From Neolewinella aurantiaca (lineage in GTDB: Bacteria; Bacteroidota; Bacteroidia; Chitinophagales; Saprospiraceae), in the NCBI RefSeq assembly GCF_008014675.1, contig NZ_VOXD01000003.1, forward strand, positions 124,001-188,000: a stretch of 64,000 nucleotides of DNA. The letters are read 5' to 3'. The position numbers were made by a program, and so were the translations under genes. The stretch's first letter is position 1. Each line of letters starts with the position of its first letter. Positions 1-64,000 of the stretch are shown here, piece after piece. The notes beneath the pieces were generated by a model, which saw nothing but the letters and a program-made list of their open reading frames with translations, was not told the origin of the DNA and did no database searches.

Positions 1-793
1 GGCGGAGTATTTCTACCTGGTCTTCGTCGGGTAAGGAATGCCGGTGGGCATTCATCAATTCCTTCAGCGCGTAGTAGTGTTTTGGTTCCTCAGGCTGGAT
101 GATGGTCAGGAGGCACTGCCGGTAGATACTGATGAGAGGCGGCTCCTGAGGGCTGTGCCGTTGGATCTGGTTGAGCAAATAAGCCGAAGTTTCGCTCTTC
201 CTTCCTCTTTGCCCTTTCATCGCCAGTAGCTCACAGTTTTTCTCGAGTTGAACTGCCTGGTACCAGTTGTCCAGCGAGTTGAGAACCCGTTGCATACTGC
301 TGTCAGCAAGATGTCGCTCCTCCTGGCGCAGGGTGTCGTGGTGCAAAAGATCGATCTGGTACGCCCTCATGAGGTGGTCACTTCCCTGTTTTTTTGCTTC
401 AGCTTCTGCTTTGCGTACTTTTTTGAGTCCCAGGCTTACCAGCCTGGTCATTTGTCGTTGGTGAGCGGCCTGAAGCATCAGAATGTCGGTCTGGTCGGAC
501 GCTTCCAGCCCCAGTTGGGCCAGGAAGCCTTCCAGCAGCTTCATCAGGTAACTCATCACGTTGCTTACTGCAGTCTCGTTGACGGGTTGACCGGGGAACA
601 GGGCCTTGCTCAGTTGTTGCTTATCGAGTTTGTCCCAATCCCGGCCGCCGGTAAGCAGGAAACGGGCGAGGACGCAGGTGCCAGGGTGGCTGTTGAAGAA
701 AGGCGATTCGACATAAGCCAGAAACCGGTTTTGTTCCCGCCCCGAAAGCTTTCTCAGGTTTCGCAGCAATTTACTGGAGTTAAGGTTCGACAT
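1..793 (-). CDS. Hypothetical protein, 3' end beyond the window
   Basis: An open frame runs on the minus strand from an ATG at 793 off the left edge of the window, giving at least 264 residues. The protein begins MSNLNSSKLLRNLRKLSGRE and is rich in leucine, lysine, glutamate and glutamine, suggesting an all-helical soluble protein with no signal peptide. I recognise no family. About residues 37-43 are encoded by a copy of the interspersed repeat (665-683), read as GTCVLAR. The plus-strand frames over the same bases are explained as shadows, because this minus frame is continuous, starts with ATG and has coherent helical composition. Function is unknown. Confidence 0.75.
   Translation of the reverse strand, partial: MSNLNSSKLLRNLRKLSGREQNRFLAYVESPFFNSHPGTCVLARFLLTGGRDWDKLDKQQLSKALFPGQPVNETAVSNVMSYLMKLLEGFLAQLGLEASDQTDILMLQAAHQRQMTRLVSLGLKKVRKAEAEAKKQGSDHLMRAYQIDLLHHDTLRQEERHLADSSMQRVLNSLDNWYQAVQLEKNCELLAMKGQRGRKSETSAYLLNQIQRHSPQEPPLISIYRQCLLTIIQPEEPKHYYALKELMNAHRHSLPDEDQVEILR
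665..683 (-). repeat. Interspersed 19-bp repeat copy (inside CDS)
   Basis: This is a copy of the TTGCACCTGCGTCCGCGCC family, here on the minus strand as GGCACCTGCGTCCTCGCC. It is translated in frame as GTCVLA in the partial gene at 1-793. Confidence 0.6.
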
Positions 794-962
794 GCTCTAA
801 AATTGTACCGGTGAGTTTTTTTTAATCTACTGGTTTTTAGGTTTTTGCATGACCTTAAGGGTGTAATGTACTCTAAAAATGACGTAAAATGTACTTGTAG
901 CTGCTTTGTTTTCCAATTAAATTTGTTGCTGTTAATTCGCTTTGCTACAATCAACTCAGTTT

Positions 963-2663
963 ATGATGTTTAAAATGTTTACCCCGCTCATACTAGTAAT
1001 ATTTTGTTGCACCGGCGGATTATTCGCTCAGGACGGCCAACTCGATTCTACGTTTGCCGGTGATGGCATCCTCCTCGCCGATTTTGCCGAGGGGACAGAA
1101 ACCATCAACGACATCGTTCAGCAGCCCGACGAGAAGTTGGTTGCGGTGATGTCTTCGCGTTACCCTAATCCGGAGACATTCGATATTCAAGTGGTGCGGT
1201 TCAACCCTGACGGAACCAATGATTCGACCTTCGCCGACAACGGCGTCTTCCGTTACCGCAACGACAGCGGCAGCGACCTGGGCTATGATCTCGAGTTGCT
1301 GGACGACGGTAGCTTCCTGGTCGCAGGTTCGTGGGCAACTCCGGATCCGGCGGATACTGATTTTCATCTGTTCAAACTCACCCCTCAGGGAGAGCTTGAT
1401 TCCGCTTTCGGTACCAACGGAAGCACGGTCATGAAAATCGACAGCAGTGAAGACTACGCCCGCGCAATCGCTGTTACCAACAGCGGAGAAATCTACCTCG
1501 GTGGAGACAGCAAGGTGCCTGGCTTCAGTCGCAGCCGCAACGTGATCATGAAACTGAACGCTGCCGGATTGGTTGATTCTACCTTCGGCACCAACGGTGT
1601 GTTCATGTGGAACGATCACCTCGAAGGTGCTGCCACCAGCAGCCTCCGTCAGTTACTTATAACCCCTGAAGGCGATCTGCTCACCTCAGGACGTACAAAA
1701 CCAAGCGGGACAGACCGTATATCGCTCTATAAAGTTAAGCCCGATGGCTCCGGCCTCGACTCTTCTTTCGCGGTAAACGGAGAGCTGCTCTCTCCGCTGC
1801 AGGGGTACGGCTACGGCCTCACGATGCACCCCAACGGTACCATCCTGGTTACCGGGCAAAACCTAACCACGGATGGCAACGACCTCGTCGTTGCTGCCTT
1901 CGATGGCAACGGAGTCAGCGTTCCCGACTTCGGTGTTTTTGGCGTCGTGACGGTAAACCCTGGCATTAATGAAGCAGGGTTGGACATTGCCATTCAGCCC
2001 GATGGTATGATTGTTGTCTGCGGCGAAACCGGCGGAACGGTATTCTCCGGCCCTCCGCGCCAGTTCCTGTCTGTTCGTATGGACATCACCGGTGTGATCG
2101 ATTCTACCTGGGGAGACAACGGAATTGTAACCACGATGACTTCCGACTTCTTCGCCTTCCCGAACGCCATCCTCGTTCAGTCCGACGGCAAGATCGTCCT
2201 CGGCGGCGCGTCTGCAACCCAAACCACCGGCAACGACCTTACCCTGGTTCGTTACGGTAACTTCATCGACGCCGACGGCGACGGCTACAGCATCGTGGAC
2301 GATTGCGATGATTTCGTCTTCGAGATCAACCCCGGCGCGTTCGATATCGCCAACAACGGCATTGATGAAGATTGCAACGGGGAAGACAGCCCGGTAGCGG
2401 TCCGCTTTGTTGATCTGTCTTCAAGCTTCGAAGCATACCCTAACCCGGCATTGGATGAAGTCGTACTTCGTACCAATGACCCCTCATTGCAAGCGCTCCA
2501 AATCGAAGTCTTTACCGCAAATGGCCGCTTGTTGAGCAGCTTTGCACCTGCCTTCGGGCCTCTTAATACCACCGTTTCCCTACGAGATTTTCCTGCCGGA
2601 ATGCTCGTTATACGCGTACAGACCGAAACCGGAACTGCGGTGAAAAGAATCGTGAAATTGTAG
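963..2663 (+). CDS. Secreted delta-60 repeat protein with T9SS type A sorting domain
   Basis: The product is a secreted protein of about 566 residues. A signal peptide (MMFKMFTPLILVIFCCTGG) ends near FAQ. At least six delta-60 repeats follow, each carrying a variant of LDSTFGxNG (for example NDSTFADNG, VDSTFGTNG, IDSTWGDNG). These repeats usually form a propeller-like secreted domain of unknown ligand. Near residue 455 an aspartate-rich segment (DADGDGY, DDCDD, NNGIDEDCNG) resembles a calcium-binding MopE-type module. The C-terminus (YPNPALDEV to VKRIVKL) is a T9SS type A sorting signal, so export through SprA-type secretion is expected. I use the ATG at 963; an in-frame TTG at 942 would add residues before the signal peptide. 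It is the first of three T9SS cargo genes in a row. Confidence 0.88.
   Translation: MMFKMFTPLILVIFCCTGGLFAQDGQLDSTFAGDGILLADFAEGTETINDIVQQPDEKLVAVMSSRYPNPETFDIQVVRFNPDGTNDSTFADNGVFRYRNDSGSDLGYDLELLDDGSFLVAGSWATPDPADTDFHLFKLTPQGELDSAFGTNGSTVMKIDSSEDYARAIAVTNSGEIYLGGDSKVPGFSRSRNVIMKLNAAGLVDSTFGTNGVFMWNDHLEGAATSSLRQLLITPEGDLLTSGRTKPSGTDRISLYKVKPDGSGLDSSFAVNGELLSPLQGYGYGLTMHPNGTILVTGQNLTTDGNDLVVAAFDGNGVSVPDFGVFGVVTVNPGINEAGLDIAIQPDGMIVVCGETGGTVFSGPPRQFLSVRMDITGVIDSTWGDNGIVTTMTSDFFAFPNAILVQSDGKIVLGGASATQTTGNDLTLVRYGNFIDADGDGYSIVDDCDDFVFEINPGAFDIANNGIDEDCNGEDSPVAVRFVDLSSSFEAYPNPALDEVVLRTNDPSLQALQIEVFTANGRLLSSFAPAFGPLNTTVSLRDFPAGMLVIRVQTETGTAVKRIVKL
2541..2560 (+). repeat. Degenerate interspersed repeat copy (inside CDS)
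   Basis: The sequence TTTGCACCTGCCTTCGGGCC differs at two positions from the TTTGCACCTGCGTTCGCGCC form of the repeat. It is translated as FAPAFG within the sorting region of the delta-60 protein. A chance match is possible. Confidence 0.35.
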
Positions 2664-2719
2664 GATTCGGGCTTTTGCCTTCTAATTGTTTTTAGTGTTG
2701 TTCATATTGTCTCTCAACG

Positions 2720-2751
2720 CCGTTCTCCTGCTCTATTGAGTGGGAGAACGG
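2720..2751 (+). other. Hairpin upstream of the PKD protein gene
   Basis: CCGTTCTCC and GGAGAACGG pair around a 14-nt loop, 20 bases before the ATG at 2772. No T-tract follows, so this is more likely a 5'-UTR structure or operator than a strong terminator. Confidence 0.35.
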
Positions 2752-2771
2752 AACAACTCAACGCTCAGTCT

Positions 2772-4721
2772 ATGAATTTCTGTGCCACCAAAGTCTGTTT
2801 CGCTCTTTCCCTCCTCTTATACCTGGCAGGAACTGCCGCCGGGCAAAACATCATCGCTGATCCGGGATTCGAAGGCTGGACCGGCTCCAACAACGGAGGG
2901 AATACACTGGACGGAATGACGGATTGGTACAACGCCAACGGCACGGCAGACCTACACCACACCAGCCGTAACCCCGGCACAAATTTATCGGGGCTCAACC
3001 CCTGCCCGCTGGGCAACGGACGAACCGACTGCGGCTTCCCGGTTGCCGGCAGCGGGGTAATGGGTGCCTACAAAGCCAATGGCGCTGATGGTTCCAAAGA
3101 ATGGGCCGGCGCCCAACTGACGGAGCCGATGGTGCCAGGAGATTGTTACGAAATTTCTTTCTGGGTGCAGAATAAAAGAGATGACCCCGCCAGGGAATTG
3201 GTGACCAATCAGTGGGGTGTGTTTTTTTCCGAAACGATGCAGCCCCAGTTCAATCCTAATCTTTTCAACTTCGACATCGTGGCCAACCAGTGGGTAGCCT
3301 CCGACCAGGTTATTGATGGCTCGGAATGGACGCTCGTGGAACTCAACTTCGAAGCAGATCAAGCCTACGAATACCTCTTTCTCGGATTTATGGGTAATGT
3401 GAGCGATGCCACGCAGCGCCTTTACAACGATGACCCTCAGCTGGGTTGCTACGTTTGGTTCGACGAATTGTACGTTCGCCACGTAGACGTAGAGGTTCCC
3501 GAAACCCTCAACATCTGTGCGGGCGAAACCACCACCATCGACTTCGTATCCGATTACAGCATCAACTGGACCGACGGTGAGATTTCCGATACCACCCGGT
3601 CATTTGAGGTGACTCCGCTGGTTTCCACAACCTACTACGTTACCGCAACGGGGAATACCGGTTGTACCAAAACGGATTCGGTAACCGTGGAGGTTAACTT
3701 CCCCGTCAGCAGCATTTATCCGCAGGAACTCTGTAACTATTCAGCTCCGGTTGCTGTCGATGAAGGCATTGGCCCCGGCCGGTGGGTAGGACCCGGAATT
3801 ACGGATGAGGTTGCAGGGATTTTCGATCCGGTGGTGGCCGGCTCCGGGGTACACACGGTTTACTTCCTGGCAGAAGGTGGCTGCGCAGAGAGTGGCAGCT
3901 ACGAAATAATAGTGCGGGAAGTTGCTCCGCCACAAATCAGAGTGGACCTGGTGGAAGGTTGCACGCCCCTTACGGTGAACATAACCGAGGAACTCACCAC
4001 CGAGCCAGGAGTCGGATTTCGCTGGACTTTCGGCGACACAACGATCATTTCCACCACGGCTGAAACCGCCTATACTTTCCACGAAGGAGGCGAGTACGAA
4101 GTGTCGGCCACCCTGGTTTATTCTCCGGTTTGTGAAGTTACCGCTACGCTACCTGCGGCGATTCGGGTGAACCAAAGTCCGGTTGCTGACTTCCTCACCA
4201 CGCCGACGAGGCTCACCAATCTGGAAGGTTCCGCCGTATTCAGTGATCGCTCCGAAGGGATGATCACCGAGTGGTACTGGGACGTGGCAGGCCTGACGAG
4301 CAGCGATGGCCCCGAAGCACGCTACGATTTTACATCTGCCGGAGAGTATGATGTATTTCTGGAAGTTACCGATGCCGCCGGTTGTTCGGACAGTATCCGC
4401 CAGGCAGTGACGGTTTTGCCCGACGCGAAGGTGTACCTCCCAACGGCCTTTTCGCCCAATTTCGATGGCATCAACGATCAGTTTCAGCCCGGCATTGCGG
4501 GGCGGGTTACTGATTACGAACTCAGCATTTTCAACCGGTGGGGTGGTGTCGTATTCACCTCTTCCGATCAAAACATCCTGTGGGATGGCCGTGGAAACGA
4601 CGGGGAGCCGGCAGACGTAGGCACTTACCTCTTTGTGCTCACTTACCGTGCCGAAGACGGGGCAGGAACCACGACAACGACTCCGGTTTCAGTTTCCGGA
4701 AGTATCACTTTACTGCGGTAA
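2772..4721 (+). CDS. Secreted PKD-domain protein with gliding-motility-associated C-terminus
   Basis: The product is a secreted protein of 649 residues. A signal peptide (MNFCATKVCFALSLLLYLAG) ends at AAGQ. The N-terminal third resembles a carbohydrate-binding-like jelly roll (DPGFEGW, then CYEISFWVQNK). Ig/PKD-like modules follow, seen in motifs such as WTFGD and WYWDVAG. The last 90 residues contain PTAFSPNFDGINDQF, NRWGGVVF and WDGRGNDG, the hallmark of the CHU_C (type B) T9SS sorting domain. The protein is therefore expected to be surface-attached or released by T9SS, perhaps as an adhesin. The ATG at 2772 is chosen because it directly precedes the signal peptide; an upstream in-frame TTG exists at 2736. 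The neighbours are also T9SS cargo. Confidence 0.88.
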   Translation: MNFCATKVCFALSLLLYLAGTAAGQNIIADPGFEGWTGSNNGGNTLDGMTDWYNANGTADLHHTSRNPGTNLSGLNPCPLGNGRTDCGFPVAGSGVMGAYKANGADGSKEWAGAQLTEPMVPGDCYEISFWVQNKRDDPARELVTNQWGVFFSETMQPQFNPNLFNFDIVANQWVASDQVIDGSEWTLVELNFEADQAYEYLFLGFMGNVSDATQRLYNDDPQLGCYVWFDELYVRHVDVEVPETLNICAGETTTIDFVSDYSINWTDGEISDTTRSFEVTPLVSTTYYVTATGNTGCTKTDSVTVEVNFPVSSIYPQELCNYSAPVAVDEGIGPGRWVGPGITDEVAGIFDPVVAGSGVHTVYFLAEGGCAESGSYEIIVREVAPPQIRVDLVEGCTPLTVNITEELTTEPGVGFRWTFGDTTIISTTAETAYTFHEGGEYEVSATLVYSPVCEVTATLPAAIRVNQSPVADFLTTPTRLTNLEGSAVFSDRSEGMITEWYWDVAGLTSSDGPEARYDFTSAGEYDVFLEVTDAAGCSDSIRQAVTVLPDAKVYLPTAFSPNFDGINDQFQPGIAGRVTDYELSIFNRWGGVVFTSSDQNILWDGRGNDGEPADVGTYLFVLTYRAEDGAGTTTTTPVSVSGSITLLR

Positions 4722-4748
4722 ATATTTACGGGCAGTATGATGCATCAG

Positions 4749-4769
4749 GGCGCCGCAGCGCAGGTGCAA
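4749..4769 (-). repeat. Interspersed repeat copy, variant spacing
   Basis: On the minus strand it reads TTGCACCTGCGCTGCGGCGCC, which has two extra bases in the middle relative to the consensus. It lies in the 189-bp gap between two T9SS cargo genes, which otherwise shows nothing recognisable. Confidence 0.5.
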
Positions 4770-4910
4770 GGAGAGGTTGAAAAACCCCGTCCGGGCCCAA
4801 CGCCAGAAATAAACAGCTTGCCCGCTTTTTTCTATCCCTTTTTCCAAAGGTCTTCCTTCAGCCGGGAGTGCGCCGGGAACCGGGAATTCGCTCACTAAAA
4901 TTCAATTCGA

Positions 4911-7265
4911 ATGCGTTTACTTTTATCACTTTTTTCCGCGGTCCTTCTTTGCGGCACCCTGTCTGCGCAGGCAACGCTTTTGCAGGACATAAGAACCGGG
5001 AGCCTGAGTTCCAGCCCCACAAGGTTCTTCGAATACAATGATAAAGTACTCTTCCGTGCTACAACCGACTCGCTGGGTACCGAACTTTTCATCACCGACG
5101 GAACCGCCGACGGAACGTCGGTCCTTAAGCACATCAACGACAGTACTTCTGTCTCGGGCGGATCGAGTAACCCGGACAACTTCCACCTCTTCAACGGTCG
5201 TGTTTACTTCCAGGCGACAGACGGAATACACGGCGCTGAGCTGTGGTCTACCGACGGTACCACCGCCGGGACGCAACTGGTGTATGACCTCAACACCGGC
5301 AGTGCAACGGGAGGCGTGCTTGATCCGATTACGTACAATGATCGCCTTTACTTTACGGCCATCGACACCTTTACCAACGCCGAATTGTTCCTGCTGAACG
5401 ACGCTGGAGACAGTACAATCCTTGCTGCCGAAATCGTACCAGGACTGAGCGGTGGCCAGCCGCTGTCGAAAATCGTTCATAACGATACACTTTACTTTGC
5501 TGCCCTCGACGGAACCCCCGGTTTCCGCCCGCCTACTCACCTCTGGAAGAGCGACGGTACTGAAGCAGGGACAATGCAGGTGACGAATCAGGTTGAGCCG
5601 ATCCTGTCGCCGAACGGGTTCACTTCCCACAATGGTTTGCTGTACTTCTCGGCGGCAACAGAGTTCTTCGGTCAGGAACTCCACGTTTATGACGGAGATT
5701 CTGTCCGCCGAATTTCAGACCTCCGGGCTGCAGAGTCTAACGGAGCTCCGGGCAACATCACTTCCTTTGGCGGTAAACTGGTGTTCTCCGCCAATTCAGA
5801 TAGTCTGGGCACAGAGCTTTACGTTAGTAACGGTACGCCTGACGGTCACCAACTGATCGACATCAACCTGACCCCGAACACCAACGGAATCGGAACCCGC
5901 AACAGCCGTCCGAATGCTTTTGTCATCATCCCGGGATTGGCGGGCGCTGATCAGCTGGCCTTCGTTGCTGAAGACAGCGTTGCCAACCAGTACCATTTCC
6001 TGACCTTCAACGACGCGGGTGAGCCGGTCGTTGAATCGATCCTGGACCGCTACGGAGTCTCCGTTACCCGCGGTAACGATATGATCAATACCGGGTCGTG
6101 CCTCTACTTCGGGGGGGAGAACGATGAATTTGGCATCGAGATGTGGAAACTCAGCCTGATCGGAAATTCAGTACCTGAACGGGTAACGGACATCAACGCA
6201 GGAGAGGCAAATGCTTCGCCCAACGAGTTGGCCCGGGCGGGCAACTTCATTGTCTTCGAAGCTACCGATAGCCTTGGCCGCGAACTATGGTCTTTGCCGG
6301 CAGATGTGGCTGGATACAGCTTTGCTGACGCGGCGGCCGCTCCACTGAGCAGCGGCGATACGCTCGACTTTGGTTTGGTACTGGAAGGTGAAGTTGCCAA
6401 CGGCCTCATCACCCTCACCAGTACCGGCACCGGCCCAACGGCCGCAGTGGTAACCAACGCTGAAGCCCTTGACGGAACCTTTGCCCTGACGCTGCCCGCA
6501 GGACTCGACAGCATCGCTCCCGCTGCCATGCGCAACCTGGCTGTGAGCTTCAGCCCTGCCTCCGGAGGAGACTTTCTGGACAGTATGACCGTTTCTGTCT
6601 ATGGCGCTAACGGCCCCGAAGAGCTGACCTTCTACCTCAAAGGATCTGCAGAAGCACTCGTTGGTGCCCTCGAGGCCAGCGCAAATGAGGTAGTACTCAC
6701 CGGCTCCGAAACCGTCGATTTCGGCGAAGTGCTTAACTTCCAGGACTCTACCATCGCGGTAGTGCTGAACAACACCGGTAACGGACCGCTGATGTACGTT
6801 CCCAGCCTCAGCGTTGGTGACCAGTTCACCGCTGACGACCTTGACGCTACGCAGATTGAAGCCGGAGGGTTTGATACCATCTTCGTCACGTTTGCGCCCG
6901 AATCCGTTACGGCATACGAAGACACGCTCGTGCTTGCGCTGACGCTGAATGCAGAAATCACCGACGAACTGGTGATCCCTCTTACCGGGAACGCCGTGGT
7001 AAACAGCATCAACGACTTTGGTATCCGGACGCTGCGCGCCTTCCCGAACCCAACTACTGATGTATTGCGGATCGAACTGGCTGCTCCGCTCAGCGGAGCA
7101 ACGGTACGGGTTTTCGACGTGAACGGTCGCCGGATGTCGGAGAGCCGCTGGCCCGAAGGCGTAAGCATCAGCGACGTTTCCCTGGGCAACCTGCCCGCTG
7201 GCATGTACACCATCGATGTGCAGGGCCGCAACGGCCGCGTACTGCTGGAGGTGGTTAAGCGGTAG
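4911..7265 (+). CDS. Secreted ELWxxDGTxxGT-repeat protein with T9SS type A domain
   Basis: The product is a secreted protein of 784 residues. A short signal peptide (MRLLLSLFSAVLLCGTLSAQ) is followed by several ELWxxDGTxxGT repeats (GTELFITDGTADGT, GAELWSTDGTTAGT, HLWKSDGTEAGT, GTELYVSNGTPDG), a module common in large secreted proteins of marine Bacteroidota and predicted to form a beta propeller. From about residue 475 there are two tandem choice-of-anchor-D/ASH-like beta domains (DFGLVLEGEV; DFGEVLNFQD). The C-terminus (FPNPTTDVL to LLEVVKR) is a T9SS type A signal. The substrate is unknown; adhesion or matrix attachment is plausible. The ATG at 4911 directly precedes the signal peptide. 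Confidence 0.88.
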   Translation: MRLLLSLFSAVLLCGTLSAQATLLQDIRTGSLSSSPTRFFEYNDKVLFRATTDSLGTELFITDGTADGTSVLKHINDSTSVSGGSSNPDNFHLFNGRVYFQATDGIHGAELWSTDGTTAGTQLVYDLNTGSATGGVLDPITYNDRLYFTAIDTFTNAELFLLNDAGDSTILAAEIVPGLSGGQPLSKIVHNDTLYFAALDGTPGFRPPTHLWKSDGTEAGTMQVTNQVEPILSPNGFTSHNGLLYFSAATEFFGQELHVYDGDSVRRISDLRAAESNGAPGNITSFGGKLVFSANSDSLGTELYVSNGTPDGHQLIDINLTPNTNGIGTRNSRPNAFVIIPGLAGADQLAFVAEDSVANQYHFLTFNDAGEPVVESILDRYGVSVTRGNDMINTGSCLYFGGENDEFGIEMWKLSLIGNSVPERVTDINAGEANASPNELARAGNFIVFEATDSLGRELWSLPADVAGYSFADAAAAPLSSGDTLDFGLVLEGEVANGLITLTSTGTGPTAAVVTNAEALDGTFALTLPAGLDSIAPAAMRNLAVSFSPASGGDFLDSMTVSVYGANGPEELTFYLKGSAEALVGALEASANEVVLTGSETVDFGEVLNFQDSTIAVVLNNTGNGPLMYVPSLSVGDQFTADDLDATQIEAGGFDTIFVTFAPESVTAYEDTLVLALTLNAEITDELVIPLTGNAVVNSINDFGIRTLRAFPNPTTDVLRIELAAPLSGATVRVFDVNGRRMSESRWPEGVSISDVSLGNLPAGMYTIDVQGRNGRVLLEVVKR

Positions 7266-7296
7266 ACTATCCTGCTTTCTACCAGATATTTATCTT

Positions 7297-7340
7297 TATG
7301 TCCCTGCGAGCTGCGATGGCTCGCAGGGACATAATTTTTA
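7297..7340 (+). terminator. Rho-independent terminator after the third T9SS gene
   Basis: TATGTCCCTGCGAGC (7297-7311) pairs perfectly over 15 bp with 7319-7333 around a 7-nt loop, followed by ATTTTTA. It ends the upstream gene and lies immediately before the zinc-ribbon protein gene. Confidence 0.75.
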
Positions 7341-7345
7341 GCACC

Positions 7346-7687
7346 ATGACCTCGAAATACTTTACCTGCAAAAACTGCCACGAAAACACCAGAGTCAGAT
7401 CCATGGCCACCGACCGGGTGGAGATGGAGCGCGATTTGGGAGAAACTTTCCTTGCGGCCTGTAGCAACTGCCACGACCGAAAGACCATTCATGTGAATGA
7501 CGTGCATGCGGAACCGAACAGGATAATTACGGGCGTTGGTGGGGTCGTAGGCGTAGCGGCTACCGTTGCTTTGTGGCAGATAGGGTATGTTGCCGTCTTG
7601 TCAGCTACTTTACCCGTCATCATTCACGCAGCGCAGCAGAAGGCCGCGACTACCTTCAACGGATATAAAATCCGGCCGACGAAGTGA
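7346..7687 (+). CDS. Small zinc-ribbon membrane protein, unknown function
   Basis: The product is a protein of about 113 residues. Two CxxC pairs (CKNC near residue 8 and CSNC near 45) can bind one zinc ion. A glycine/valine-rich hydrophobic stretch (about residues 62-95) probably forms one or two membrane helices. I do not recognise the family. The ATG at 7346 is preferred over the in-frame ATG at 7298, because the latter lies inside the terminator hairpin and would add a sequence unlike the rest. Confidence 0.6.
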   Translation: MTSKYFTCKNCHENTRVRSMATDRVEMERDLGETFLAACSNCHDRKTIHVNDVHAEPNRIITGVGGVVGVAATVALWQIGYVAVLSATLPVIIHAAQQKAATTFNGYKIRPTK

Positions 7688-7746
7688 TGCTGAAAGTGCA
7701 AAGTCATACTGCCTGAGGCCGCGGAGCTCCGTCTGGAAACCGTTCT

Positions 7747-7765
7747 TTGTACCTGCGTCCGCGCC
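7747..7765 (+). repeat. Interspersed repeat copy (intergenic)
   Basis: TTGTACCTGCGTCCGCGCC differs at one position from the consensus. It lies in the 217-bp gap before recQ, where a short plus-strand frame has no protein-like features. Confidence 0.7.
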
Positions 7766-7904
7766 GCTGAATGAATCCGCGGAGAAACCGGTTATGCCGG
7801 TTACTTTTATGAATTATGGTGGTGGAAAACGGATGTTTAAAACAAAAGATGATTAATTCGGTAATTTTACCCATATTTGCGAGAACAGCAGTTTTTCAAT
7901 CGAT

Positions 7905-10055
7905 ATGACACCCGAACTAGCCCGCACGGCGCTCAAAAAATACTTTGGTTACGACGACTTTCGCCCTCTTCAACTCAACATCATTGAGCGGACGTATAAA
8001 GGCGAAGACGCCATTGTGCTGATGCCAACCGGGGGCGGAAAGTCGATGTGTTTCCAGATTCCCGCGGTAACGATGAACGGGACCGTGGTCGTGGTCAGTC
8101 CGTTGATCTCGCTGATGAAAGATCAGGTAGACGGGCTGAATGCCGTTGGTATCCGTGCTGCCTTTCTTAACTCCAGCCTGAGCGGAACCGACAGCCACCG
8201 GGTTGAAAATGCCTACGAAAACGGAGAACTTCACCTGTTGTACGTAAGCCCGGAAAAACTCCTTTCCGCTGGTTTTTTCAGCTTCCTGAAACGCCGCAAG
8301 GTTTGCCTCTTCGCCATCGACGAAGCCCACTGTATTTCCGCCTGGGGCCACGACTTCCGGCCCGAATACACGCGGCTGAAAAGCCTGAAACAGGTCTTCC
8401 CGGACGTGCCCATCATGGCCCTGACCGCAACGGCCGATCGCCTGACCCGCCGGGATATGGCCGAACAACTCGGGATTCCTGAAGCGGAGCAGCACATTGC
8501 CAGTTTTAACCGGCCCAACCTGAGCCTTTCCGTCAGGCCGGGCCAAAAGCGGCGGGAGCAGATTGTCAATTTCCTGCGGGAGCGGCCCGATCAGGCCGGC
8601 ATCGTTTACTGCCTGAGCCGTAAGCAAACCGAGAACCTGGCCGAAAAACTCCGGGAAGCGGGCTACAACGCCGAGGCGTACCACGCCGGCTTACCGAGCG
8701 AGCGCCGGGCTGAGGTCCAGTCGGATTTCATCAACGACAAAACCCTCATCGTTTGCGCAACCATCGCCTTCGGGATGGGAATCGACAAGAGCAATGTCCG
8801 TTGGGTCATCCATTACTCCATGCCGAAAAACCTGGAAAACTATTACCAGGAAATTGGTCGTGCCGGGCGGGACGGAGCGAAGGCAGACACGCTGCTGTTT
8901 TATTCCTACAACGATTACAACGTCCTGAAAGATATGATCGGCTCCAACGGCCAGTCGGAACTTCAGTTGGCCAAACTGGACCGGATGAAAGAGTACGCCG
9001 ACAGCCTTGCCTGCCGGCGGAGAATACTTCTCAATTACTTCAGCGAAGAGAGTTCGGAAAACTGCGGAAACTGCGACATCTGCGCCAACCCGCCGGAGCA
9101 CTTTGACGGTACGGTGCTGGCGCAAAAAGCTCTGTCTGCCATTGCCCGCCTGAAACAGAGCGTTGGGGTAGGTATGGTGATTGATGTTCTGCGCGGCTCC
9201 GGCCGGGCGGATCTCCGCAAGAATGGCTACGATCAAATTAAGACCTACGGCGCTGGCCGGGACATTTCTACCTTCGACTGGACCCAGTACTTCAACCAGC
9301 TCATCAGCCTCGGGTACCTCTACATCGCCCACGAAGACTATAATAAGGTGAAGCTTACCCCCGCCGCCCGCCGCGTCCTTTTTGAAGGGGATAAAGTGGA
9401 ATTGGTGAAAATGACGACGGTGAAAAAACGCCGGGAGGTCGAGAAGCAGAAGACCGCCAAACGCGCTGCCGCAAAGCGGGAAAAACTCGGTCTGTTCGAG
9501 GAACTCCGCGAACTCCGCAAGGAACTTGCACGTGAATTCGGTATTCCGCCTTATCTCGTGTTTAACGATGTAACCCTCAACGAAATGGTCGCCCAAAAAC
9601 CGGTTACCGATGCCGAGATGGGCCGCATCAGCGGGGTTGGGGAGCGCAAGCTCCACCGCTTCGGGGAGCAGTTTATGGCGGTCATTAAAAAGCACGTGCG
9701 CCGTGAGGATAAAGCATCGCGGGGAGATCTTTCGAGTCACGAAGCGAGCCTGCAGGCCTTTAAGAACGGAGCATCCATCCGGGAAATCGCGGAGCGTCGC
9801 GGTATTGCAGAAAGTACCGTTACCAGTCATCTGGCAAAGTGCTACGGCGAAGGAGCAGATTTGGACGTGACCCGGTTTTTCCGCCCTGAAGCCCCCGGAT
9901 GGGTCGAAGAAGCCCTCGCCGCGCTACCCGAAGAGGGAACCGGAGCCAAAGCCGTTTTGGAATGGGTTACGGAAAAACACGGGCCGGATGCACTTGATTA
10001 CGGACAGATTCATTTCGTTTGGGCGATGCGCAAAAGAGCTGAGTCGGTAAGCTGA
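7905..10055 (+). CDS. recQ: ATP-dependent DNA helicase RecQ
   Basis: RecQ unwinds DNA 3' to 5' in recombinational repair and replication-fork restart. The 716-residue protein has the full architecture: Walker A PTGGGKS at 41-47, the DEAH box at 139-142 followed by the RecQ aromatic-rich loop (CISAWGHDFRPEY), helicase motif VI (QEIGRAGRDG), a four-cysteine zinc site (CRRR to CGNCDIC) opening the RQC winged-helix domain, an HRDC domain near 530-610, and an additional C-terminal HTH segment (GIAESTVTSHLAKCY). Length is slightly above the E. coli enzyme because of this last domain. The ATG at 7905 gives the usual N-terminus. It appears monocistronic. Confidence 0.96.
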   Translation: MTPELARTALKKYFGYDDFRPLQLNIIERTYKGEDAIVLMPTGGGKSMCFQIPAVTMNGTVVVVSPLISLMKDQVDGLNAVGIRAAFLNSSLSGTDSHRVENAYENGELHLLYVSPEKLLSAGFFSFLKRRKVCLFAIDEAHCISAWGHDFRPEYTRLKSLKQVFPDVPIMALTATADRLTRRDMAEQLGIPEAEQHIASFNRPNLSLSVRPGQKRREQIVNFLRERPDQAGIVYCLSRKQTENLAEKLREAGYNAEAYHAGLPSERRAEVQSDFINDKTLIVCATIAFGMGIDKSNVRWVIHYSMPKNLENYYQEIGRAGRDGAKADTLLFYSYNDYNVLKDMIGSNGQSELQLAKLDRMKEYADSLACRRRILLNYFSEESSENCGNCDICANPPEHFDGTVLAQKALSAIARLKQSVGVGMVIDVLRGSGRADLRKNGYDQIKTYGAGRDISTFDWTQYFNQLISLGYLYIAHEDYNKVKLTPAARRVLFEGDKVELVKMTTVKKRREVEKQKTAKRAAAKREKLGLFEELRELRKELAREFGIPPYLVFNDVTLNEMVAQKPVTDAEMGRISGVGERKLHRFGEQFMAVIKKHVRREDKASRGDLSSHEASLQAFKNGASIREIAERRGIAESTVTSHLAKCYGEGADLDVTRFFRPEAPGWVEEALAALPEEGTGAKAVLEWVTEKHGPDALDYGQIHFVWAMRKRAESVS

Positions 10056-10070
10056 AAAGTGTTTGGTTAA

Positions 10071-10085
10071 GGGCTGTGGCAGCCC
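10071..10085 (+). terminator. Short hairpin after recQ
   Basis: GGGCTG/CAGCCC pairs around TGG, 15 bases after the recQ stop codon. No T-tract follows, so termination activity is uncertain. Confidence 0.35.
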
Positions 10086-10133
10086 GGGACAAGCATCCTT
10101 AAAGCTCTGCTCTTTCGGATAAACTAAAACTCC

Positions 10134-10628
10134 ATGAAACACGAAATTCTTACGCTCAGGCCGCAAAAGCTAGTTGGTCACTCCCGGAAAATGTCAATGG
10201 AACAGGACCAGACAAGTGCCTTGTTTCAGCGCTTTATGCCAGTGAGAAACAATGTCCCCGGAAGAACAGATGCCTGGGTCTACGACCTGAGGATATACCC
10301 TGAAAACATCAGCTTTGCCGAGTTCGGGCCCGCAACTGAGTTCTTAAAGTGGGCTGCGGTAGCGGTAAGCGATGATTGCCCCGGTCAGGAAGGGTTTGAA
10401 ATCATCACAATTCCCGGCGGACTGTACGCTTGTTTTCACCACAAAGGGCCTGCCGCCGATGCCCCCATGGTCTTTGGTTATATCTTGCAGCATTGGTTGC
10501 CATCTTCGGGCTATTCGTTGGATAATCGACCTCATTTTGATACCATGCCGGAGGGGTATGACCCTTTATCTTCGGATTCGGAAGAAAAAATATGGATACC
10601 AATAAAAGCCAGGAAAGGAGACGTCTGA
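10134..10628 (+). CDS. GyrI-like effector-binding domain protein
   Basis: The product is a 164-residue stand-alone SOUL/GyrI-like domain, the small-molecule-binding fold found in AraC-type regulators and in the gyrase inhibitor GyrI. Matching signatures are the central GGLYACFHHKGP strand-loop and the closing WLPSSGYSLDNRPHFD and EEKIWIPIKA segments. No DNA-binding domain is attached, so it may be a xenobiotic-binding or hydrolysing protein rather than a transcription factor. It has no signal peptide. It is flanked by genes of unrelated function and is probably transcribed alone. Confidence 0.72.
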   Translation: MKHEILTLRPQKLVGHSRKMSMEQDQTSALFQRFMPVRNNVPGRTDAWVYDLRIYPENISFAEFGPATEFLKWAAVAVSDDCPGQEGFEIITIPGGLYACFHHKGPAADAPMVFGYILQHWLPSSGYSLDNRPHFDTMPEGYDPLSSDSEEKIWIPIKARKGDV

Positions 10629-10699
10629 ACTTCATCCTACTGGCTTTCAAGCCAGTTCCTTACGAAGTCACACCTTAATCCCAATAAGAAAATATAACT

Positions 10700-11662
10700 A
10701 TGAAAAATACCTTATTGCTTCTTTGCGCGCTGTTGTTCTTTCCGTTATCGGGAGGTGCTCAGATAAAGGTACTGATCATTGACGGTCAGAATAACCATGT
10801 TGTTTGGCCAAAGTCTACGGTGATGATGAAGCAGTACCTGGAGTCTACTGGGTTGTTTACCGTCGATGTGGAACGAACAGGTACTACTTGGAAGGGGAAG
10901 ACTCAGGCCGAGTACCTTTCCTTGGCGACCCGTCAGAAAACCGAAGATTTGAACGAGCCGGTGAGTGACCCCGGCTTCAAACCTAAGTTCAAACGCTATG
11001 ATGTTGTTGTTTCTAACTTCGGGTGGAAAGCAGCACCCTGGCCGAAATCGACCAGGAAAAAATTCGAGAAATTTGTGGCTAAAGGCGGTGGTTTTGTGTC
11101 TATCCATGCTGCAGACAATTCCTTCCCCCATTGGCCGGCTTATAACCGGATGATCGGTTTAGGCGGTTGGGGAGGTCGCAATGAGAAGTCGGGCCCCTAC
11201 GTCTACTACACAAATGAGGGAGAACTTAGAAGAGATACTTCCCCCGGAAATGCAGGGCAGCATGGAAAGCGTCATGAATTTCCGATAACGGTTCGTGATA
11301 GCGCGCATCCCATAACTAAAGGGATGCCTCCTGTTTGGATGACTACGGCGGATGAGTGTTACGCAAAGCTGCGAGGCCCCGCAGAACAGATGACAATTCT
11401 CGCCACGGGCAAAGACCAGTCCGAGACCGCACCTACAGACCGACACGAACCGGTACTGATGGTGCTCGATTACGGAAAAGGTCGTGTTTTTCATTCTACG
11501 CTTGGGCATGATACACGGTCGTTCGAGAGTGTCGGTTTTATCTATTCTTTTTTGCGGGGCGTGGAATGGGCTGCAACGGGATCGGTCACTCAGGAATTAC
11601 CGGAAGATTTTCCCCAAGCCGGGGCTTCTTCAAGCCGGACATTCATTCTTCAAGACAAATAG
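10700..11662 (+). CDS. Secreted ThuA-domain protein
   Basis: The product is a 320-residue ThuA-like protein (trehalose-utilisation fold, related to class I glutamine amidotransferases). A signal peptide (MKNTLLLLCALLFFPLSGGAQ) sends it to the periplasm or outside. The core includes KVLIIDGQNNH, DVVVSNFGWKAAPWP, GGGFVSIHAADNSF and GKGRVFHSTLGHD, all typical of the family. Such proteins sit with sugar dehydrogenases and DUF1080 hydrolases in Bacteroidota, where a role in glycoside processing is suspected but unproven. No such partners are adjacent here, although a DUF1080-Gfo/Idh pair occurs at the far end of the window. Confidence 0.85.
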   Translation: MKNTLLLLCALLFFPLSGGAQIKVLIIDGQNNHVVWPKSTVMMKQYLESTGLFTVDVERTGTTWKGKTQAEYLSLATRQKTEDLNEPVSDPGFKPKFKRYDVVVSNFGWKAAPWPKSTRKKFEKFVAKGGGFVSIHAADNSFPHWPAYNRMIGLGGWGGRNEKSGPYVYYTNEGELRRDTSPGNAGQHGKRHEFPITVRDSAHPITKGMPPVWMTTADECYAKLRGPAEQMTILATGKDQSETAPTDRHEPVLMVLDYGKGRVFHSTLGHDTRSFESVGFIYSFLRGVEWAATGSVTQELPEDFPQAGASSSRTFILQDK

Positions 11663-11680
11663 TGATAAAATAACCTGACT

Positions 11681-12106
11681 ATGCATCTATTCGTTTACGG
11701 TTCACTTCTAAGCAATATCCCCAGTTCCATGAGTAAGTTTTTGCGTCGGCGGGCAACGCTGATCGGTAAAGCTACTACTCCCGGAAGCTTGTATGATCTC
11801 GGAATGTACCCAGGTTTCGTGCCCGGCGGGGAGGAATTGGTAAAGGGGGAACTCTACCACATCAACCCCGAAAGTGAAGCATTGACGATGGAAATGCTCG
11901 ACGCTTATGAATCCGTTACCGGTGAGCCGGAGGACGAATACTCGAGGGTTGAAATTGCTGTTCAGGTAAGCGGTGGAGGAACCTTCAAGGCCGAAACCTA
12001 CGTTTTTATGGGAGAAACCGAAGGCAAACAGCTGATACCCAAGGGTGATTACCCGGCTTATTACGTGGGCAACGCTGATCACGGGCGGTTCGTGAATGGG
12101 GAGTAA
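11681..12106 (+). CDS. Gamma-glutamylcyclotransferase-like protein
   Basis: The product is a 141-residue AIG2/GGCT-fold protein. The substrate-binding YGSL motif is at residues 6-9 and the catalytic glutamate of the family is probably E77 in LDAYE. These enzymes cyclise gamma-glutamyl amines to 5-oxoproline and the free amine; the exact substrate here cannot be read from sequence. It is cytosolic with no signal peptide. It follows the ThuA gene by 18 bp, so the two may be co-transcribed although no functional link is obvious. Confidence 0.8.
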   Translation: MHLFVYGSLLSNIPSSMSKFLRRRATLIGKATTPGSLYDLGMYPGFVPGGEELVKGELYHINPESEALTMEMLDAYESVTGEPEDEYSRVEIAVQVSGGGTFKAETYVFMGETEGKQLIPKGDYPAYYVGNADHGRFVNGE

Positions 12107-12159
12107 TGGCGACTCTTAGCGCTATTCATCTTATTGCCTCGCAATAAATTCTCTGACGT

Positions 12160-12708
12160 ATGGAATTCATTACCCTATCTCCCCACATCTTTACCGTTCG
12201 CGGTTTTCTTACGCCCGCCGAATGTGAGTATTGGATTGAACGTACCGAAGCTGCCGGATATGAAGATGCTAAAATTACGGTCGGCCGTAAGCAGGTGATG
12301 GCCAAGTCTGTCCGCAATAACGAGCGGTATATTTTGGATGACGTCGCTTTGGAACGTCAATTGTGGGAGCGGGTGAAAGATTATGTTCCCAGGAAGCTTA
12401 AGATCAGTAGCGCGATCGGATTGAATGAACGGTTTCGTTTTTACAAATATCAGCCCGGCCATCGTTTCAAGCCGCACAAGGATGGCTCCTACATTCGCAA
12501 CATTAACGAGTGGAGTGAATACACCTTTATGGTCTACCTCAACGATGAGATGGAGGGCGGTACTACTAACTTTGATGACGTTACTGTCGTTCCCGAAGCG
12601 GGGATGCTCTTGATCTTTAAGCACGCGTTGTTACACGAAGGTGCAGAGGTGATTGCTGGTGTGAAATATGTACTTCGGTCGGATGTGATGTACCGGCGAA
12701 ACACCTAA
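12160..12708 (+). CDS. 2-oxoglutarate/Fe(II) oxygenase, prolyl-4-hydroxylase-like
   Basis: The product is a 182-residue double-stranded beta-helix oxygenase of the P4Hc type. The iron ligands are H106 and D108 (PHKDGSY) and H159 (LLHEGAEV), and R173 is placed to bind 2-oxoglutarate. The approach segment FRFYKYQPGHRFKPH is characteristic of prolyl hydroxylases. The substrate is unknown; bacterial members modify proteins such as EF-Tu or small molecules. It is cytosolic and lies 53 bp downstream of the cyclotransferase gene. Confidence 0.82.
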   Translation: MEFITLSPHIFTVRGFLTPAECEYWIERTEAAGYEDAKITVGRKQVMAKSVRNNERYILDDVALERQLWERVKDYVPRKLKISSAIGLNERFRFYKYQPGHRFKPHKDGSYIRNINEWSEYTFMVYLNDEMEGGTTNFDDVTVVPEAGMLLIFKHALLHEGAEVIAGVKYVLRSDVMYRRNT

Positions 12709-12777
12709 TTGTCTACCTTCGGCCCGATGAATTGGCTCCCATCCGTACAGCAAACCATCATTTAAATTAATGTTTTT

Positions 12778-14055
12778 TTGAGAATCCTCCACACCGCAGA
12801 CTGGCACCTTGGCCACCGCCTTTACGACCGTGACCGCACCCCGGAGCACCGGGCGGCGCTGGCGTGGTTGTTGGAAACAATAGAGGAGGAAAACGTAGAT
12901 GTGTTGATCGTGGCAGGCGACATCTTCGATGTCGCCAACCCGTCCAATCAGGCGCGGGAGTTGTACTATGAATTCCTTGGCCAACTGGCACGCACGAAGT
13001 GCGCGGCGGCGGTAATTGTTGGCGGCAACCACGACTCTCCGGCGATGCTGGATGCGCCGAAGGAAGTCCTGAAATGGCTGAACCTCCACGTGGTAGGGGC
13101 GGCGCGGACGCAGGTGCAGGAGGAGGTCGTTTTAATAGCAAAGCCAGGAAACGAAGCCGTGGATCTGATCGTAGCCGCTGTACCGTATCTCCGTGAACGG
13201 GACATCCGCCGAGCCAAATCGGGCGAAACCTCCGAGGAGCGATTGATGGGGCTGCAGGAAGGTATCAGTAATCATTACCGGGAAGTAGCGGCAGCGGCCG
13301 AGTCGGTCCGCAAAAATCCGGAGACGCCGATCATCGCTACGGGCCACCTTTTTGCCGGCGGAGCGAGCGACCACGCGGAGAAGAAGTCGTACATCTACCA
13401 GGCCGACGAGCACAACATCGAAGGCGGTCAGTTTCCGAAGGTGTTTGATTATGTGGCCCTTGGCCACATCCACCGTGCCCAGCGGGTAGGAGGTGCTGAG
13501 CACATCCGCTACTGCGGAAGCCTCATTCCGCTCACCTTTGTGGAGGGGCAGCAAGTTCGTTCCGTCCGCATCGTCGACATCGGCAAGGCGGGAGAGCCGA
13601 TCACCAGCCGGCAAGTCAACGTGCCCTACTTCCGAACCCTCCTGCGCCTCAACGCCGAACTCGACGAAGTGAAACAAGCGCTGCGAACCGCAGCGGTCGC
13701 CCACCGGAATACCCCCAAAGCTCTCAACAACAGCCTCCCAACTTCCTGGGCCGAAATCAGGATAAAAACCGACGAGCACATCCCCAACCTCCGGCAAACC
13801 CTGCTTGAAGTCATTGCGGATGCAACCGAAGCAGGAAGTGATGGTCCGGCAGTTGAAATTTTGAGGGTAAGTCAGGAGCGCCTCACCCCTGCACCTGCGG
13901 CCGCGCCGGCGGAAAAGAAACAACTAGGCGAACTCGACCCTGAAGAAGTCTTCTCCGGCATCATAACCGCCGATGGCTACACCCCCGAACGCGCCACCGA
14001 ACTGATGGCTGATTTCCGTAACCTCCGTAATTGGATGAACGACGCTGCCGAATGA
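12778..14055 (+). CDS. sbcD: Exonuclease subunit SbcD (Mre11-like)
   Basis: SbcD is the Mn-dependent nuclease of the SbcCD complex, which opens hairpins and cleans blocked DNA ends. The 425-residue protein shows the Mre11 phosphodiesterase motifs ILHTADWHLGH, VAGDIFD, GGNHDSP, GHLFAGGA and ALGHIHRAQ. The start is a TTG directly behind a run of seven T. An ATG at 12770 would be in frame only with one extra T, so either TTG is used or the homopolymer is miscalled or variable. Two interspersed repeats are translated in frame (13101-13119 as ARTQVQ; 13889-13907 as APAAAP). Its stop codon overlaps the sbcC start (ATGA), indicating translational coupling. Confidence 0.95.
   Translation: MRILHTADWHLGHRLYDRDRTPEHRAALAWLLETIEEENVDVLIVAGDIFDVANPSNQARELYYEFLGQLARTKCAAAVIVGGNHDSPAMLDAPKEVLKWLNLHVVGAARTQVQEEVVLIAKPGNEAVDLIVAAVPYLRERDIRRAKSGETSEERLMGLQEGISNHYREVAAAAESVRKNPETPIIATGHLFAGGASDHAEKKSYIYQADEHNIEGGQFPKVFDYVALGHIHRAQRVGGAEHIRYCGSLIPLTFVEGQQVRSVRIVDIGKAGEPITSRQVNVPYFRTLLRLNAELDEVKQALRTAAVAHRNTPKALNNSLPTSWAEIRIKTDEHIPNLRQTLLEVIADATEAGSDGPAVEILRVSQERLTPAPAAAPAEKKQLGELDPEEVFSGIITADGYTPERATELMADFRNLRNWMNDAAE
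13101..13119 (-). repeat. Interspersed repeat copy (inside sbcD)
   Basis: The minus strand reads CTGCACCTGCGTCCGCGCC, one base from the consensus. On the coding strand it gives ARTQVQ in the loop after the fourth Mre11 motif. Confidence 0.75.
13889..13907 (+). repeat. Interspersed repeat copy (inside sbcD)
   Basis: CTGCACCTGCGGCCGCGCC lies in plus orientation, two bases from the consensus. It is translated as PAPAAAP in a probably flexible linker near the SbcD C-terminus. Confidence 0.65.
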
Positions 14056-17000
14056 AAATACTACGCGTCCATATCCGTAACCTGAACTCCCTGCGGGGAG
14101 ACCACTGGGTCGATTTCACGGCCCCGCCATTGGCCGATCACAGCCTTTACGCCATCGTCGGCCCCACCGGGGCCGGGAAAACGACGATTCTGGATGCGAT
14201 CACCCTCGCGCTTTACGGGCAGACCGAGCGCAACAAATCTGAGGTAGACCGCAAAGACGGATCGGGCACTGTACTCACTTACGGCGAAGGTGAGTGCATG
14301 GCCGAACTTGAGTACGAAGTCGTAGTGAGCGGCAAAACGGAGCGCTTTCGCAGTGCCTGGACCCGCCAGCGCGCCCACAAGAAACCCGATGCTAACCTGA
14401 CCGCTTCTAAGCATTCCATCAGCCAGTTCGACCCGCAAGCCCCCAGCGAAAATCCGTGGAAAATCCTTGCCACCAAAAAACGAGAGGTTGCCGAGAAAAC
14501 CCAGGAGATTGTTGGCCTCGATTACGAACGCTTCGTGCGCTCCGTGATGCTGACGCAGGGCGACTTTGCCCGCTTCCTCAAATCCGATACAGGAAATAAG
14601 GCGGAGATTCTGGAGAAAATAACCGGTACCGAAATCTACCGCGACCTGAGTGTTGCTGCCTTCACCCGCGCCAAACTCGCCCGCGAAGCCCACGAGCGGG
14701 CCACCGAGGCACTCGCAACCATGCCACCGCTGGCATCCGAAGACCGCCAGCGACTCGATGATCAGGTCATTACCCGAAAAGCAGAGCTTGAAGTACTGAA
14801 AGAAGCTCTTGCGGCTCAGGCAAAACAACTGGGGCTTTACGACAGCCTTGCGGCACTGAAGGTTAAGTCTGCCGCCGCTGTAGCAGAAAGCATCCGCCTG
14901 GAAAAAGCTTTCGATGAAGCCAAAGAAGACCGCGAACGATTGGCCAAAAGCGAAGACCTGCAACCTTTGCGTTCAGATTTGCAATCGGAGGTCCGGCTGG
15001 AGTCCGAAATACAGCAACTTGCTGCCGATACCGCAACTACCAAAGCGAAGCAGGAAGAGTTAGAGGCTGCGGTTGCCGCAGCCGGTAGAGAAATCGTCGC
15101 TGCGCAGGACAAGCTGAATGATTACTACGAAAAGCTGCCCGCCCGGGAGAAAAAGATCGCGATCGTCGCTGATCTGGAACGCGAAATAGCGGCCCTGTCG
15201 CGTGATTTGGAGCTGGACGGGAAACGCCAGGAAAGTACGGCAGGTAGCCTGAAAGAGCGCAAAGAGAAACAGGCGGAACTGAACGCGTCTGTAACCCGCC
15301 TCCGGAAAGACCTGGCCGGGATGGAGCCCGAACAGATCAGGGAACATTTGGCAAAGTACGACGAGGAAATCCCGGCAGAAACCAAAAAGATAGAAGCGCT
15401 GGATCAGCGCATCGTCAGCCGTAAACTGGCCGACCGGATAGCCGCCGAAACTACAGTTCTCCGTAAAACAGAAGAAGACCTGGCGGCAGCCACTGCCGCC
15501 CTGAACGAAGCCGAAAAGGCGTTCGCCGCAGCAGAAGAAAACCTGGCTGACCGCCGGCTGGTGCTGAACAATCTGCGCCTCAGCGCCAGCCTCGCCGAAC
15601 ACAAACTAAACCTGAAGCCGGGGGAGAATTGCCCGGTCTGCGGAGCAACGGACCACCCCGCACTCGAGAACTTCACACCGGTGACGGACTCTGCAATCGA
15701 GAGAACCAAAGCGGATGTGAACAAGGCACTCGACTTGGTCGAGAATCAGCGCCAATACCTGAAAACGGCGCGTCAGAACGAAGCGGCCATCAGAAGCCGC
15801 CATGAACACCTCGCCACACTGATCGGAGAGCTGACCACTCAGCTGGGACCGGAAACGCCCGCCGTAACGGAACCATTGGAAGAACTGCAGCAACAGCGGG
15901 CAGCACTCGCTGAAAAGCTCAGGAAATACTCCACGGAGCAGGCACGGCTGCGGGCCTTGCAAACAAAACTGCCGGCCCTGACTGCCTTTGAAACCGAACT
16001 GGTGACCGTCGCCAGCAGGGTGACCGAACTGGAAGCAGAGCTAGCCGCCGTAACCGGAGCATTAGCGGGAAACAATAAGCAACTAACACAGAAAAAGGAT
16101 AGGATCAAAGCTGAAGTCGGGGATTTGACCGCCGAACAGTGTCGGGAAATGACCCGTAAGAAAAAAGACGGACTGACAGCCGCGCTCGCCGCAGCTGAAA
16201 AAGCCGAGATCGACCGACGGGGGCAGCTTTCCGCGTTAACCTCCCGGCAGTCAGTCCTTGCGGAGCAAACCGGAAAACTTACCAATGAGCTGATGGTGGT
16301 ACGCGCCCGGCTGGCCACAAGCCTTGCCGAACGAAAGCTGACCTCAGCGGCTGCGCGCGAAGCATTGCTCCCCGAAACAGAAGCCCTGCACCTGCGTGAG
16401 CGCCTGAGTAAACTGGCCGGCGAACTGGCTACGGCCAACACCGTCAACCAAAATCTGAAGCAGGAAACAGAAGCCGCCACCGCCGCAGTAGCGGACTTGC
16501 CGGATCGTGATGCGCTGGACAAAAGCCGCGCGCAAAGCGAGTTCAAAATCTCCGAGGCAGACCGCCTGATCGGAGCCCTGGAACTACAGATCAGGCAAGA
16601 CGATGAGCGCATCATCGCTACCGCCGAAAAACGCAGGCAACTCGAAGGCCTCCGCAAGGAGATGGACCGCTGGACGGTGATGTCTAAACTCATCGGCTCC
16701 GCCGATGGCAAGAAATTCCGCTCGTACGCCCAGGCCATCACCCTGCAGCGGCTGATCGACGTGGGCAACAGTCACCTTGGCAGCATCAGTCCGCGCTACC
16801 GGATGGAGTATGCAGCACCGGAAGCAGGGGGGAGTGAAAACCTCGAAATTATCATCAGTGACACTTACCACGATGAAAACAAACGGACGATGGCAACGCT
16901 CTCCGGCGGAGAGACTTTCCTGATCAGCCTTGCGCTTGCCCTCGGCCTGAGTGATCTGGCGAGCGGAAAGAATCTCATCCAGTCCCTCTTCATCGACGAA

Positions 17001-17189
17001 GGCTTCGGTACCCTCGACGGCAAGACGCTCGAAAAGGCAATGACGACGCTGGAGCAACTCCGTGACCAGGGTAAAACGATCGGCCTCATCAGTCACGTCG
17101 CATCTCTGAGGGAACGCATTTATTGTCAGATCCGGCTCGAGCCGGTAGGCGATGGGTTTAGTACAATCGTTGTCAGTGATGAAGGTTAA
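14052..17189 (+). CDS. sbcC: Exonuclease subunit SbcC (Rad50-like ATPase)
   Basis: SbcC is the SMC-type ATPase partner of SbcD. The protein has about 1045 residues: an N-terminal Walker A (GPTGAGKT, 37-44), two very long coiled coils, a zinc-hook CPVCG (527-531) midway, and a C-terminal ABC signature (LSGGETFLISLALALGL) followed by Walker B (LFIDEGFGTLDG). Length and order are typical for the family. The ATG at 14052 overlaps the sbcD stop and is preferred over an in-frame TTG at 14031. A weak repeat-like stretch at 16386-16404 lies in the second coiled coil. The gene ends seven bases from the convergent hydrolase gene. Confidence 0.96.
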   Translation: MKILRVHIRNLNSLRGDHWVDFTAPPLADHSLYAIVGPTGAGKTTILDAITLALYGQTERNKSEVDRKDGSGTVLTYGEGECMAELEYEVVVSGKTERFRSAWTRQRAHKKPDANLTASKHSISQFDPQAPSENPWKILATKKREVAEKTQEIVGLDYERFVRSVMLTQGDFARFLKSDTGNKAEILEKITGTEIYRDLSVAAFTRAKLAREAHERATEALATMPPLASEDRQRLDDQVITRKAELEVLKEALAAQAKQLGLYDSLAALKVKSAAAVAESIRLEKAFDEAKEDRERLAKSEDLQPLRSDLQSEVRLESEIQQLAADTATTKAKQEELEAAVAAAGREIVAAQDKLNDYYEKLPAREKKIAIVADLEREIAALSRDLELDGKRQESTAGSLKERKEKQAELNASVTRLRKDLAGMEPEQIREHLAKYDEEIPAETKKIEALDQRIVSRKLADRIAAETTVLRKTEEDLAAATAALNEAEKAFAAAEENLADRRLVLNNLRLSASLAEHKLNLKPGENCPVCGATDHPALENFTPVTDSAIERTKADVNKALDLVENQRQYLKTARQNEAAIRSRHEHLATLIGELTTQLGPETPAVTEPLEELQQQRAALAEKLRKYSTEQARLRALQTKLPALTAFETELVTVASRVTELEAELAAVTGALAGNNKQLTQKKDRIKAEVGDLTAEQCREMTRKKKDGLTAALAAAEKAEIDRRGQLSALTSRQSVLAEQTGKLTNELMVVRARLATSLAERKLTSAAAREALLPETEALHLRERLSKLAGELATANTVNQNLKQETEAATAAVADLPDRDALDKSRAQSEFKISEADRLIGALELQIRQDDERIIATAEKRRQLEGLRKEMDRWTVMSKLIGSADGKKFRSYAQAITLQRLIDVGNSHLGSISPRYRMEYAAPEAGGSENLEIIISDTYHDENKRTMATLSGGETFLISLALALGLSDLASGKNLIQSLFIDEGFGTLDGKTLEKAMTTLEQLRDQGKTIGLISHVASLRERIYCQIRLEPVGDGFSTIVVSDEG

Positions 17190-17196
17190 CAGAGCT

Positions 17197-17961
17197 CTAG
17201 CCGGCGTGTTTGGAAAACCACTTCAGAACGGCCTCCCTGAACTGGTCCGGGCTTTCACCGAAGGCAACGTGGCCGACACCCGGTAGCACCAAAGTTTCTG
17301 CGTTTGGGAGCAGGGAAGCGTACTTGACCTGATGCTCGAACGGGATGATGGGGTCTTTATCTCCTGCGATAACGAGCACGGGGCAGTCGATCACGCAGGT
17401 CTCGTCGAGCAGATTCATTTTCAGCAGGTAATAAAACCAGATGCGCTGGCCTTCGGGGTCGTGACGGCGGACATCAGGAAAGATGTTTCTGATCGTAGGG
17501 TCGAGCTGAGGATAAGACGCCAGTCTGCGCCATTTCCGGGCGTAAGCGAAAGTCGCAAGCTTAAAAACGAGAGGGTGTAGCTGCAGCGTCCGGTAAGCCA
17601 GGTGAAATGCGGCTTTACGGAGCCTGGTGCCTCTGGCGAGGAACTGAACAATTCCTTCGATGCCTTTCGCTTTGCCGGTCAGGAAACCACCAACGGATAC
17701 AATCGATGCAACCCGGTCTGGGTATTTGGCGGCATAGTTAAGGGCCGCAAAAGCACCTACGGAATAGCCGACGATAGACACCTTGCCGGTCGGAATTTTG
17801 CGCACAACGGCATCGATCAGGTCGGCAAGTAAGGTTTCACTCAAAGAATCTTTGGTGGGTGTTCCGTTAAAAGTACTCGGAAAATGAAGTGGAAGGCTGA
17901 TCGAGTACCAGGATCTTTCGCGGTAAATTTCCGGAAACATCGCGGCTTCCCAGAAATTCAC
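17197..17961 (-). CDS. Alpha/beta hydrolase; true start probably upstream and non-canonical
   Basis: This is an alpha/beta-hydrolase-fold enzyme. The nucleophile elbow is GYSVGA, the acid lies in GDKDPIIP, and the catalytic histidine is in GVGHVAFG. From the first canonical start (GTG at 17961) it has 254 residues, but the conserved strand and oxyanion motif (PVIWIHGLTGS) lie just upstream in the same open frame, which extends to a stop at 18094-18096. No ATG, GTG or TTG occurs in that extension; a CTG at 18081 is the only common near-start codon. The real protein is therefore longer, up to 299 residues. The substrate is unknown and there is no signal peptide. Confidence 0.78.
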   Translation of the reverse strand: MNFWEAAMFPEIYRERSWYSISLPLHFPSTFNGTPTKDSLSETLLADLIDAVVRKIPTGKVSIVGYSVGAFAALNYAAKYPDRVASIVSVGGFLTGKAKGIEGIVQFLARGTRLRKAAFHLAYRTLQLHPLVFKLATFAYARKWRRLASYPQLDPTIRNIFPDVRRHDPEGQRIWFYYLLKMNLLDETCVIDCPVLVIAGDKDPIIPFEHQVKYASLLPNAETLVLPGVGHVAFGESPDQFREAVLKWFSKHAG

Positions 17962-18191
17962 GCTACCGGTCAGGCCATGAATCCATATAACTGGCTGTAA
18001 GTCAGAGGTAGGGTGAATGTAGGCTTTGTAAGCGAGGCGATGGCCTTGACATTCTGCGAAAAAAAGTGTAGCTTTAGTCAGCGCTTCGGGATTTTACAAA
18101 CGTTCGTCGATTAGTTCAGTGTGTTTCGCGGTGAATCACTGCAATTGTGAACGAAATAGCATCGCCCGGGGTTTTAGAGATAGACTAAACA

Positions 18192-18262
18192 GCGAGGCGG
18201 ATCAGTTATCCGTCTCGATATTGTTAACCAAATCGCCCGGCGAATTGGAGCATAAAATGCTC
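18192..18262 (+). other. Two hairpins in the leader region before hpf
   Basis: CGAGGCGGAT pairs with ATCCGTCTCG (18193-18217) with one mismatch, and GGAGCAT pairs perfectly with ATGCTCC (18246-18262). They occupy the 220-bp non-coding stretch between the hydrolase and hpf and could be regulatory leader structures or a terminator. I see no known riboswitch. Confidence 0.35.
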
Positions 18263-18312
18263 CCGGAATCAGAATGGGTTCCGGCCGGCTGCGATGACCA
18301 AAACCTTTGTAT

Positions 18313-18693
18313 ATGCAAATTACCATTCATCAGTCCGGTGACCTCCTCGAGAGCACCAAGCAGGTTATTACCGAAAAAATCACCAAGCTTGAGACCTATT
18401 ACGATCGCATAGAAAGAGCAGACGTCTACATCAAAGAAGGCGACGGAAACGCCGCCAACGGCTACACGGTAGAAGCCCGCCTCTCCATCCCCGGCCCTGA
18501 CCTCTTTGCGGAGTACACCGACCCCTCCATCAAACGTGCCATTGCCGACGTAGCCGAAGCGCTGCGCCGCCAGATCAAGAAGCACAAGGAGAAAAACAAC
18601 GACCACGGCTCACGCCCCGAAGCGGCGAACATCCCACAGGTGGATGATCCCGAGGCAGCGGAGGATATCCTCCTCTCCGAGGAGCAGCTCTAA
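18313..18693 (+). CDS. hpf: Ribosome hibernation-promoting factor, short form
   Basis: The product is a 126-residue HPF/RaiA-family protein. It binds the small ribosomal subunit and inactivates ribosomes in stationary phase. The fold signature is seen in MQITIHQSGDL, ITKLETYYDRIERADVYIKE, VEARLSIPGPDLFAEY and AIADVAEALRRQIKKHKEK. It lacks the C-terminal dimerisation domain of long HPF. The ATG at 18313 is preferred to an in-frame TTG six bases upstream. It is followed by a clear terminator. Confidence 0.9.
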   Translation: MQITIHQSGDLLESTKQVITEKITKLETYYDRIERADVYIKEGDGNAANGYTVEARLSIPGPDLFAEYTDPSIKRAIADVAEALRRQIKKHKEKNNDHGSRPEAANIPQVDDPEAAEDILLSEEQL

Positions 18694-18723
18694 ACGAGGC
18701 CGTTCCTGCCAATAAATTATCGT

Positions 18724-18761
18724 ACAAGCGGTCTGTCCCATATCCGGGGCGGGCCGCTTGT
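18724..18761 (+). terminator. Terminator downstream of hpf
   Basis: ACAAGCGG (18724-18731) pairs with CCGCTTGT (18754-18761), with a further GC-rich inner stem, followed by GTTTT. It lies 30 bases after the hpf stop. Confidence 0.65.
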
Positions 18762-18802
18762 GTTTTGGAGCGGCCGTAACCTGAAAACCTGCAGCCAGTT
18801 AT

Positions 18803-18810
18803 TTACCTTT
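18803..18810 (+). promoter_or_regulatory. Bacteroidota -7 box (TACCTTTG) for purC
   Basis: TACCTTTG matches the Bacteroidota consensus TAnnTTTG and lies 17 bases before the purC ATG. No convincing -33 TTG is present at the usual spacing. Confidence 0.5.
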
Positions 18811-18827
18811 GGCGCAAATTGCCCACT

Positions 18828-19781
18828 ATGTCTACCGCCCTTCGCGAAACCAACTTAACTTTTGATCCGCCCGCCGAATTTTACCGGGGCAAAGTCCGTG
18901 ATGTCTACCGCCGTGGCGACAAACTGCTCATGGTGGCCAGCGACCGGATTTCCAGCTTCGACCACGTGTTACCCAAGGCTATTCCGCACAAGGGCCAGAT
19001 CCTCAATCAGACGGCCATCCACTTTCTGGAGGCTACGCGCGATATCTGCCCGAACTGGCTCGAGCTTTCTCCCGATCCTAACGTAGCCATCGGTAAGGCC
19101 TGCGATGCGATCCCGGTAGAGATGGTCATCCGCGGCTACGCCGTGGGCCATGCCTGGAGAACGTACGAGAAAGCGGAGAAGGAGGCGCGGCCGCGGGTGC
19201 TGTGTGGGGTTGAAATGCCAGCCGGGATGCGGGAAGCCGATGCCTTCCCCGAACCCATCATCACTCCCGCCACCAAAGCCGAGGAAGGGCATGATGAGGA
19301 CATCAGCCGCGAAGACATCCTCGCCAAAGGCATCGTCGCCCCCGAGGTCTACGCCAAACTCGAAGACTACACCCGCCGCCTCTTCAGCCGTGGCCAGGCA
19401 ATGGCCGCCGAACGCGGCCTCATCCTCGTTGATACCAAGTACGAGTTCGGCCTCCTCAACGGCGAAGTATACCTCATCGATGAGATCCATACCCCCGACT
19501 CCAGCCGCTATTTCTACGCCGATGGTTACGAGGAACGCCAGGCTAAAGGCGAACGGCAGAAGCAACTTTCCAAAGAATTCGTCCGCGAATGGCTGATGGA
19601 GAACGACTTCCAGGGCCTTGAAGGACAAACTATGCCGGAAATGCCGGATGACTTCGTTGAACTCGTTACCAAGCGCTACGTCGAACTCTACGAAACCATT
19701 ACCGGTAAAACTTTTGAACCAGCGGATACGTCGGATATCGAGGGACGGATCAAGGCAAACCTTGCCGGGACGGGGTGGTGA
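18828..19781 (+). CDS. purC: SAICAR synthetase PurC
   Basis: PurC joins CAIR and aspartate with ATP hydrolysis in de novo purine synthesis. The 317-residue protein belongs to the longer, eukaryote-like form: GKVRDVYRRGD, ASDRISSFDHVLP (nucleotide site), CDAIPVEMVIRGYAVGHAWRTY, TPATKAEEGHDEDIS and LVDTKYEFGL with YLIDEIHTPDSSRYF. The ATG at 18828 follows a -7 box; an in-frame TTG three codons upstream is unlikely. A repeat-like stretch (19184-19200) is translated as ARPRVL between the central strands. No other pur genes are adjacent. Confidence 0.96.
   Translation: MSTALRETNLTFDPPAEFYRGKVRDVYRRGDKLLMVASDRISSFDHVLPKAIPHKGQILNQTAIHFLEATRDICPNWLELSPDPNVAIGKACDAIPVEMVIRGYAVGHAWRTYEKAEKEARPRVLCGVEMPAGMREADAFPEPIITPATKAEEGHDEDISREDILAKGIVAPEVYAKLEDYTRRLFSRGQAMAAERGLILVDTKYEFGLLNGEVYLIDEIHTPDSSRYFYADGYEERQAKGERQKQLSKEFVREWLMENDFQGLEGQTMPEMPDDFVELVTKRYVELYETITGKTFEPADTSDIEGRIKANLAGTGW
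19184..19200 (-). repeat. Degenerate interspersed repeat copy (inside purC)
   Basis: GGCGCGGCCGCGGGTGC on the plus strand resembles the reverse repeat GGCGCGGACGCAGGTGC with two changes. Its translation EARPRVL is shared in part with the copy at 62109 (EARPRDA). Confidence 0.4.
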
Positions 19782-19835
19782 TTTCCCCAGTGAATTTGCC
19801 CTCCCTGCATTAAGCGTTGCTCGCCTACTAAAGTG

Positions 19836-20213
19836 ATGCTTCAAACTATATCTCTACCGATGTCGGAACCTGCTCCCATTTATGCCGCTGACCTGGTGGA
19901 CCCGCGCCGGAAGGTCAGCCTGGAGTATTTTCCGTCCCTGATGTTGTTGCTTGCGGCGATGGTCATTATAGTGTACATCGGCGTTCCTGCCCTTTTTATA
20001 GCCGGGGCGGGAGACGACGACGGCAATCCGGTTCCGGTTGAATTGACCCGGGAATTTGCTTATTATGGATATTGGGTTTGCGGTACATTTCTTGTTTACG
20101 TCCTGTTCGTAGCCTGTATTAACCGTTTGCGGTCGGCAGGAGTGAGCCCGTGGTGGATGTTGGTGCCGGGATACAACATTTACCTGTTGTTTACCGCTCC
20201 TGATCTAACTTAG
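19836..20213 (+). CDS. Small multi-pass membrane protein
   Basis: The product is a protein of about 125 residues with three predicted membrane helices (FPSLMLLLAAMVIIVYIGV; YWVCGTFLVYVLFVACI; WMLVPGYNIYLLFTA). The C-terminal pattern INRLRSAGVSPWWMLVPGYN resembles DUF805-type small membrane proteins. Function is unknown. A shorter form from the ATG at 19860 (MSEPAPIY) is equally possible. Confidence 0.6.
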   Translation: MLQTISLPMSEPAPIYAADLVDPRRKVSLEYFPSLMLLLAAMVIIVYIGVPALFIAGAGDDDGNPVPVELTREFAYYGYWVCGTFLVYVLFVACINRLRSAGVSPWWMLVPGYNIYLLFTAPDLT

Positions 20214-20262
20214 CGTTTACGTTCTGATGTTGAGGGGGACAACGGATTTCCGGAAACTTTCT

Positions 20263-20281
20263 CTGCACCCGCGTCCGCGCC
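20263..20281 (+). repeat. Interspersed repeat copy (intergenic)
   Basis: CTGCACCCGCGTCCGCGCC lies in plus orientation, two bases from the consensus, in the 152-bp gap before the FAH-family gene. Confidence 0.7.
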
Positions 20282-20365
20282 AAAGAAAGGCAATTGTATA
20301 AATCAAGGAAGTCAAGTACGGCAATCCAACAAACTAATAATTCCAACAGACCAAAATCTCAATAA

Positions 20366-20995
20366 GTGAAAATATTTTGCATAGGCCGAAACTACGCCGC
20401 TCACGCCGCCGAGCTGGGAAACAAAGCCCCGACCGGAAACCCGATGGTTTTTATGAAGCCACCAACGGCTATCCTGCCCAATAACAAACCTTTTTACTAC
20501 CCGGAGTACAGCAACGATATCCACTTCGAGACCGAGCTGGTCATCAAGATCGCGAAGAACGGGCGCCACGTACAACCGCAGTTTGCGATGGACTACATTG
20601 GCGGCGTCGGCCTGGGGCTGGACCTTACGGCCCGCGACCTGCAGAACGAACTGAAAAGTAAAGGCCACCCCTGGGAAATCGCAAAGGGCTTCGATAATTC
20701 TGCCCCGCTCGGAACCGAGTTCTTCGCCCCCGAAGACTTTGAGGACCTCAACGACATCGAATTCCGGATGGAGAAAAACGGCGAGGAAGTACAGCACGGC
20801 CACAGCCGGAATATGATCTTTGACCTCACCGCCCTGATTTGCTACGTCAGCCAGTTTTTCCGCCTCCAAAAGGGAGATTTACTTTTCACCGGTACCCCCG
20901 AGGGCGTAGGCCCCATCGCCAAAGGCGATGAGCTGATCGGTTTCCTGATGACCAAAAACGGAGAACAGCAGTTGTTTCAGACGCGGGTGAGATAG
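20366..20995 (+). CDS. Fumarylacetoacetate hydrolase family protein
   Basis: The product is a compact 209-residue FAH-fold enzyme of the YcgM/acylpyruvase type, which cleaves C-C bonds in acylpyruvates or related keto acids with a metal ion. Metal ligands are expected from HFETELVIKI; substrate and scaffold motifs include GRNYAAHAAELGN, GYVGLGLDLTARDLQ-like GVGLGLDLTARDLQ, and the closing LLFTGTPEGVGPI. The start is GTG at 20366; no ATG is available. It ends directly at a 20-bp palindrome that separates it from the enoyl-CoA hydratase gene. Confidence 0.85.
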   Translation: MKIFCIGRNYAAHAAELGNKAPTGNPMVFMKPPTAILPNNKPFYYPEYSNDIHFETELVIKIAKNGRHVQPQFAMDYIGGVGLGLDLTARDLQNELKSKGHPWEIAKGFDNSAPLGTEFFAPEDFEDLNDIEFRMEKNGEEVQHGHSRNMIFDLTALICYVSQFFRLQKGDLLFTGTPEGVGPIAKGDELIGFLMTKNGEQQLFQTRVR

Positions 20996-21015
20996 GTTAG
21001 CGAAAATTCGCTAAC
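20996..21015. promoter_or_regulatory. 20-bp perfect palindrome, possible operator
   Basis: GTTAGCGAAAATTCGCTAAC is perfectly self-complementary, begins at the stop codon of the FAH gene and lies 22 bases before the next ATG. A closely related palindrome occurs at 35452-35471 before tRNA-Ser. It may be a regulator-binding site or a processing hairpin. Confidence 0.45.
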
Positions 21016-21037
21016 TTGCGGCAAAGTCAAGAATAAC

Positions 21038-21808
21038 ATGCAAGATTTTCCCTCTCTAAAGGTCGTTGTAGAAGACGGCCTCGCCACAGTAGAACTGACC
21101 AACGGCAAGGTTAACGCCATCGACACCCAGCTTAGCGAAGACCTGTTGGCCGCCTTTACTGCCCTGGAAACCGATGATTCGGTTACCGGCGTAGTACTCA
21201 CCGGTCGTCCCGGCTGCTTTTGCGCTGGCCTGGACATCAAGCACATGGCCGGTTTTACCGATGAGACGCTCCGTAAGTTCTGGCACGCCAACCTCGGTGC
21301 CCTCCGTGCTATGGTCCGGCTCTCCAAGCCTTTTGTTTGTGCCGTAACCGGTTTTGCACCCGCCGGCGGGACGATCCTGACCCTCACGGCCGATTACCGC
21401 GTCATGGCCACCGGCGCCAAGCATACGGTAGGAATGAACGAGTTCAATATGTCGCTCCAGATACCTCAGATGTTCGGCGATATTTACGCTGCTTACTTGG
21501 GCGAACACCGTGCCTGGGTAGCCGTGCAGCAAGCCACGATGTACACCGCCGAGCAGGCCAGAGAAGTCGGCCTGGTCGACGAAGTTTTGCCCAAAGACGA
21601 AGTACTGGCCCGCGCACAGAAGTACTGCCGCAAACTGATGAATGTCTACGCTCCCGTTTACGCGAACACCAAACGTTACCAGCGCAAGAACCTCCTGGCC
21701 TGCGTAGACGTGGATATCTCCGCTCAGGTAGATGAGATTTCAGAAAATCTGAACGATCCCCGCTTCAAGATGATGCTGGAGATGTTCATGGCAAGCCTGA
21801 AGAAGTAG
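21038..21808 (+). CDS. Enoyl-CoA hydratase/isomerase family protein
   Basis: The product is a 256-residue crotonase-fold enzyme. The oxyanion-hole strands are seen in PGCFCAGLDIKHM and in CAVTGFAPAGGTILTLTADYR. The second segment lacks the usual glutamate of hydratases and looks closer to the mitochondrial delta3,delta2-enoyl-CoA isomerase (ECI1) type, which uses one glutamate deeper in the fold. It probably isomerises unsaturated acyl-CoA during beta-oxidation. A second crotonase is at 58097-58837 and an acyl-CoA synthetase at 60673-62343, but they are not linked. Confidence 0.85.
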   Translation: MQDFPSLKVVVEDGLATVELTNGKVNAIDTQLSEDLLAAFTALETDDSVTGVVLTGRPGCFCAGLDIKHMAGFTDETLRKFWHANLGALRAMVRLSKPFVCAVTGFAPAGGTILTLTADYRVMATGAKHTVGMNEFNMSLQIPQMFGDIYAAYLGEHRAWVAVQQATMYTAEQAREVGLVDEVLPKDEVLARAQKYCRKLMNVYAPVYANTKRYQRKNLLACVDVDISAQVDEISENLNDPRFKMMLEMFMASLKK

Positions 21809-21836
21809 GTAGTGAGTTTTTGAGTCGGGAGTTTGG

Positions 21837-21927
21837 AGTCGCTGCCGCAAGGGCCATTCGTTTCGCTACGCTTGCTCACCTTGAGCGAATGAGTTGCGCG
21901 AAATGAGTGGTTCTTGCGGCAGCGACT
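21837..21927. terminator. Long hairpin between convergent genes
   Basis: AGTCGCTGCCGCAAG (21837-21851) pairs perfectly over 15 bp with 21913-21927, and the 61-nt interior has a further CATTCG/CGAATG pairing. It fills the gap between two convergent genes and could act as a bidirectional terminator or be a dispersed palindromic element. Confidence 0.5.
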
Positions 21928-21953
21928 ACTCACCACATTCTACCCACGACCAA

Positions 21954-22946
21954 CTAAAATACCGGCGTAACGGTATATCCTTCTTTTCTCAGCAGAGCGA
22001 TCACGCCTTTGTCTCCTCCGAGGTGGGCGGCACCGACGGCGAAGAGTTTAGCGTTTTCCCCAGCGATCTTTTCTTCGATCAAGGGGATCCAGCTGTTGTT
22101 GCGGCGGGTCAGTAGCAATTCTTCGAAGCGGGAAACACCTTTGCCTTCTTCGCTGACGGAACTTGCCATTTCGGCGATGGCTTTGCGTTTGTACATGCTC
22201 ACGATCTTGTCCATTTCGCTCTCGCCCCCGTCGTTTTCTCCGGCTTTATCGGCCCGTACTGCTTCGTAGAGCATTTCTGCCTGGCCGTGGTAGGGGATGG
22301 AGTCGAAAAGGCTCAGCTGAAACTCCATCGTTTCCAGCCCGCTGATTTCTTTTCCGGCGGCATTGGCGAGTTCGGTCATTTCCAATTCGTAGCTTTTGCT
22401 GCCAGTGGCGTCCATTCCTCCGCCTTGTTGCATGGCTTGCATATCCTGGCCAACCATTGCCGATAAGAACAGCGGCTTCATCTTCTTGAAAATGAAGAAA
22501 GGAAGCCCCATTTGCCCGAAATAGCTTTCCACTTCTGCGTATTGCTCCTGCGAGAGGAGGTCTTCGAGGCTGGTGTCTCCGCGCATATTGATTTTACTCA
22601 TCAGGCCCATGATGGCCATGGGGTCCTGCATCTGGCGCGGATCGATTTCGAAGACCACTTCGTCGGCGTCATTCAGTGCAGAGACCATCCCGTTGGGGAG
22701 GAAGTAATCGTCTTCCGGGATGATATGAATAGTCCCGAAGAGGTAGCTCTCCTGAGCCAGACCGGCACCGGAGATACGCCAAAGCAGTGCAGTATCTGCT
22801 TCAGAAGGAGCAAGTGAGGGCTCGGCAGCAGGTGCCGGGGAGGCTTCGGAAGTCTCCGTCTTCGTCATCATTTCTCCAGCCTTTGGGCTGCAGGCTGAGA
22901 TGAGTACAGTAAAGATGAATGCCAGCAGATAGAGGAAGTTACGCAT
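21954..22946 (-). CDS. TraB/GumN family lipoprotein
   Basis: The product is a 330-residue TraB/GumN-fold protein. The N-terminus (MRNFLYLLAFIFTVLISAC) is a lipoprotein signal, so it is probably anchored to a membrane. Family motifs are YLFGTIHI near the start of the domain and LFAVGAAHLGGDKGVIALL near the end, which carry the two conserved histidine-containing boxes. These proteins are suspected metal-dependent hydrolases or peptidases (Tiki-like), but the substrate is unknown. The ATG at 22946 is chosen because longer in-frame starts precede the signal sequence. It is divergent from the DoxX-like gene. Confidence 0.85.
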   Translation of the reverse strand: MRNFLYLLAFIFTVLISACSPKAGEMMTKTETSEASPAPAAEPSLAPSEADTALLWRISGAGLAQESYLFGTIHIIPEDDYFLPNGMVSALNDADEVVFEIDPRQMQDPMAIMGLMSKINMRGDTSLEDLLSQEQYAEVESYFGQMGLPFFIFKKMKPLFLSAMVGQDMQAMQQGGGMDATGSKSYELEMTELANAAGKEISGLETMEFQLSLFDSIPYHGQAEMLYEAVRADKAGENDGGESEMDKIVSMYKRKAIAEMASSVSEEGKGVSRFEELLLTRRNNSWIPLIEEKIAGENAKLFAVGAAHLGGDKGVIALLRKEGYTVTPVF

Positions 22947-23096
22947 AGAGATGGTAGGTAGTATTGGTTTCCCGGTTCGGAAGATTAAGGTTAAGCGTGC
23001 GTTCTGTCGCTCCGCTTTCTGCCACGCAAACACCTGACGGGGGGGCAAGTTGCATAACGGACCATCAGGAAGCACTCGCAGATTATACGCAAGGTG

Positions 23097-23104
23097 TACC
23101 TTTG
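23097..23104 (+). promoter_or_regulatory. -7 box TACCTTTG giving a nearly leaderless DoxX-like transcript
   Basis: TACCTTTG matches TAnnTTTG exactly and lies only six bases before the ATG at 23111. Transcription would start at or next to the start codon. No clear -33 TTG is seen at normal spacing. Confidence 0.5.
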
Positions 23105-23110
23105 CCCTCA

Positions 23111-23527
23111 ATGAAAGACATTTTTGACCTCCTCGGCCGTATCCTGTTGAGCTTTATCTTCTTTTTCGAAGCTTACGACTACTTTGCCTACGAAGGCTTG
23201 AACAAGAAGGCTATGATGATTTATGGCCTCACCTGGAACCAGGATTTCTTCCTCTACGGGGCTATATTCTTCCTTTTTATCGGCGCACTTTCTATTCTGC
23301 TCGGTTACCGGATGCGCCTTGGTGCCATCATGCTCATGATTTACTGGGTTCCCTTAACGTTCATAGTCCACAACTTCTGGACCGAAACCGCAGGCACCGC
23401 CGAATTCCGGCTGCAGAGTATTCTTTTCATGAAGAACATCGCAATTACGGGTGGGTTGTTGATTACCGCCACCCATACTTCGGGCCGGTACCGCCTGAGA
23501 AGATTGTTCGCCACCACCAATGTGTGA
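23111..23527 (+). CDS. DoxX-like membrane protein
   Basis: The product is a 138-residue protein with four predicted membrane helices, matching the DoxX family in length and layout (LLGRILLSFIFFFEAYDYF; YGAIFFLFIGALSILLGYRMRLGA; MIYWVPLTFIVHNFW; NIAITGGLLITATH). DoxX-like proteins are small inner-membrane proteins linked loosely to redox or stress functions. The ATG at 23111 is supported by the adjacent promoter box. It is divergent from the TraB/GumN gene. Confidence 0.75.
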   Translation: MKDIFDLLGRILLSFIFFFEAYDYFAYEGLNKKAMMIYGLTWNQDFFLYGAIFFLFIGALSILLGYRMRLGAIMLMIYWVPLTFIVHNFWTETAGTAEFRLQSILFMKNIAITGGLLITATHTSGRYRLRRLFATTNV

Positions 23528-23596
23528 TCCCGTGCCGGATTACCGTATTCACTGATAATGGACTACGCCTGACGGAAGTGCAAAAAAGAAATACCC

Positions 23597-24373
23597 ATGA
23601 TCATCCTCAAAATAGGAGGGAACATCCTCAATAAACCAGACGCACTTGCCGCCGCACTGGATTACTTCGCAGCACTTGAAGGTCCGGCCGTCCTCGTTCA
23701 CGGCGGAGGCCGTAAAGCCAGCGAAGTGATTGCCGCAATGGGTATGGAACCCAAAATGATCGACGGCCGGCGAATCACCGATGCGGCCACCCTCGAGATT
23801 GTAACGATGGTCTACGGAGGGCTGATCAATAAGCAGGTCGTTGCAGACCTGCAGGCTCGTGGCCGAAACGCCATCGGTCTCAGCGGTGCCGATGGCAACG
23901 CCGTCCTGGCCGAAAAGCGCCCCGTGAAAACGATCGATTACGGCTTTGCGGGCGATGTGCTCGGTGCTGATGGCTCCTTGCTGTGGCAACTGCTGGATGC
24001 AGGGCTTACCCCCGTTATGTGCCCCATAACCCACAACGGAAAAGGACAACTGCTGAACACCAACGCCGATACCATAGCAAACGAAACTGCTATCGCCGTC
24101 GCCCGCGCCCGTCCGGAGGAGCAGGTCTCGTTACGCTACTGTTTCGAGTTCCCGGGCGTGATGCACGACATCAAAGACCCGGAATCCTGGATTCCGGAGT
24201 TGCAGCCTTCGAGCTACGCGGCCTTTAAGGCCGCCGGGACGATTGTTGGCGGGATGATCCCTAAGCTCGATAACGCCTTCGCCGCCGTCGCCGCAGGCGT
24301 GGGGGAAGTTATAATCGGCGATCTGCCTGCGCTGCAGGCCGGGAAGGGCACACGGATTATTGGTGGTTCCTGA
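23597..24373 (+). CDS. argB: Acetylglutamate kinase
   Basis: ArgB phosphorylates N-acetyl- (in some Bacteroidota N-succinyl-) glutamate in arginine synthesis. The 258-residue protein shows the amino-acid-kinase fold: IILKIGGNIL (phosphate loop), VLVHGGGRKASEVI, MIDGRRITDAATLEIVTMVYGGLINKQVV, GLSGADGN, LLNTNADTIANETA and GGMIPKLDNAFAAVAAGV. It stands alone here, without other arg genes. Confidence 0.93.
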   Translation: MIILKIGGNILNKPDALAAALDYFAALEGPAVLVHGGGRKASEVIAAMGMEPKMIDGRRITDAATLEIVTMVYGGLINKQVVADLQARGRNAIGLSGADGNAVLAEKRPVKTIDYGFAGDVLGADGSLLWQLLDAGLTPVMCPITHNGKGQLLNTNADTIANETAIAVARARPEEQVSLRYCFEFPGVMHDIKDPESWIPELQPSSYAAFKAAGTIVGGMIPKLDNAFAAVAAGVGEVIIGDLPALQAGKGTRIIGGS

Positions 24374-24466
24374 GAATTTACGGATATTTAGCGACGTAAG
24401 CAGCACAAGACTTACAGGTATCTTCTTTTCGTGCTCACTCCGCAACCGCTCAACTAATCCTGTCTC

Positions 24467-25234
24467 ATGATTACTCAGATTGAAACCTACGAGAAAAGTG
24501 ATTTTACCGCAGCCGTGGCCGGGGGGCATTTGGTCAGGCACAACGTTTATACACTCGGAGAAGGAGATAAGGTGCTGGTGCTCCTTCAGGAACTGCCCGG
24601 TATAGGGCAGGAAACACTGGCCCTGGCAGACAGGTTCGTAGCCACCGGCTATCGGGTAGTAATGCCTCATTTATTCGGGCCGATCGGTAAGGTCAGCCTG
24701 GTAGGAAATCTGGTCCGGGTGTTTTGTATGACGAGGGAATTGAAGATTTTCCGCAAAGGGGGTTCAAGCCCGATCGTCGACTGGCTGGCTGCCCTCTGCA
24801 GGTCCATCAAGCAGCAATACGGAGTAAAAGGAGTTGCCGTAATCGGAATGTGCCTGACGGGGAATTTTGCCATCTCGTTGATGGCTGATGAATCGGTACT
24901 GGCCGCTTACGCCAGTCAACCGGCTTTGCCGGTTCATGACCAGAAAGGACTCCACCTTTCGCCCGGAGACATTGAGGAAATAAAAACCCGCCTCGATGCC
25001 CTTGGCCCCATGCATTGCGGGCGTTTCTCGGAGGATAAATTGTGCACGTCGGCAAAGTTCGAAAGCCTCGAAGACGCATTCAATGACAACGAGAACCAAC
25101 GAATTATTTTCCATTCCCTGCCGGGTAAAGGACACTCTTTGCTCACCCTGGATTTTGTTGACGAACCCGATCACCTGACCCGCAAACTTCTGGATACAGT
25201 GGTCTGTTATTTCGACGAACAGCTTACCCCGTAG
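24467..25234 (+). CDS. Dienelactone-hydrolase-like alpha/beta hydrolase
   Basis: The product is a 255-residue alpha/beta hydrolase with a cysteine nucleophile in the elbow (VIGMCLTGNFA), the acid probably in the LDALGPMHCGRFSEDKL region, and the histidine in PGKGHSLLTLDF. Cysteine in place of serine is typical of dienelactone hydrolases, which open lactone rings. The N-terminal strand LVLLQELPGIGQETLALADRF carries the oxyanion residues. The substrate is unknown. It lies just upstream of the arsenosugar-associated genes, but a functional link is not shown. Confidence 0.78.
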   Translation: MITQIETYEKSDFTAAVAGGHLVRHNVYTLGEGDKVLVLLQELPGIGQETLALADRFVATGYRVVMPHLFGPIGKVSLVGNLVRVFCMTRELKIFRKGGSSPIVDWLAALCRSIKQQYGVKGVAVIGMCLTGNFAISLMADESVLAAYASQPALPVHDQKGLHLSPGDIEEIKTRLDALGPMHCGRFSEDKLCTSAKFESLEDAFNDNENQRIIFHSLPGKGHSLLTLDFVDEPDHLTRKLLDTVVCYFDEQLTP

Positions 25235-25342
25235 GTAGGCCAGAATTAATATCGGTACCGTCTGCAAAAGACACAAGCTTCAATCCACTCTGCTTAAAAC
25301 TAAACCATCCACCCTACTTCGTCGTATCTATGCATCCTACGG

Positions 25343-26635
25343 ATGATGAACGAACGAAACCTTGGAACCTTAACCGGTCCTGTACTGATTTTTGGAGGAG
25401 CTTACTCCAACTTCGATGCCCTGCAATCTTTGCGGGCCGAAGCCGACCGGCTGGGCATCCCCGCCACTAATGTTATTTGCTGTGGTGATACACCCGGATA
25501 TTGCGCTGAGCCCAGAGAGAGCCTCGACCTGATGGAAGAATGGGGCTGTCCGGCAATCGCAGGAAACGTTGAAACCAATCTGGTAAACGGGACGGACGAC
25601 TGCGGATGCGGCTTCGGGGACGGCTCACGCTGTGATATGTTCGCAAAACTCTGGTACACGTACGCTTCGAAGAATGTTTCCGAACGCAATCTCGGTTACA
25701 TGGCCGGGCTGCCCGATGTGCTCCGTTTCGAATACGCTGGTAAAAAAGTAATGGTGGTACACGGTTCGCCGGAGCATCAGTCTGAATTCGTCTGGCGCAG
25801 TACCGATGCTGACAAAAAAGCCCAATGGTGCGCGGACGCAGGTGCAGACGTGATCGTTGGAGGGCATTGCGGCCTGCCGTTTGCTGAGTTTCTAAGCCCC
25901 GGTGCCGGTAATAAATCTCTCTGGCTGAACGCCGGAGTGATCGGGATGCCCGCCAACGACGGTACGCCGCAAACATGGTTCCTCACTCTGGACGACGCAG
26001 ACGGCCTGGACTTTAACTTCCACCGCCTCAACTACGACCATCGCGCTGCCAAAGCAAAAATGATCGACGACCGGCGCTTGCCCGTATCCTACGCAGCGAC
26101 CCTCACCACCGGGATATGGGATAATACCGAAATTATGCCTCCCGCCGAGGAGAAAAGAGAAGGCTTTTCTCTTGACTCCGCTACCTTAAAAGCAGAGTCG
26201 GATCCTGCTACTTACAACTTATCTATGCTCCCCGCGTTCGCGCCTCATGAAGGTACACGCCCCGGTAAGCAAGCACTTCCTCTCAATAACCTCAAGAAAA
26301 TGAATCAGTACTCAGACCCTAAAGACCTGAAAAGCTTCGGTAAAATCGCCGAATGGCAGGAGGAAATGGGCGAAAAGTTTTTCGATTATTACAGCACCGT
26401 TACCGAAGGGGACAGCGCTCTTACCGCACGGGAAAAAGCACTGATTGCTCTAGCCGTCAGTCACGCTATTCAGTGCAGTTACTGCATCGATGCTTACACC
26501 ACGAATAGTTTGCAGTCTGGTGCCGATGAAGAGCAAATGATGGAAGCTGTGCACGTAGCCGCAGCCGTCAAGGCGGGTACAACATTAATTTATGCCCGCC
26601 AAATGCAACGGCAGGTGGACAAAGTCACTATGTAG
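25343..26635 (+). CDS. Metallophosphoesterase fused to arsenosugar-associated AhpD-like domain
   Basis: The product is a 430-residue two-domain protein. Residues 1-270 form a calcineurin-like phosphoesterase (LIFGGAYSNFDAL, CCGDTPGYCAEP, AGNVETNLV, VVHGSPEH, IVGGHCGLPF). After a linker, residues 320-430 match the arsenosugar-biosynthesis-associated peroxidase-like (AhpD/carboxymuconolactone) domain: FGKIAEWQEEMGEKFFDYY, LTAREKALIALAVSHAIQC and a CxxC (CSYC). The arsS gene follows by 57 bp, supporting a joint role. A phosphatase step late in arsenosugar formation is my inference. A repeat copy at 25829-25847 is translated as CADAGAD inside the phosphoesterase core. Confidence 0.85.
   Translation: MMNERNLGTLTGPVLIFGGAYSNFDALQSLRAEADRLGIPATNVICCGDTPGYCAEPRESLDLMEEWGCPAIAGNVETNLVNGTDDCGCGFGDGSRCDMFAKLWYTYASKNVSERNLGYMAGLPDVLRFEYAGKKVMVVHGSPEHQSEFVWRSTDADKKAQWCADAGADVIVGGHCGLPFAEFLSPGAGNKSLWLNAGVIGMPANDGTPQTWFLTLDDADGLDFNFHRLNYDHRAAKAKMIDDRRLPVSYAATLTTGIWDNTEIMPPAEEKREGFSLDSATLKAESDPATYNLSMLPAFAPHEGTRPGKQALPLNNLKKMNQYSDPKDLKSFGKIAEWQEEMGEKFFDYYSTVTEGDSALTAREKALIALAVSHAIQCSYCIDAYTTNSLQSGADEEQMMEAVHVAAAVKAGTTLIYARQMQRQVDKVTM
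25829..25847 (-). repeat. Interspersed repeat copy (inside CDS)
   Basis: TGCGCGGACGCAGGTGCAG on the plus strand matches the reverse repeat closely. It is translated as CADAGA in the phosphoesterase domain, just before the VIVGGHCG motif. Confidence 0.6.
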
Positions 26636-26692
26636 GTCCGGCAGGTTGGCCGAAAGGCAATTTGAAGAACTACAAGACTAAAAGACTACAAA

Positions 26693-27763
26693 ATGGCTAT
26701 CAAGCAAAAAACAAAATCTCTATCTGCCAAAGGTTCCCGCATGAGCGACACCTTTGTACAGCTCAACGTACTGAACGGTAAGGATATATCCGATGCGAAA
26801 TTTCCCCGGTTCAGCGATAAGTTGGCCAATCAGGGGCACCAACCGTTTAAACCTACTGAGATCGAGATATTCCAGCTCAATATCGGTAAGCTGTGCAACC
26901 AAACCTGCGCCCACTGTCACGTTGATGCAGGACCGGACAAAAAGGTAGAGAATATGGACCGTCAGACGCTGGAACAGTGCCTGGCGATGATCCGCGAAAT
27001 CCCAACCATCCAGATTGTGGACATTACCGGAGGAGCTCCGGAAATGAATCCGCACTTCCGCTGGTTTGTCGAGGAATGTACCAAAATGGGCAAGCAGGTC
27101 ATCGACCGCTGTAACCTGACCATCATTATGGCCAACCCGAAGTACCGCGATTTACCGGAATTTCTGGCAAAAAACAAAGTGCAGGTTGTTTCCAGCCTGC
27201 CTTATTTCAGCAAAAAACGGACCGATGGCCAGCGCGGAGACGGTGTTTTCGAAGACTCAATCAAGGCCCTTCAGCTGCTCAACGAAGTTGGCTACGGGGT
27301 AGAAGGCTCCGGTCTTAAACTCGACCTGGTCTTCAACCCGTCGGGAGCTTACCTTCCGGGGAAACAGGAAGAGCTGGAAGCTGAGTTCAAACGCCAGCTG
27401 GACCGTAAGTTTGGGATCATCTTCAATGAACTGTATGCGATCACCAACCTTCCGGTAGCCCGCTTCCTCGATTATCTGGTTGAAACGGGGAACTACGAAG
27501 AGTACATGTACAAGCTCGTTGAAGCCTACAACCCGATGACCGTGGACGGGCTGATGTGCCGAAATACCATCTCTGTCAGTTGGGAAGGTTTCCTGTACGA
27601 TTGCGACTTCAACCAGATGCTCGACCTTAAGGTGGCCGCCAAAGGCCGGCACATCACCGACTTCGACGTTACCGAATTGCGCAACCGCAATATCGTCCTC
27701 AACCAGCACTGTTACGGGTGTACCGCAGGTGCAGGTTCTTCCTGCGGCGGAACTGTCGCCTAG
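26693..27763 (+). CDS. arsS: Arsenosugar biosynthesis radical SAM protein ArsS
   Basis: ArsS is a radical-SAM enzyme that joins dimethylarsenic to the 5'-deoxyadenosyl group to begin arsenosugar synthesis. The 356-residue protein has the [4Fe-4S] motif CNQTCAHC (C68, C72, C75), followed by VDAGPDKKVENM and the SAM segment VDITGGAPEMNPHFR, and the family-typical C-terminal CYGCTAGAGSSCGG. The extra cysteine-rich tail probably binds the arsenic substrate or an auxiliary cluster. The ATG at 26693 is used; MSDTFVQL at 26741 is a possible shorter start. No arsM methyltransferase is in the window. Confidence 0.92.
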   Translation: MAIKQKTKSLSAKGSRMSDTFVQLNVLNGKDISDAKFPRFSDKLANQGHQPFKPTEIEIFQLNIGKLCNQTCAHCHVDAGPDKKVENMDRQTLEQCLAMIREIPTIQIVDITGGAPEMNPHFRWFVEECTKMGKQVIDRCNLTIIMANPKYRDLPEFLAKNKVQVVSSLPYFSKKRTDGQRGDGVFEDSIKALQLLNEVGYGVEGSGLKLDLVFNPSGAYLPGKQEELEAEFKRQLDRKFGIIFNELYAITNLPVARFLDYLVETGNYEEYMYKLVEAYNPMTVDGLMCRNTISVSWEGFLYDCDFNQMLDLKVAAKGRHITDFDVTELRNRNIVLNQHCYGCTAGAGSSCGGTVA

Positions 27764-27823
27764 TGAGTTTTTGGGGCACTGAGTTGGTACTTGTGGTAGC
27801 AACTCATTAACTCATCAACTTGC

Positions 27824-28249
27824 TTACTCACTCAGAAGGTTCCTGACGAAGTGACGTTCGGCCCACCAGGGGTGGGGGAGGCTTAGTCGTTCGCTCTCGA
27901 AGCGGATGTTGTCGACGAAGATAATGTCGATGTCGCAGGTGCGTGGCCCCCAGTGGGCTTTCCGTTCCCGGCCGAGCGCGGCTTCTATTCCCTGGGTAAG
28001 GTCCAGTAGGTGGAGAAGCCGGGTTTTCAGAGAAGCCTGCATTGCACCCGCTGCCGAGCCCGGATTGTATCGGACGGTAATAACCTGGTTCAGGAAATCC
28101 GGTTGGTCTTCAACGCCCCAGGCTTTGGTCTCCAGCAACTCAGACTCGTAGATGACCAGCCCGATACGGCGGCGAATGAGCCGGCGGGCGGTGATGAGAG
28201 TGGCGTGGCGATCGCCGAGGTTCGAACCCAGAGCTAGTGTTACCGTCAA
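27824..28249 (-). CDS. folK: HPPK, folate biosynthesis pyrophosphokinase FolK
   Basis: FolK transfers pyrophosphate from ATP to 6-hydroxymethyl-dihydropterin in folate synthesis. The 141-residue protein has TLALGSNLGDR, YESELLETKAWGVEDQPDFLNQV, ALGRERKAHWGPRTCDIDIIF and LPHPWWAERHFV, matching the catalytic loops and the magnesium-binding DIDI pair. It is divergent from the deoxynucleoside kinase gene. On its own strand a TAACTTTG box lies about 90 bases upstream and may be its promoter. Confidence 0.93.
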   Translation of the reverse strand: MTVTLALGSNLGDRHATLITARRLIRRRIGLVIYESELLETKAWGVEDQPDFLNQVITVRYNPGSAAGAMQASLKTRLLHLLDLTQGIEAALGRERKAHWGPRTCDIDIIFVDNIRFESERLSLPHPWWAERHFVRNLLSE

Positions 28250-28390
28250 AGTGAAATTATAATTATCGCAATTGCTTAATAGACTCCGGCTACCAAAAAA
28301 TAGGAGAGGTGGGCCGGATGCCTTATCATTGCCAAAGTTACGGAGAATGATTGTGCTCCAACTATTTTGACTGCTTGACCAACTTCATCC

Positions 28391-29029
28391 TTGACTAATC
28401 TGACCAATTTTATCGCCATCGAGGGCAATATCGGCGCGGGCAAAACCACCCTCGCTAACCGCCTTGCCGCAGACTTCAACCGCCGGCTCATCCTGGAGGA
28501 GTTCAGTGACAATCCCTTTCTGCCTCCTTTTTACCGCGAACCTGAGCGTTACGCTTTCCCCGTAGAACTGTTCTTTATGGCCGAGCGCCACAAACAACTG
28601 CAGGCAGAACTGGCCCAAACCGATCTGTTTACGAACGGTGTCATCGCTGACTATATTTTCGTAAAAACGCTCCTGTTTGCCCGTAATACGCTGCCGCCCG
28701 AAGAGTTTCGGCTGTTTTCGCGACTCTTTAAAGTAATGGATGCGGGCTTTCCTAATCCGGAACTCATCGTTTACCTCCACCGTCCGATCGAAGCATTACA
28801 GGCCAATATTGCAAAGCGGGGACGGGAATACGAACAGGAGATGAAAGACGATTACCTCAAATCAGTACAGGAGGCCTACTTCAATTACTTCGGCAGCCAG
28901 AAAGATGTACCCGTTCTGGTCCTCGAACTTGGAGATCTGAATTTTGCCGAAGATGAGGCAGTTTTGCAACGAATGGTGGAAGTAATGAGCCAGGATTGGC
29001 CCGTGGGCATGTCGGTCGTTACGATTTAA
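28391..29029 (+). CDS. Deoxynucleoside kinase
   Basis: The product is a 212-residue dNK-type kinase for salvage of deoxynucleosides (deoxyadenosine/deoxyguanosine kinase class). The P-loop is IEGNIGAGKTTLANRL. The catalytic EEF (ILEEFSDNPFL), FFMAERHKQL, DYIFVKTLLFA, the lid YLHRPIEALQANIAKRGREYEQ and the terminal YFNYFG segment follow in the usual order. The start is TTG at 28391; the frame is closed 15 bases upstream and no ATG precedes the P-loop. It shares its upstream region with divergent folK, so both pathways feed nucleotide synthesis. Confidence 0.9.
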   Translation: MTNLTNFIAIEGNIGAGKTTLANRLAADFNRRLILEEFSDNPFLPPFYREPERYAFPVELFFMAERHKQLQAELAQTDLFTNGVIADYIFVKTLLFARNTLPPEEFRLFSRLFKVMDAGFPNPELIVYLHRPIEALQANIAKRGREYEQEMKDDYLKSVQEAYFNYFGSQKDVPVLVLELGDLNFAEDEAVLQRMVEVMSQDWPVGMSVVTI

Positions 29030-29227
29030 CCGCCAGGAAACTGGAAGATCAGCCCGAGTAAATCCGGCACATAGTGGTTACTCTCCGGAAGAGGCCAGGA
29101 ATAGCAAAAAGAAAGCATCCGGAAATTTATTTGAAATAATTTTGGCGCGATCGCAGGTGAAAAGACCGGTTTTTGGGGCTTTGCGGCAAAAAGAGCTCAA
29201 AAAAATTAGAAAAAAATGGTCTTACTG
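29030..29227. other. Non-coding leader region upstream of tRNA-Arg
   Basis: This gap between the deoxynucleoside kinase and the tRNA promoter holds no plausible gene. It contains one interspersed repeat copy and an A-rich stretch near 29200. Confidence 0.5.
29144..29159 (-). repeat. Interspersed repeat copy, variant (intergenic)
   Basis: The plus strand reads GGCGCGATCGCAGGTG, matching the reverse repeat except for one missing and one changed base in the centre and the lost final C. Confidence 0.5.
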
Positions 29228-29258
29228 TTGTGCGGGTTAAAAACTAGTATTACCTTTG
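29228..29258 (+). promoter_or_regulatory. Promoter for tRNA-Arg(ACG) and the ribosomal-protein genes
   Basis: TTG at 29228-29230 and TACCTTTG at 29251-29258 are separated by 20 bases, a good fit to the Bacteroidota -33/-7 pattern. The tRNA begins 22 bases downstream. Confidence 0.7.
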
Positions 29259-29279
29259 CGACCGCTTCGAGAGAAGAAT

Positions 29280-29353
29280 GGCTGCGTAGCTCAACTGGAT
29301 AGAGCACTTGACTACGAATCAAGAGGTTTCAGGTTCGAATCCTGACGCGGTCA
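29280..29353 (+). tRNA. tRNA-Arg, anticodon ACG
   Basis: A cloverleaf is readable: acceptor GGCTGCG/CGCGGTC with two G-U pairs, D-arm GCTCAACTGGATAGAGC, anticodon stem CTTGA/TCAAG with loop CTACGAA (ACG anticodon), T-arm TCAGG/CCTGA with TTCGAAT. The discriminator is A and CCA is not encoded. It is followed by rpmB. Confidence 0.95.
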
Positions 29354-29448
29354 CAAAGACGCGAAAGTTCACTTTCATTGTCATTTTAAAGGCAGGCTTC
29401 GGTCTGCTTTTTTATTCTGACCCATTGAGGTCGCTAACGTATTTTACG

Positions 29449-29697
29449 ATGTCCAAAGTTTGTAAACTCACGGGTAAAAAGCCGATCAGCGGCAACAATG
29501 TTTCGCACTCCAACCGGAAGACGAAGCGTCGCTTCGTACCCAACATCCAGAAGAAGAAGTTCTTCGTGCCGGAAACCGGTAAATTTGTCACCCTTCGCAT
29601 TTCAACCAACGCAATGCGTACCATCAACAAGCTTGGTGTTTACGCTTACGTAAAGAAGCTGGAAAGCAAAGGCATCGAAACCGGCGTTAAGTTCTAG
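29449..29697 (+). CDS. rpmB: 50S ribosomal protein L28
   Basis: The product is an 82-residue ribosomal protein bL28. MSKVCKLTGKKPISGNNVSHS is the conserved start, followed by the basic RKTKRRFVPNIQKKKF segment and the C-terminal MRTINKLGVYAYVKKLE. The ATG at 29449 gives the standard N-terminus; the frame is open further upstream into the tRNA but those codons are not conserved. It is first in the rpmB-rpmG-DUF4295 cluster typical of Bacteroidota. Confidence 0.95.
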   Translation: MSKVCKLTGKKPISGNNVSHSNRKTKRRFVPNIQKKKFFVPETGKFVTLRISTNAMRTINKLGVYAYVKKLESKGIETGVKF

Positions 29698-29750
29698 TAA
29701 GCTGGTTTCAGCTGACTCAGAACCACTAACCATTACAATCTACCATTACC

Positions 29751-29939
29751 ATGGCTAAGAAATCTAAAGGTAACCGCAACCTCATCATCCTTGAGTGCAC
29801 CGAGCACAAGACCTCAGGTATGCCCGGCACAAGCCGTTACGTAACGCAGAAGAACCGGAAGAACTCTCCCGATCGTCTGGAGCTTAAGAAGTACAACCCT
29901 ATCCTCCGGAAAGTGACTGTACACCGCGAAATCAAGTAA
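29751..29939 (+). CDS. rpmG: 50S ribosomal protein L33
   Basis: The product is a 62-residue ribosomal protein bL33 starting [20 protein letters not shown]. It continues with [21 protein letters not shown] and [14 protein letters not shown], a full match to the family. The paired zinc cysteines of some L33 forms are absent (single C), as in zinc-independent versions. It lies 53 bp after rpmB. Confidence 0.95.
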
Positions 29940-29995
29940 AAACAACTTATCCGGCTCAACGCACGTTGTACCAGGGTAACTAAAACAATAGCATC

Positions 29996-30166
29996 ATGGC
30001 TAAAGTATCCAAGAACGCCCGTACCGGACAACGTGCTGCTAACGCAGGTTCCGGTCGTGACTACATCAAAGTTATCAAGTCTATCAAGAACCCTGACACT
30101 GGTAAGTACTCTTACAAGGAGGTTATGGTTCACAAAGACAAGGTCGACGAGTTCATGAAAGAGTAG
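29996..30166 (+). CDS. DUF4295 family protein
   Basis: The product is a 56-residue basic protein (MAKVSKNARTGQRAANAGSG to MVHKDKVDEFMKE). It matches DUF4295, a Bacteroidota-specific family always found after rpmG and probably ribosome-associated. Function is not established. The ATG at 29996 is 56 bases after the rpmG stop, and a strong terminator follows. Confidence 0.9.
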   Translation: MAKVSKNARTGQRAANAGSGRDYIKVIKSIKNPDTGKYSYKEVMVHKDKVDEFMKE

Positions 30167-30196
30167 TATCATTACTGATCTACTTCTCCAACGAAC

Positions 30197-30238
30197 GCAA
30201 AATTGCCCGGTCCGCTTAGCGGAACCGGGCAATTTTGC
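30197..30238 (+). terminator. Strong terminator of the ribosomal-protein operon
   Basis: GCAAAATTGCCCGGT (30197-30211) pairs perfectly over 15 bp with 30224-30238, ending in a T-rich arm. Confidence 0.85.
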
Positions 30239-30302
30239 ATTTGGGAATAACCGAAAGTATGTTGTTGCTGTTATCCGGGCTCGATGCCAGGAAAGAAGAA
30301 TC

Positions 30303-30863
30303 TTATTTTTCCTTTTCTGCGAAAGGTGAAACCCACGTTTTTCTGGCCATTATTGCTTTCACCTCCGCATAACTGATGGGTGCGAGCCCGTGAACGTCTA
30401 CTCCTGCATCTATGGCCCGCATCGTCGGGTCATCCGGCAGTACGCCGTGGCTGTGGCCGAAGAGCGACCAGGTACCATGGTGGCTGCCGTTCCAGACGCG
30501 CATGGCGTAGTGGAAAAGCATGATGGCTTGCTTGCCCTGGTACGCATCGGGATCGTCGATGAGCAGTTCGTGGTAGTTCTTGCTCCAAACGAATAGGTCT
30601 TTGCAGGCGTCGGCAGCTTCTTCGTGGTTGCCACGAATCAGGTGGATGTTACCGTTCAGACGGGCGATTATACCCCGGCACTGCCCGGGGCTGTTGAGGG
30701 CAAAGTCGCCCAGGTGGTAAACGTCGTCATCAGGAGCAACGCGGGCGTTCCAGTTGGCGATTAGGGCTTCGTCCATTTCCCCGACTGTAGAAAAGGGCCG
30801 GTTCGTGTACTTGATGATGTTTTTGTGGCCGAAGTGGGTGTCGGCAGTAAACCAGGTGTTCAT
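30303..30863 (-). CDS. Metallophosphoesterase
   Basis: The product is a 186-residue calcineurin-like phosphoesterase. Metal-binding motifs appear in order: TADTHFGHKNII, VYHLGDFAL, LIRGNHEE, MLFHYAMRVW and LFGHSHG. The layout resembles the YfcE-like/phage-associated small phosphoesterases that act on phosphodiesters; the substrate is unknown. The ATG at 30863 starts just before the first motif; longer in-frame starts give extensions unlike the family. Confidence 0.85.
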   Translation of the reverse strand: MNTWFTADTHFGHKNIIKYTNRPFSTVGEMDEALIANWNARVAPDDDVYHLGDFALNSPGQCRGIIARLNGNIHLIRGNHEEAADACKDLFVWSKNYHELLIDDPDAYQGKQAIMLFHYAMRVWNGSHHGTWSLFGHSHGVLPDDPTMRAIDAGVDVHGLAPISYAEVKAIMARKTWVSPFAEKEK

Positions 30864-31110
30864 GTGGTTGATCTTCGATGATCGCATAACAACAAGCCCG
30901 TGATAGCAAAAAGTTGCAAACTTAATTGTTGCCAACTGATTAGCCGGGTAGTTATTTGCCGCCACAGCTACCATTCGATACCAGATCCCCCGTTCGGGCT
31001 GGTGAACGAGTGATACCCGAAAGTGGTAACAGCCGCTGCAACTCACTAACTCAGCTAGTTTATTCGTAATTTCGCGCCCCTCTTTATCCCCTCATTTTAC
31101 TCCCCGCCAA

Positions 31111-32199
31111 ATGACCAACGATCAACTTAAGGAACTAAAAGAACGACTTGCACTACTGCGTGGCTACCTGGACGTGGAGAAACGCTCTTTTCAGATTGAA
31201 GATTTGACGCAGCAAAGCCTTGATCCTGATTTTTGGAATGACAGTAAGCAGGCCGAAGTGGTGATGAAGCAACTGCAAAGCCATAAAGGATGGGTAAAGC
31301 AGTATCAGGAAGTCGCCGATAAAGTAGATGAACTTGAAATCCTGCAGGAGTTCCTGAAGGAAGGGGAGGGGAGTGAGGAAGAAGTAGAGCGCCGTTATGA
31401 AGATACCGTAGCCGTGCTCGACGACGCTGAATTCAGGGCTACCCTCAACCGGCCGGAAGACGAACTGGGCTGTATTCTGGAGATCAACGCCGGTGCCGGA
31501 GGCACCGAAGCCAATGATTGGGCGGAAATGTTGCTGCGGATGTTCACAATGTACTGCGAGAAGCACGCTGGCTACAAAGTGAGCATGGCCAACCGGCAGG
31601 ACGGTGACGCGGCCGGCATCAAATCAGCCACGATGGAAATTCAGGGAGACTTCGCCTACGGTATGATGAAGGGAGAGAACGGAGTGCATCGTCTGGTCAG
31701 GATCAGTCCGTTTAATGCCCAGGGCAAACGGCAAACGAGCTTTGCTTCTGTCTTCGTTCACCCGCTCGTAGATGATACCATCGAGGTGGAGATCAACCCG
31801 GCAGACCTGAGTTGGGATACCTTCCGCGCCTCAGGCGCGGGCGGACAGCACGTAAACAAGACCGAGTCTGCAGTCCGCGTTACCCACGCCCCAACGGGTA
31901 TTGTCGCTGAATGCCAGGATGAACGCTCCCAGCACAAAAACCGCGACCGGGCTATGAAGCTGCTCCGCAGCCGCATCTATGAGCTTGAGCTGAAGAAGCA
32001 ACAAGCTGAGCGCGACGAAGTGGAAGCCGGTAAAACCGCCAACGAATGGGGCAGCCAGATTCGTTCTTACGTACTCGATGATCGCCGCGTGAAAGACCAC
32101 CGCACCGGCTGGCAAACCTCCCAAACCGACGCCGTTCTGGACGGCGACCTGGAAGATTTCCTCAAGGCTTACCTGCGGTGGAGCGGCGAGGCGAAGTAG
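31111..32199 (+). CDS. prfB: Peptide chain release factor 2
   Basis: RF2 releases peptides at UGA and UAA stop codons. The 362-residue protein has the stop-recognising SPF tripeptide (199-201) and the catalytic GGQ (244-246, in GAGGQHVNKTES). Codons 18-22 (GYLDV) are read straight through: the programmed UGA frameshift that autoregulates prfB in many bacteria is absent. Full length from the ATG at 31111. It appears monocistronic. Confidence 0.96.
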   Translation: MTNDQLKELKERLALLRGYLDVEKRSFQIEDLTQQSLDPDFWNDSKQAEVVMKQLQSHKGWVKQYQEVADKVDELEILQEFLKEGEGSEEEVERRYEDTVAVLDDAEFRATLNRPEDELGCILEINAGAGGTEANDWAEMLLRMFTMYCEKHAGYKVSMANRQDGDAAGIKSATMEIQGDFAYGMMKGENGVHRLVRISPFNAQGKRQTSFASVFVHPLVDDTIEVEINPADLSWDTFRASGAGGQHVNKTESAVRVTHAPTGIVAECQDERSQHKNRDRAMKLLRSRIYELELKKQQAERDEVEAGKTANEWGSQIRSYVLDDRRVKDHRTGWQTSQTDAVLDGDLEDFLKAYLRWSGEAK

Positions 32200-32277
32200 G
32201 CTCTTGCCTGATGGATCTATAGCCGGACCTGTTGAAGAGGTAGCGAAAACGACTAACCAGGGTAAACATAGAAGGTG

Positions 32278-32625
32278 TCACGAACGCTCGTCAGTCCGGT
32301 GAATACACCAAAGCCGTTGGATAGGCAACGGCGGCCGTTCAGATTCAGCGAACAGTTCGTTGATCGGGTCGGGGTCGGTTTCGATGTTTGTACTTTCGAC
32401 AAAGTAATACGTGCCGGTCTCTCCCTCCCTGCTCATCCCGAAGGGGGCTGGTTGCCTCTGGTACTGCAAGTCGGTGATATCCTCAGTTCGGGGCGTCGGA
32501 ATAGAGGCAGTAGAAAGGCTGAGGTTGGTGGGAGGCGCAGGCAAGAATATTTGCGCTGATGCCTCCTTCTCGTTGTACTCCAAAAAGATAAGCCTCGAGA
32601 ACAATCCCATCAATATCGGCGACAA
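32278..32625 (-). pseudogene. Probable decayed gene in a 680-bp gap
   Basis: Between prfB and the beta-barrel gene (32200-32881) no intact family is recognisable. On the minus strand two overlapping frames each look protein-like over part of their length. One reads FNSCDDEQAVVADIDGIVLE and stops near 32480; another continues with EGETGTYYFVESTNIETDPD. Together they suggest a small, possibly lipoprotein-type gene broken by a frameshift. The rest of the gap, from about 32690, shows nothing and has lower GC. Confidence 0.3.
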
Positions 32626-32881
32626 CTGCTTGTTCGTCGTCGCAGGAATTGAAGATGGCGGAACCGAAAATCTATGACGACTAAGCCGTTTCTTATACCC
32701 AAACCACTCTGACTTAGGTATAGATGAGGGGAAAGAACACTAAATCAGATTAAGACCGATGGCAATATCGATGATTGATGAACTGCAGGGCTTTACGCTT
32801 CTGCTGAATTTTTCAGGAACCTGAGCATTTTTGTCGAATATCCGGCTGGTAGGTAAGCAGAGACGGCGCAAAAACCACGAG

Positions 32882-33592
32882 CTATTCCCAAATGGCATAT
32901 TCCAGGCCAATGCGCAGCGCGCTGATGTGTAGTTTTCGTTGGATGGCTACATAGTCGGAAAGGCCAGAAGCGGTGATGAATGCTTCGTCGACTTCGATCG
33001 TTAGGTATTGCCGCAGGCTTTGCTGGTAATTTACGGTAACGCCGATGCGTCCGAAGCGGTAACTGAGGCCAGCGTTAAGACCGTAATCTGTACCCGTACC
33101 CGGACGGTTGCGCGGTGGGCCGGAAAGCCTTTCCTCCCGTAACGCAAGCGATAAATAGGGGCCTGCGTTGATGGAGAGTCTTCCGCTGATGGTTGTTGTT
33201 ATTTGGGCCATGCCGTCAATGAAACTGGTATAAGAATGTGCAAGACTTGTGTCGGAATTTGATGGGTCTCCACTGATGACGAAGCGATAGCCACGCTTCA
33301 TGAACTGCAGTCGGGTGCTCCAGCCCCATGGTTTTCCCTGCGGGTGATGGGCCATGGCAATTCCGACGTAACCACTTTCGAGGGGCTCGAGCGTTGCAGA
33401 CTGACCATCGGTGAGGCCGAAAATTTGTTGAGTACTGGAGGGCAGAACTGGTTTGTGGTCGAAGTTGGCCACCGCAACGCCGCCGTCAATGGTGAGGCGG
33501 AGTTGGGCGCAGAGCTTATTTTGGGCGGGGCCGCAGGTGCAGAGAACGGTGATAAGGAGAAAGGACGTAAAGGGTTGCATTAGCTGTTTCAT
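32882..33592 (-). CDS. Outer-membrane beta-barrel protein
   Basis: The product is a 236-residue secreted protein. The signal peptide runs to about residue 30; its end (VLCTCGPAQN) is encoded by an interspersed repeat copy (33521-33542). The rest alternates polar and hydrophobic residues with glycine and ends with an aromatic-rich strand (RIGLEYAIWE), typical of PorT-like eight-stranded outer-membrane barrels. The specific role is unknown. Confidence 0.7.
   Translation of the reverse strand: MKQLMQPFTSFLLITVLCTCGPAQNKLCAQLRLTIDGGVAVANFDHKPVLPSSTQQIFGLTDGQSATLEPLESGYVGIAMAHHPQGKPWGWSTRLQFMKRGYRFVISGDPSNSDTSLAHSYTSFIDGMAQITTTISGRLSINAGPYLSLALREERLSGPPRNRPGTGTDYGLNAGLSYRFGRIGVTVNYQQSLRQYLTIEVDEAFITASGLSDYVAIQRKLHISALRIGLEYAIWE
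33521..33542 (-). repeat. Interspersed repeat copy (signal peptide of barrel protein)
   Basis: The minus strand reads CTGCACCTGCGGCCCCGCCCAA. It encodes CTCGPAQ at the end of the signal peptide, parallel to CTCVRAQ in the gene at 33786. Confidence 0.65.
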
Positions 33593-33785
33593 ATAAGGTG
33601 TAGGTTGGGTTCCGTAGTGTATAACTGAAGATTCAGCATGGTCTGGCCCGAATACTGGATTTTAACGCTTGCCGTGATATATTGATAGGGTGACGGAGGG
33701 GACAAAGGTGCAAAAGAAGGCCCTTTACCCCAATCCTTATCTTCGCGGAAGGCCCGGTTGCTCAGGCCGGTTTAAAATCCGATAG

Positions 33786-35204
33786 ATGCGTACCCTTCTT
33801 TCTTTGCTTCTGCTAACCATTTTTTGCACCTGCGTTCGCGCCCAAAGTCCCGTCGCCTTCGGTCAGCGTTACGAAATACACTCAGAGGTTCTCTGTGAAG
33901 AGCGGGTACTCAACGTGCTGCTGCCGACTGAATATAAAGACTCGGTTCACCACGATTACCCGGTTGTTTACCTTCTGGACGGAGCTGTGAACGAAGATTT
34001 TTTCCACGCTGCCGGTCTTCTCCGCTACTTTGACGATCACGAAATGATGCCACCAACCATCCTGGTTGGCATCGCTAACGTAGACCGTAAACGCGACTTT
34101 ACCTACCCCAGCAGCGATCCGCGCGACCAGCGGGATTTTCCCACTACCGGAGGCTCAGCGAAGTTCATCGAATTCCTTCAGGGGGAATTACCGGCCTTCG
34201 TGGAAAAGACCTTTCGCACCACGAAGCACCGCACCCTGGTCGGTCAGTCGCTGGGTGGCCTGCTGGCCACCGAAGTACTGCTGAAATACCCCGGCCACTT
34301 CAATGACTACATCATCGTAAGCCCTTCACTCTGGTGGGACAAAGAAAGGCTCTACAACGATATGGATTCTTTGGTCAACGCCCTGAATGTCTTCCCCGAC
34401 CGCCTCTTTACTTCCGCAGGAGTGGAGTACCCCGTCATGGTGGACGGCCCACGCAAGCTCGCCCGTTTGCTGGAAGATAAAAGCCGCACCACCTTCGAAC
34501 CGCTGATGGACGAAGACCACAACACCATCCTCCACGAAGCACTGTACCGGGCTCTTGATCAATTCTACGACCCAACGGTGCTGCACCCCTACCATTTCGC
34601 CAATGCCTGGGATGGCCTGAACGTGCGCTCTGCGCCCAGCCTCGACTCGGCAATCGTTGCAAAGCTGGATTACGGACAAAGCCTCGGCATCATCTCCGCC
34701 GAAGAAGGAAACGAAGCCACGATCAATGACATGGCGGGCAAGTGGATCTACATTGGATCTGATGCCGGGCGGGGCTGGGTTTTCGATGCGTATGTCTCGC
34801 CGGTGCCGGTGTTTGAGAAGCCAGTAGGGATCAAAGAATTTGCGCTCAGAACCCTGGGGTTGGTAATGTCGGCCAGCATTGCTGATTATGAGCTTGATAA
34901 GAGCGGGCATGGGATTCAGCTATACGGTAACGGTAAGCCCGCTCAATACCTGAAACATACCTACTATGAAGATGACGAATACGAACTACAGGTGCCCGAC
35001 CTTTCGCTAGCTCAAGCAAGAGTTATAGTTGAGAATTTTCTTCGTGTGAACGGGTGGCCAACTGATTTGAAAGAAAAGGAACCCTGGCCGGGGATTATAG
35101 AGTTGACGCATCAAATTCCTGCTACGAGTGACGGTCAGATGCATACATTCGTGTACGCAAACGGATTGCTCTCTTTGAGGCATCGTGGGTGGTTTCCTGA
35201 TTAA
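33786..35204 (+). CDS. Secreted esterase (alpha/beta hydrolase) with SH3-like domain
   Basis: The product is a 472-residue secreted protein. The signal peptide MRTLLSLLLLTIFCTCVRAQ ends in residues encoded by an interspersed repeat (33824-33842). Residues 25-265 are an esterase-D/Fes-type hydrolase: YPVVYLLDGAVNEDFF, nucleophile LVGQSLGGLLATEVL, and a histidine in DEDHNTILHEAL. Residues 280-340 resemble a bacterial SH3 domain (GLNVRSAPSLDSAIVAKLDYGQ and GRGWVFDAYVS). The C-terminal 130 residues are unassigned. Such esterases act on siderophores, acyl-sugars or polyesters; the substrate is unknown. Confidence 0.85.
   Translation: MRTLLSLLLLTIFCTCVRAQSPVAFGQRYEIHSEVLCEERVLNVLLPTEYKDSVHHDYPVVYLLDGAVNEDFFHAAGLLRYFDDHEMMPPTILVGIANVDRKRDFTYPSSDPRDQRDFPTTGGSAKFIEFLQGELPAFVEKTFRTTKHRTLVGQSLGGLLATEVLLKYPGHFNDYIIVSPSLWWDKERLYNDMDSLVNALNVFPDRLFTSAGVEYPVMVDGPRKLARLLEDKSRTTFEPLMDEDHNTILHEALYRALDQFYDPTVLHPYHFANAWDGLNVRSAPSLDSAIVAKLDYGQSLGIISAEEGNEATINDMAGKWIYIGSDAGRGWVFDAYVSPVPVFEKPVGIKEFALRTLGLVMSASIADYELDKSGHGIQLYGNGKPAQYLKHTYYEDDEYELQVPDLSLAQARVIVENFLRVNGWPTDLKEKEPWPGIIELTHQIPATSDGQMHTFVYANGLLSLRHRGWFPD
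33824..33842 (+). repeat. Interspersed repeat copy (signal peptide of esterase)
   Basis: TTGCACCTGCGTTCGCGCC is one base from the consensus and encodes the CTCVRA end of the signal peptide. Confidence 0.75.
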
Positions 35205-35381
35205 TGCATGAGTCGTTTTTTTGCTCATCCCGAAGGTTGAGCAGATCACGTTTCAGGAATCTGAAAAACGCAGTTTGTTTGCTCGGTTTTTTTCTCTTTT
35301 GCAAGCCGCTGATAATTAGGCCTTTGTTAGCAGCAAGAGAAATGCATCAATATCTTTTCCAAAATTTCTTGTGAAAAGTTT

Positions 35382-35410
35382 TTGTAAGTGGAAATGTGCG
35401 CGTAAATTTG
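35382..35410 (+). promoter_or_regulatory. Promoter for tRNA-Ser/tRNA-Pro
   Basis: TTTG at 35382-35385 and TAAATTTG at 35403-35410 are 17 bases apart, matching the Bacteroidota -33/-7 pattern. The tRNA-Ser gene begins 76 bases downstream. Confidence 0.6.
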
Positions 35411-35451
35411 CGTCCGCTTAAGGGAGGAACAGTAACACACTGCAACTTCCG

Positions 35452-35471
35452 GTTAACGAAAAGTCGTTAAC
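35452..35471. promoter_or_regulatory. 20-bp palindrome before tRNA-Ser
   Basis: GTTAACGAAAAGTCGTTAAC has 8-bp perfect arms. It is nearly the same as the palindrome at 20996-21015, and lies between the promoter and the tRNA. Confidence 0.4.
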
Positions 35472-35486
35472 TCAATACAAGCATTT

Positions 35487-35577
35487 GGAGACGTGGGTGA
35501 GTGGCTGAAACCACCGGTTTGCTAAATCGACGTACTCTAACAGGGTACCGCGGGTTCGAATCCCGCCGTCTCCGCCA
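35487..35577 (+). tRNA. tRNA-Ser, anticodon GCT
   Basis: A class II tRNA: acceptor GGAGACG/CGTCTCC, anticodon loop TTGCTAA (GCT), long variable arm (GTACTCTAACAGGGTAC) and T-arm GCGGGTTCGAATCCCGC. CCA is encoded (35575-35577). Confidence 0.95.
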
Positions 35578-35607
35578 TTATTTTCTGAACGCCTTCGCGG
35601 CGTTCAT

Positions 35608-35682
35608 CGGGGCATAGCGCAGTCCGGTTAGCGTACCTGTTTTGGGAACAGGAGGCCCCAGGTTCGAATCCTGGTGCCCCGA
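35608..35682 (+). tRNA. tRNA-Pro, anticodon TGG
   Basis: The acceptor is CGGGGCA/TGCCCCG, the anticodon arm CCTGT/ACAGG has loop TTTGGGA (TGG), and the T-arm is CCAGGTTCGAATCCTGG. It lies 30 bases after tRNA-Ser, so the two are probably co-transcribed. Confidence 0.95.
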
Positions 35683-35686
35683 CGAT

Positions 35687-35723
35687 TAAAAGGTCATCAA
35701 CTTCATTGTTGATGGCCTTTTTT
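35687..35723 (+). terminator. Terminator of the tRNA-Ser/tRNA-Pro unit
   Basis: AAAGGTCATCAAC pairs with GTTGATGGCCTTT around TTCATT, followed by a run of T, directly after tRNA-Pro. Confidence 0.8.
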
Positions 35724-36016
35724 CGTTTATCCCAGACTGCTCGCCCTCTGAGCGCAGGCTTACTCACTCCTCAGTTCCTGGTTGTAAGGACACGACGAAA
35801 ATGACAGCCCGGGGCCTACTGCCTCGTCCCGACGAATGCGGGGGCATCCCGCAGCGCATGCTACGGGAGAAACCGAGGATAGAACTGTAAATAGTCCGGC
35901 AACGACCCCACCGGGAAGCTGGCCTCTTCGCAGCGCAGCCGTAAGCGCGCAGAGGCACGCCTCCGCCGTATTACGACGCCCTAAAGAATAAGCTCCGGGG
36001 ATTGAGCTGTTTCCTG
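35724..36016. other. Non-coding gap
   Basis: About 290 bases between the tRNA terminator and a lipoprotein gene. It is GC-rich with several short inverted repeats (such as GCCTCT/AGAGGC around 35930-35965). I see no gene or known RNA. Confidence 0.4.
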
Positions 36017-36652
36017 CTACTTAAAAACCGAGCAGTCGACTTTACTGTCGTCGATGGCAGACTGAGCGAGGCGCGAGCGGTAGGGCAGAACTGAAGGAGG
36101 AGTGGCTTCTTCGAGCGGGAAGCTCTCTTCGGCGGGTTCGGGCTCGAAAGAGGAGAAGACGAACTTACGCTTAAGGAATTTCACCACCTTGCCGTCCTGA
36201 ATGTAATAGCGGTACCGACCGAGGTAATTGGTTATCCCCGGCACTTCATTACCGTTTTGATCGGGGCGGGTTGTACCGTCGAACTCCCAACGGAGGGTTT
36301 CGGAGAACTGGTGGATAAGAACGCTGTCTTTGTAGTAAAACCGGTCGGTGATGATCCGGTTTTCACCGTCGTCGTACCGGTTACGGACGAGTACTACCTG
36401 GCCATCCTTCTTGTGGAGTTCAGCGATTCCCATCAGGCCGTCGCAGTTGTACATCACGTTCTGTTGTTGCAACATTCCGGTGGTGAACAGTTCCTCAATC
36501 CGGGCCTGCTCCGTACGGATACTGTCGACGACGGGATCGCCCGTGACCTGCTTGTCGGTAGGGGTGGGGGGCGGAGCGACGGGCTCCGGATCGGGGGTGG
36601 GCCCGCAGGCCGTCAGGATGAGCAACAAGAGAGCGGAGATGGTGGCACGCAT
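36017..36652 (-). CDS. Lipoprotein of unknown function
   Basis: The product is a 211-residue protein with a lipoprotein signal (MRATISALLLLILTAC) and a proline-rich linker (PDPEPVAPPPTPTD). The mature part carries MYNCDGLMGIAELHKKDGQ, VVLVRNRYDDGEN and FYYKDSVLIHQF, and looks beta-rich. I do not recognise the family. The ATG at 36652 is chosen because it directly precedes the lipobox; an upstream extension is unlikely. It is divergent from the sulfite-oxidase-like gene. Confidence 0.7.
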   Translation of the reverse strand: MRATISALLLLILTACGPTPDPEPVAPPPTPTDKQVTGDPVVDSIRTEQARIEELFTTGMLQQQNVMYNCDGLMGIAELHKKDGQVVLVRNRYDDGENRIITDRFYYKDSVLIHQFSETLRWEFDGTTRPDQNGNEVPGITNYLGRYRYYIQDGKVVKFLKRKFVFSSFEPEPAEESFPLEEATPPSVLPYRSRLAQSAIDDSKVDCSVFK

Positions 36653-36728
36653 TAGTTCGTTGTTTTTTGGGGAGCACAAAGATGAGGTTTTGTGGCTTAC
36701 CGTTACTGCTTTGCCGCTTAACTTTCTT

Positions 36729-36747
36729 CGCACCTGCGTGCGCGCCC
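36729..36747 (+). repeat. Interspersed repeat copy (intergenic, plus)
   Basis: CGCACCTGCGTGCGCGCCC matches the consensus with few changes. With the inverted copy at 36804-36824 it could form a hairpin in the divergent promoter region. Confidence 0.7.
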
Positions 36748-36803
36748 AAAACTTGTTGCACGATCTTTTACAGGTTCACACTTGCGCTACGAGGGTAATT
36801 TTC

Positions 36804-36824
36804 GGGCGCGGACGCAGGATGCAG
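36804..36824 (-). repeat. Interspersed repeat copy (intergenic, minus)
   Basis: The plus strand reads GGGCGCGGACGCAGGATGCAG: the reverse repeat with one inserted base. It lies 64 bases upstream of the sulfite-oxidase-like start codon. Confidence 0.65.
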
Positions 36825-36887
36825 ACTTCTTTTTTGAAGAGCAAGGCCTGGATACGTACCTTCCGGCCCCGATCAAGTCTTGAAACC

Positions 36888-38096
36888 ATGCAAAACTCCC
36901 GCCGAGAATTTCTTCGTACCGCTTCTCTGACCACTTTAGGTCTCGCCCTGGGGACTAAAGTCGTCTTTGCCGATAACCTGCCCGATGGCATGTCGCTTAT
37001 CGGTCTGCCCGGCAAAGACCCGGGCATGGTTATTTTGAACGATCGACCTCCCAACGCCGAAACGCCAGCCCACATGCTGGACGATGCCCTAACCCCCAAC
37101 GACCGGTTCTTTGTGCGCTGCAACGGCCTGCCGCCCGAAAACGCCAACCCGGCAACGTGGACCTTAACCATCGGCGGCGAGGCCGTCCGGAACGAGAAAA
37201 CGTACACCCTGCAGGAACTGAAAACCCGGTTCCCGGTAGTGAGCTATGATCTCACCCTGGAGTGCGGCGGCAATGGCCGCTCCGAGTTCAACCCGCCCGC
37301 AAAGGGCAACCAGTGGAGTACCGGCGCAGTCAGTTGCGCCCGGTGGACGGGCGTGCGGCTAAAGGATGTCCTGAACGACGCCGGCCTCACCAGCGCGGCG
37401 GTGTACGTTGGTTATTACGGCAAAGACACCCACCTCTCCGGAGACCCCGATAAAGTGGTCATCTCGCGTGGCGTCCCGATCCGCAAGGCGCTCGAAGAAG
37501 AAAGCCTCATCGCCTGGGAAATGAACGGAGCGCCGCTGCCAATGCTCAACGGCTATCCTCTGCGGCTGGTCTTCGGCGGCTTCCCGGCGTCCTGCTCGGG
37601 TAAATGGCTGGATAAAATAGTCGTGCGCGACCGCGTACACGACGGGCCCAAGATGACGGGGCAGTCGTACCGCGTACCCTGCAAACCCGTTCCTCCCGGA
37701 AGGGTGGTTCCTGACGATGAGATGTGCATCATCGAAGAAATGCCGGTCAAATCCCTCATCACTTTCCCGAAAACCGGAGCAACGATCGCCGCCGGCAAAA
37801 CCCTGCCTATCCGTGGCAAAGCCTGGACGGCCGCCGCTGCCATCACTAAAATGGAGTTCTCCATCGATTTCGGGGCAAGCTGGCAGGCCTGCAAGCTCGA
37901 GAATGCGGCCAACCGCTACGCCTGGCAACTGTTTTCTGCGCGGGTAGACTTTCCCCAAAGCGGATACTACGAAGTCTGGGCCCGCGCTACCGATGCCGGC
38001 GGTAACAGCCAGCCGATGCTATTGCCCGGATGGAACCCCCGGGGCTACCTCAACAATGCCTGCCACCGTATTGCGGTAAAAGTAGCCGACCAATGA
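36888..38096 (+). CDS. Tat-exported sulfite-oxidase-like molybdoenzyme
   Basis: The product is a 402-residue molybdopterin oxidoreductase. The N-terminus SRREFLRTASLTTLGLALG is a twin-arginine signal for export of the folded cofactor-bound protein. The cofactor-binding cysteine is C126 in LECGGNGRSEF; NPPAKGNQWSTGAVSCARWTG and RLVFGGFPASCSGKWLDKI follow. The last 110 residues form the Mo-co dimerisation domain (Ig-like). The next gene is a cytochrome c overlapping by 4 bp, so the pair is probably a periplasmic sulfite dehydrogenase of the SorAB type. The ATG at 36888 is preferred over a long upstream extension. Confidence 0.9.
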   Translation: MQNSRREFLRTASLTTLGLALGTKVVFADNLPDGMSLIGLPGKDPGMVILNDRPPNAETPAHMLDDALTPNDRFFVRCNGLPPENANPATWTLTIGGEAVRNEKTYTLQELKTRFPVVSYDLTLECGGNGRSEFNPPAKGNQWSTGAVSCARWTGVRLKDVLNDAGLTSAAVYVGYYGKDTHLSGDPDKVVISRGVPIRKALEEESLIAWEMNGAPLPMLNGYPLRLVFGGFPASCSGKWLDKIVVRDRVHDGPKMTGQSYRVPCKPVPPGRVVPDDEMCIIEEMPVKSLITFPKTGATIAAGKTLPIRGKAWTAAAAITKMEFSIDFGASWQACKLENAANRYAWQLFSARVDFPQSGYYEVWARATDAGGNSQPMLLPGWNPRGYLNNACHRIAVKVADQ

Positions 38097-38578
38097 GACC
38101 AGCCTACGATACCCTGAGAGCAATGCTGACCACGATCAACTTCGTGGCCGGTGTGCTGTTCTGTTGCCTTTTCTGGCTGCTGGCTGGTGATGCCGTAACC
38201 GAAATGTTGCGCCCCCGGCCGGTAATGGAACAAAAAGCTTACCGCCCCGGAACGGGCGGAGGCGGAGAACCGGAAGAAAAGGTCACCAACGGAATTCACG
38301 ACGCCACGGGCCTGATTTTTGCCGAAGGCTTCGAGGCGGTCCGGGGGAACTGCACTGCGTGCCACTCCGCCAAACTGATTACCCAAAACCGGGCAACTGC
38401 TGCCGGCTGGACGGAAATCATCCGCTGGATGCAAGCCACCCAGAATCTGCACGATCTGGGAGAGAACGAGGAGATTATCGTAAAGTACCTCGCAACCAAC
38501 TACGCCCCGGAAGATGTTGGCCGGCGTGCCGGCTTAGATGTGGAATCAATTGAATGGTATTTGCTGGAATTGGAGTAA
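38093..38578 (+). CDS. Membrane-anchored cytochrome c, electron acceptor subunit
   Basis: The product is a 161-residue protein with one N-terminal membrane helix (INFVAGVLFCCLFWLLAG) and one haem-c site, CTACH at residues 87-91. The distal methionine is probably M104 in RWMQ. It overlaps the molybdoenzyme gene by ATGA, so the two are translationally coupled; it should take electrons from the molybdenum centre to the respiratory chain, as SorB does. A longer in-frame start is open upstream but is not supported. Confidence 0.88.
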   Translation: MRPAYDTLRAMLTTINFVAGVLFCCLFWLLAGDAVTEMLRPRPVMEQKAYRPGTGGGGEPEEKVTNGIHDATGLIFAEGFEAVRGNCTACHSAKLITQNRATAAGWTEIIRWMQATQNLHDLGENEEIIVKYLATNYAPEDVGRRAGLDVESIEWYLLELE

Positions 38579-38595
38579 GCCGACCCAGTAAGCCG

Positions 38596-38603
38596 TACTT
38601 TTG
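38596..38603 (+). promoter_or_regulatory. -7 box TACTTTTG for the MATE gene
   Basis: TACTTTTG matches TAnnTTTG and lies 27 bases before the GTG start at 38631, arguing against the in-frame TTG at 38601. Confidence 0.55.
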
Positions 38604-38630
38604 CGCCCTAACCGACCAAAAGAACAGCTT

Positions 38631-39995
38631 GTGACCGCCCAACGTCCATTCCTATTGAACGGCCCTTTGCCTAAAGTGATGTGGACACTCGCACTGCCGG
38701 CCATCGCTGCCATGATGCTGTACGGCCTCAATGCCTTCATGGATACAGTTTACGTGGGGCAGCTCATGAACGAGTCGGCCCTGGCTGGTATCGCTTTGGC
38801 GTATCCGCTGGTGGGCCTTACGATGGGCCTGGCAAACCTCGCGGGGACCGGGGCGGCCAACCTGCTCAGCATCGCCATCGGCGAAGAAGACGAAGAGACG
38901 CAGGCCCGGATCCTGCCCAACGGTAACCTGATTGTTTTGATGACAAGCCTGTTGTTTGCCGTGCCGAGTTATTTCTTCGCCACCGAAATGGTAACGATGA
39001 TGGGGGGCGAAGGCGAAGCACTGAACTATGGCGTCACCTATTTCCGTGCTACGCTGTGGGCCGCTCCGCTGTGGACCTACGGGCTGTCGCTCAACTTCAT
39101 CATCCGCGGCGAAGGCCGGATGAATGTAGCGGCCCGGATGATGGCCTACGGGTTGGTACTGAACCTCGTACTCACACCAGTTTTCATCAAATACCTCGAT
39201 CTGGGCATCGCGGGTGCGGCCTGGGCGTCTAACGCAGGAATGCTGTTGTATTGCATCATGGAAGTCCGTTACTTCCGGTCGGGGAAGGCTTCCTTCCGGA
39301 GCGACATCGTTTCGCTGGCTTATCACCCGGAAGTGTTCAAACGGATACTCAAGCTGGGGTTCCCCGGCTTTATCCTGGGGATGATGGGCCTTATTCAGGC
39401 AATGGTGGTCTTCAACGCCATCGTTGGCGTAAGCCCGGACGGAGAGCGGGACCTTGCTTTTTTCGCGGCGGCTAACCGCATCATGCTGCTGCTGATGACC
39501 CCGCTTTTTGGTCTCATGCGTGCGTTGCAGCCCATCGCCGGAGTGAACTACGGCGCGGGGCAAATGGACCGGGCCAAATCGGCTTACTGGCTATTTGTCC
39601 GTACCGGTTTTTTACTGGTGTTCCCCTTTTGGATCTTCATGAACATCTTTCCCGAACTGAGCCTGCGGCTGGTACTGCCCGACTTCGTTTTTACCAGTCA
39701 GGATATAGTGTTTTTCCGCTTGTATATGTTCATCCTTCCCGTTCTCCCGATTGTGTTCAATGCGCTGACCTGGCTGCCGGCCATCAATCGGCCCAAGTAT
39801 GCGAGCTACGTTGGCGTGGCCCGTCAACTCGTGTTTTTTGTGCCGGTGATGCTTGTTTTGCCCCGCTACCTCGGGCTCGACGGCGTTTACTACGGGGCTA
39901 CCGGAATCGACGTGGTAGTCACCATCTGGCTGGTTTACCTCGTCCGGAGAGCGATGCGGAACATGGGCGCGGACGCGGGTGCAAAAACGGGTTGA
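38631..39995 (+). CDS. MATE family multidrug efflux transporter
   Basis: The product is a 454-residue inner-membrane exporter with about twelve helices in two homologous halves. Family features include LALPAIAAMMLYGLNAFMDT, VYVGQLMNESALAGIALAYP, NFIIRGEGRMNVAARM and RALQPIAGVNYGAGQMDRA. MATE proteins expel cationic drugs using sodium or proton gradients. I use the GTG at 38631 because a promoter box overlaps the in-frame TTG at 38601. The C-terminus MGADAGAKTG is encoded by an interspersed repeat copy (39965-39985). The next gene starts one base after the stop. Confidence 0.9.
   Translation: MTAQRPFLLNGPLPKVMWTLALPAIAAMMLYGLNAFMDTVYVGQLMNESALAGIALAYPLVGLTMGLANLAGTGAANLLSIAIGEEDEETQARILPNGNLIVLMTSLLFAVPSYFFATEMVTMMGGEGEALNYGVTYFRATLWAAPLWTYGLSLNFIIRGEGRMNVAARMMAYGLVLNLVLTPVFIKYLDLGIAGAAWASNAGMLLYCIMEVRYFRSGKASFRSDIVSLAYHPEVFKRILKLGFPGFILGMMGLIQAMVVFNAIVGVSPDGERDLAFFAAANRIMLLLMTPLFGLMRALQPIAGVNYGAGQMDRAKSAYWLFVRTGFLLVFPFWIFMNIFPELSLRLVLPDFVFTSQDIVFFRLYMFILPVLPIVFNALTWLPAINRPKYASYVGVARQLVFFVPVMLVLPRYLGLDGVYYGATGIDVVVTIWLVYLVRRAMRNMGADAGAKTG
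39965..39985 (-). repeat. Interspersed repeat copy (C-terminus of MATE)
   Basis: GGGCGCGGACGCGGGTGCAAA on the plus strand is the reverse repeat with one change. It adds ADAGAK just before the stop codon. Confidence 0.7.
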
Positions 39996-39996
39996 T

Positions 39997-40419
39997 ATGA
40001 GACACCATCTACTGCGTGTAATTGCCGGCATACTGTTGTTGTCGTTTGTTGGCTGCCAGCGAAACGGTTGGTTGCTGGGGAATCATCAGCAGCGGGTTGT
40101 CGTCCTGAAAATAAAAGCGATAGATAGTACTACGTTTTCTCAGTATTATACCCTCTCTTTTCGCAGTAGGTCAGGGAAGCGTGGCGATATATTGATTGAT
40201 AAACAAGGTGGTTTTTTGCCAGATCATTTATTCCCTGGAACGGAGTTTCAGCCCTTGATGTTGAGAGACGTGATCGAGTTCAGAATGGACAGTATTTCCC
40301 TCCGGGGCCATATTATAACAGGAGGTTTTTACGTAGATGGGGAGCGCCACATTGATCTCTCCAATGCCGCCAGGAGACCGCTTTATTCGCTTGTTCCTCA
40401 AGGTGAGATAATCCCGTAG
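39997..40419 (+). CDS. Small lipoprotein of unknown function
   Basis: The product is a 140-residue protein with a lipoprotein-like signal (LLRVIAGILLLSFVGC). The mature part (VVVLKIKAIDSTTFSQYYTL, GDILIDKQGGFLP) is beta-rich. I recognise no family. The ATG at 39997 is one base after the MATE stop codon, so it is probably co-translated with the transporter. Confidence 0.65.
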   Translation: MRHHLLRVIAGILLLSFVGCQRNGWLLGNHQQRVVVLKIKAIDSTTFSQYYTLSFRSRSGKRGDILIDKQGGFLPDHLFPGTEFQPLMLRDVIEFRMDSISLRGHIITGGFYVDGERHIDLSNAARRPLYSLVPQGEIIP

Positions 40420-40582
40420 GGCTCCAAGAGGTGTAACCGGCAACGCAGGGTAGCGCCAGGTGAAAGCCAGCGGCTGAAGCCGCGCCTACGGAATAACGGG
40501 GGTTCCGGCGGGTGTGATTACAAATTGCAGGAATCCACGCAAATGTCGGGACTGTTCAGGTCCGGAGGTCCGTCTCTTGTAG

Positions 40583-40607
40583 CACAGGGGCTCGCCCCTG
40601 TGTTTTC
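40583..40607 (+). terminator. Terminator in the gap before the methyltransferase
   Basis: CACAGGGG pairs with CCCCTGTG around CTCG and is followed by TTTTC. The 263-bp gap (40420-40682) otherwise shows no gene. Confidence 0.65.
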
Positions 40608-40682
40608 GTTCGTGCAATTTGTTATTCACACTTCCCGGCGGAAGAAATGCAGACTGCCACGCTAAGGCGCTACCTTCGCGCC

Positions 40683-41831
40683 ATGCGCAAACCGAAACTT
40701 CTGTCCGTAAACCATAATGGCCAATCTCTGACCTTCCCGGCCAACGCCCTCGGCGGCTCGCCGAAGGAGCCGAAGCTCAAGCCCGCAGATGAATTGCTCC
40801 TCAACTGGGCGGCAGAGCAATGCGCTGATCTTGCAACGGAGCCCGTCTCGGTGTACCACGACCGGGAAGGCGTTCTCTGCACCTGCGTCGGCGCCCAAAA
40901 TAAACGCTTCGTCAGCAACAATTACCTCCACCACCAACGGCTGCTGGCCAGCTACGAACGGAACAAAACCGGAACTGCACCAGCGAACGAAAACCTGCTG
41001 GAAACTCCGGCCAGAGGAACCAGCATCAATCTTCTGCAGATTCCTAAATCCCTGGAGCTCTTCGAACTCTACCTCCGCAACGTAGCCCTGAGGGCTACTC
41101 CGGAAACCAAACTGGCGTGTGCCTTCCAGACCCGTCACTTCACCCCCCGACTACTGGAGATCGCTGCCAAATACGCCGCTTCCGTCACCCAAAGTCGTGC
41201 CTACAAAAAGGCCCGGCTGATCATGCTGGATGATTTTTTTGCCGTTACTCCTCCGGAAATTTCTTTGATTGAGTCTGAGTTCGAGGGGATTAAATACCAG
41301 CAGTACCCCGGTGTTTTTTCCGCGAGCCACATAGACTACGCTACCCAGTTTTTGCTCGAAGAATGGTCGACCAATGATCACCTGGCCGAACTGTCTGCTC
41401 CCACCCAGATTCTTGATGCGGGGTGCGGCAACGGCATCATCGGTGATTACCTGCTGGGCCGTTATCCTGAAGCACAGCTGACGGCCTACGATGTTTCCCG
41501 GGTAGCAACTGCTTCTGCCAGGATGAACCTCGCCGATCATGGCTATTCTGATCGCTCTAAGGTTGTTTCTGCGGGAGCGCTGAGCGAAATTTCTGAACCT
41601 AAAAGCTTCAGCCTCATCGTTACCAATCCGCCGTTTCACGACGAGTTTCAGACCGACATCAGTGTAAGTACCGATTTGTTTTTGGCTGCCTGCGACCGGC
41701 TCGATCCGGGAGGTCATCTGGTGGTGGTGGCCAACCGCCACCTCAACTACGGCACGCACCTTCGTCGCTATTTCGACGAGGTACTGGTGGTTGCTGAGAA
41801 TGAAAAGTTTGAAATTTACCGCTGCTGCTAA
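40683..41831 (+). CDS. Class I SAM-dependent RNA methyltransferase, RsmC/RlmG-like
   Basis: The product is a 382-residue methyltransferase. The C-terminal half has the SAM motif ILDAGCGNGIIGDYLLGRYP and the catalytic NPPFHDEF typical of N2-guanine rRNA methylases (RsmC/RlmG); the N-terminal half is the degenerate partner domain. A TACCTTCG box at 40671-40678 immediately precedes the ATG at 40683, favouring this start over the ATG at 40647. A repeat copy (40877-40895) is translated as CTCVGAQ in the N-terminal domain. It overlaps the convergent hydrolase gene by 4 bp. Confidence 0.87.
   Translation: MRKPKLLSVNHNGQSLTFPANALGGSPKEPKLKPADELLLNWAAEQCADLATEPVSVYHDREGVLCTCVGAQNKRFVSNNYLHHQRLLASYERNKTGTAPANENLLETPARGTSINLLQIPKSLELFELYLRNVALRATPETKLACAFQTRHFTPRLLEIAAKYAASVTQSRAYKKARLIMLDDFFAVTPPEISLIESEFEGIKYQQYPGVFSASHIDYATQFLLEEWSTNDHLAELSAPTQILDAGCGNGIIGDYLLGRYPEAQLTAYDVSRVATASARMNLADHGYSDRSKVVSAGALSEISEPKSFSLIVTNPPFHDEFQTDISVSTDLFLAACDRLDPGGHLVVVANRHLNYGTHLRRYFDEVLVVAENEKFEIYRCC
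40877..40895 (+). repeat. Interspersed repeat copy (inside methyltransferase)
   Basis: CTGCACCTGCGTCGGCGCC is two bases from the consensus and is translated as CTCVGA in a soluble domain, not in a signal peptide. Confidence 0.7.
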
Positions 41832-42772
41832 TCGGTCAATACTGCCGCCGCGGGCGGGATGCTGTCCTGAACGGGCTCCTGCAGGAGGTAATGGATGTAA
41901 TGTTTGAGCAGGTCAGGGGCCGTCCGGATCAGGTTGTGCTTCTTACCGGCAAGCATGTGGTGGATTACTTCTTCGGCGTTGACGAGCTGATCGCAGGAGT
42001 AGTAAGCATTGGGCGGATAGATCAGCCAGTCGGCCGTACCGTGCGCAATTACGACCTGCGCGGTGATGTTCTTCCAGCCGTCGGCCATCTCTTCGAGTTG
42101 GGGTTGGTGATTCAGCTTTTCGGTATTGACCGTTTGGATGGACTTAGGCATGAGCCAGCGGAGGCTCCAGTGGTTAGAAGGGTAGGAGATCCAGTACGTG
42201 AATTCCTCCAGAGGGGCGGTGCTGGCCGATTGCAGCAACACGCCGTCAATCTCTTTGGGGTAATCCATCGCGATGCGGGCACTGACGGTGCCGCCGTAAC
42301 TGCTGCCATGCAGGACGAGTCGTTTGTCCTTGCCGGGGCGTCGTCGCCTGATGATTTCTGCTACGTTTTCGGCTTGTTCTTTCACCGAAATCATGGCCTG
42401 GCCAAGGCCACTGCCGCCGTATCCGGGCCGGTCGATGGCCAGTAGGTTTGCTTCCGCCCTCAGCGCGCTGTCTTTCATCATATTGGCCCAGAATGAACTG
42501 CTGGACGGAGAACCGTGGATGAAAACGACCATCGGCTTGTCCGGGTCTTCGCCGATCTGCAGGAAGCGAATTTTTCGGCTGGGCCCTTCCAGATAACCTA
42601 GGGTAGCCTCTCCGTATTCGCCGCTGTTGAAAACAGCGGTCATTTGGTTGTCGTCCCATTGCGAGCGGGTAACCTCTCTGAGGCGGTTAAAGACATAGCC
42701 CGCGCCAATTATGGCGAGCACCAGAAGGGGAATGAAAAAGTTTCTTTTTCTTGGTTTCCTGAAGAGTTTCAT
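41828..42772 (-). CDS. Membrane-anchored alpha/beta hydrolase
   Basis: The product is a 314-residue hydrolase with one N-terminal membrane helix (FFIPLLVLAIIGAGYVF) after a basic stretch, so the enzyme faces the periplasm. Catalytic features are VVFIHGSPSSSSFW (oxyanion), LLAIDRPGYGGSG, the nucleophile VLHGSSYGGTVSAR, the acid in HGTADWLIYP and a histidine in AGKKHNLI. The substrate is unknown. The ATG at 42772 is preferred over a longer start. Confidence 0.83.
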   Translation of the reverse strand: MKLFRKPRKRNFFIPLLVLAIIGAGYVFNRLREVTRSQWDDNQMTAVFNSGEYGEATLGYLEGPSRKIRFLQIGEDPDKPMVVFIHGSPSSSSFWANMMKDSALRAEANLLAIDRPGYGGSGLGQAMISVKEQAENVAEIIRRRRPGKDKRLVLHGSSYGGTVSARIAMDYPKEIDGVLLQSASTAPLEEFTYWISYPSNHWSLRWLMPKSIQTVNTEKLNHQPQLEEMADGWKNITAQVVIAHGTADWLIYPPNAYYSCDQLVNAEEVIHHMLAGKKHNLIRTAPDLLKHYIHYLLQEPVQDSIPPAAAVLTD

Positions 42773-43048
42773 CTTGGTTGGATACAAAATAGCAGGCTCA
42801 TGTGTTCGCACGGGGAGAATTGAATTGAAGCTTCAATTCGCCACCCCGGGCGAGGTTGTGTGTGATATTCAGCACTGGGAACCGTTGATGTGGCCACCCG
42901 GAAAGGGTTGACGACGGCCTCAGGAAATGTTAATTTTCTACCCCACACACCAACTAAACAGACTTTTGCATTTTCATAGGAGTGACGCCCGGTATTGCCC
43001 GTGTGACCCCGACTTTTGTACCCGTTCCAGCCTTAAACACTTACACCC

Positions 43049-44299
43049 ATGCCTAAACCTCAACTGGCCCTCGTGGCCCTGTCTCTTCTCTTTTTCGCCT
43101 GCGGCGGGAAAGATGCTACTGCATTTGATCCCAGCGGACAGGAGTGGGAGTTCTCGTTGAGCAATCCCTTGCCGATCAATGAAAACCTGAAAGTGCCTGA
43201 GAAGTTACCTCTTTCTCTTCGGTTGCACCGGGAGTTGTTCTCTCCGGGAGACATCCTGGAGATAAAGGGGGATTCCGTGATGGTGAACAACGAAACCAAA
43301 ACTTCATTAACCGGTATGCCGCGGATGTACCGGATGTTCACGGATAATTACCACCCGGACACATTAGCGGGGCTAAAGTTGAGCCAGGGTGTGGGTACTA
43401 CGCTCAGCGTAGCGGCTTACTATGGCGACAGCCTCAGAGGAGAATGGGTGTTCGAGGCCAAAAAGAATGAAAGGCGGGAGATTGCTTTCGGCGAGCTTAC
43501 GGGACAAACCTTTAGCTGCGCTTTCCCCGGCGGTGATACGATGCAGGTGCATTTTGGGGTCACTATTCATAGATATGGGAGGAAGAAAGGTGAAAAAATG
43601 GAGTATTTCGTTGAGGAATCATCCGGTTTTCGGGACGAACGGTCATACCTCAAACGGGGAGGAATGAGCTTCGGCGGAGACCGGGTAATCGGAATGCGGG
43701 ATGACCGGTTCTCTTTCATCTCTTCACCTGGGAGCTACAGCTCAAAGAAGTACACTTACAGCAGAGACGAGCGCGGAACAGTGATTGCTTCCTATTTTGA
43801 AGTAGAAAACGGACGCTACGAAAGAGTAGATATGCCACTTGTACTACGAGGTCCAGTAAGTGCGGATGCTACTGAAATGGATTTTGCCGACCGGATCAAT
43901 TCAGGGATTGTAACGGCCGACACCAGCTACGCTCCGATAGATTCGTCCAGGGTTTCCTACGCTTATCAGGATGATTATAAGGGCATTGAGTTCGACGAAC
44001 TTTCGGAGTTGGAGTTTTCCGCCATACCCGGAGGCGAATTCATCGTCGTTGTTCGTGATCGCTTATTGATGAACCGGAAATGGCGGCTTTCTTCAGACGG
44101 CAATTACCTCATCACTCTGGGTGAAGATGGCAATCCGGCCGGCCATTATCCCATCCTGGCCTATACCGATGAGCATATCGATCTGCGGATGCCATTCACC
44201 GTAAAAACCCGGGAACCACGCGGGGTGGCGCTCGAATCTTACGCTACTATTAGTGTGTTTATCCGCATCGCAGGGCGTATGAATGCAACTTCCCGGTAA
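43049..44299 (+). CDS. Large lipoprotein of unknown function
   Basis: The product is a 416-residue protein with a lipoprotein signal (MPKPQLALVALSLLFFAC). The mature part is beta-rich and charged, with stretches such as DPSGQEWEFSLSNPL, YYGDSLRGEWVFEAKK and ILAYTDEHIDLRMPF that suggest repeated lipocalin-like or beta-sandwich units. I recognise no family. It stands alone between a hydrolase and tRNA-Arg(TCT). Confidence 0.68.
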   Translation: MPKPQLALVALSLLFFACGGKDATAFDPSGQEWEFSLSNPLPINENLKVPEKLPLSLRLHRELFSPGDILEIKGDSVMVNNETKTSLTGMPRMYRMFTDNYHPDTLAGLKLSQGVGTTLSVAAYYGDSLRGEWVFEAKKNERREIAFGELTGQTFSCAFPGGDTMQVHFGVTIHRYGRKKGEKMEYFVEESSGFRDERSYLKRGGMSFGGDRVIGMRDDRFSFISSPGSYSSKKYTYSRDERGTVIASYFEVENGRYERVDMPLVLRGPVSADATEMDFADRINSGIVTADTSYAPIDSSRVSYAYQDDYKGIEFDELSELEFSAIPGGEFIVVVRDRLLMNRKWRLSSDGNYLITLGEDGNPAGHYPILAYTDEHIDLRMPFTVKTREPRGVALESYATISVFIRIAGRMNATSR

Positions 44300-44358
44300 A
44301 CTTTCCTGTTTTTGGCGGGCAAGGTAAAAGTAAAAGGTATTACCTTCGCCGCCCGAGC

Positions 44359-44431
44359 GGGCCCGTAGCTCAGGGGATAGAGCACCTGACTTCTAATCTG
44401 GCGGTCGCAGGTTCGAATCCTGCCGGGCTCA
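44359..44431 (+). tRNA. tRNA-Arg, anticodon TCT; integration target
   Basis: The acceptor is GGGCCCG/CGGGCTC with one G-U pair, the D-arm GCTCAGGGGATAGAGC, the anticodon loop CTTCTAA (TCT) and the T-arm GCAGG/CCTGC with TTCGAAT. The anticodon stem CCTGA/TCTGG has a T-T mismatch at pair 29-41. A TACCTTCG box lies just upstream at 44341. The 3' end from 44416 doubles as the left attachment site of the integrated element. Confidence 0.93.
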
Positions 44432-44432
44432 C
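44416..44432 (+). other. Left attachment site (attL) in tRNA-Arg(TCT)
   Basis: AATCCTGCCGGGCTCAC: the T-arm/acceptor end of the tRNA plus one base. It is identical to 53048-53064, so insertion leaves the tRNA intact. Confidence 0.92.
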
Positions 44433-44435
44433 ACT

Positions 44436-44472
44436 AATCGGCTGTAAATCAATGATTTATGGCCGATTTTTT
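44436..44472. terminator. Element-borne terminator replacing the tRNA's own
   Basis: AATCGGC pairs with GCCGATT, with an inner GTAAATC/GATTTAT stem, followed by T6. It lies just inside attL and can end the tRNA transcript and, from the other side, the element's operon. The tRNA's original terminator is now beyond attR at 53068. Confidence 0.75.
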
Positions 44473-44500
44473 GTTTTTAGGTATCATTGTCATTTTCCTG

Positions 44501-44800
44501 TCACAAACCATTTGCGGCCCTCACCTTTGCGAATTTTATGACTGATCGCACGTCTACTGATGCGCCGTGTGCGCCGTCTATTGCTTCAAGTCTACCATCT
44601 GCAAGACAGTTCCTTACGGTGCCTGGGCTTACCCTTAACATCTTTGCGGCCTGCTTTACTGTCACAGCTTCCAACCTTTCAAAGATTTCAACTTCTGAAA
44701 TTTGACCTGGGAACTCATAAGGATGGCGGTTTGCCATTTCTTCCCTCACGATCCGCCGAAAGTCATCTTCCCCCATGTGGGCTAAAGTGCTAATCTGCAT
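44501..44800 (-). CDS. Excisionase-like HTH protein
   Basis: The product is a 99-residue protein. Residues 47-80 (VTVKQAAKMLRVSPGTVRNC, then LADGRLEAID) match the winged HTH of the excisionase/MerR-like HTH_17 family. It could be the recombination directionality factor or a regulator of the element. It starts inside the end of the nuclease-like gene (11-bp overlap), making it the last gene of a rep-nuclease-HTH operon and the closest to attL. Confidence 0.75.
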   Translation of the reverse strand: MQISTLAHMGEDDFRRIVREEMANRHPYEFPGQISEVEIFERLEAVTVKQAAKMLRVSPGTVRNCLADGRLEAIDGAHGASVDVRSVIKFAKVRAANGL

Positions 44801-45287
44801 CGGTGGCGGGTTTATTGATTGCGAAAAATGGTCTGGTTAGTTGGTATCTGCTGTCTTGCGGTTGTGCAAGGTCACTTAGTTCTTTTGCTGTTAGGCGGCG
44901 GGTAAACGTCATCAGCTGAAGCGGGTAGTACGTCTTCCCTGAATGGTGCTTTGCTGCTGCCTTCAGTCTGGACAATCTGCCAGAGTAGATGCAACCCTCA
45001 AAAGCATCTATGAAAAACAGGACCACAGGTAAACCGGTAGCTTCGATTGTCAGGTACTTTTCATGATCGCCGGTATCTATTCCGGTACATGGTCGGGAGT
45101 ATTGGCGCGGGTAAGTTTTCACGTCTACGGCAAAAACTCCGTGCTCGGTCATCAGTACTCGGTCGATAGGGTGGGCGGGGCCGATGGGCGGAGAATAGAC
45201 GTGCCAACCTTGCGCGGCAAAATAGCTGTCTGCAATCGCCTCTCCAGCGTCGCCACGTTGGGTTGTGGGTAGTTGTTGGAAGGTCAT
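44790..45287 (-). CDS. PD-(D/E)XK nuclease-like protein
   Basis: The product is a 165-residue protein. The N-terminal half has the layout of restriction-endonuclease-like folds: GDAGEAIADSYFAAQGW (helix with conserved E), then PIDRVLMTEHGVFAVDVKTY, giving the D...(D)xK core. Holliday-junction resolvases and NERD-type nucleases share this pattern. It could process replication or packaging intermediates of the element. Its start codon overlaps the rep stop codon (TAATG), so it is translationally coupled to the initiator gene. Family assignment is by pattern only. Confidence 0.62.
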   Translation of the reverse strand: MTFQQLPTTQRGDAGEAIADSYFAAQGWHVYSPPIGPAHPIDRVLMTEHGVFAVDVKTYPRQYSRPCTGIDTGDHEKYLTIEATGLPVVLFFIDAFEGCIYSGRLSRLKAAAKHHSGKTYYPLQLMTFTRRLTAKELSDLAQPQDSRYQLTRPFFAINKPATDAD

Positions 45288-46987
45288 TATGCGGCGGTTT
45301 CGGGGTGCTGTGATTTGTTAAGTGTGCCTTCAGTAGTTCCGGGCCGTGGCATCCAAAAGCCTAAACTGGCTGTATTCCATCTTGCAGGGGCGGACTGTAC
45401 TGCTCTTTTGATAGCATCGTGGTATTCTTTGTCTTCCTTCCATTTAGGGATGTGTGAGGTGAACCAGTCCACAATCCCGTATTTACGGGCTGTTTTCTGA
45501 CAATCTGCCATGGCTTTTTCAAACTGCGCATTTCCAGTCATTAAGTCTAATTCAGCATAGCTTGCGCGGATGTCAAACGATATTTTCCTCTGTACTCCCC
45601 AGATAGGTTTAGGTTCTTTCGTCAATGGGGATAACTGTACATCCATTGCTCCGAAAGCATCGTAATTCACTACTTCTATCTTTTCGTTTCTGTCAGCCCT
45701 TTTATTTGTCCCTTTGCGGATCTTCAAAAGACTGCGAGAACTGCGTTTGTGAATGTCAGCCAAGACAGATAGATTCTCTAATTGTCTAAAGTCAAAATTC
45801 CCGTTCAACAGGTCGTCAATAGAATTATCTACTGATTCGATGTACTCGATGTCTTCAACCTTGCTATCGGCTTTTGCAGCATTCAGCACCAACCTTTCTT
45901 CTCTGTACTTCCTGCGGATCGAACAGACAACCGTCTCGCGCTCTAAACGTATCTTGTTAGCTTCGGGGCCGTAATAGTCATCTAGGGCGTTTATAGCGTC
46001 TCTGGCATCCTTTCTCGCCTGTGCTATGTCGTTATCTCTCCGTTCGATTATCGAGCGGCTAAACTCCTTTATGGCTTCCTTGCTGTTAAGCTCGTACTCT
46101 TTAGAGGCGATAAAAGTCGTGCGGACATCATCAGGAGGAAAGCCACAGAAGCGACGCAAAACAGCAGCCCTAAGTTTTACTTCGTTTCTGTGTATAGGTT
46201 TGGACGTGTCTAGTCCAAACCGCTCACAATTTTCTTTTTGGTAGGGCTTCGTTTCAAACTCAGGAGACTTATCATAAATCGTCAGTCTGTTATCTGCTGA
46301 CTTAGCCCCAATATCTAGCCCGGTTAATATTTTTCCAGTAGAGTCGAAGAAAGGTCGTAGACTACTACGGCCAAAGTTCTTTACGTCTTCCTCTAACCAG
46401 ATTCGATGCACTTTGTCAAGATAATTATACCCGTCGATTGCAACATCAATGCCGGTATATTGGTGGACAACTGCATCCAGCTTGCGAAGTAACCGGACAA
46501 CGTAGTTTGTCCATCCCTTTCGGTACAAAACATGATTGTACATTGTCAATTCAGAATATCCACAACCGTCGTTACTTCGTTGCAGCAACTTCGCCACACG
46601 TTCCCCGTCTATGCGGACGGTGTAGGCTTCGCGGTAAAACTTAGTTTTAGTGCGGCCCGTCCTCAATCCGTCAGCGTCTTCCAACCCGTAAGAAATGACT
46701 ATCCCATCGCGTAAATTCAAAATGTCAGGTGGCGTTTCCCCATCGCTTAAAAACAGAGCATTGCTCAATGTGGCTACAAACTTATCACAAGCAATAGCCT
46801 GTGGGCCGTGCTCAATCTTTGGGCCTCCGGTGGCGTTTGATTCCGTCCCGGTGTCCTGAGAACCCCCGATATACTTAGTGGGGGTCGTCGCGCCATTTGA
46901 AACCCGATCTGGGTGCTTAAATAGCTTGCCCGGCATCGGCATTTTTAGTACCTTTATGGCATTAGTTTTTAGGCTATGTTCAGGCAT
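45287..46987 (-). CDS. Rep_trans-like replication initiator of the element
   Basis: The product is a 566-residue protein. The central part matches the replication-initiation-factor (Rep_trans, rolling-circle) family: a DVAID pair of acids at 181-185, GLDIGAKSADNRLTIYDKS at 223-241 and HRNEVKLRAAVL at 266-277. In this family a tyrosine nicks the double-strand origin; the candidate here is Y238 or a nearby tyrosine. A coiled region follows (290-400), and the C-terminus is unassigned. A strongly structured non-coding stretch lies upstream (47120-47290) and could hold the origin. Rolling-circle replication would let the element amplify after excision. Confidence 0.68.
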   Translation of the reverse strand: MPEHSLKTNAIKVLKMPMPGKLFKHPDRVSNGATTPTKYIGGSQDTGTESNATGGPKIEHGPQAIACDKFVATLSNALFLSDGETPPDILNLRDGIVISYGLEDADGLRTGRTKTKFYREAYTVRIDGERVAKLLQRSNDGCGYSELTMYNHVLYRKGWTNYVVRLLRKLDAVVHQYTGIDVAIDGYNYLDKVHRIWLEEDVKNFGRSSLRPFFDSTGKILTGLDIGAKSADNRLTIYDKSPEFETKPYQKENCERFGLDTSKPIHRNEVKLRAAVLRRFCGFPPDDVRTTFIASKEYELNSKEAIKEFSRSIIERRDNDIAQARKDARDAINALDDYYGPEANKIRLERETVVCSIRRKYREERLVLNAAKADSKVEDIEYIESVDNSIDDLLNGNFDFRQLENLSVLADIHKRSSRSLLKIRKGTNKRADRNEKIEVVNYDAFGAMDVQLSPLTKEPKPIWGVQRKISFDIRASYAELDLMTGNAQFEKAMADCQKTARKYGIVDWFTSHIPKWKEDKEYHDAIKRAVQSAPARWNTASLGFWMPRPGTTEGTLNKSQHPETAA

Positions 46988-47000
46988 AGTTTAGTTATTA

Positions 47001-47036
47001 GCCCTGCTAGGACTGCAATCCGGTAGGGCTTTTTTA
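47001..47036 (+). other. Hairpin with T-tract just upstream of rep
   Basis: GCCCT and AGGGC arms (47001-47029) are followed on the plus strand by T6, the opposite direction to the gene. It lies 14 bases upstream of the rep start, so it may block antisense transcription or act in the rep leader RNA. A similar structure is at 51415-51465. Confidence 0.5.
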
Positions 47037-47119
47037 TTGCCCCACACAGGGTGGTTAAAAAATTAGGGGAGGCAGCAGAATCTGTATTTCTGCTTTGTGG
47101 TTTTTTGACGTTGGAGCGG

Positions 47120-47290
47120 ACGTTGCAGCCCGTCTAACATGAGACTTTTTATAGGCCATCTAAGCCACAGCGTGGCCAGACGGGGGAAAGCGTGGGTGGG
47201 CTGTTAGCACGTCAGCATTGGAGGCTAACAGCCCGTCACGCATTAGGATGAGTGGCCCGGATCAGGAAGTCTCAAAACCTTAGCCGGGCC
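47120..47290. other. Multi-hairpin non-coding region, candidate replication origin or RNA
   Basis: The 388-bp gap between capsid and rep genes contains several strong inverted repeats: CCCGTCT/AGACGGG (about 47131 and 47178), GCCAC/GTGGC (47164-47176), a perfect 11-bp pair GGGCTGTTAGC/GCTAACAGCCC (47198-47234) and GCCCGG/CCGGGC (47252-47288). No protein frame fits. Position next to the Rep gene favours an origin; a packaging signal or structured RNA is also possible. Confidence 0.55.
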
Positions 47291-47375
47291 TCTCATATTG
47301 AATTCTTTTAGGTCAGGGAAGCGGTATGTGCAGCCGCTCCCCCTTAACCAAAAACACATTATGAAAAAAAGGCTC

Positions 47376-48542
47376 TTAAGCGGTTGCTACATTTTCAATC
47401 CGAACAATATGTTCAGGGTGGAACAACTGCATATCCGCACGGTAAATCATGATGAACTGGGTCATGTCATGATCTGCTTTTGATTTCTCAGAAGTGATCT
47501 CGTACTTCCCACCAACACCGAGTTTACAGGTTGAGAAATCGCCAACGTACACCCGCGTCTGGTCGTTGTCTTCGCCGTACTCAACGCCGACCGCAGTATG
47601 TATAACAATGGGTACTCCACTCAAACCAGCGGGCTTAGTGATCTGCTGGCCGAGCGTGTCCTTCAGCGATTGCAGCTGAAGCCATGCAACCGGGTGCATG
47701 ATGACAGCAATTTTAGACGGATCAACGTTTTTAGCCAGTACTTTTTGGACTGATTGCAAAATCATGTCCCAAGTCAGCGTACTGTCTGAAGCGTCGACAG
47801 TTTGAACGCCGATATAACCGTCAATGCCGGTAATTTCTGTACCACCAGCACCAGACAAAATCTGTTTAGTGATAGTGTGCTCTAGGTCGGCGTTGAAGGC
47901 GTTGTTAATGACATCCGGCCAATCTGTCACAGCGTCACGGGTAACGTTGTTTGCCATGTCTACACGGGAGGCAAAGTTTACTAGGTTCCACGTAATAGGG
48001 GCAACGGTTAGGTTCCCTGCTGCTATTTCTGCTGTCTCAGCGTGAACGTTGAAACCTGCGTAATTAGTCAGCTTTGCAATAGAGGTATTCTGTGCAACCC
48101 CGTCTCGAATGTCGACCATCAGTTTGCCCGGTGCACCATTTTGCAACGGCTTTAGAATGACCTCACCTGTAACGGCTGGATCCTGAATTGTACTCGCTGC
48201 TGTTGCGCTTGTTACGGCTCGTTTCATTGCTGAATGAATAGTACCCTCAGTAATGCTCGTGACTCCCTGCTCAATAATTGAGCGAATACCGGCGGCTTTT
48301 GCTGGAATAGTGCCTACCGGCTGTTGCCCGGACTGCCGGAACTCCTCTTTAGCTGCCATGCGTCTTTTCATGACGCGCCCGCTCTCGATCTCGCTTGTAA
48401 GCTCGTCGATTTCGTCTTGCAGTTGGTTCCATCGGCGTTCCTCCGATCCAGTCATCTGACGACCTTTTACATCGTCATTCAGGGTTTTTTGTTCGCGCAA
48501 AACTCTTGCTCGTGTTTCCAATAATTCTTTCTCTGATCTCAT
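47376..48542 (-). CDS. HK97-fold major capsid protein
   Basis: The product is a 388-residue phage capsid protein. Residues 1-75 form a charged coiled coil (ELLETRARVLREQKTLND, DELTSEIESGRV) like the HK97 delta domain that acts as built-in scaffold. The shell domain follows, with VAQNTSIAKLTNYAGF, ITWNLVNFASRVDMANNVTRD, KIAVIMHPVAWLQLQSLKD, GVPIVIHTAVG, VYVGDFSTCKLGVGGKYEI and the closing MIYRADMQLFHPEHIVRIENV, the standard capsid pattern. No protease gene is nearby to remove the delta domain. It is the only virion gene in the element. An encapsulin is less likely because encapsulins lack the delta domain and cargo genes are absent. Confidence 0.9.
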   Translation of the reverse strand: MRSEKELLETRARVLREQKTLNDDVKGRQMTGSEERRWNQLQDEIDELTSEIESGRVMKRRMAAKEEFRQSGQQPVGTIPAKAAGIRSIIEQGVTSITEGTIHSAMKRAVTSATAASTIQDPAVTGEVILKPLQNGAPGKLMVDIRDGVAQNTSIAKLTNYAGFNVHAETAEIAAGNLTVAPITWNLVNFASRVDMANNVTRDAVTDWPDVINNAFNADLEHTITKQILSGAGGTEITGIDGYIGVQTVDASDSTLTWDMILQSVQKVLAKNVDPSKIAVIMHPVAWLQLQSLKDTLGQQITKPAGLSGVPIVIHTAVGVEYGEDNDQTRVYVGDFSTCKLGVGGKYEITSEKSKADHDMTQFIMIYRADMQLFHPEHIVRIENVATA

Positions 48543-48581
48543 AATTCAGTATTTACTAATAGGGTTATTAAAAGGGGTTAA

Positions 48582-48992
48582 TTACTCAGATACTTGTGGG
48601 TAATATTCTTTCACGGCAGCACCAAAGGCCCGGAGTAATTCAACTTCGGCAGTTTCCATTTGGCGGGCCATTGTTCCGGCTGTTTCAAGGTCACCAGTCA
48701 GCTCAGCCAGTTCCATCTTCGCACTACACGACAGAAGAAAACAAAACATATTGTGAGCATGGGGTGAGGTGCTTATAATGGGGATTGCATCTAAAGGCAA
48801 CCCCAACCGTTGCAGGTGTTTACAGGCAAATTCAGTCAAGACCAGTTTGTTGAGTTCAGCTGGGCCAACCTGCCCAACTAAAATCATATAGAGTTGAGTA
48901 AGGCTAATTCCCAGCCGTTCGGACCAAGCTTTCAGACTTTCCTTGTGGTCAACTTTTACTCTCATCGTGATGGTTGTTTTCTCGTTTCTCAT
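48582..48992 (-). CDS. Ribbon-helix-helix-like protein of the element
   Basis: The product is a 136-residue protein. Residues 5-40 (TTITMRVKVDHKESLKAWSE, then RLGISLTQLYMILV) have the strand-helix-helix pattern of ribbon-helix-helix DNA-binding proteins. The remainder is helical without known motifs. It lies 39 bp upstream of the capsid gene and is probably co-transcribed with it, so it could regulate capsid expression or act in DNA packaging. The family is not certain. Confidence 0.55.
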   Translation of the reverse strand: MRNEKTTITMRVKVDHKESLKAWSERLGISLTQLYMILVGQVGPAELNKLVLTEFACKHLQRLGLPLDAIPIISTSPHAHNMFCFLLSCSAKMELAELTGDLETAGTMARQMETAEVELLRAFGAAVKEYYPQVSE

Positions 48993-49154
48993 TATCTTTT
49001 TTTTACTGGTTAAAGGGTATTGTACTTTTTAGCTTTTAACTAACTGTAATGCAAAGGTGAGGCAATTGCACATCGGGTCCGGCAGACTCTGTTTACCTGA
49101 TTGCTTTGTCTTGTACTGCAAATGTAGGGGTAAAGGGGAGTGCACACGTGTGCA

Positions 49155-49724
49155 CTAATTGAGCTGGGCCAATTCTGCCTCAGCTATTTCCCTAGCAACA
49201 GGAGGTAAGTAATGTCTAATTCTGTTTATCATTCCTTTTATCCCATTGGCCCCTTCCCTACGACCTCTCGTGCATACTTCGTCCCATGCATTTTTAAATG
49301 TTCCCCCCGATTTACCGTGCTTTTCTCCTATTGCTTTATGTGCAGCGAGTACCCCCCCAAACTCATTTGCCGGGTGGTAAATACCTGCATTATGCAAGTA
49401 AGCATAGTAAAGAGCTATCTCTTTTGCAGGTAGCTCATTTAAATGCCTCTCTGCAGTAGGGCGGTCGTAGGTCATAACGTGTATTGCATCAAGTAGACGT
49501 GACGCGCAAACTTCGCAGGTGGTATGATGCCAGAGTGAGCCGGATTGACTGCCCTCCTTATCGAACTTCAGGTGATGGAAGTAATGGAGCTGGCTTTCGT
49601 GATCTTTAGCCAATCGGCGTATCATTTCCAATGTCAAAGGGTCAAGGTCTGACAGGGTAGCGGCTGGGTTGGCTTCAGATAGTAGCCGGGAAAACAGTTG
49701 TTGTATTTCAAATAGTGGTAACAT
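49155..49724 (-). CDS. Unknown helical protein of the element
   Basis: The product is a 189-residue soluble, helix-rich protein. Notable segments are a CxxC (CEVC, with upstream HH) that might bind metal, the hydrophobic-helical IALYYAYLHNAGIYHPANEF, and a basic stretch RGRREGANGIKGMINRIRHY near the end. I recognise no family. It sits between the membrane-protein genes and the RHH-capsid pair in the minus-strand series. Confidence 0.6.
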   Translation of the reverse strand: MLPLFEIQQLFSRLLSEANPAATLSDLDPLTLEMIRRLAKDHESQLHYFHHLKFDKEGSQSGSLWHHTTCEVCASRLLDAIHVMTYDRPTAERHLNELPAKEIALYYAYLHNAGIYHPANEFGGVLAAHKAIGEKHGKSGGTFKNAWDEVCTRGRREGANGIKGMINRIRHYLPPVAREIAEAELAQLN

Positions 49725-49855
49725 GGTGGTATTGGGTTAATAATGAAAATTGGTTCCAAGTTAAAAAGGTCCAAAAAGTGCGTTTACTCACACGGGGTTT
49801 GGGCGGCGATGTTTTGTCGGAAAGATGATAGACTTTTTACCCCCCTACCCATCGT

Positions 49856-49951
49856 CTACGGCCCACCAACCAGTAAGGCTACCAGCATTAAAGCTATGCC
49901 TACACTAACAAAGACGTGCAGCAGGTCAGGCTGCTGTGTGCTCTTACTCAT
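49856..49951 (-). CDS. 31-residue membrane peptide
   Basis: MSKSTQQPDLLHVFVSVGIA followed by LMLVALLVGGP: a short polar head and a single hydrophobic helix. Its ATG overlaps the last codons of the four-helix membrane protein by 8 bases (AATGAGTAA), so translation is probably coupled. It may be a holin-like or regulatory micropeptide. A chance frame cannot be excluded, but composition and coupling favour a real gene. Confidence 0.5.
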   Translation of the reverse strand: MSKSTQQPDLLHVFVSVGIALMLVALLVGGP

Positions 49952-51386
49952 TGGTCAGGTCGTTTAGTAGTTGCTCGTAGTGCTTCACCCATTGCTGGTT
50001 GTTCGCTATGGCTTCAGCTGTCCGGGGCTTTATCTCTCCTGTCTTACGCTGTTGCACTTTAGCCTTCTGAGTGTGCTCACCCAGCCTTCTACGGTACTGC
50101 ATCAGACGCGAATAGGCTTTAGCCGCTTCAGGGGTCTGCTGTGTGCTTTTCGTGTGTGTGTGAGGCTTGTGTGCAGCGTGTATTTCGCGTGTATTTCGCG
50201 TGTTAAAGGTCGCACTCGGTTTCTGTGTGTGTGGGTCATCCGCTTTTTGATAAAATCGCGGTTCGTTTTTTGTGTGTGCTGTTGCTATGGGTGGTGCGGT
50301 GGTTGCCTCACGATCTGGCTTAGAGTCAGTCCACAGCGACACGTAAGGTAAACCACTATCCAGACGTTCACGGGTGCCGAAGATGTAAGCTATCAAACGA
50401 CGTGCACCACGTTCTATCCTGTGGCTAACTACTGCCTTCAGGTCAGCCCATACCGATGGTTGGTTGTGGAACTCGTTGGGCTCGATTTCTTCGGCTATCT
50501 CACTACCAGCTTCTATCTGAAGAATTAGATAGAACATCAGATAAAAAACCAGTTGGCCCGCAAAGGTCAGGACGGCGAAGATGTAACCGTTTGCCGTGGC
50601 TTCAGCTGCTGTTGTCGAGGCTGCTTTGCTTGCTTCAGCCTTCACCGTGCTAGTCGCTTCGTTCCGTCCTCTGATTGCCTCTGTTAAGGCTTGCCCGCGT
50701 TCGGTAGCGATAATGGCTGTGGTGGCGTTGTATGCTGCCTCAGCTTCATCAATCAACCGTGCATACTTGCGTTGCATCTTCTTACAATAACCGTTACCTC
50801 TGCTCGCACAACTTGCGAAGTCTTGCCAAAGCTTTTCATTGCTCGCCTTTGTCGCTTTGAACTGCTGACGGGCAGCGTTAGCCCGGATTGTGTAGGGTGT
50901 AAGTAGGGCGGCGGTATCTGCTGCAAAAGCTAGTTGTAGGCTGTCAAGGTTGGCAGTCGGTGCTTCTGTGGTAATCAGTTTACCGGCATCCATACTACCC
51001 ATGAAGGAAAGCACTAACGAAAGCAAACCAACCATGACCAAACCACCACGACTAAAGCCTGTCACCAACTTGTGACGCTTCCTTTTATCGGGATCGTCGG
51101 CAAACTGATCTTTGACAACCCACGGCCTAATAGATGGCTTTGCTAGTTTCCTGTTTGCCAGCTCGATGAAAACACCGATGAGCACGGCGGCGGCAACTAC
51201 TCCTGTACTGGCAACACTTAGCCCTCTGCCAGCGATTGCGTCGGATAGTAGGCTGTAAACTGCCAGAGCTAAAGAGGCAGCAGATAGGAACTGTCCGATG
51301 TTAGCAATGGTGTAATAGGCTTTTAGGTTGGTACCGTGTTCGTTATAGAACGCCCTGTCTTTGGGCGTTGTCTTTAAAAGTCTCAT
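49944..51386 (-). CDS. Four-helix membrane protein of the element
   Basis: The product is a 480-residue membrane protein. Hydrophobic helices are at about residues 28-48 (IGQFLSAASLALAVYSLL), 60-78 (VVAAAVLIGVFIEL), 115-132 (GGLVMVGLLSLVLSFMG) and 268-292 (GYIFAVLTFAGQLVFYLMFY). Between helices 3 and 4 is a long, Ala-rich coiled coil that holds the only cysteine pair (CASRGNGYC). The C-terminal 170 residues are cytosolic, rich in Thr, His and Lys, and unstructured-looking. I recognise no family. It might serve in cell-surface modification, superinfection exclusion or release. Confidence 0.65.
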   Translation of the reverse strand: MRLLKTTPKDRAFYNEHGTNLKAYYTIANIGQFLSAASLALAVYSLLSDAIAGRGLSVASTGVVAAAVLIGVFIELANRKLAKPSIRPWVVKDQFADDPDKRKRHKLVTGFSRGGLVMVGLLSLVLSFMGSMDAGKLITTEAPTANLDSLQLAFAADTAALLTPYTIRANAARQQFKATKASNEKLWQDFASCASRGNGYCKKMQRKYARLIDEAEAAYNATTAIIATERGQALTEAIRGRNEATSTVKAEASKAASTTAAEATANGYIFAVLTFAGQLVFYLMFYLILQIEAGSEIAEEIEPNEFHNQPSVWADLKAVVSHRIERGARRLIAYIFGTRERLDSGLPYVSLWTDSKPDREATTAPPIATAHTKNEPRFYQKADDPHTQKPSATFNTRNTREIHAAHKPHTHTKSTQQTPEAAKAYSRLMQYRRRLGEHTQKAKVQQRKTGEIKPRTAEAIANNQQWVKHYEQLLNDLTNE

Positions 51387-51414
51387 CTTTGCAATGTTTA
51401 CTGTTTAGTGAATA

Positions 51415-51465
51415 CCCCGCCCGATGTTGCTTTCCACGGCTTTTGCATCGGTGCGGGGTTTTTTA
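51415..51465 (+). other. Hairpin with T-tract upstream of the membrane-protein gene
   Basis: CCCCGC (51415-51420) and CCGATG pair with CATCGG and GCGGGG (51445-51458), followed on the plus strand by T6. As at 47001, the T-run points against the gene direction and the hairpin is about 28 bases upstream of the start codon. Confidence 0.5.
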
Positions 51466-51467
51466 TT

Positions 51468-51599
51468 TTAGTTGGTCTTTGATCGCTTGTTGACTGCAAT
51501 TTCAAGTTGCTCCAACCTTTTCAGGATTTCGGTTAGTATCATGACTCGTTTCTGCATCATGGCTAATTCCTCTGAGGTGCTAAGATTTAAGTTTTGCAT
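51468..51599 (-). CDS. 43-residue helical protein
   Basis: The frame begins MQNLNLSTSEELAMMQKRVM and continues ILTEILKRLEQLEIAVNKRS to KTN, a single amphipathic helix with coiled-coil character. It starts 10 bases after the integrase stop codon in the same direction, so it is probably co-transcribed with it. It resembles small dimerising accessory proteins found beside integrases, but the function is unknown. Confidence 0.55.
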   Translation of the reverse strand: MQNLNLSTSEELAMMQKRVMILTEILKRLEQLEIAVNKRSKTN

Positions 51600-51609
51600 A
51601 GAATGGGGT

Positions 51610-52896
51610 TTAATTGTTGAAGAATTTTTTTGCAATTCTAACGGCGCGGGCCGTTGGGGTTTCTTTAGAATAGTGCTCTACCATTTCGCGGGTGCCATGT
51701 CCCGTCAGCCCTTGTATGTCAGTCAGGGGCATACCGTTTGCAGCGTGAATTGTTACAAATGTGCGGCGGGCCGTGTGGGTGCTTATTAGCTTGTACATGG
51801 GGATTTGCTCAACGGTGTCTCGTTGACCACGGCGGGCAACCCGTTTGAAATTTTCTGTAAACCCTGCCATCTGAGCTATTTCCTGCAAATATTTATTTGC
51901 TTTTTGGTTAGTCATTACCCGGCCAAAATTCCAGCCGTATTTGCTGGCTATTTTGTCTGCGGTAGGGTGAACGGGAATGGTAATCTTCTTACCCTTCCCT
52001 TTTTTCGTGATGATCTCTAACAACTTCACTCCATCTGTCTCAACTATATTTTTACCATTGATCTCCTGCCAGCGATTAAAGCGAAGTCCTAAGTAGCAGT
52101 TGATAACAAACAGGTCACGCAGTTTCCGTAGACCGGGCCGGTGAGAAAGGTCTAAAGCAATAATTCGGTTTAGCTGGTCTTTGTCTAATGCAATGTTTTC
52201 CCGTGCTTGCCTAGTTAGGCCAAGTTGAGCAGATAACTTTATCTCATTAGGGTTGAACTGAGGTATTAAGCCCTCAACGTAGGCTTTAGAAAGTGCCTCC
52301 TTTAGTCGCTTCATGTGGCGTGAAATTGTTACATCTAAAGGTGCGGACGGCTCGTTACCTAGGAAGTCTCGGTAAGCCTCAAATAAGCTTAGCTTTACTT
52401 CATCCATTCCGATTTGATACCCAACTGATTTTACAAAACGCTCAAATGCACGGTAGCTGGCTAATTCGTGCTTTTTGGTTCCATCCTTCAACCGGGCCTC
52501 TTTCTGCCTTCGGTCAACGTAACTCTTATAATAGGTTAGTACGTCCGTTGCTGATCCTTCTGGAGCTTCGCCATCCCGTAAGAACTTCTTTACTAGAAAG
52601 CGGAACTTTTCAGGGGTAAGTAAATACAGTTCTTTACGTCTCCGATAATCAGTAATAAGTGAAACCGTAAAATGAGTTAAGTCATCCAAACGTTGATTTA
52701 CAAATGAGTAGTCAGGATAAAGGTCAACGTACCGATCACTAATGCGGCAACTCTTTTTATCCCAATGCTTCACCTTTACGTATTCTCCGGTAGCAACGTG
52801 TGCTCTTTTACCCTCTGTGAGTGAAACGGACATTCGGATAGGGTTAAATTCATCCTCTATTTTGTTTAAAACAATAAACGTTGGTGCTCTACGCAT
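51610..52896 (-). CDS. int: Tyrosine recombinase (integrase)
   Basis: The product is a 428-residue Bacteroidota-type phage integrase. It has an N-terminal arm-binding domain (1-90), a SAM-like core-binding domain (110-215) and the catalytic domain with R272 (GLRFNRW), K298/K299, H374-R377 (HTARRTF), H400 (GLTGHGT) and the nucleophile Y409 (EHYSKET). All catalytic residues are present, so it should be active. It lies beside attR and reads inward. It is expected to recombine the 17-bp core in tRNA-Arg(TCT). Confidence 0.95.
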   Translation of the reverse strand: MRRAPTFIVLNKIEDEFNPIRMSVSLTEGKRAHVATGEYVKVKHWDKKSCRISDRYVDLYPDYSFVNQRLDDLTHFTVSLITDYRRRKELYLLTPEKFRFLVKKFLRDGEAPEGSATDVLTYYKSYVDRRQKEARLKDGTKKHELASYRAFERFVKSVGYQIGMDEVKLSLFEAYRDFLGNEPSAPLDVTISRHMKRLKEALSKAYVEGLIPQFNPNEIKLSAQLGLTRQARENIALDKDQLNRIIALDLSHRPGLRKLRDLFVINCYLGLRFNRWQEINGKNIVETDGVKLLEIITKKGKGKKITIPVHPTADKIASKYGWNFGRVMTNQKANKYLQEIAQMAGFTENFKRVARRGQRDTVEQIPMYKLISTHTARRTFVTIHAANGMPLTDIQGLTGHGTREMVEHYSKETPTARAVRIAKKFFNN

Positions 52897-52967
52897 GGTA
52901 ATTATTTTGTGTAAAGGTATCGCTTGAGGTATCAGGTAGTTAGTAGGGTTAATACTAAAAACAAAAA

Positions 52968-53013
52968 CTGTTTTTACTTAAAATGCTGTAAATCAGAATT
53001 TTAGTAAAAACAG
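52968..53013. other. Inverted repeat near attR, candidate integrase arm site
   Basis: CTGTTTTTAC (52968-52977) pairs perfectly with GTAAAAACAG (53004-53013), with near-complementary bases continuing inward. It lies in the AT-rich 150 bp between the integrase start and attR, where the int promoter and arm-type sites are expected. Confidence 0.5.
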
Positions 53014-53047
53014 GCTGCTTTTTTACCATAAATTGTACTAAAAGCCC

Positions 53048-53064
53048 AATCCTGCCGGGCTCAC
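53048..53064 (+). other. Right attachment site (attR)
   Basis: AATCCTGCCGGGCTCAC is identical to attL. The bases before it (AAAGCCC) do not complete a tRNA, so only the left copy is functional. Confidence 0.92.
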
Positions 53065-53067
53065 CAG

Positions 53068-53102
53068 GCTCCGATCAATTCATTTTGATCGGAGCTTTTT
53101 TT
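53068..53102 (+). terminator. Original tRNA-Arg terminator, displaced by the insertion
   Basis: GCTCCGATCA and its partner TGATCGGAGC pair around a short loop, followed by T7. It directly follows attR, as a terminator would follow the tRNA before insertion. Confidence 0.8.
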
Positions 53103-53142
53103 ATTGGGTTAAGTTGTGATATACAGTGCTTTAGGGCCTTTG

Positions 53143-53159
53143 CGGGCGCGCAGGTGCAA
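53143..53159 (-). repeat. Interspersed repeat copy (80 bp right of attR)
   Basis: GCGGGCGCGCAGGTGCA on the plus strand is the reverse repeat with a shortened centre. It shows that the repeat resumes as soon as the element ends. Confidence 0.5.
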
Positions 53160-53311
53160 GGCGTTGTTGGAGTGAGGATGTATCACCAGAGCTATCGTAA
53201 GAGCAGGTTTACCACAGTCTGCGGACACAATCGGGGAGTGTACAATGAAATGCACGACTCTCCCTGCCGCTCTTACTGAGCGGCCTTCTGCAGAAGGAAG
53301 ACGTGAGGGGG

Positions 53312-53461
53312 GTTAACGTACAGGAATCGATTTCAAGTTTTTAGCTCGAAAGCATAATTACCGCTAACAGCTGGCAACCCCAAAACGTATAGCGTTTACA
53401 CGAGCCCGTCTCCCGTTAGGAGGGGTTGGGGTAGACGACTTAATGCATCCTATGCGTTGAT
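53312..53461 (+). repeat. Structured dispersed repeat, copy 1 (150 bp)
   Basis: It is related along its length to 60038-60224. Shared order: an end motif (TTAACGTACAGGAATCGA), a CTAACAG box, CAACCCC, an AAACG/CGTTT hairpin, a GC-rich hairpin closed by GGGGTTGGGG, and the end motif CCTATGCGTTG, which is partly complementary to the first. No protein is encoded. The rest of the 53103-53680 gap holds two short-repeat copies and no gene. Confidence 0.65.
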
Positions 53462-53602
53462 CGTTGGGAAGACATGGCAGAGGATAAGTTCGTGGTAGCA
53501 GTACACTAAGTGATACACACCAAACGGGGCTTTACGGCGTTTACCCGGAACCCCGGTAAACGGAAGTGACCTGCGCAGCATTGACCTGTTGAAAAACCGC
53601 CT

Positions 53603-53621
53603 TTGCACCTGCGATTGCGCC
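53603..53621 (+). repeat. Interspersed repeat copy (intergenic)
   Basis: TTGCACCTGCGATTGCGCC matches the consensus with three changes. It lies 60 bp upstream of the GH3 start and is followed by CTGGTCCGGAAACCC, which also occurs at 60313. Confidence 0.65.
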
Positions 53622-53680
53622 CTGCAGAACAACGATCTGGTCCGGAAACCCTAAATTGCCTCTGCTTAACTTCTTTTCCC

Positions 53681-56074
53681 ATGCGCCTACTGTTATTCCT
53701 GATGCTCCCTTTTCTGGCCGCTATCGATGGCTGTGGAGACGACAACCCAGGTTCCGAAACCACGCCGACGGAAGTCTCCGAAGGCCCGTCGGGAAAGACG
53801 GGTAAACCGTCCGAGTCTGCCTCCTACCGTGACCCGGCTGTTTCGGTGACCAACCGGATCAACGACCTCCTGGCCAGAATGACCGTAGAGGAAAAGGTCG
53901 CTCAGGTCACCGCAGTCTGGAACGATAAGCGCCGGATGGATAACGAGGATTTCAGCTTCAACCCAGACAGTGCCCGAACCCTGATGCCGCACGGTATCGG
54001 CCACATTACACGGCCCAGCGAGACATCTGGCGGAGCAGACGCCGGCCGGACGGGAGCAGAGGAAGTGGCCTACGTCAATACCATCCAAAGGTGGCTTGTG
54101 GAGGAAACCCGTCTTGGCATTCCTGCGCTGATGCACGAGGAGAGCCTCCACGGCTTGGCCGCTAAGCATGCGACCAGTTGGGGGCAGCCCATTTCGGTTG
54201 CGGCCACCTTCAACCGCAGGCTCACCCGCGAGTTGTACGCGATGGCCGCCCGCCAGGCTGCAAGCAGGGGCGCCCACGTCGTCCTTACGCCGGTAGTCGA
54301 TGTAGCCCGCGATCCCCGCTGGGGCAGGGTAGAGGAGACACTTGGCGAAGACCCTTACCTCGCCGGACAAATAGGACTACAAGCCGTCCTCGGCTTCCAG
54401 GGAGACGATGATAAATGGGACGAAGGCGAAGTCTTCGCCACCCTCAAACACATGGCCGGCCACGGTGAACCCGAAGGAGGGAACAACATCGCCCCGGCTA
54501 ATATCTCCGAAAGAACGCTGAGAGAAGTGTTCCTGCAACCTTTTCGTTACATCGTGAAGAATACCGAGGTAAGAAACATCATGGCGAGCTACAACGAAGT
54601 CAACGGCATCCCCAGTCACGCAAACAAATGGATGCTGACCGACCTGCTGCGCGATGAATGGGGCTATAAAGGCGCCGTCGTTTCGGATTATTACGGCGTG
54701 AAGGAACTGACTGACCGCCACGCGGTCGCTCCCGACTGGAAAGCCGCGGCTATCACTGCAATATCTGCGGGTGTCGACATCGAGTTGCCCGACCGGGAAG
54801 CTTACCCTTCCCTTGTTGCGTCGGTAAAAGATGGCTCCCTGCCGGTAGAGGTACTGGACCAGGCGGTAGGGCGAATCCTGAAACAGAAGTTTGACCGGGG
54901 CCTCTTCGAGAATCCGTACCTCGACCCGGCGAAAGCCCTCGATAATACTCCTGAAGACGATCGGTTGGTACGAAAAGCCGGCGCCGAAGGAATGATTTTG
55001 CTGAAAAACGACAGCATCTTACCCCTTGGTTCTACCTTCGAAACGATCGCAGTAATTGGCCCGAACGCCGATAAAGTGCTGCTTGGCGGATACAGCAACG
55101 AACCAGCGCATTTTATCACAGTGAGGCAGGGGCTCGAAGCCCATTTCGACGGCAGCCAAACCAACGTTGTATACTCAGAAGGGGTACGGGTGACAGAGCC
55201 GGGGAGTTGGTACAAAGACCCCGTTATCGCAGTAGGGGAAGAGGAGGATCGTTTGCGAATTACCGCTGCAGTCAAGGCCGCAAGGGATGCGGATATAATC
55301 GTTTTGGCCCTTGGTGGCAACGAACTTACCAGCCGCGAGGCATGGGCCGAAGGCCACTGGGGAGACCGCCCCAGCCTGGAGCTGGTAGGGCTGCAAAACG
55401 AATTGGTCGACGAATTGGCGAAACTGGGTAAGCCGATTGTGAGCCTCGTTTTTGGTGGCCGGCCGCTGAACATCAGTAATGTCGTCGAAAAATCAGCTGC
55501 GGTCTTTCAGTGCTTTTATCTCGGGCAGGAGACCGGCCACAGCGTGGCCGACGTCCTCGCGGGGCAATCCTATCCCGGCGGTAAGCTCCCCATCAGCATC
55601 CCGCGTTCCGCAGGCCACATCCCTGCTTACTACAATTACAAGCCAACCGCCCGCCGTGGATACCTCTTTGATGACGTCAACGCAGCATGGCCCTTTGGCT
55701 TCGGGCTGAGTTATACCACTTTTGAGGTTTCTGCCCCGACGCTGGCCGCACCGGAGATCGGGACAAAAGAAACGGGCAAGGTCTCCGTGACGGTTACAAA
55801 CACAGGTGATCGTACTGGATCTGAGGTGATCCAGTTGTACATCCGGGACCGCTTCAGTACAGTTACCCGCCCGGTAAAGGAGTTGAAAGGTTTTGAGAAA
55901 ATATTACTCGCGCCGGGAGAAAGCAAAGTGGTATCCTTCGACCTGGGGCCTGAACAACTGGAATACCTCGGTCCGGAAATGAAGTGGATCGTTGAACCGG
56001 GCGATTTCGACATTATGGTCGGTACCAGTTCGCGGAAGGAAGATTTGCAGGCGGTAGCACTGCGGGTGCGTTAG
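53681..56074 (+). CDS. Glycoside hydrolase family 3 beta-glycosidase
   Basis: The product is a 797-residue secreted enzyme, probably lipid-anchored (signal MRLLLFLMLPFLAAIDGC). GH3 features in order: MTVEEKVAQVTAVW, MHEESLHG, DVARDPRWGRVEETLGEDPYL, TLKHMAGHGEPEGG, IMASYNEVNGIPSHANKW and the nucleophile D336 in GAVVSDYYGVKEL. The second domain carries the acid/base residue, and a C-terminal fibronectin-III-like domain (GFGLSYTTFEVS, VTNTGDRTGSEVIQLYI) closes the protein. It should release glucose or xylose from the non-reducing ends of plant or algal glycans. No SusCD pair is adjacent. Confidence 0.93.
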   Translation: MRLLLFLMLPFLAAIDGCGDDNPGSETTPTEVSEGPSGKTGKPSESASYRDPAVSVTNRINDLLARMTVEEKVAQVTAVWNDKRRMDNEDFSFNPDSARTLMPHGIGHITRPSETSGGADAGRTGAEEVAYVNTIQRWLVEETRLGIPALMHEESLHGLAAKHATSWGQPISVAATFNRRLTRELYAMAARQAASRGAHVVLTPVVDVARDPRWGRVEETLGEDPYLAGQIGLQAVLGFQGDDDKWDEGEVFATLKHMAGHGEPEGGNNIAPANISERTLREVFLQPFRYIVKNTEVRNIMASYNEVNGIPSHANKWMLTDLLRDEWGYKGAVVSDYYGVKELTDRHAVAPDWKAAAITAISAGVDIELPDREAYPSLVASVKDGSLPVEVLDQAVGRILKQKFDRGLFENPYLDPAKALDNTPEDDRLVRKAGAEGMILLKNDSILPLGSTFETIAVIGPNADKVLLGGYSNEPAHFITVRQGLEAHFDGSQTNVVYSEGVRVTEPGSWYKDPVIAVGEEEDRLRITAAVKAARDADIIVLALGGNELTSREAWAEGHWGDRPSLELVGLQNELVDELAKLGKPIVSLVFGGRPLNISNVVEKSAAVFQCFYLGQETGHSVADVLAGQSYPGGKLPISIPRSAGHIPAYYNYKPTARRGYLFDDVNAAWPFGFGLSYTTFEVSAPTLAAPEIGTKETGKVSVTVTNTGDRTGSEVIQLYIRDRFSTVTRPVKELKGFEKILLAPGESKVVSFDLGPEQLEYLGPEMKWIVEPGDFDIMVGTSSRKEDLQAVALRVR

Positions 56075-56103
56075 CCCCGCCTGGCGGGTTCCGCCTGACG
56101 GTC

Positions 56104-56838
56104 TTAATTGAATTCTTTGATGCAACGAACGACCTTATAAAACCGCGTGGTTTCGTTGGCCTCGTGCAGAATCGGAGCGTGTTCGATGTAGTTCGCTGAA
56201 ATGAGGTTCAGCCTGTTTTGTGCGTTTTTGGTGTCGGGCAGTTGCTGTACGAACTTGATCCATACTTTTCCGTCGGAAGCAACCGCGTATATCTTATCGC
56301 TTTGCAGGTCCTTGGGGCTTTCGAGTGGTTCACAAACAACGATCTCTTTGTCCCTGATAAGTGGCTCCATCGAATTGCCCTTTACCGGAAAAGCGACATA
56401 ATTACTGCCCTCGAGGCCCGGCAGGCGATAATGCTCCTGCTGCTCCCTTACAGAAGGGTCGGTGTCGAGCTGATCACTGGCAAATGCTTCCCGCGAAAAC
56501 AAGGTAACGTTGGTGCGTACGTTTGTGTCTCCCAGTGTAGGGAAATCCGATTGGTCAGGGCTCAGCAGACTGCCTCTGCCGTGCAATACGTAATCTTCGT
56601 TGACGTGGTATTTCCGGCAAAATCGTTTTGCCTGTTCGTGGTTAATACAACGCTTATCACCTTCTTTTAGAAATGCACTTATGATGTGTCCATAGCCCCG
56701 ATTGTTGAGGACAACAGCAGCGACATCTCCGATGCCTCTTCCGTTGCGGTCGTTAGGTATGATCATTCTACGCTCAATCAGGTTCTCGAAAGCTTCTACG
56801 AAGCGTTTATTCAGGGCAAGTCGTTCCGGACTGATCAT
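56104..56838 (-). CDS. S24-peptidase (LexA/CI-like) regulator, paralog 1
   Basis: The product is a 244-residue regulator. The first 85 residues are a helical domain (DRNGRGIGDVAAVVLNNRGYG, in which the HTH probably lies), and residues 140-230 form a peptidase S24 domain with Ser156 (KGNSMEP) and Lys195 (VWIKFVQ). The paralog at 57169-57903 has the same length and about half the residues in common. Here the cleavage dipeptide position is Ala120-Ser121 rather than Ala-Gly, so self-cleavage is uncertain. The ATG at 56838 is set by alignment with the paralog. Confidence 0.85.
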   Translation of the reverse strand: MISPERLALNKRFVEAFENLIERRMIIPNDRNGRGIGDVAAVVLNNRGYGHIISAFLKEGDKRCINHEQAKRFCRKYHVNEDYVLHGRGSLLSPDQSDFPTLGDTNVRTNVTLFSREAFASDQLDTDPSVREQQEHYRLPGLEGSNYVAFPVKGNSMEPLIRDKEIVVCEPLESPKDLQSDKIYAVASDGKVWIKFVQQLPDTKNAQNRLNLISANYIEHAPILHEANETTRFYKVVRCIKEFN

Positions 56839-57042
56839 CGAAGGGGAATTATGGTTGTGGTGCATCCGTAAATAGCGGTAAACCACGTAGGTGAGAAGGT
56901 GGGGAAAAAACCTCCCGGCCGCAAGCGAAACGCCGGGCCGGGAGACAAAACAAAAAACAGCAGAATACGGTCTGGCAGCCGGGTTGGAATCCTTAAAAGC
57001 CGCCGACCTGCTCTGAAAAGCGCTGAAAAACACGCTTTTATC

Positions 57043-57068
57043 TCATTTTCGGGCCGAAAAGGCCCGAA
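57043..57068. terminator. Palindrome between the two S24 genes
   Basis: TTTTCGGGCC and GGCCCGAAAA pair around GAAAA. It lies 100 bp after paralog 2's stop and could end its transcript. The 330-bp gap (56839-57168) has no other gene. Confidence 0.5.
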
Positions 57069-57168
57069 AAAAACGGTGGCCGATCCGAAGATTCAGCTAC
57101 CGTTTTGATCGGTTGCAGCCCTCAGGGCTGCTTATACTTGTTGGTCTTGGGTACTCTGAACCTTCGGC

Positions 57169-57903
57169 TTAAAGCTCGGAGATCCGACGAACGACCTCGT
57201 AGAGCTTGGTGCTCATTTCTACTTCCTCTACCCACGGATCGTGCTCGAGGTAATTGGCAGAGATGAGCTTGAGGCCGGTGATCCGCCCCTTGGAGTCAGG
57301 AACCTTCTGAACGTACTTGATCCAGATGCTCCCTTTGGAGCGCACGGCGTAGATACGGTTTTCGCGGATTTCGCGGATGCCATCGATTTCTTTACAGATT
57401 ACCACGTCTCCGTTATTGATGACGGGCTCCATAGAATTACCGGTGATGGGGAAGGCAACGTAGCCCGAACCCATGATGCCGGGAAGGCGGAAAAAGTCAG
57501 TATTGTCTTCCTGAACGAAGCTGTCGGTATCGATGCTCGCACCGGCGAAGGCTTCCTTGGAAGTGAACATGATGTTAAGCGGCACATCGGTACCGGTGAC
57601 AACGGGAGGCTCGGGCAGTTCCATGCCAAAGGGAGTGCCTTCGCCCTCGAGGAGGTAGCCGAGGTTGACGTTGTATTCGTGGCAGACCCGGCGGGCCTGT
57701 TCGTAGTTGATGCAACGCTTATCGTCGTCATTGAGGAATGCCCGGACAATATGTCCGTAGGAGCGGTTGTTGAGAATCCGCTTGGCAAAATCACCAAGAC
57801 CCCGACCGTTACGATCGTTCTTGATGATTTCTCCCCGCTCTTCGAGGATGCGGAAAACCTCTTTGAAGCGATCGTTTAATTCGCGTCGATCTTCGGTAAT
57901 CAT
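57169..57903 (-). CDS. S24-peptidase (LexA/CI-like) regulator, paralog 2
   Basis: The product is a 244-residue protein, colinear with paralog 1: MITEDRRELNDRFKEVF, DRNGRGLGDFAKRILNNRSYG, DKRCINYEQARRVC, Ser157 in TGNSMEP and Lys196 in IWIKYVQK. Ala120-Gly121 in EAFAGASID is placed where LexA/CI proteins are cleaved, so damage-induced self-cleavage is plausible. A perfect 14-bp palindrome lies upstream (57950-57963) and may be its operator. It could be a SOS-like or prophage-type switch; no phage genes are adjacent. Confidence 0.87.
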   Translation of the reverse strand: MITEDRRELNDRFKEVFRILEERGEIIKNDRNGRGLGDFAKRILNNRSYGHIVRAFLNDDDKRCINYEQARRVCHEYNVNLGYLLEGEGTPFGMELPEPPVVTGTDVPLNIMFTSKEAFAGASIDTDSFVQEDNTDFFRLPGIMGSGYVAFPITGNSMEPVINNGDVVICKEIDGIREIRENRIYAVRSKGSIWIKYVQKVPDSKGRITGLKLISANYLEHDPWVEEVEMSTKLYEVVRRISEL

Positions 57904-57949
57904 GGTGATGTGTTTTTTGGTATCAACAGCAAATTAAAACATTTTAAAC

Positions 57950-57963
57950 AAGTTGCGCAACTT
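57950..57963. promoter_or_regulatory. 14-bp palindrome, candidate operator of paralog 2
   Basis: AAGTTGCGCAACTT is perfectly symmetric and lies 47 bases upstream of the S24 gene start, in an AT-rich promoter-like stretch. Confidence 0.55.
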
Positions 57964-58078
57964 TTCCTTTTAAAATCTTTAAATTTTATGTTTTTTTATT
58001 TGATTTGATGCTGGATTGGTGTTAAAAAACAAAAAGTTTGCTGTTTGTGCCGTGATTTACCCTGACTATTAACCTTCC

Positions 58079-58097
58079 CGGCACCTGCGTTCGCGCC
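58079..58097 (+). repeat. Interspersed repeat copy abutting a stop codon
   Basis: CGGCACCTGCGTTCGCGCC ends exactly in the stop codon of the minus-strand isomerase gene. Confidence 0.7.
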
Positions 58098-58837
58098 TAC
58101 TTATTACCGAGCAACAAATCCGCGGAAAAGCGCGCCACGTATTTCAGACTTTCTTCGGTACTGTGTTCTCTCTTGTACAGGAGGTTGTTTTTTATGCCCT
58201 GTACCACTTTTGTTGGTTTAGCGGCGATGGCTGTTGCTACTTCGGTAACGCCAGCGATGAGTGCATCACGGTTTGGGAAAGTGCGGTTGACCATGCCGGA
58301 AGCGAGCGCTTCGGGGCCGTACATTTTGCGGCCGGTGAAGGCGAGCTCGGCAACAAGGCCGGGTTGCAGAATATGCGGCAGACGCTGCAGCGTACCGATA
58401 TCGGCCACGATACCGAAATCGATTTCCTTGACGGTGAAGTACGCATCTTCGGTACAATAGCGCATATTGCAGGCGGTAATAATGTCCACTCCGCCGCCGA
58501 TGCAGCCGCCGTGGATGGCCGCCAGCACCGGTTTGCGGCAGCGCTCGATGGCCGTAATGGTAGCCTGGATGCCTTCAATGAATGCAATCAGCTGGGTTTT
58601 TGTCTCCTCAGGAGTAGGGGCCATACGACTCTGGAGGCTGCCCAGCACCGCGAGGTCCATGCCGGCACAGAAATGTTTGCCTTCGCCGTTCAGAATGACA
58701 GCGTGTACGTCGTCGTTTGCGTCTGCTGCTTCAAAAGCCTCTTTCATAGCCTCCCAGGCTGCTTCGTCGAGCGAGTTAGCGCGGTCGGGGTTGGCGAAAG
58801 TGAGGGTCGCGATGTGGTTGTTGATGCTGGTTTTCAT
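58097..58837 (-). CDS. Dienoyl-CoA isomerase-like crotonase
   Basis: The product is a 246-residue crotonase. It has the two oxyanion segments KHFCAGMDLAVL and AAIHGGCIGGGVDIITACNM and then YCTEDAYFTVKEIDFGIVAD, where the aspartate/glutamate pair typical of delta3,5-delta2,4-dienoyl-CoA isomerase (Ech1) is found. It probably rearranges double bonds during breakdown of unsaturated fatty acids. The downstream gene on the same strand is the S24 paralog 2, separated by 190 bp, and a repeat copy directly follows its stop codon. Confidence 0.85.
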   Translation of the reverse strand: MKTSINNHIATLTFANPDRANSLDEAAWEAMKEAFEAADANDDVHAVILNGEGKHFCAGMDLAVLGSLQSRMAPTPEETKTQLIAFIEGIQATITAIERCRKPVLAAIHGGCIGGGVDIITACNMRYCTEDAYFTVKEIDFGIVADIGTLQRLPHILQPGLVAELAFTGRKMYGPEALASGMVNRTFPNRDALIAGVTEVATAIAAKPTKVVQGIKNNLLYKREHSTEESLKYVARFSADLLLGNK

Positions 58838-58856
58838 ATGATCGAAATAAGATTTA

Positions 58857-59951
58857 TCACAAGCTGTCGGGACGGGACAGCGGAATAGAAGTAAGTGTGT
58901 CTTCGGATAGGTCTTCTTCGGGAAGCCTGATCGGAGAAGGTCCGTCGTTGATTTTATCGCTGTTGCCTTCGCTCTGTTTGTTGCTAGGTAACATGAAAAT
59001 GGCTACCACGCACAATAGCATTACGGTCGCCGCTGCTGAAAGGTAAGCGAACCGCTTACTTTTCCGGTGGGGAGCAGGTGCCATAACCGGCGGCGGAGGT
59101 AGAGCAGTTGTATCGGTTTTTTGCGCGGGCGCAGGTGCAGGGTAGGGTTTAGGAGGAAGCCTTTCGGCCCGGGGGAAATCCGCTCCTTCGGTCTCTTCGG
59201 CCGCGGTTCCTGCCGGCGAACGAACAAACTCAACGTCAGCCACTGCAGCCTCGGCCCGTACGGAGATTTCGCGTTGGTGGACGATGTTCTTGGTCCGTTC
59301 CTTTCCGTTGATGGTGAGGAGTACGGAAATTTTAAGGGCAAGGCTGTGGGTTCCTTCCCGTAGCGGACGCACGTTGAAGACCCATTCGGTGGCGCTGTAC
59401 TCGTCCACAAATTGCTCTCCGTCGGAGAGCAGGACGATGTCGAAGGCAGGGTTGCCGGGAGCGCTGGGGTCGATCACTTCAATCTCCATGACCTCAGAAA
59501 CGGAGACTTGCCCCAGGCCGGTGCTTTCGTCCATCTTAATGCCGTCGAGAACATGGTTCAGCTCGTGAGCGATGCGGATGATGCAGTGGTAGGCCTTCCT
59601 CAGTTCCATGACCGGCGGCACTTTGTAGAGAAGGTGACCGGGTTTAAGCTCGGGGCGGAGGTCAGGCTTCGGCCCGAAGTCGGCAAGCGTCAGGTGATCG
59701 GTAAAAATGAGGATGTCTTTGCGTAATTCGTTGTTCAGGATGGCCAGTAGGTCGGGGGGGAGCGTATTGCCGATTTCGTGGTTGATAATATCGTTGGCCC
59801 GCCCGGTCAGCACCAGCACCTGATTGTGTTTGGCCCTGCCTGAAGGCAGGCTGTCGGTGAGGATGCGAAGGGCTTTTGACGTGTTCTTCAGGACGGAAGC
59901 CCGGACCTGATCCTGCAGCGTTTCCAATTGTTCGGCCGTAGTGACTGGCAT
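58857..59951 (-). CDS. EAD-domain membrane protein
   Basis: The product is a protein of about 364 residues. Residues 5-80 (LQDQVRASVLKNTSKALRIL, NQVLVLTGRANDIINHEIGN) match the effector-associated domain (EAD11-type) helical bundle used as an adaptor in bacterial conflict and signalling systems. Residues 85-230 are less clear and may form a beta domain. A proline-rich linker (PYPAPAPAQKT, partly from a repeat copy at 59122-59140) leads to a membrane helix (AYLSAAATVMLLCVVAIFML) and a short acidic tail. The expected EAD partner (caspase, trypsin or NTPase) is not in the window. The ATG at 59951 is chosen over 59993 because a promoter-like TATCTTGC overlaps the longer form. Confidence 0.68.
   Translation of the reverse strand: MPVTTAEQLETLQDQVRASVLKNTSKALRILTDSLPSGRAKHNQVLVLTGRANDIINHEIGNTLPPDLLAILNNELRKDILIFTDHLTLADFGPKPDLRPELKPGHLLYKVPPVMELRKAYHCIIRIAHELNHVLDGIKMDESTGLGQVSVSEVMEIEVIDPSAPGNPAFDIVLLSDGEQFVDEYSATEWVFNVRPLREGTHSLALKISVLLTINGKERTKNIVHQREISVRAEAAVADVEFVRSPAGTAAEETEGADFPRAERLPPKPYPAPAPAQKTDTTALPPPPVMAPAPHRKSKRFAYLSAAATVMLLCVVAIFMLPSNKQSEGNSDKINDGPSPIRLPEEDLSEDTLTSIPLSRPDSL
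59122..59140 (-). repeat. Interspersed repeat copy (linker of EAD protein)
   Basis: The minus strand reads CTGCACCTGCGCCCGCGCA. It is translated as APAPAQ in the linker before the membrane helix. Confidence 0.65.
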
Positions 59952-60037
59952 TCTTTTACGGATAATGGTGGAGCGCAAGATACGTTTTAGCATTGATGGT
60001 GTGGAGGAATGCTCAAAAGCCTTCCCCCCGGACCTGC

Positions 60038-60224
60038 AGGGCTAACACATAGGATTCGATTTTAAGCTTTTAGACCGAGATCATAGTCACCGCCTAACAG
60101 TTTGCAACCCAAAACGCGTAGCGTTTTCGCTAGCCCATCCCCCGTGGGCCCGCCGAAGGCAACAGCGAAGTTCACGGGTTGGGCTGGGGTTTAACACGGC
60201 TAAACTAGCCTATGCGTTAGCCCT
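60038..60224 (+). repeat. Structured dispersed repeat, copy 2 (187 bp) with terminal inverted repeats
   Basis: It begins AGGGCTAACACATAGG and ends CCTATGCGTTAGCCCT, 15 of 16 bases complementary. Inside are CCTAACAG, CAACCC, a perfect AAAACGC/GCGTTTT hairpin and a GC-rich arm closed by GGGTTGGGCTGGGG. It is related to 53312-53461 with paired changes in the stems. No protein frame is present. It could be a non-autonomous element, a structured RNA or an attC-like site. Confidence 0.7.
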
Positions 60225-60228
60225 GCCC

Positions 60229-60245
60229 CGCACCTGCGACCGCGC
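60229..60245 (+). repeat. Interspersed repeat copy beside the structured repeat
   Basis: CGCACCTGCGACCGCGC starts four bases after the end of structured copy 2. Confidence 0.65.
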
Positions 60246-60672
60246 AAAAAACTAAACTCCATAGTGGGTGCAGGGCGCGCCCGGCGGTGTACAGGCCAGC
60301 AAACTGAAGCTGGTCCGGAAACCCGGTCGCGTCCTGAGTATCCTTATTCGGGGCGGACAATCACGATGACCAAAGTGTAGGGAGAGGCTCTTTACTCAAG
60401 CCTTCCCACCGCACCTGCGACCGCGCCCGCAAATCTGTCCGTTTGAGCGAAGGGGAAATAATTGTAATCCCCGGGGAGTTTAACCAGGCCAGTCTATAAG
60501 GGCTTCGCGTTTTAGATTTCTCTGGTTACGATGCTGTACGTCAAGTGAGCGTATGGTTTGGCGTGGAAAGTCTCCACCATTATCTGAACTTGAAATCTGT
60601 TGTGCACACCTCGTCCCCGACCGGTAGAACTAACAAACTATTTTACTACCTTACCTTTTTTAAAGTTAGATC
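60246..60672. other. Non-coding gap before the acyl-CoA synthetase
   Basis: This 427-bp stretch holds one interspersed repeat (60409-60428), the shared block CTGGTCCGGAAACCC (60313-60327) and, near its end, the AT-rich promoter-like sequence TACCTTACCTTTTTT. No gene is seen. Confidence 0.5.
60409..60428 (+). repeat. Interspersed repeat copy (intergenic)
   Basis: CCGCACCTGCGACCGCGCCC, with two changes from the consensus. Confidence 0.7.
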
Positions 60673-62343
60673 ATGTACAACAAAACAACTCTTGAGGCTT
60701 TTTACGAGCGCGAAAAAAAACATCCCAAACTGCCGTTCCTCCACCAGCCGTTTGGCGAAAAATGGGAGACTTACTCCTGGGGCGAAGCCGGGGTGATGGC
60801 GCGCAAAGTCGCTGCCTACCTGCGTAGCCTGGGCCTGGAACCGGGCAGCCACATCGGCCTGGTTAGCAAAAATTGCCGCGAGTGGATCATCGCTGATCTC
60901 GCCATCATGATGGCGGGTCACGTGAGTGTTCCTTTTTTCGCGACCCTCACCGGAAAACAGATTGCCGAAGTTCTCAAACTAGGCGACGTCGACCTGCTGA
61001 TCGTTGGAAAAATGGAAGTATGGGACGATATGCGCAAGGGCGTACCCGAAGACATGCCGATCATCCGCTTTCCGCATTACGAGGGTAATTCCGACGTCAT
61101 GCGCGGCAAAGCCTGGCGCGACATCATGGCGGAATACGAACCTATCAAAGACAGCCCACTGCCTGATCCTGATGGCCTCTGGACCATCATCTTCACGTCC
61201 GGAACCACCGGCACGCCTAAAGGCGTGATGCTGACCAATCAGGCACTCATCGAGTTGATGGATAAGCTCTGGCCCACCAACCCGTTGAAGCTCGATTACA
61301 AAGGTGGTAATCGCTTCTTCAGCTTCCTGCCGCTGAATCACGTTGCGGAGCGCGGCGTGATCGAGACCATGTGCCTCACCCACGGAGGTGAAATCTTCTT
61401 CACCGAAAGCATCGCCCGCTTCGCGGCGAATTTGCAGGATGCCCGGCCAACTTTCTTCTTCGCCGTTCCGAGAATCTGGACGAAACTCCGCCTCGGGGTT
61501 CTGGGTAAAATGCCCGCTGAAAAATTGGATCGGCTGCTGAAAATACCAATTGTTTCGATGTTGGTGAAACGCAAAATACGTTCTGGTTTGGGGCTCGATA
61601 AAAGCCGCTGCAACGTCTCCGGTGCCGCGCCGATCCCTTCGGAAACCAAAGCCTGGTTCGGACGCCTGGGCATCCCGATCTCGGAAGCCTACGGCATGAC
61701 GGAGAACGGCGCAACGAGCCATATGATCACCGCTGCGGAAAACAAGCCAGGTTCTGTTGGCCGCCCGCAGAACGGCACCGAGCATAAGATCGACCCGGAA
61801 ACGGGGGAGGTGCTCACGCGCTCATCCTACACCATGCTCGGTTACTACAAAAGCCCCGAGAAAACCGCCGAAACCATCGATGCCGATGGCTGGCTCCACA
61901 CCGGAGACCAGGGCGAAATCGACGCCGACGGCTACCTGTTTCTGACCGGCCGGGTGAAGGATACCTTCAAAACAGCGAAGGCGAAATTCATCGTTCCGAC
62001 CGAAATTGAAGACAAGTTCATTGGCAACGACGACATCGAGCAAATGTGTCTGCTCGGCCTCGGTATGCCGCAGCCTATCCTGCTGGTTTCCCTGAGCGAG
62101 ATCGGGGAGGCGCGGCCGCGGGATGCAGTGCACGAAGCGTTGCGGGGCCAGCTTACTTTCGTGAACGCCAAGCTCGCGAGCTATAAAAAAGTTGCCGGCA
62201 TAGTGATCGTCAAAGAGCCGTTTACGGTGGAGAACGACATGATGACCCCCACGCTGAAAATCAAGCGCTCGAAAGTACACAACCGGTATAAAGACCGGAT
62301 GCTGGCCTGGATTGAGAGTGGGGATGCAGTGATTGAGGAGTAG
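60673..62343 (+). CDS. Long-chain acyl-CoA synthetase (AMP-forming)
   Basis: The product is a 556-residue member of the ANL superfamily that activates fatty acids to acyl-CoA through acyl-AMP. Motifs: TSGTTGTPKGVMLTN (A3, near 175), FLPLNHVAERG, EAYGMTENGATSHM (A5), GWLHTGDQGEID (A7) and GRVKDTFKTAKAKFIVP (A8). The final lysine-containing A10 segment (TPTLKIKRSKV) is present, so the enzyme looks complete. A repeat-like stretch (62109-62128) is read as EARPRDA in the C-terminal domain. It appears monocistronic and may feed the two crotonases in the window. Confidence 0.93.
   Translation: MYNKTTLEAFYEREKKHPKLPFLHQPFGEKWETYSWGEAGVMARKVAAYLRSLGLEPGSHIGLVSKNCREWIIADLAIMMAGHVSVPFFATLTGKQIAEVLKLGDVDLLIVGKMEVWDDMRKGVPEDMPIIRFPHYEGNSDVMRGKAWRDIMAEYEPIKDSPLPDPDGLWTIIFTSGTTGTPKGVMLTNQALIELMDKLWPTNPLKLDYKGGNRFFSFLPLNHVAERGVIETMCLTHGGEIFFTESIARFAANLQDARPTFFFAVPRIWTKLRLGVLGKMPAEKLDRLLKIPIVSMLVKRKIRSGLGLDKSRCNVSGAAPIPSETKAWFGRLGIPISEAYGMTENGATSHMITAAENKPGSVGRPQNGTEHKIDPETGEVLTRSSYTMLGYYKSPEKTAETIDADGWLHTGDQGEIDADGYLFLTGRVKDTFKTAKAKFIVPTEIEDKFIGNDDIEQMCLLGLGMPQPILLVSLSEIGEARPRDAVHEALRGQLTFVNAKLASYKKVAGIVIVKEPFTVENDMMTPTLKIKRSKVHNRYKDRMLAWIESGDAVIEE
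62109..62128 (-). repeat. Degenerate interspersed repeat copy (inside acyl-CoA synthetase)
   Basis: GGCGCGGCCGCGGGATGCAG resembles the reverse repeat, with the inserted base also seen at 36804. Translated as ARPRDA. Confidence 0.4.
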
Positions 62344-62443
62344 GTACTTGTTCTTCGACCTTCAGGCCGGCGGGAGATTTGGGCTTTTTGCTCTGCTCGC
62401 CGGTCTCAGGGTCGGGGGACCAAAGATTATAAATAAACAACCA

Positions 62444-63229
62444 ATGCAAAAAGCAATATTGTTACTATTGGCCCTGGGCACTTTTGCCTGTAACGCCACT
62501 CCGGATGAGGCTTCAGAAGCTACCTCTACCGAAACCACCACTCCCGCCTCCGACGACTGGATCACCCTCTTCGACGGTACCTCCACCGAAGGCTGGCGCG
62601 GCTACAACGCCGAAACCATGCCCCCCGGCTGGGTCATTGAGGACGGCGTGCTCACCTTCGACGACGGCGCAAAAACCTCCGACGCAGAGTACGAGGGCGG
62701 CAAAGACATCATCTACGCCGCCGAGGAATTTGACAACTTCGAGCTGCAGTTGGAGTGGAAGATTCCCCCCGGTGGCAACAGCGGTATCTTTTATCACGTG
62801 AAGGAAGGCTACGGCGCTCCTTCGGAAGTCGCACCGGAATACCAGCTCATCGACGACGAGAACTATACCAAATACCACGACATTACAGCTTACAACAAAA
62901 GCCTCGGCTATTCCGCCGATTTGCAGGATTGGCAATCCACGGGCGCCGATTACGCCATGTACCCCGCGCCGATGGATGAGCGGAACCTGAAGCCAGCCGG
63001 TGAATGGAATACTACCCGGATCATCTTTACGCCCGAACGCGCCGAGTATTGGCTCAACGGTAAGCAAGTCGTCTCTTTTGTCCCCTGGTCAGATGACTGG
63101 AAAGAACGCAAAAACAGCGGTAAATGGGACAACGCACCCGACTACGGAAAATTCAAAACGGGCTATATTGGCCTGCAGGACCATGACAGCGCGCTGTGGT
63201 TTCGGAACATCAGGATTAAACGACTATAG
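62444..63229 (+). CDS. DUF1080 lipoprotein (3-keto-disaccharide hydrolase family)
   Basis: The product is a 261-residue protein with a lipoprotein signal (MQKAILLLLALGTFAC). The DUF1080 jelly-roll domain shows ITLFDGTSTEGWRGY, GWVIEDGVLTFDD, FDNFELQLEWKIPPGGNSGI and the closing YIGLQDHDSALWFRNIRIK. Family members hydrolyse or bind 3-keto-glycosides. The next gene is a Gfo/Idh-type oxidoreductase, the kind of enzyme that makes 3-keto-sugars, so the pair probably works in one periplasmic pathway. The ATG at 62444 directly precedes the signal peptide. Confidence 0.88.
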   Translation: MQKAILLLLALGTFACNATPDEASEATSTETTTPASDDWITLFDGTSTEGWRGYNAETMPPGWVIEDGVLTFDDGAKTSDAEYEGGKDIIYAAEEFDNFELQLEWKIPPGGNSGIFYHVKEGYGAPSEVAPEYQLIDDENYTKYHDITAYNKSLGYSADLQDWQSTGADYAMYPAPMDERNLKPAGEWNTTRIIFTPERAEYWLNGKQVVSFVPWSDDWKERKNSGKWDNAPDYGKFKTGYIGLQDHDSALWFRNIRIKRL

Positions 63230-63349
63230 TAGTCCTGAAATTAAGGTCCCGGAGGAACGAGGTCGTTACGCCGGGCAAGGTCGATCAAGTAAAGCACTCA
63301 CGGAGTCCGGTTTTTTTTGATTCCGGACAGCAAGTCCAAATTTCAACCA

Positions 63350-64000
63350 ATGAAAAGAAGAACATTCATAACCACTTCTGCCGCCGCCCTTGCGGCAGTA
63401 ACCCTGCCCGGCTGTGGCGGTTCCGCCACGGAAACTGCTACTGCGACCGTAGCGAAAAAACTAACTAACCTCCGGACCGCTCATATCGGAATCGGCAATA
63501 TGGGCCTCGAAGACCTGAAGGCCGTGGCCTCTCATGGTAAGGTGATCGTAACGGCGCTCTGCGACGTGGACGACAATTATCTCAGGGCCGCTTCCGAATT
63601 ATTCCCCGACGCAAAAACCTATAAAGATTACCGTGTGATGCTTACGGAGTTGGGCGATGACGTAGATGCAGTGATCGTTTCCACTCCGGATCACACCCAC
63701 GCGCCCGCTTCGATGAAGGCCATGGAAATGGGCAAGCCGGTGTACTGTCAAAAACCCTTGACGCACCACGTCTCCGAAGCGCGGGCGATGCGCAAAATGG
63801 CGGCCGACAAGGGCCTGACTACCCAGATGGGGATTCAGGTGCATTCGTTCTACGACTATAAACTGGCGACGCTGCTGATTCAGTCCGGCATCGTCGGTAA
63901 GGTGAAACGGGTACGCGCCTGGTCTCCAAAAAACTGGGGCACCGATGCCGCCGCGCCGGAAGGCTCAGACCCTGTGCCGGATACCCTCGACTGGAACCTC
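63350..64000 (+). CDS. Gfo/Idh/MocA oxidoreductase with Tat signal, 3' end beyond the window
   Basis: The first 217 residues are visible. MKRRTFITTSAAALAAVTLP followed by GC is a twin-arginine signal with a lipobox-like cysteine. The NAD(P)-binding core follows: AHIGIGNMGLEDL, ALCDVDDNYL, VIVSTPDHTHAPASMKAMEMG, the catalytic-lysine motif YCQKPLTHHVSEARAM and QMGIQVHSFYDY. Such exported enzymes oxidise sugars at C3 with tightly bound cofactor. It follows the DUF1080 gene by 120 bp and is probably co-transcribed. The frame is open to the window edge. Confidence 0.9.
   Translation, partial: MKRRTFITTSAAALAAVTLPGCGGSATETATATVAKKLTNLRTAHIGIGNMGLEDLKAVASHGKVIVTALCDVDDNYLRAASELFPDAKTYKDYRVMLTELGDDVDAVIVSTPDHTHAPASMKAMEMGKPVYCQKPLTHHVSEARAMRKMAADKGLTTQMGIQVHSFYDYKLATLLIQSGIVGKVKRVRAWSPKNWGTDAAAPEGSDPVPDTLDWNL

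Follow-up and report, generated by a model that had tools for sequence, protein, structure and literature searches.

The window, a stretch of 64,000 nucleotides from Neolewinella aurantiaca, carries a compact element next to a tRNA-Arg(tct) gene, which is delimited by two identical copies of a 17-nt sequence. The repeat corresponds to the last 17 nt of the tRNA gene, its two copies are spaced by 8632 bp, and for 20 kb read on both strands the chance expectation of a match of this kind is about 2e-6; the 17-bp att duplication claimed in the original prediction is present. With a G+C content of 0.469 the element differs from its flanks (0.547 and 0.545). All nine ORFs given for it in the ORF list of the window are open and lie on the minus strand, as expected from the earlier description of an intact one-strand element of about 8.6 kb, but the tenth protein mentioned there was not identified. 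The features are the following:

44359 to 44432, plus strand: tRNA-Arg(tct), found with ARAGORN, the integration target; its 3' end forms attL
44416 to 44432, plus strand: attL core, 17 bp
44501 to 44800, minus strand: HTH_17 protein, 99 aa, excisionase-like, adjoining the tRNA gene
44790 to 45287, minus strand: PD-(D/E)XK/NERD-like protein, 165 aa
45287 to 46987, minus strand: replication-initiator-like (Rep-like) protein, 566 aa, named after a motif pattern only
47376 to 48542, minus strand: HK97-fold major capsid protein (MCP) with delta domain, 388 aa
48582 to 48992, minus strand: 136-aa protein, upstream of the MCP
49155 to 49724, minus strand: 189-aa protein
49944 to 51386, minus strand: 480-aa membrane protein with hydropathy peaks, hallmark of the island family
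51468 to 51635, minus strand: 55-aa ORF, overlapping the integrase end
51610 to 52896, minus strand: tyrosine integrase, 428 aa
53048 to 53064, plus strand: attR core, 17 bp, identical to attL and followed by a terminator-like stem

Judged from the sequence, the stem behind attR is perhaps the displaced terminator of the tRNA. Homologs of the 416-aa gene upstream of the element were detected in 12 of 21 genomes of the genus, our genome included, and in four of seven loci examined (L104 to L110) a tRNA-Arg(tct) adjoins this homolog. Three of the loci (L105 to L107) have an uninterrupted tRNA-Arg(tct) with another ORF within about 220 bp, and the sequence of L109 stops 165 bp past the tRNA. Since the right-hand neighbor in L105 to L107 differs from that of the window, these loci support an insertion rather than representing a strict empty site.

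The integrase exceeded the cut-off of both matching Pfam families (Phage_integrase, 1.7e-8; Phage_int_SAM_5, 1.7e-11), matched phrog_1 (1.7e-26) and contains R, K, HxxR, GH and Y patterns, which we take to be the catalytic residues of a tyrosine integrase; the enzyme had rightly been described as intact. The HTH protein matched HTH_17 above cut-off (4.4e-7), a family that presumably covers AlpA. Among the PHROGs the excisionase family phrog_2907 (9.6e-5) ranked ahead of the small-terminase family phrog_57 (6.8e-4); the latter match is weak, confined to the HTH and the sole hint of a packaging gene in the element. A comparison with PADLOC yielded the mad1 model (8.4e-7), again over the HTH, and no match for the other seven of the eight window proteins scanned, a set without the integrase. 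The PD-(D/E)XK-like protein matched NERD (8e-4) and PDDEXK_5 (3e-3), both below cut-off. It has homologs in six other loci and matches phrog_5018 (5e-7), a family without assigned function. For the 189-aa protein, nothing below E 0.1 was obtained from Pfam, PHROGs and NCBIfam, and distant homologs occur in L060 and L062. The 136-aa protein reached only E 0.05 or worse in Pfam and PHROGs. Similar positions are occupied in L010 by an RHH_1 protein (4.5e-5) and in Lewinella sp. W8 by a protein with a NikA-like match below cut-off, neither of which matched the 136-aa protein by BLAST. The 55-aa ORF, without Pfam match and with one PHROG at E 0.22, may be no gene.

The Rep-like protein was assigned with less certainty. 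In profile searches an unrelated DUF (E 0.2) was all that Pfam returned; PHROGs and NCBIfam gave nothing, and the PDB only unrelated chains at E 0.44 or worse. The predicted Rep_trans-like initiator thus found no profile support, but an alignment of eight members displays a motif pattern which we take to be that of an initiator. The protein clusters with proteins of L045, L060, L067, and L079.

For the MCP the presence of a full-length protein was corroborated by matches to Phage_capsid (7e-23) and TIGR01554 (3.8e-26). The latter aligns to residues 5 to 382 with model positions 2 to 383 of 385, and from this nearly end-to-end coverage it follows that delta domain and shell are both present. 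A tree of 27 MCPs (five from islands, six from metagenomes, nine from prophages, and seven from phages) united island and metagenome proteins in one clade apart from the 16 prophage and phage MCPs (support 100/100), and the same split was obtained without the phages (support 100). The tree included six of nine metagenome relatives, and the phages were picked by similarity to L011, L004, and L012, which limits the sampling. Between islands, the MCPs are 20–33% identical. In annotated phage records no match was found to the MCPs of the window and L050, one match (21.6% identity) to that of W8 and 177 matches to that of L011, with identities of 22–26% among the matches listed. The proteins P0003 (MCP) and P0020 (membrane protein) are probably encoded on one contig of 22,217 nt.

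A near-syntenic, intact element of 8.9 kb was found in Lewinella sp. W8, where it ends beside a tRNA-Asp and a 15-nt att repeat delimits 8879 bp. It encodes an integrase, the membrane protein, a 193-aa and a 167-aa protein, an MCP, a Rep-like protein, a PD-(D/E)XK-like protein and an HTH protein. Identities to the window are 59% for the membrane protein, 45% for the PD-(D/E)XK-like protein, 42% for the Rep-like protein, 40% for the integrase and 27% for the MCP; no match was obtained between its 193-aa and 167-aa proteins and the 189-aa and 136-aa proteins of the window. As to taxonomy, genomes G456 and G367 are both assigned to the genus of the window, and N. agarilytica is placed in Saprospiria, Saprospirales, Lewinellaceae by NCBI.

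The 480-aa membrane protein served to define a wider family of islands. It is represented by 37 database proteins, that of the window included. Within the bacterial family 47 of 398 genomes gave a match, a count that includes weak and partial hits. In a class-level draw of 370 genomes, of which few among those shown belong to this bacterial family, only our genome matched, and annotated plasmid records contained no match. Altogether 43 loci were read, namely 40 membrane-protein loci together with L004, L010, and L011; 42 of them match the membrane model and L011 was included through its MCP. In its hydrophobic segments and Cys-rich C-terminus the 283-aa protein of L011 resembles those of L010 and L045. 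A tRNA was visible in 23 sequences, namely 22 loci and the window, and 16 of these showed an exact repeat of 13–24 nt; the repeat of L055 falls inside the tRNA and the first repeat of L011 bounds a different segment. The genome of N. aurantiaca harbors a second island at a tRNA-Pro (7761 bp, 23-bp att), which carries a DUF5681 protein.

Five islands carry an MCP, those of the window, W8 and three further ones, and their proteins form one cluster (window, L004, L010, L011, and L050). Within the 42 membrane-protein loci an MCP was found in three (L004, L010, and L050) and none in the other 39, some of which are cut by contig ends; the MCP is therefore not family-defining. L050 encodes a prohead protease (Peptidase_S78, 1.8e-43), the MCP and a small terminase (TerS; Terminase_4, 1.1e-14), and L011 the MCP and a TerS (9.8e-8); L011 also gave an AAA_25 match below cut-off and a primase-family match. 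S49 head-maturation-protease-like proteins were found in L046 and L077, in whose genomes (G367 and G703) PF05065 had no match. The relatives of the window element are hence other compact elements and not full prophages, as W8, the island loci and the MCP tree agree. Att-to-att lengths of MCP islands are 8632, 8879, and 8912 bp, the last with a third repeat copy that has 3/22 mismatches; for islands lacking an MCP they lie between 7.4 and 12.7 kb. In L050, two stretches with the TerS gene are 92.6% identical and 8.7 kb apart. L050 was also considered as a circular contig and this was rejected, as its ends do not overlap.

Portal, large terminase (TerL), protease, tail and lysis domains were not recognized by Pfam and PHROGs in the nine window proteins, nor by NCBIfam in five and PADLOC in eight of them. 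The earlier statement that such genes are missing is upheld to this extent, but has to be qualified by the weak small-terminase match of the HTH protein (7e-4); the proposed profile search revealed no TerL, portal or tail gene among the uncharacterized proteins. The W8 proteins scanned gave no match to portal, TerL, head protease or connectors, and of the islands only L050 has a protease. When 86 proteins taken from 24 loci were compared with PHROGs, 54 families were matched, and portal, TerL and tail families were absent from the 25 of these that were listed. As controls, MCP loci outside the islands were used. In the bacterial family, PF05065 occurred in 16 of 398 genomes (15 above cut-off), and a portal was encoded on the stretch read in eight of 11 non-island loci; the three without it (L091, L098, and L099, the last a PF05065 match below cut-off) are truncated at contig ends. 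The same portal model found none in islands L004, L010, L011, and L050, the window having been tested with the Pfam and PHROGs libraries. A purpose-built TerL model detected TerL at only four of the 11 loci (L013, L092, L094, and L095). Within a set of 32 genomes PF05065 matched six, the TerL family phrog_9 one and the portal family phrog_12 two. Five of the six are island carriers whose single PF05065 match is the island MCP and in which phrog_9 and phrog_12 matched nothing genome-wide; the sixth, G736, has MCP and portal, yet no phrog_9 match. As phrog_9 misses G736 and the TerL model most control loci, the absence of TerL is weak evidence, and given this poor detection the absence of the portal is the stronger one.

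A helper residing in the N. aurantiaca genome was considered and rejected: outside the island there is no PF05065 MCP, phrog_9 and phrog_12 gave no match and phrog_2 reached 22.4 bits. The latter family was given no weight because it matched in every one of the six genomes searched, with 31.2 bits as the best score, and in 11 of 14 controls. A helper would therefore have to be external or of a different kind. Pattern-seeded scans of viral contigs, with their limited reach, yielded no relative of MCP or Rep and one distant relative of the membrane protein (L014), beside a tRNA-Met on a contig with phage-like ORFs. Annotated phage records gave no match to the membrane protein and Rep of the window either.

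Satellites of the PICI and P4 type combine an integrase, a small HTH regulator and a replication gene of their own with site-specific insertion. The island resembles PICIs in its site-specific integrase, its HTH_17/excisionase-family regulator (presumably AlpA-like) and the att site at a tRNA, and differs from PICI and P4-like satellites in having an MCP. Matches to the P4-like capsid-size proteins Psu and Sid and to alpha primase were not obtained for the element with the general libraries Pfam, PHROGs, and NCBIfam. The premise of the original prediction that no known satellite fits was too strong, since the cos-type SaPI SaPIbov5 encodes Ccm, an HK97-like capsid homolog of 355 aa with a delta domain. 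According to PMC8569155, Ccm alone redirects the capsid size of phage phi12, is cleaved, sits in pentamers, forms no capsids by itself and is 24% identical to the helper's protein. Like SaPIbov5, the island has an HK97 capsid homolog with delta domain and no recognized portal or protease gene; as described for SaPIbov5, it would rely on a helper for the rest of the capsid. Unlike SaPIbov5 it resides in another host and possesses the hallmark membrane protein. The cf-PICIs encode MCP, protease, portal, connectors, TerS, TerL, and HNH (PMC10690885). They share the satellite-encoded MCP with our islands, to which L050 adds protease and TerS, and differ in that portal and TerL were not found in the islands and a protease only in L050. 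MulchRoom and MiniFlayer, Streptomyces satellites with their own capsid genes, are described in the same paper as carrying TerS, TerL, portal, and scaffold but lacking an evident replicase, unlike the island of the window. Charybdis elements are reported to lack an HK97 MCP (PMC12324425). VEIMEs and tycheposons are marine integrative elements that have likewise been proposed as satellites (PMC11389934, PMC10803314). The literature covered also included PMC10187409. A description of the present island family was not found in the open-licence literature. The original proposal is partly supported: it holds for a compact tRNA-integrated element of a satellite-like family, whereas the MCP is no defining trait of that family, and small capsids completed with a helper's portal, terminase and tail are a prediction.

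Taken together, the gene content makes it somewhat probable that the element is an integrated, helper-dependent phage satellite with an MCP that makes up a small shell wholly or for the most part, and that it belongs to a satellite family whose known members all come from a single bacterial family of the Lewinella/Saprospira type. When a helper phage infects the cell or becomes induced, the integrase and the HTH protein would excise the island and the Rep-like protein would replicate the excised circle. The MCP would then form the whole or the larger part of a small shell with room for about 8.6–8.9 kb, while portal, terminase, tail, lysis and, for the window copy, the prohead protease of the helper would complete the particle, which would bring the island to a new cell. 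We counted in favor the near-syntenic W8 element, the head genes in L050, L011, L046, and L077, the separate MCP clade, the portal present in most control loci and in none of the islands, and the similar att-to-att lengths. Counted against it were the 39 membrane-protein loci without MCP, the lack of MCP and Rep in viral contigs, where virion-packed satellites might be expected, a length argument based on three islands, the weakness of the TerL evidence, and the absence of a recognized helper from the N. aurantiaca genome.

The most serious competitor, which we regard as possible but rather unlikely, is that the MCP does not form a whole shell but is built into a helper capsid at its pentamers and thereby makes it smaller, in the manner of SaPIbov5 Ccm with phi12. 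SaPIbov5 requires no protein other than Ccm to redirect capsid size, and no other SaPIbov5 protein was found in the small capsids (PMC8569155); this fits the explanation, as does the lack of a recognized protease in the window island. The distance of the MCPs from phages leaves it standing, as Ccm itself is so dissimilar to the helper's protein. The L050 MCP with its own prohead protease is better accommodated by an own shell, and the island MCPs form a separate clade far from phage records; from this pairing and the separate lineage we infer that an own shell ranks above co-assembly. An interference function, by which the MCP would protect the cell by disrupting the assembly of phage capsids while the island spreads by another route, would agree with an MCP that is optional among islands and with the mad1 match. 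TerS beside the MCP in L011 and TerS and protease beside it in L050 point to packaging instead, and the other seven window proteins gave no PADLOC match; we consider this improbable.

Slightly less credit still is due to an integrative mobilizable element which transfers by conjugation, with the Rep-like protein as MOBT-type relaxase and the capsid gene as passenger. Rep_trans proteins have relatives among the MOBT relaxases (PMC11389934), and the small L010 and W8 proteins match NikA-like models below cut-off. A coupling protein was, however, not recognized with Pfam and PHROGs, the Walker A pattern was absent but for one probable chance match (a weak pattern, which missed two AAA_25 proteins), and capsid-associated genes recur across the island group. 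An origin by decay from a larger HK97-type prophage, suggested by the absence of most phage genes, was rejected as hardly conceivable in view of the intact and near-syntenic W8 element, the open ORFs, the att repeat in place and an MCP outside the prophage groups of the tree. It is very unlikely that the island and its kin are not helper-dependent at all, and that HK97 shell, rolling-circle-type initiator and membrane protein form a tailless membrane-associated particle with 8–9 kb of DNA; if true, this would be a delivery route unknown for HK97-fold viruses.

As a helper-dependent satellite with its own shell, the island would add a satellite family in the Bacteroidota, for which none was found in the open-licence literature, whose capsid proteins constitute a separate lineage and differ widely between islands. 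The findings also indicate that one island family comprises a graded series, from islands with no recognized head gene over those with an S49 protease, an MCP, or MCP and TerS to one with MCP, protease, and TerS. This series does not extend to the complete cf-PICI module, and it brings the question of how capsid-forming satellites arose within reach of testing.

Besides the island in the window, the genome carries another member of the family, which encodes the membrane protein together with a Rep-like protein, a PD-(D/E)XK-like protein and a DUF5681 protein; no HK97-fold major capsid protein was seen in it. This island (L045) and features of related loci are listed here:

L045, contig C72, 3112-10947: second island, at tRNA-Pro, with a 23-bp att repeat
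L011, 2829-5836: C-5 DNA methyltransferase and neighbours, in the interval bounded by the tRNA-Lys end and a second att copy
L046, 9241-10242: S49 head-maturation-protease-like gene in an island
L077, 11985-13202: S49 head-maturation-protease-like gene in an island
L014, 9469-11491: distant membrane-protein homologue, adjoining tRNA-Met

Members of the membrane protein family (window 49944-51386, minus strand, and homologues) end in one of two ways: with a basic C-terminal segment in the window, Lewinella sp. W8 and L050, or with a Cys-rich, HNH-like C-terminus in L010, L011 and L045.

A profile search with PF05065 (HK97-type capsid protein) gave no match in the genomes carrying the L046 and L077 islands. 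L014, a viral-collection contig on which phage-like ORFs are also present, may be either a satellite or a phage. The L011 island proper, with the capsid gene, extends from 5815 to about 14748. In L050, two stretches with genes for the small terminase (401-785 and 9136-9523) are 92.6% identical and lie 8.7 kb apart, which suggests a tandem pair of related islands.
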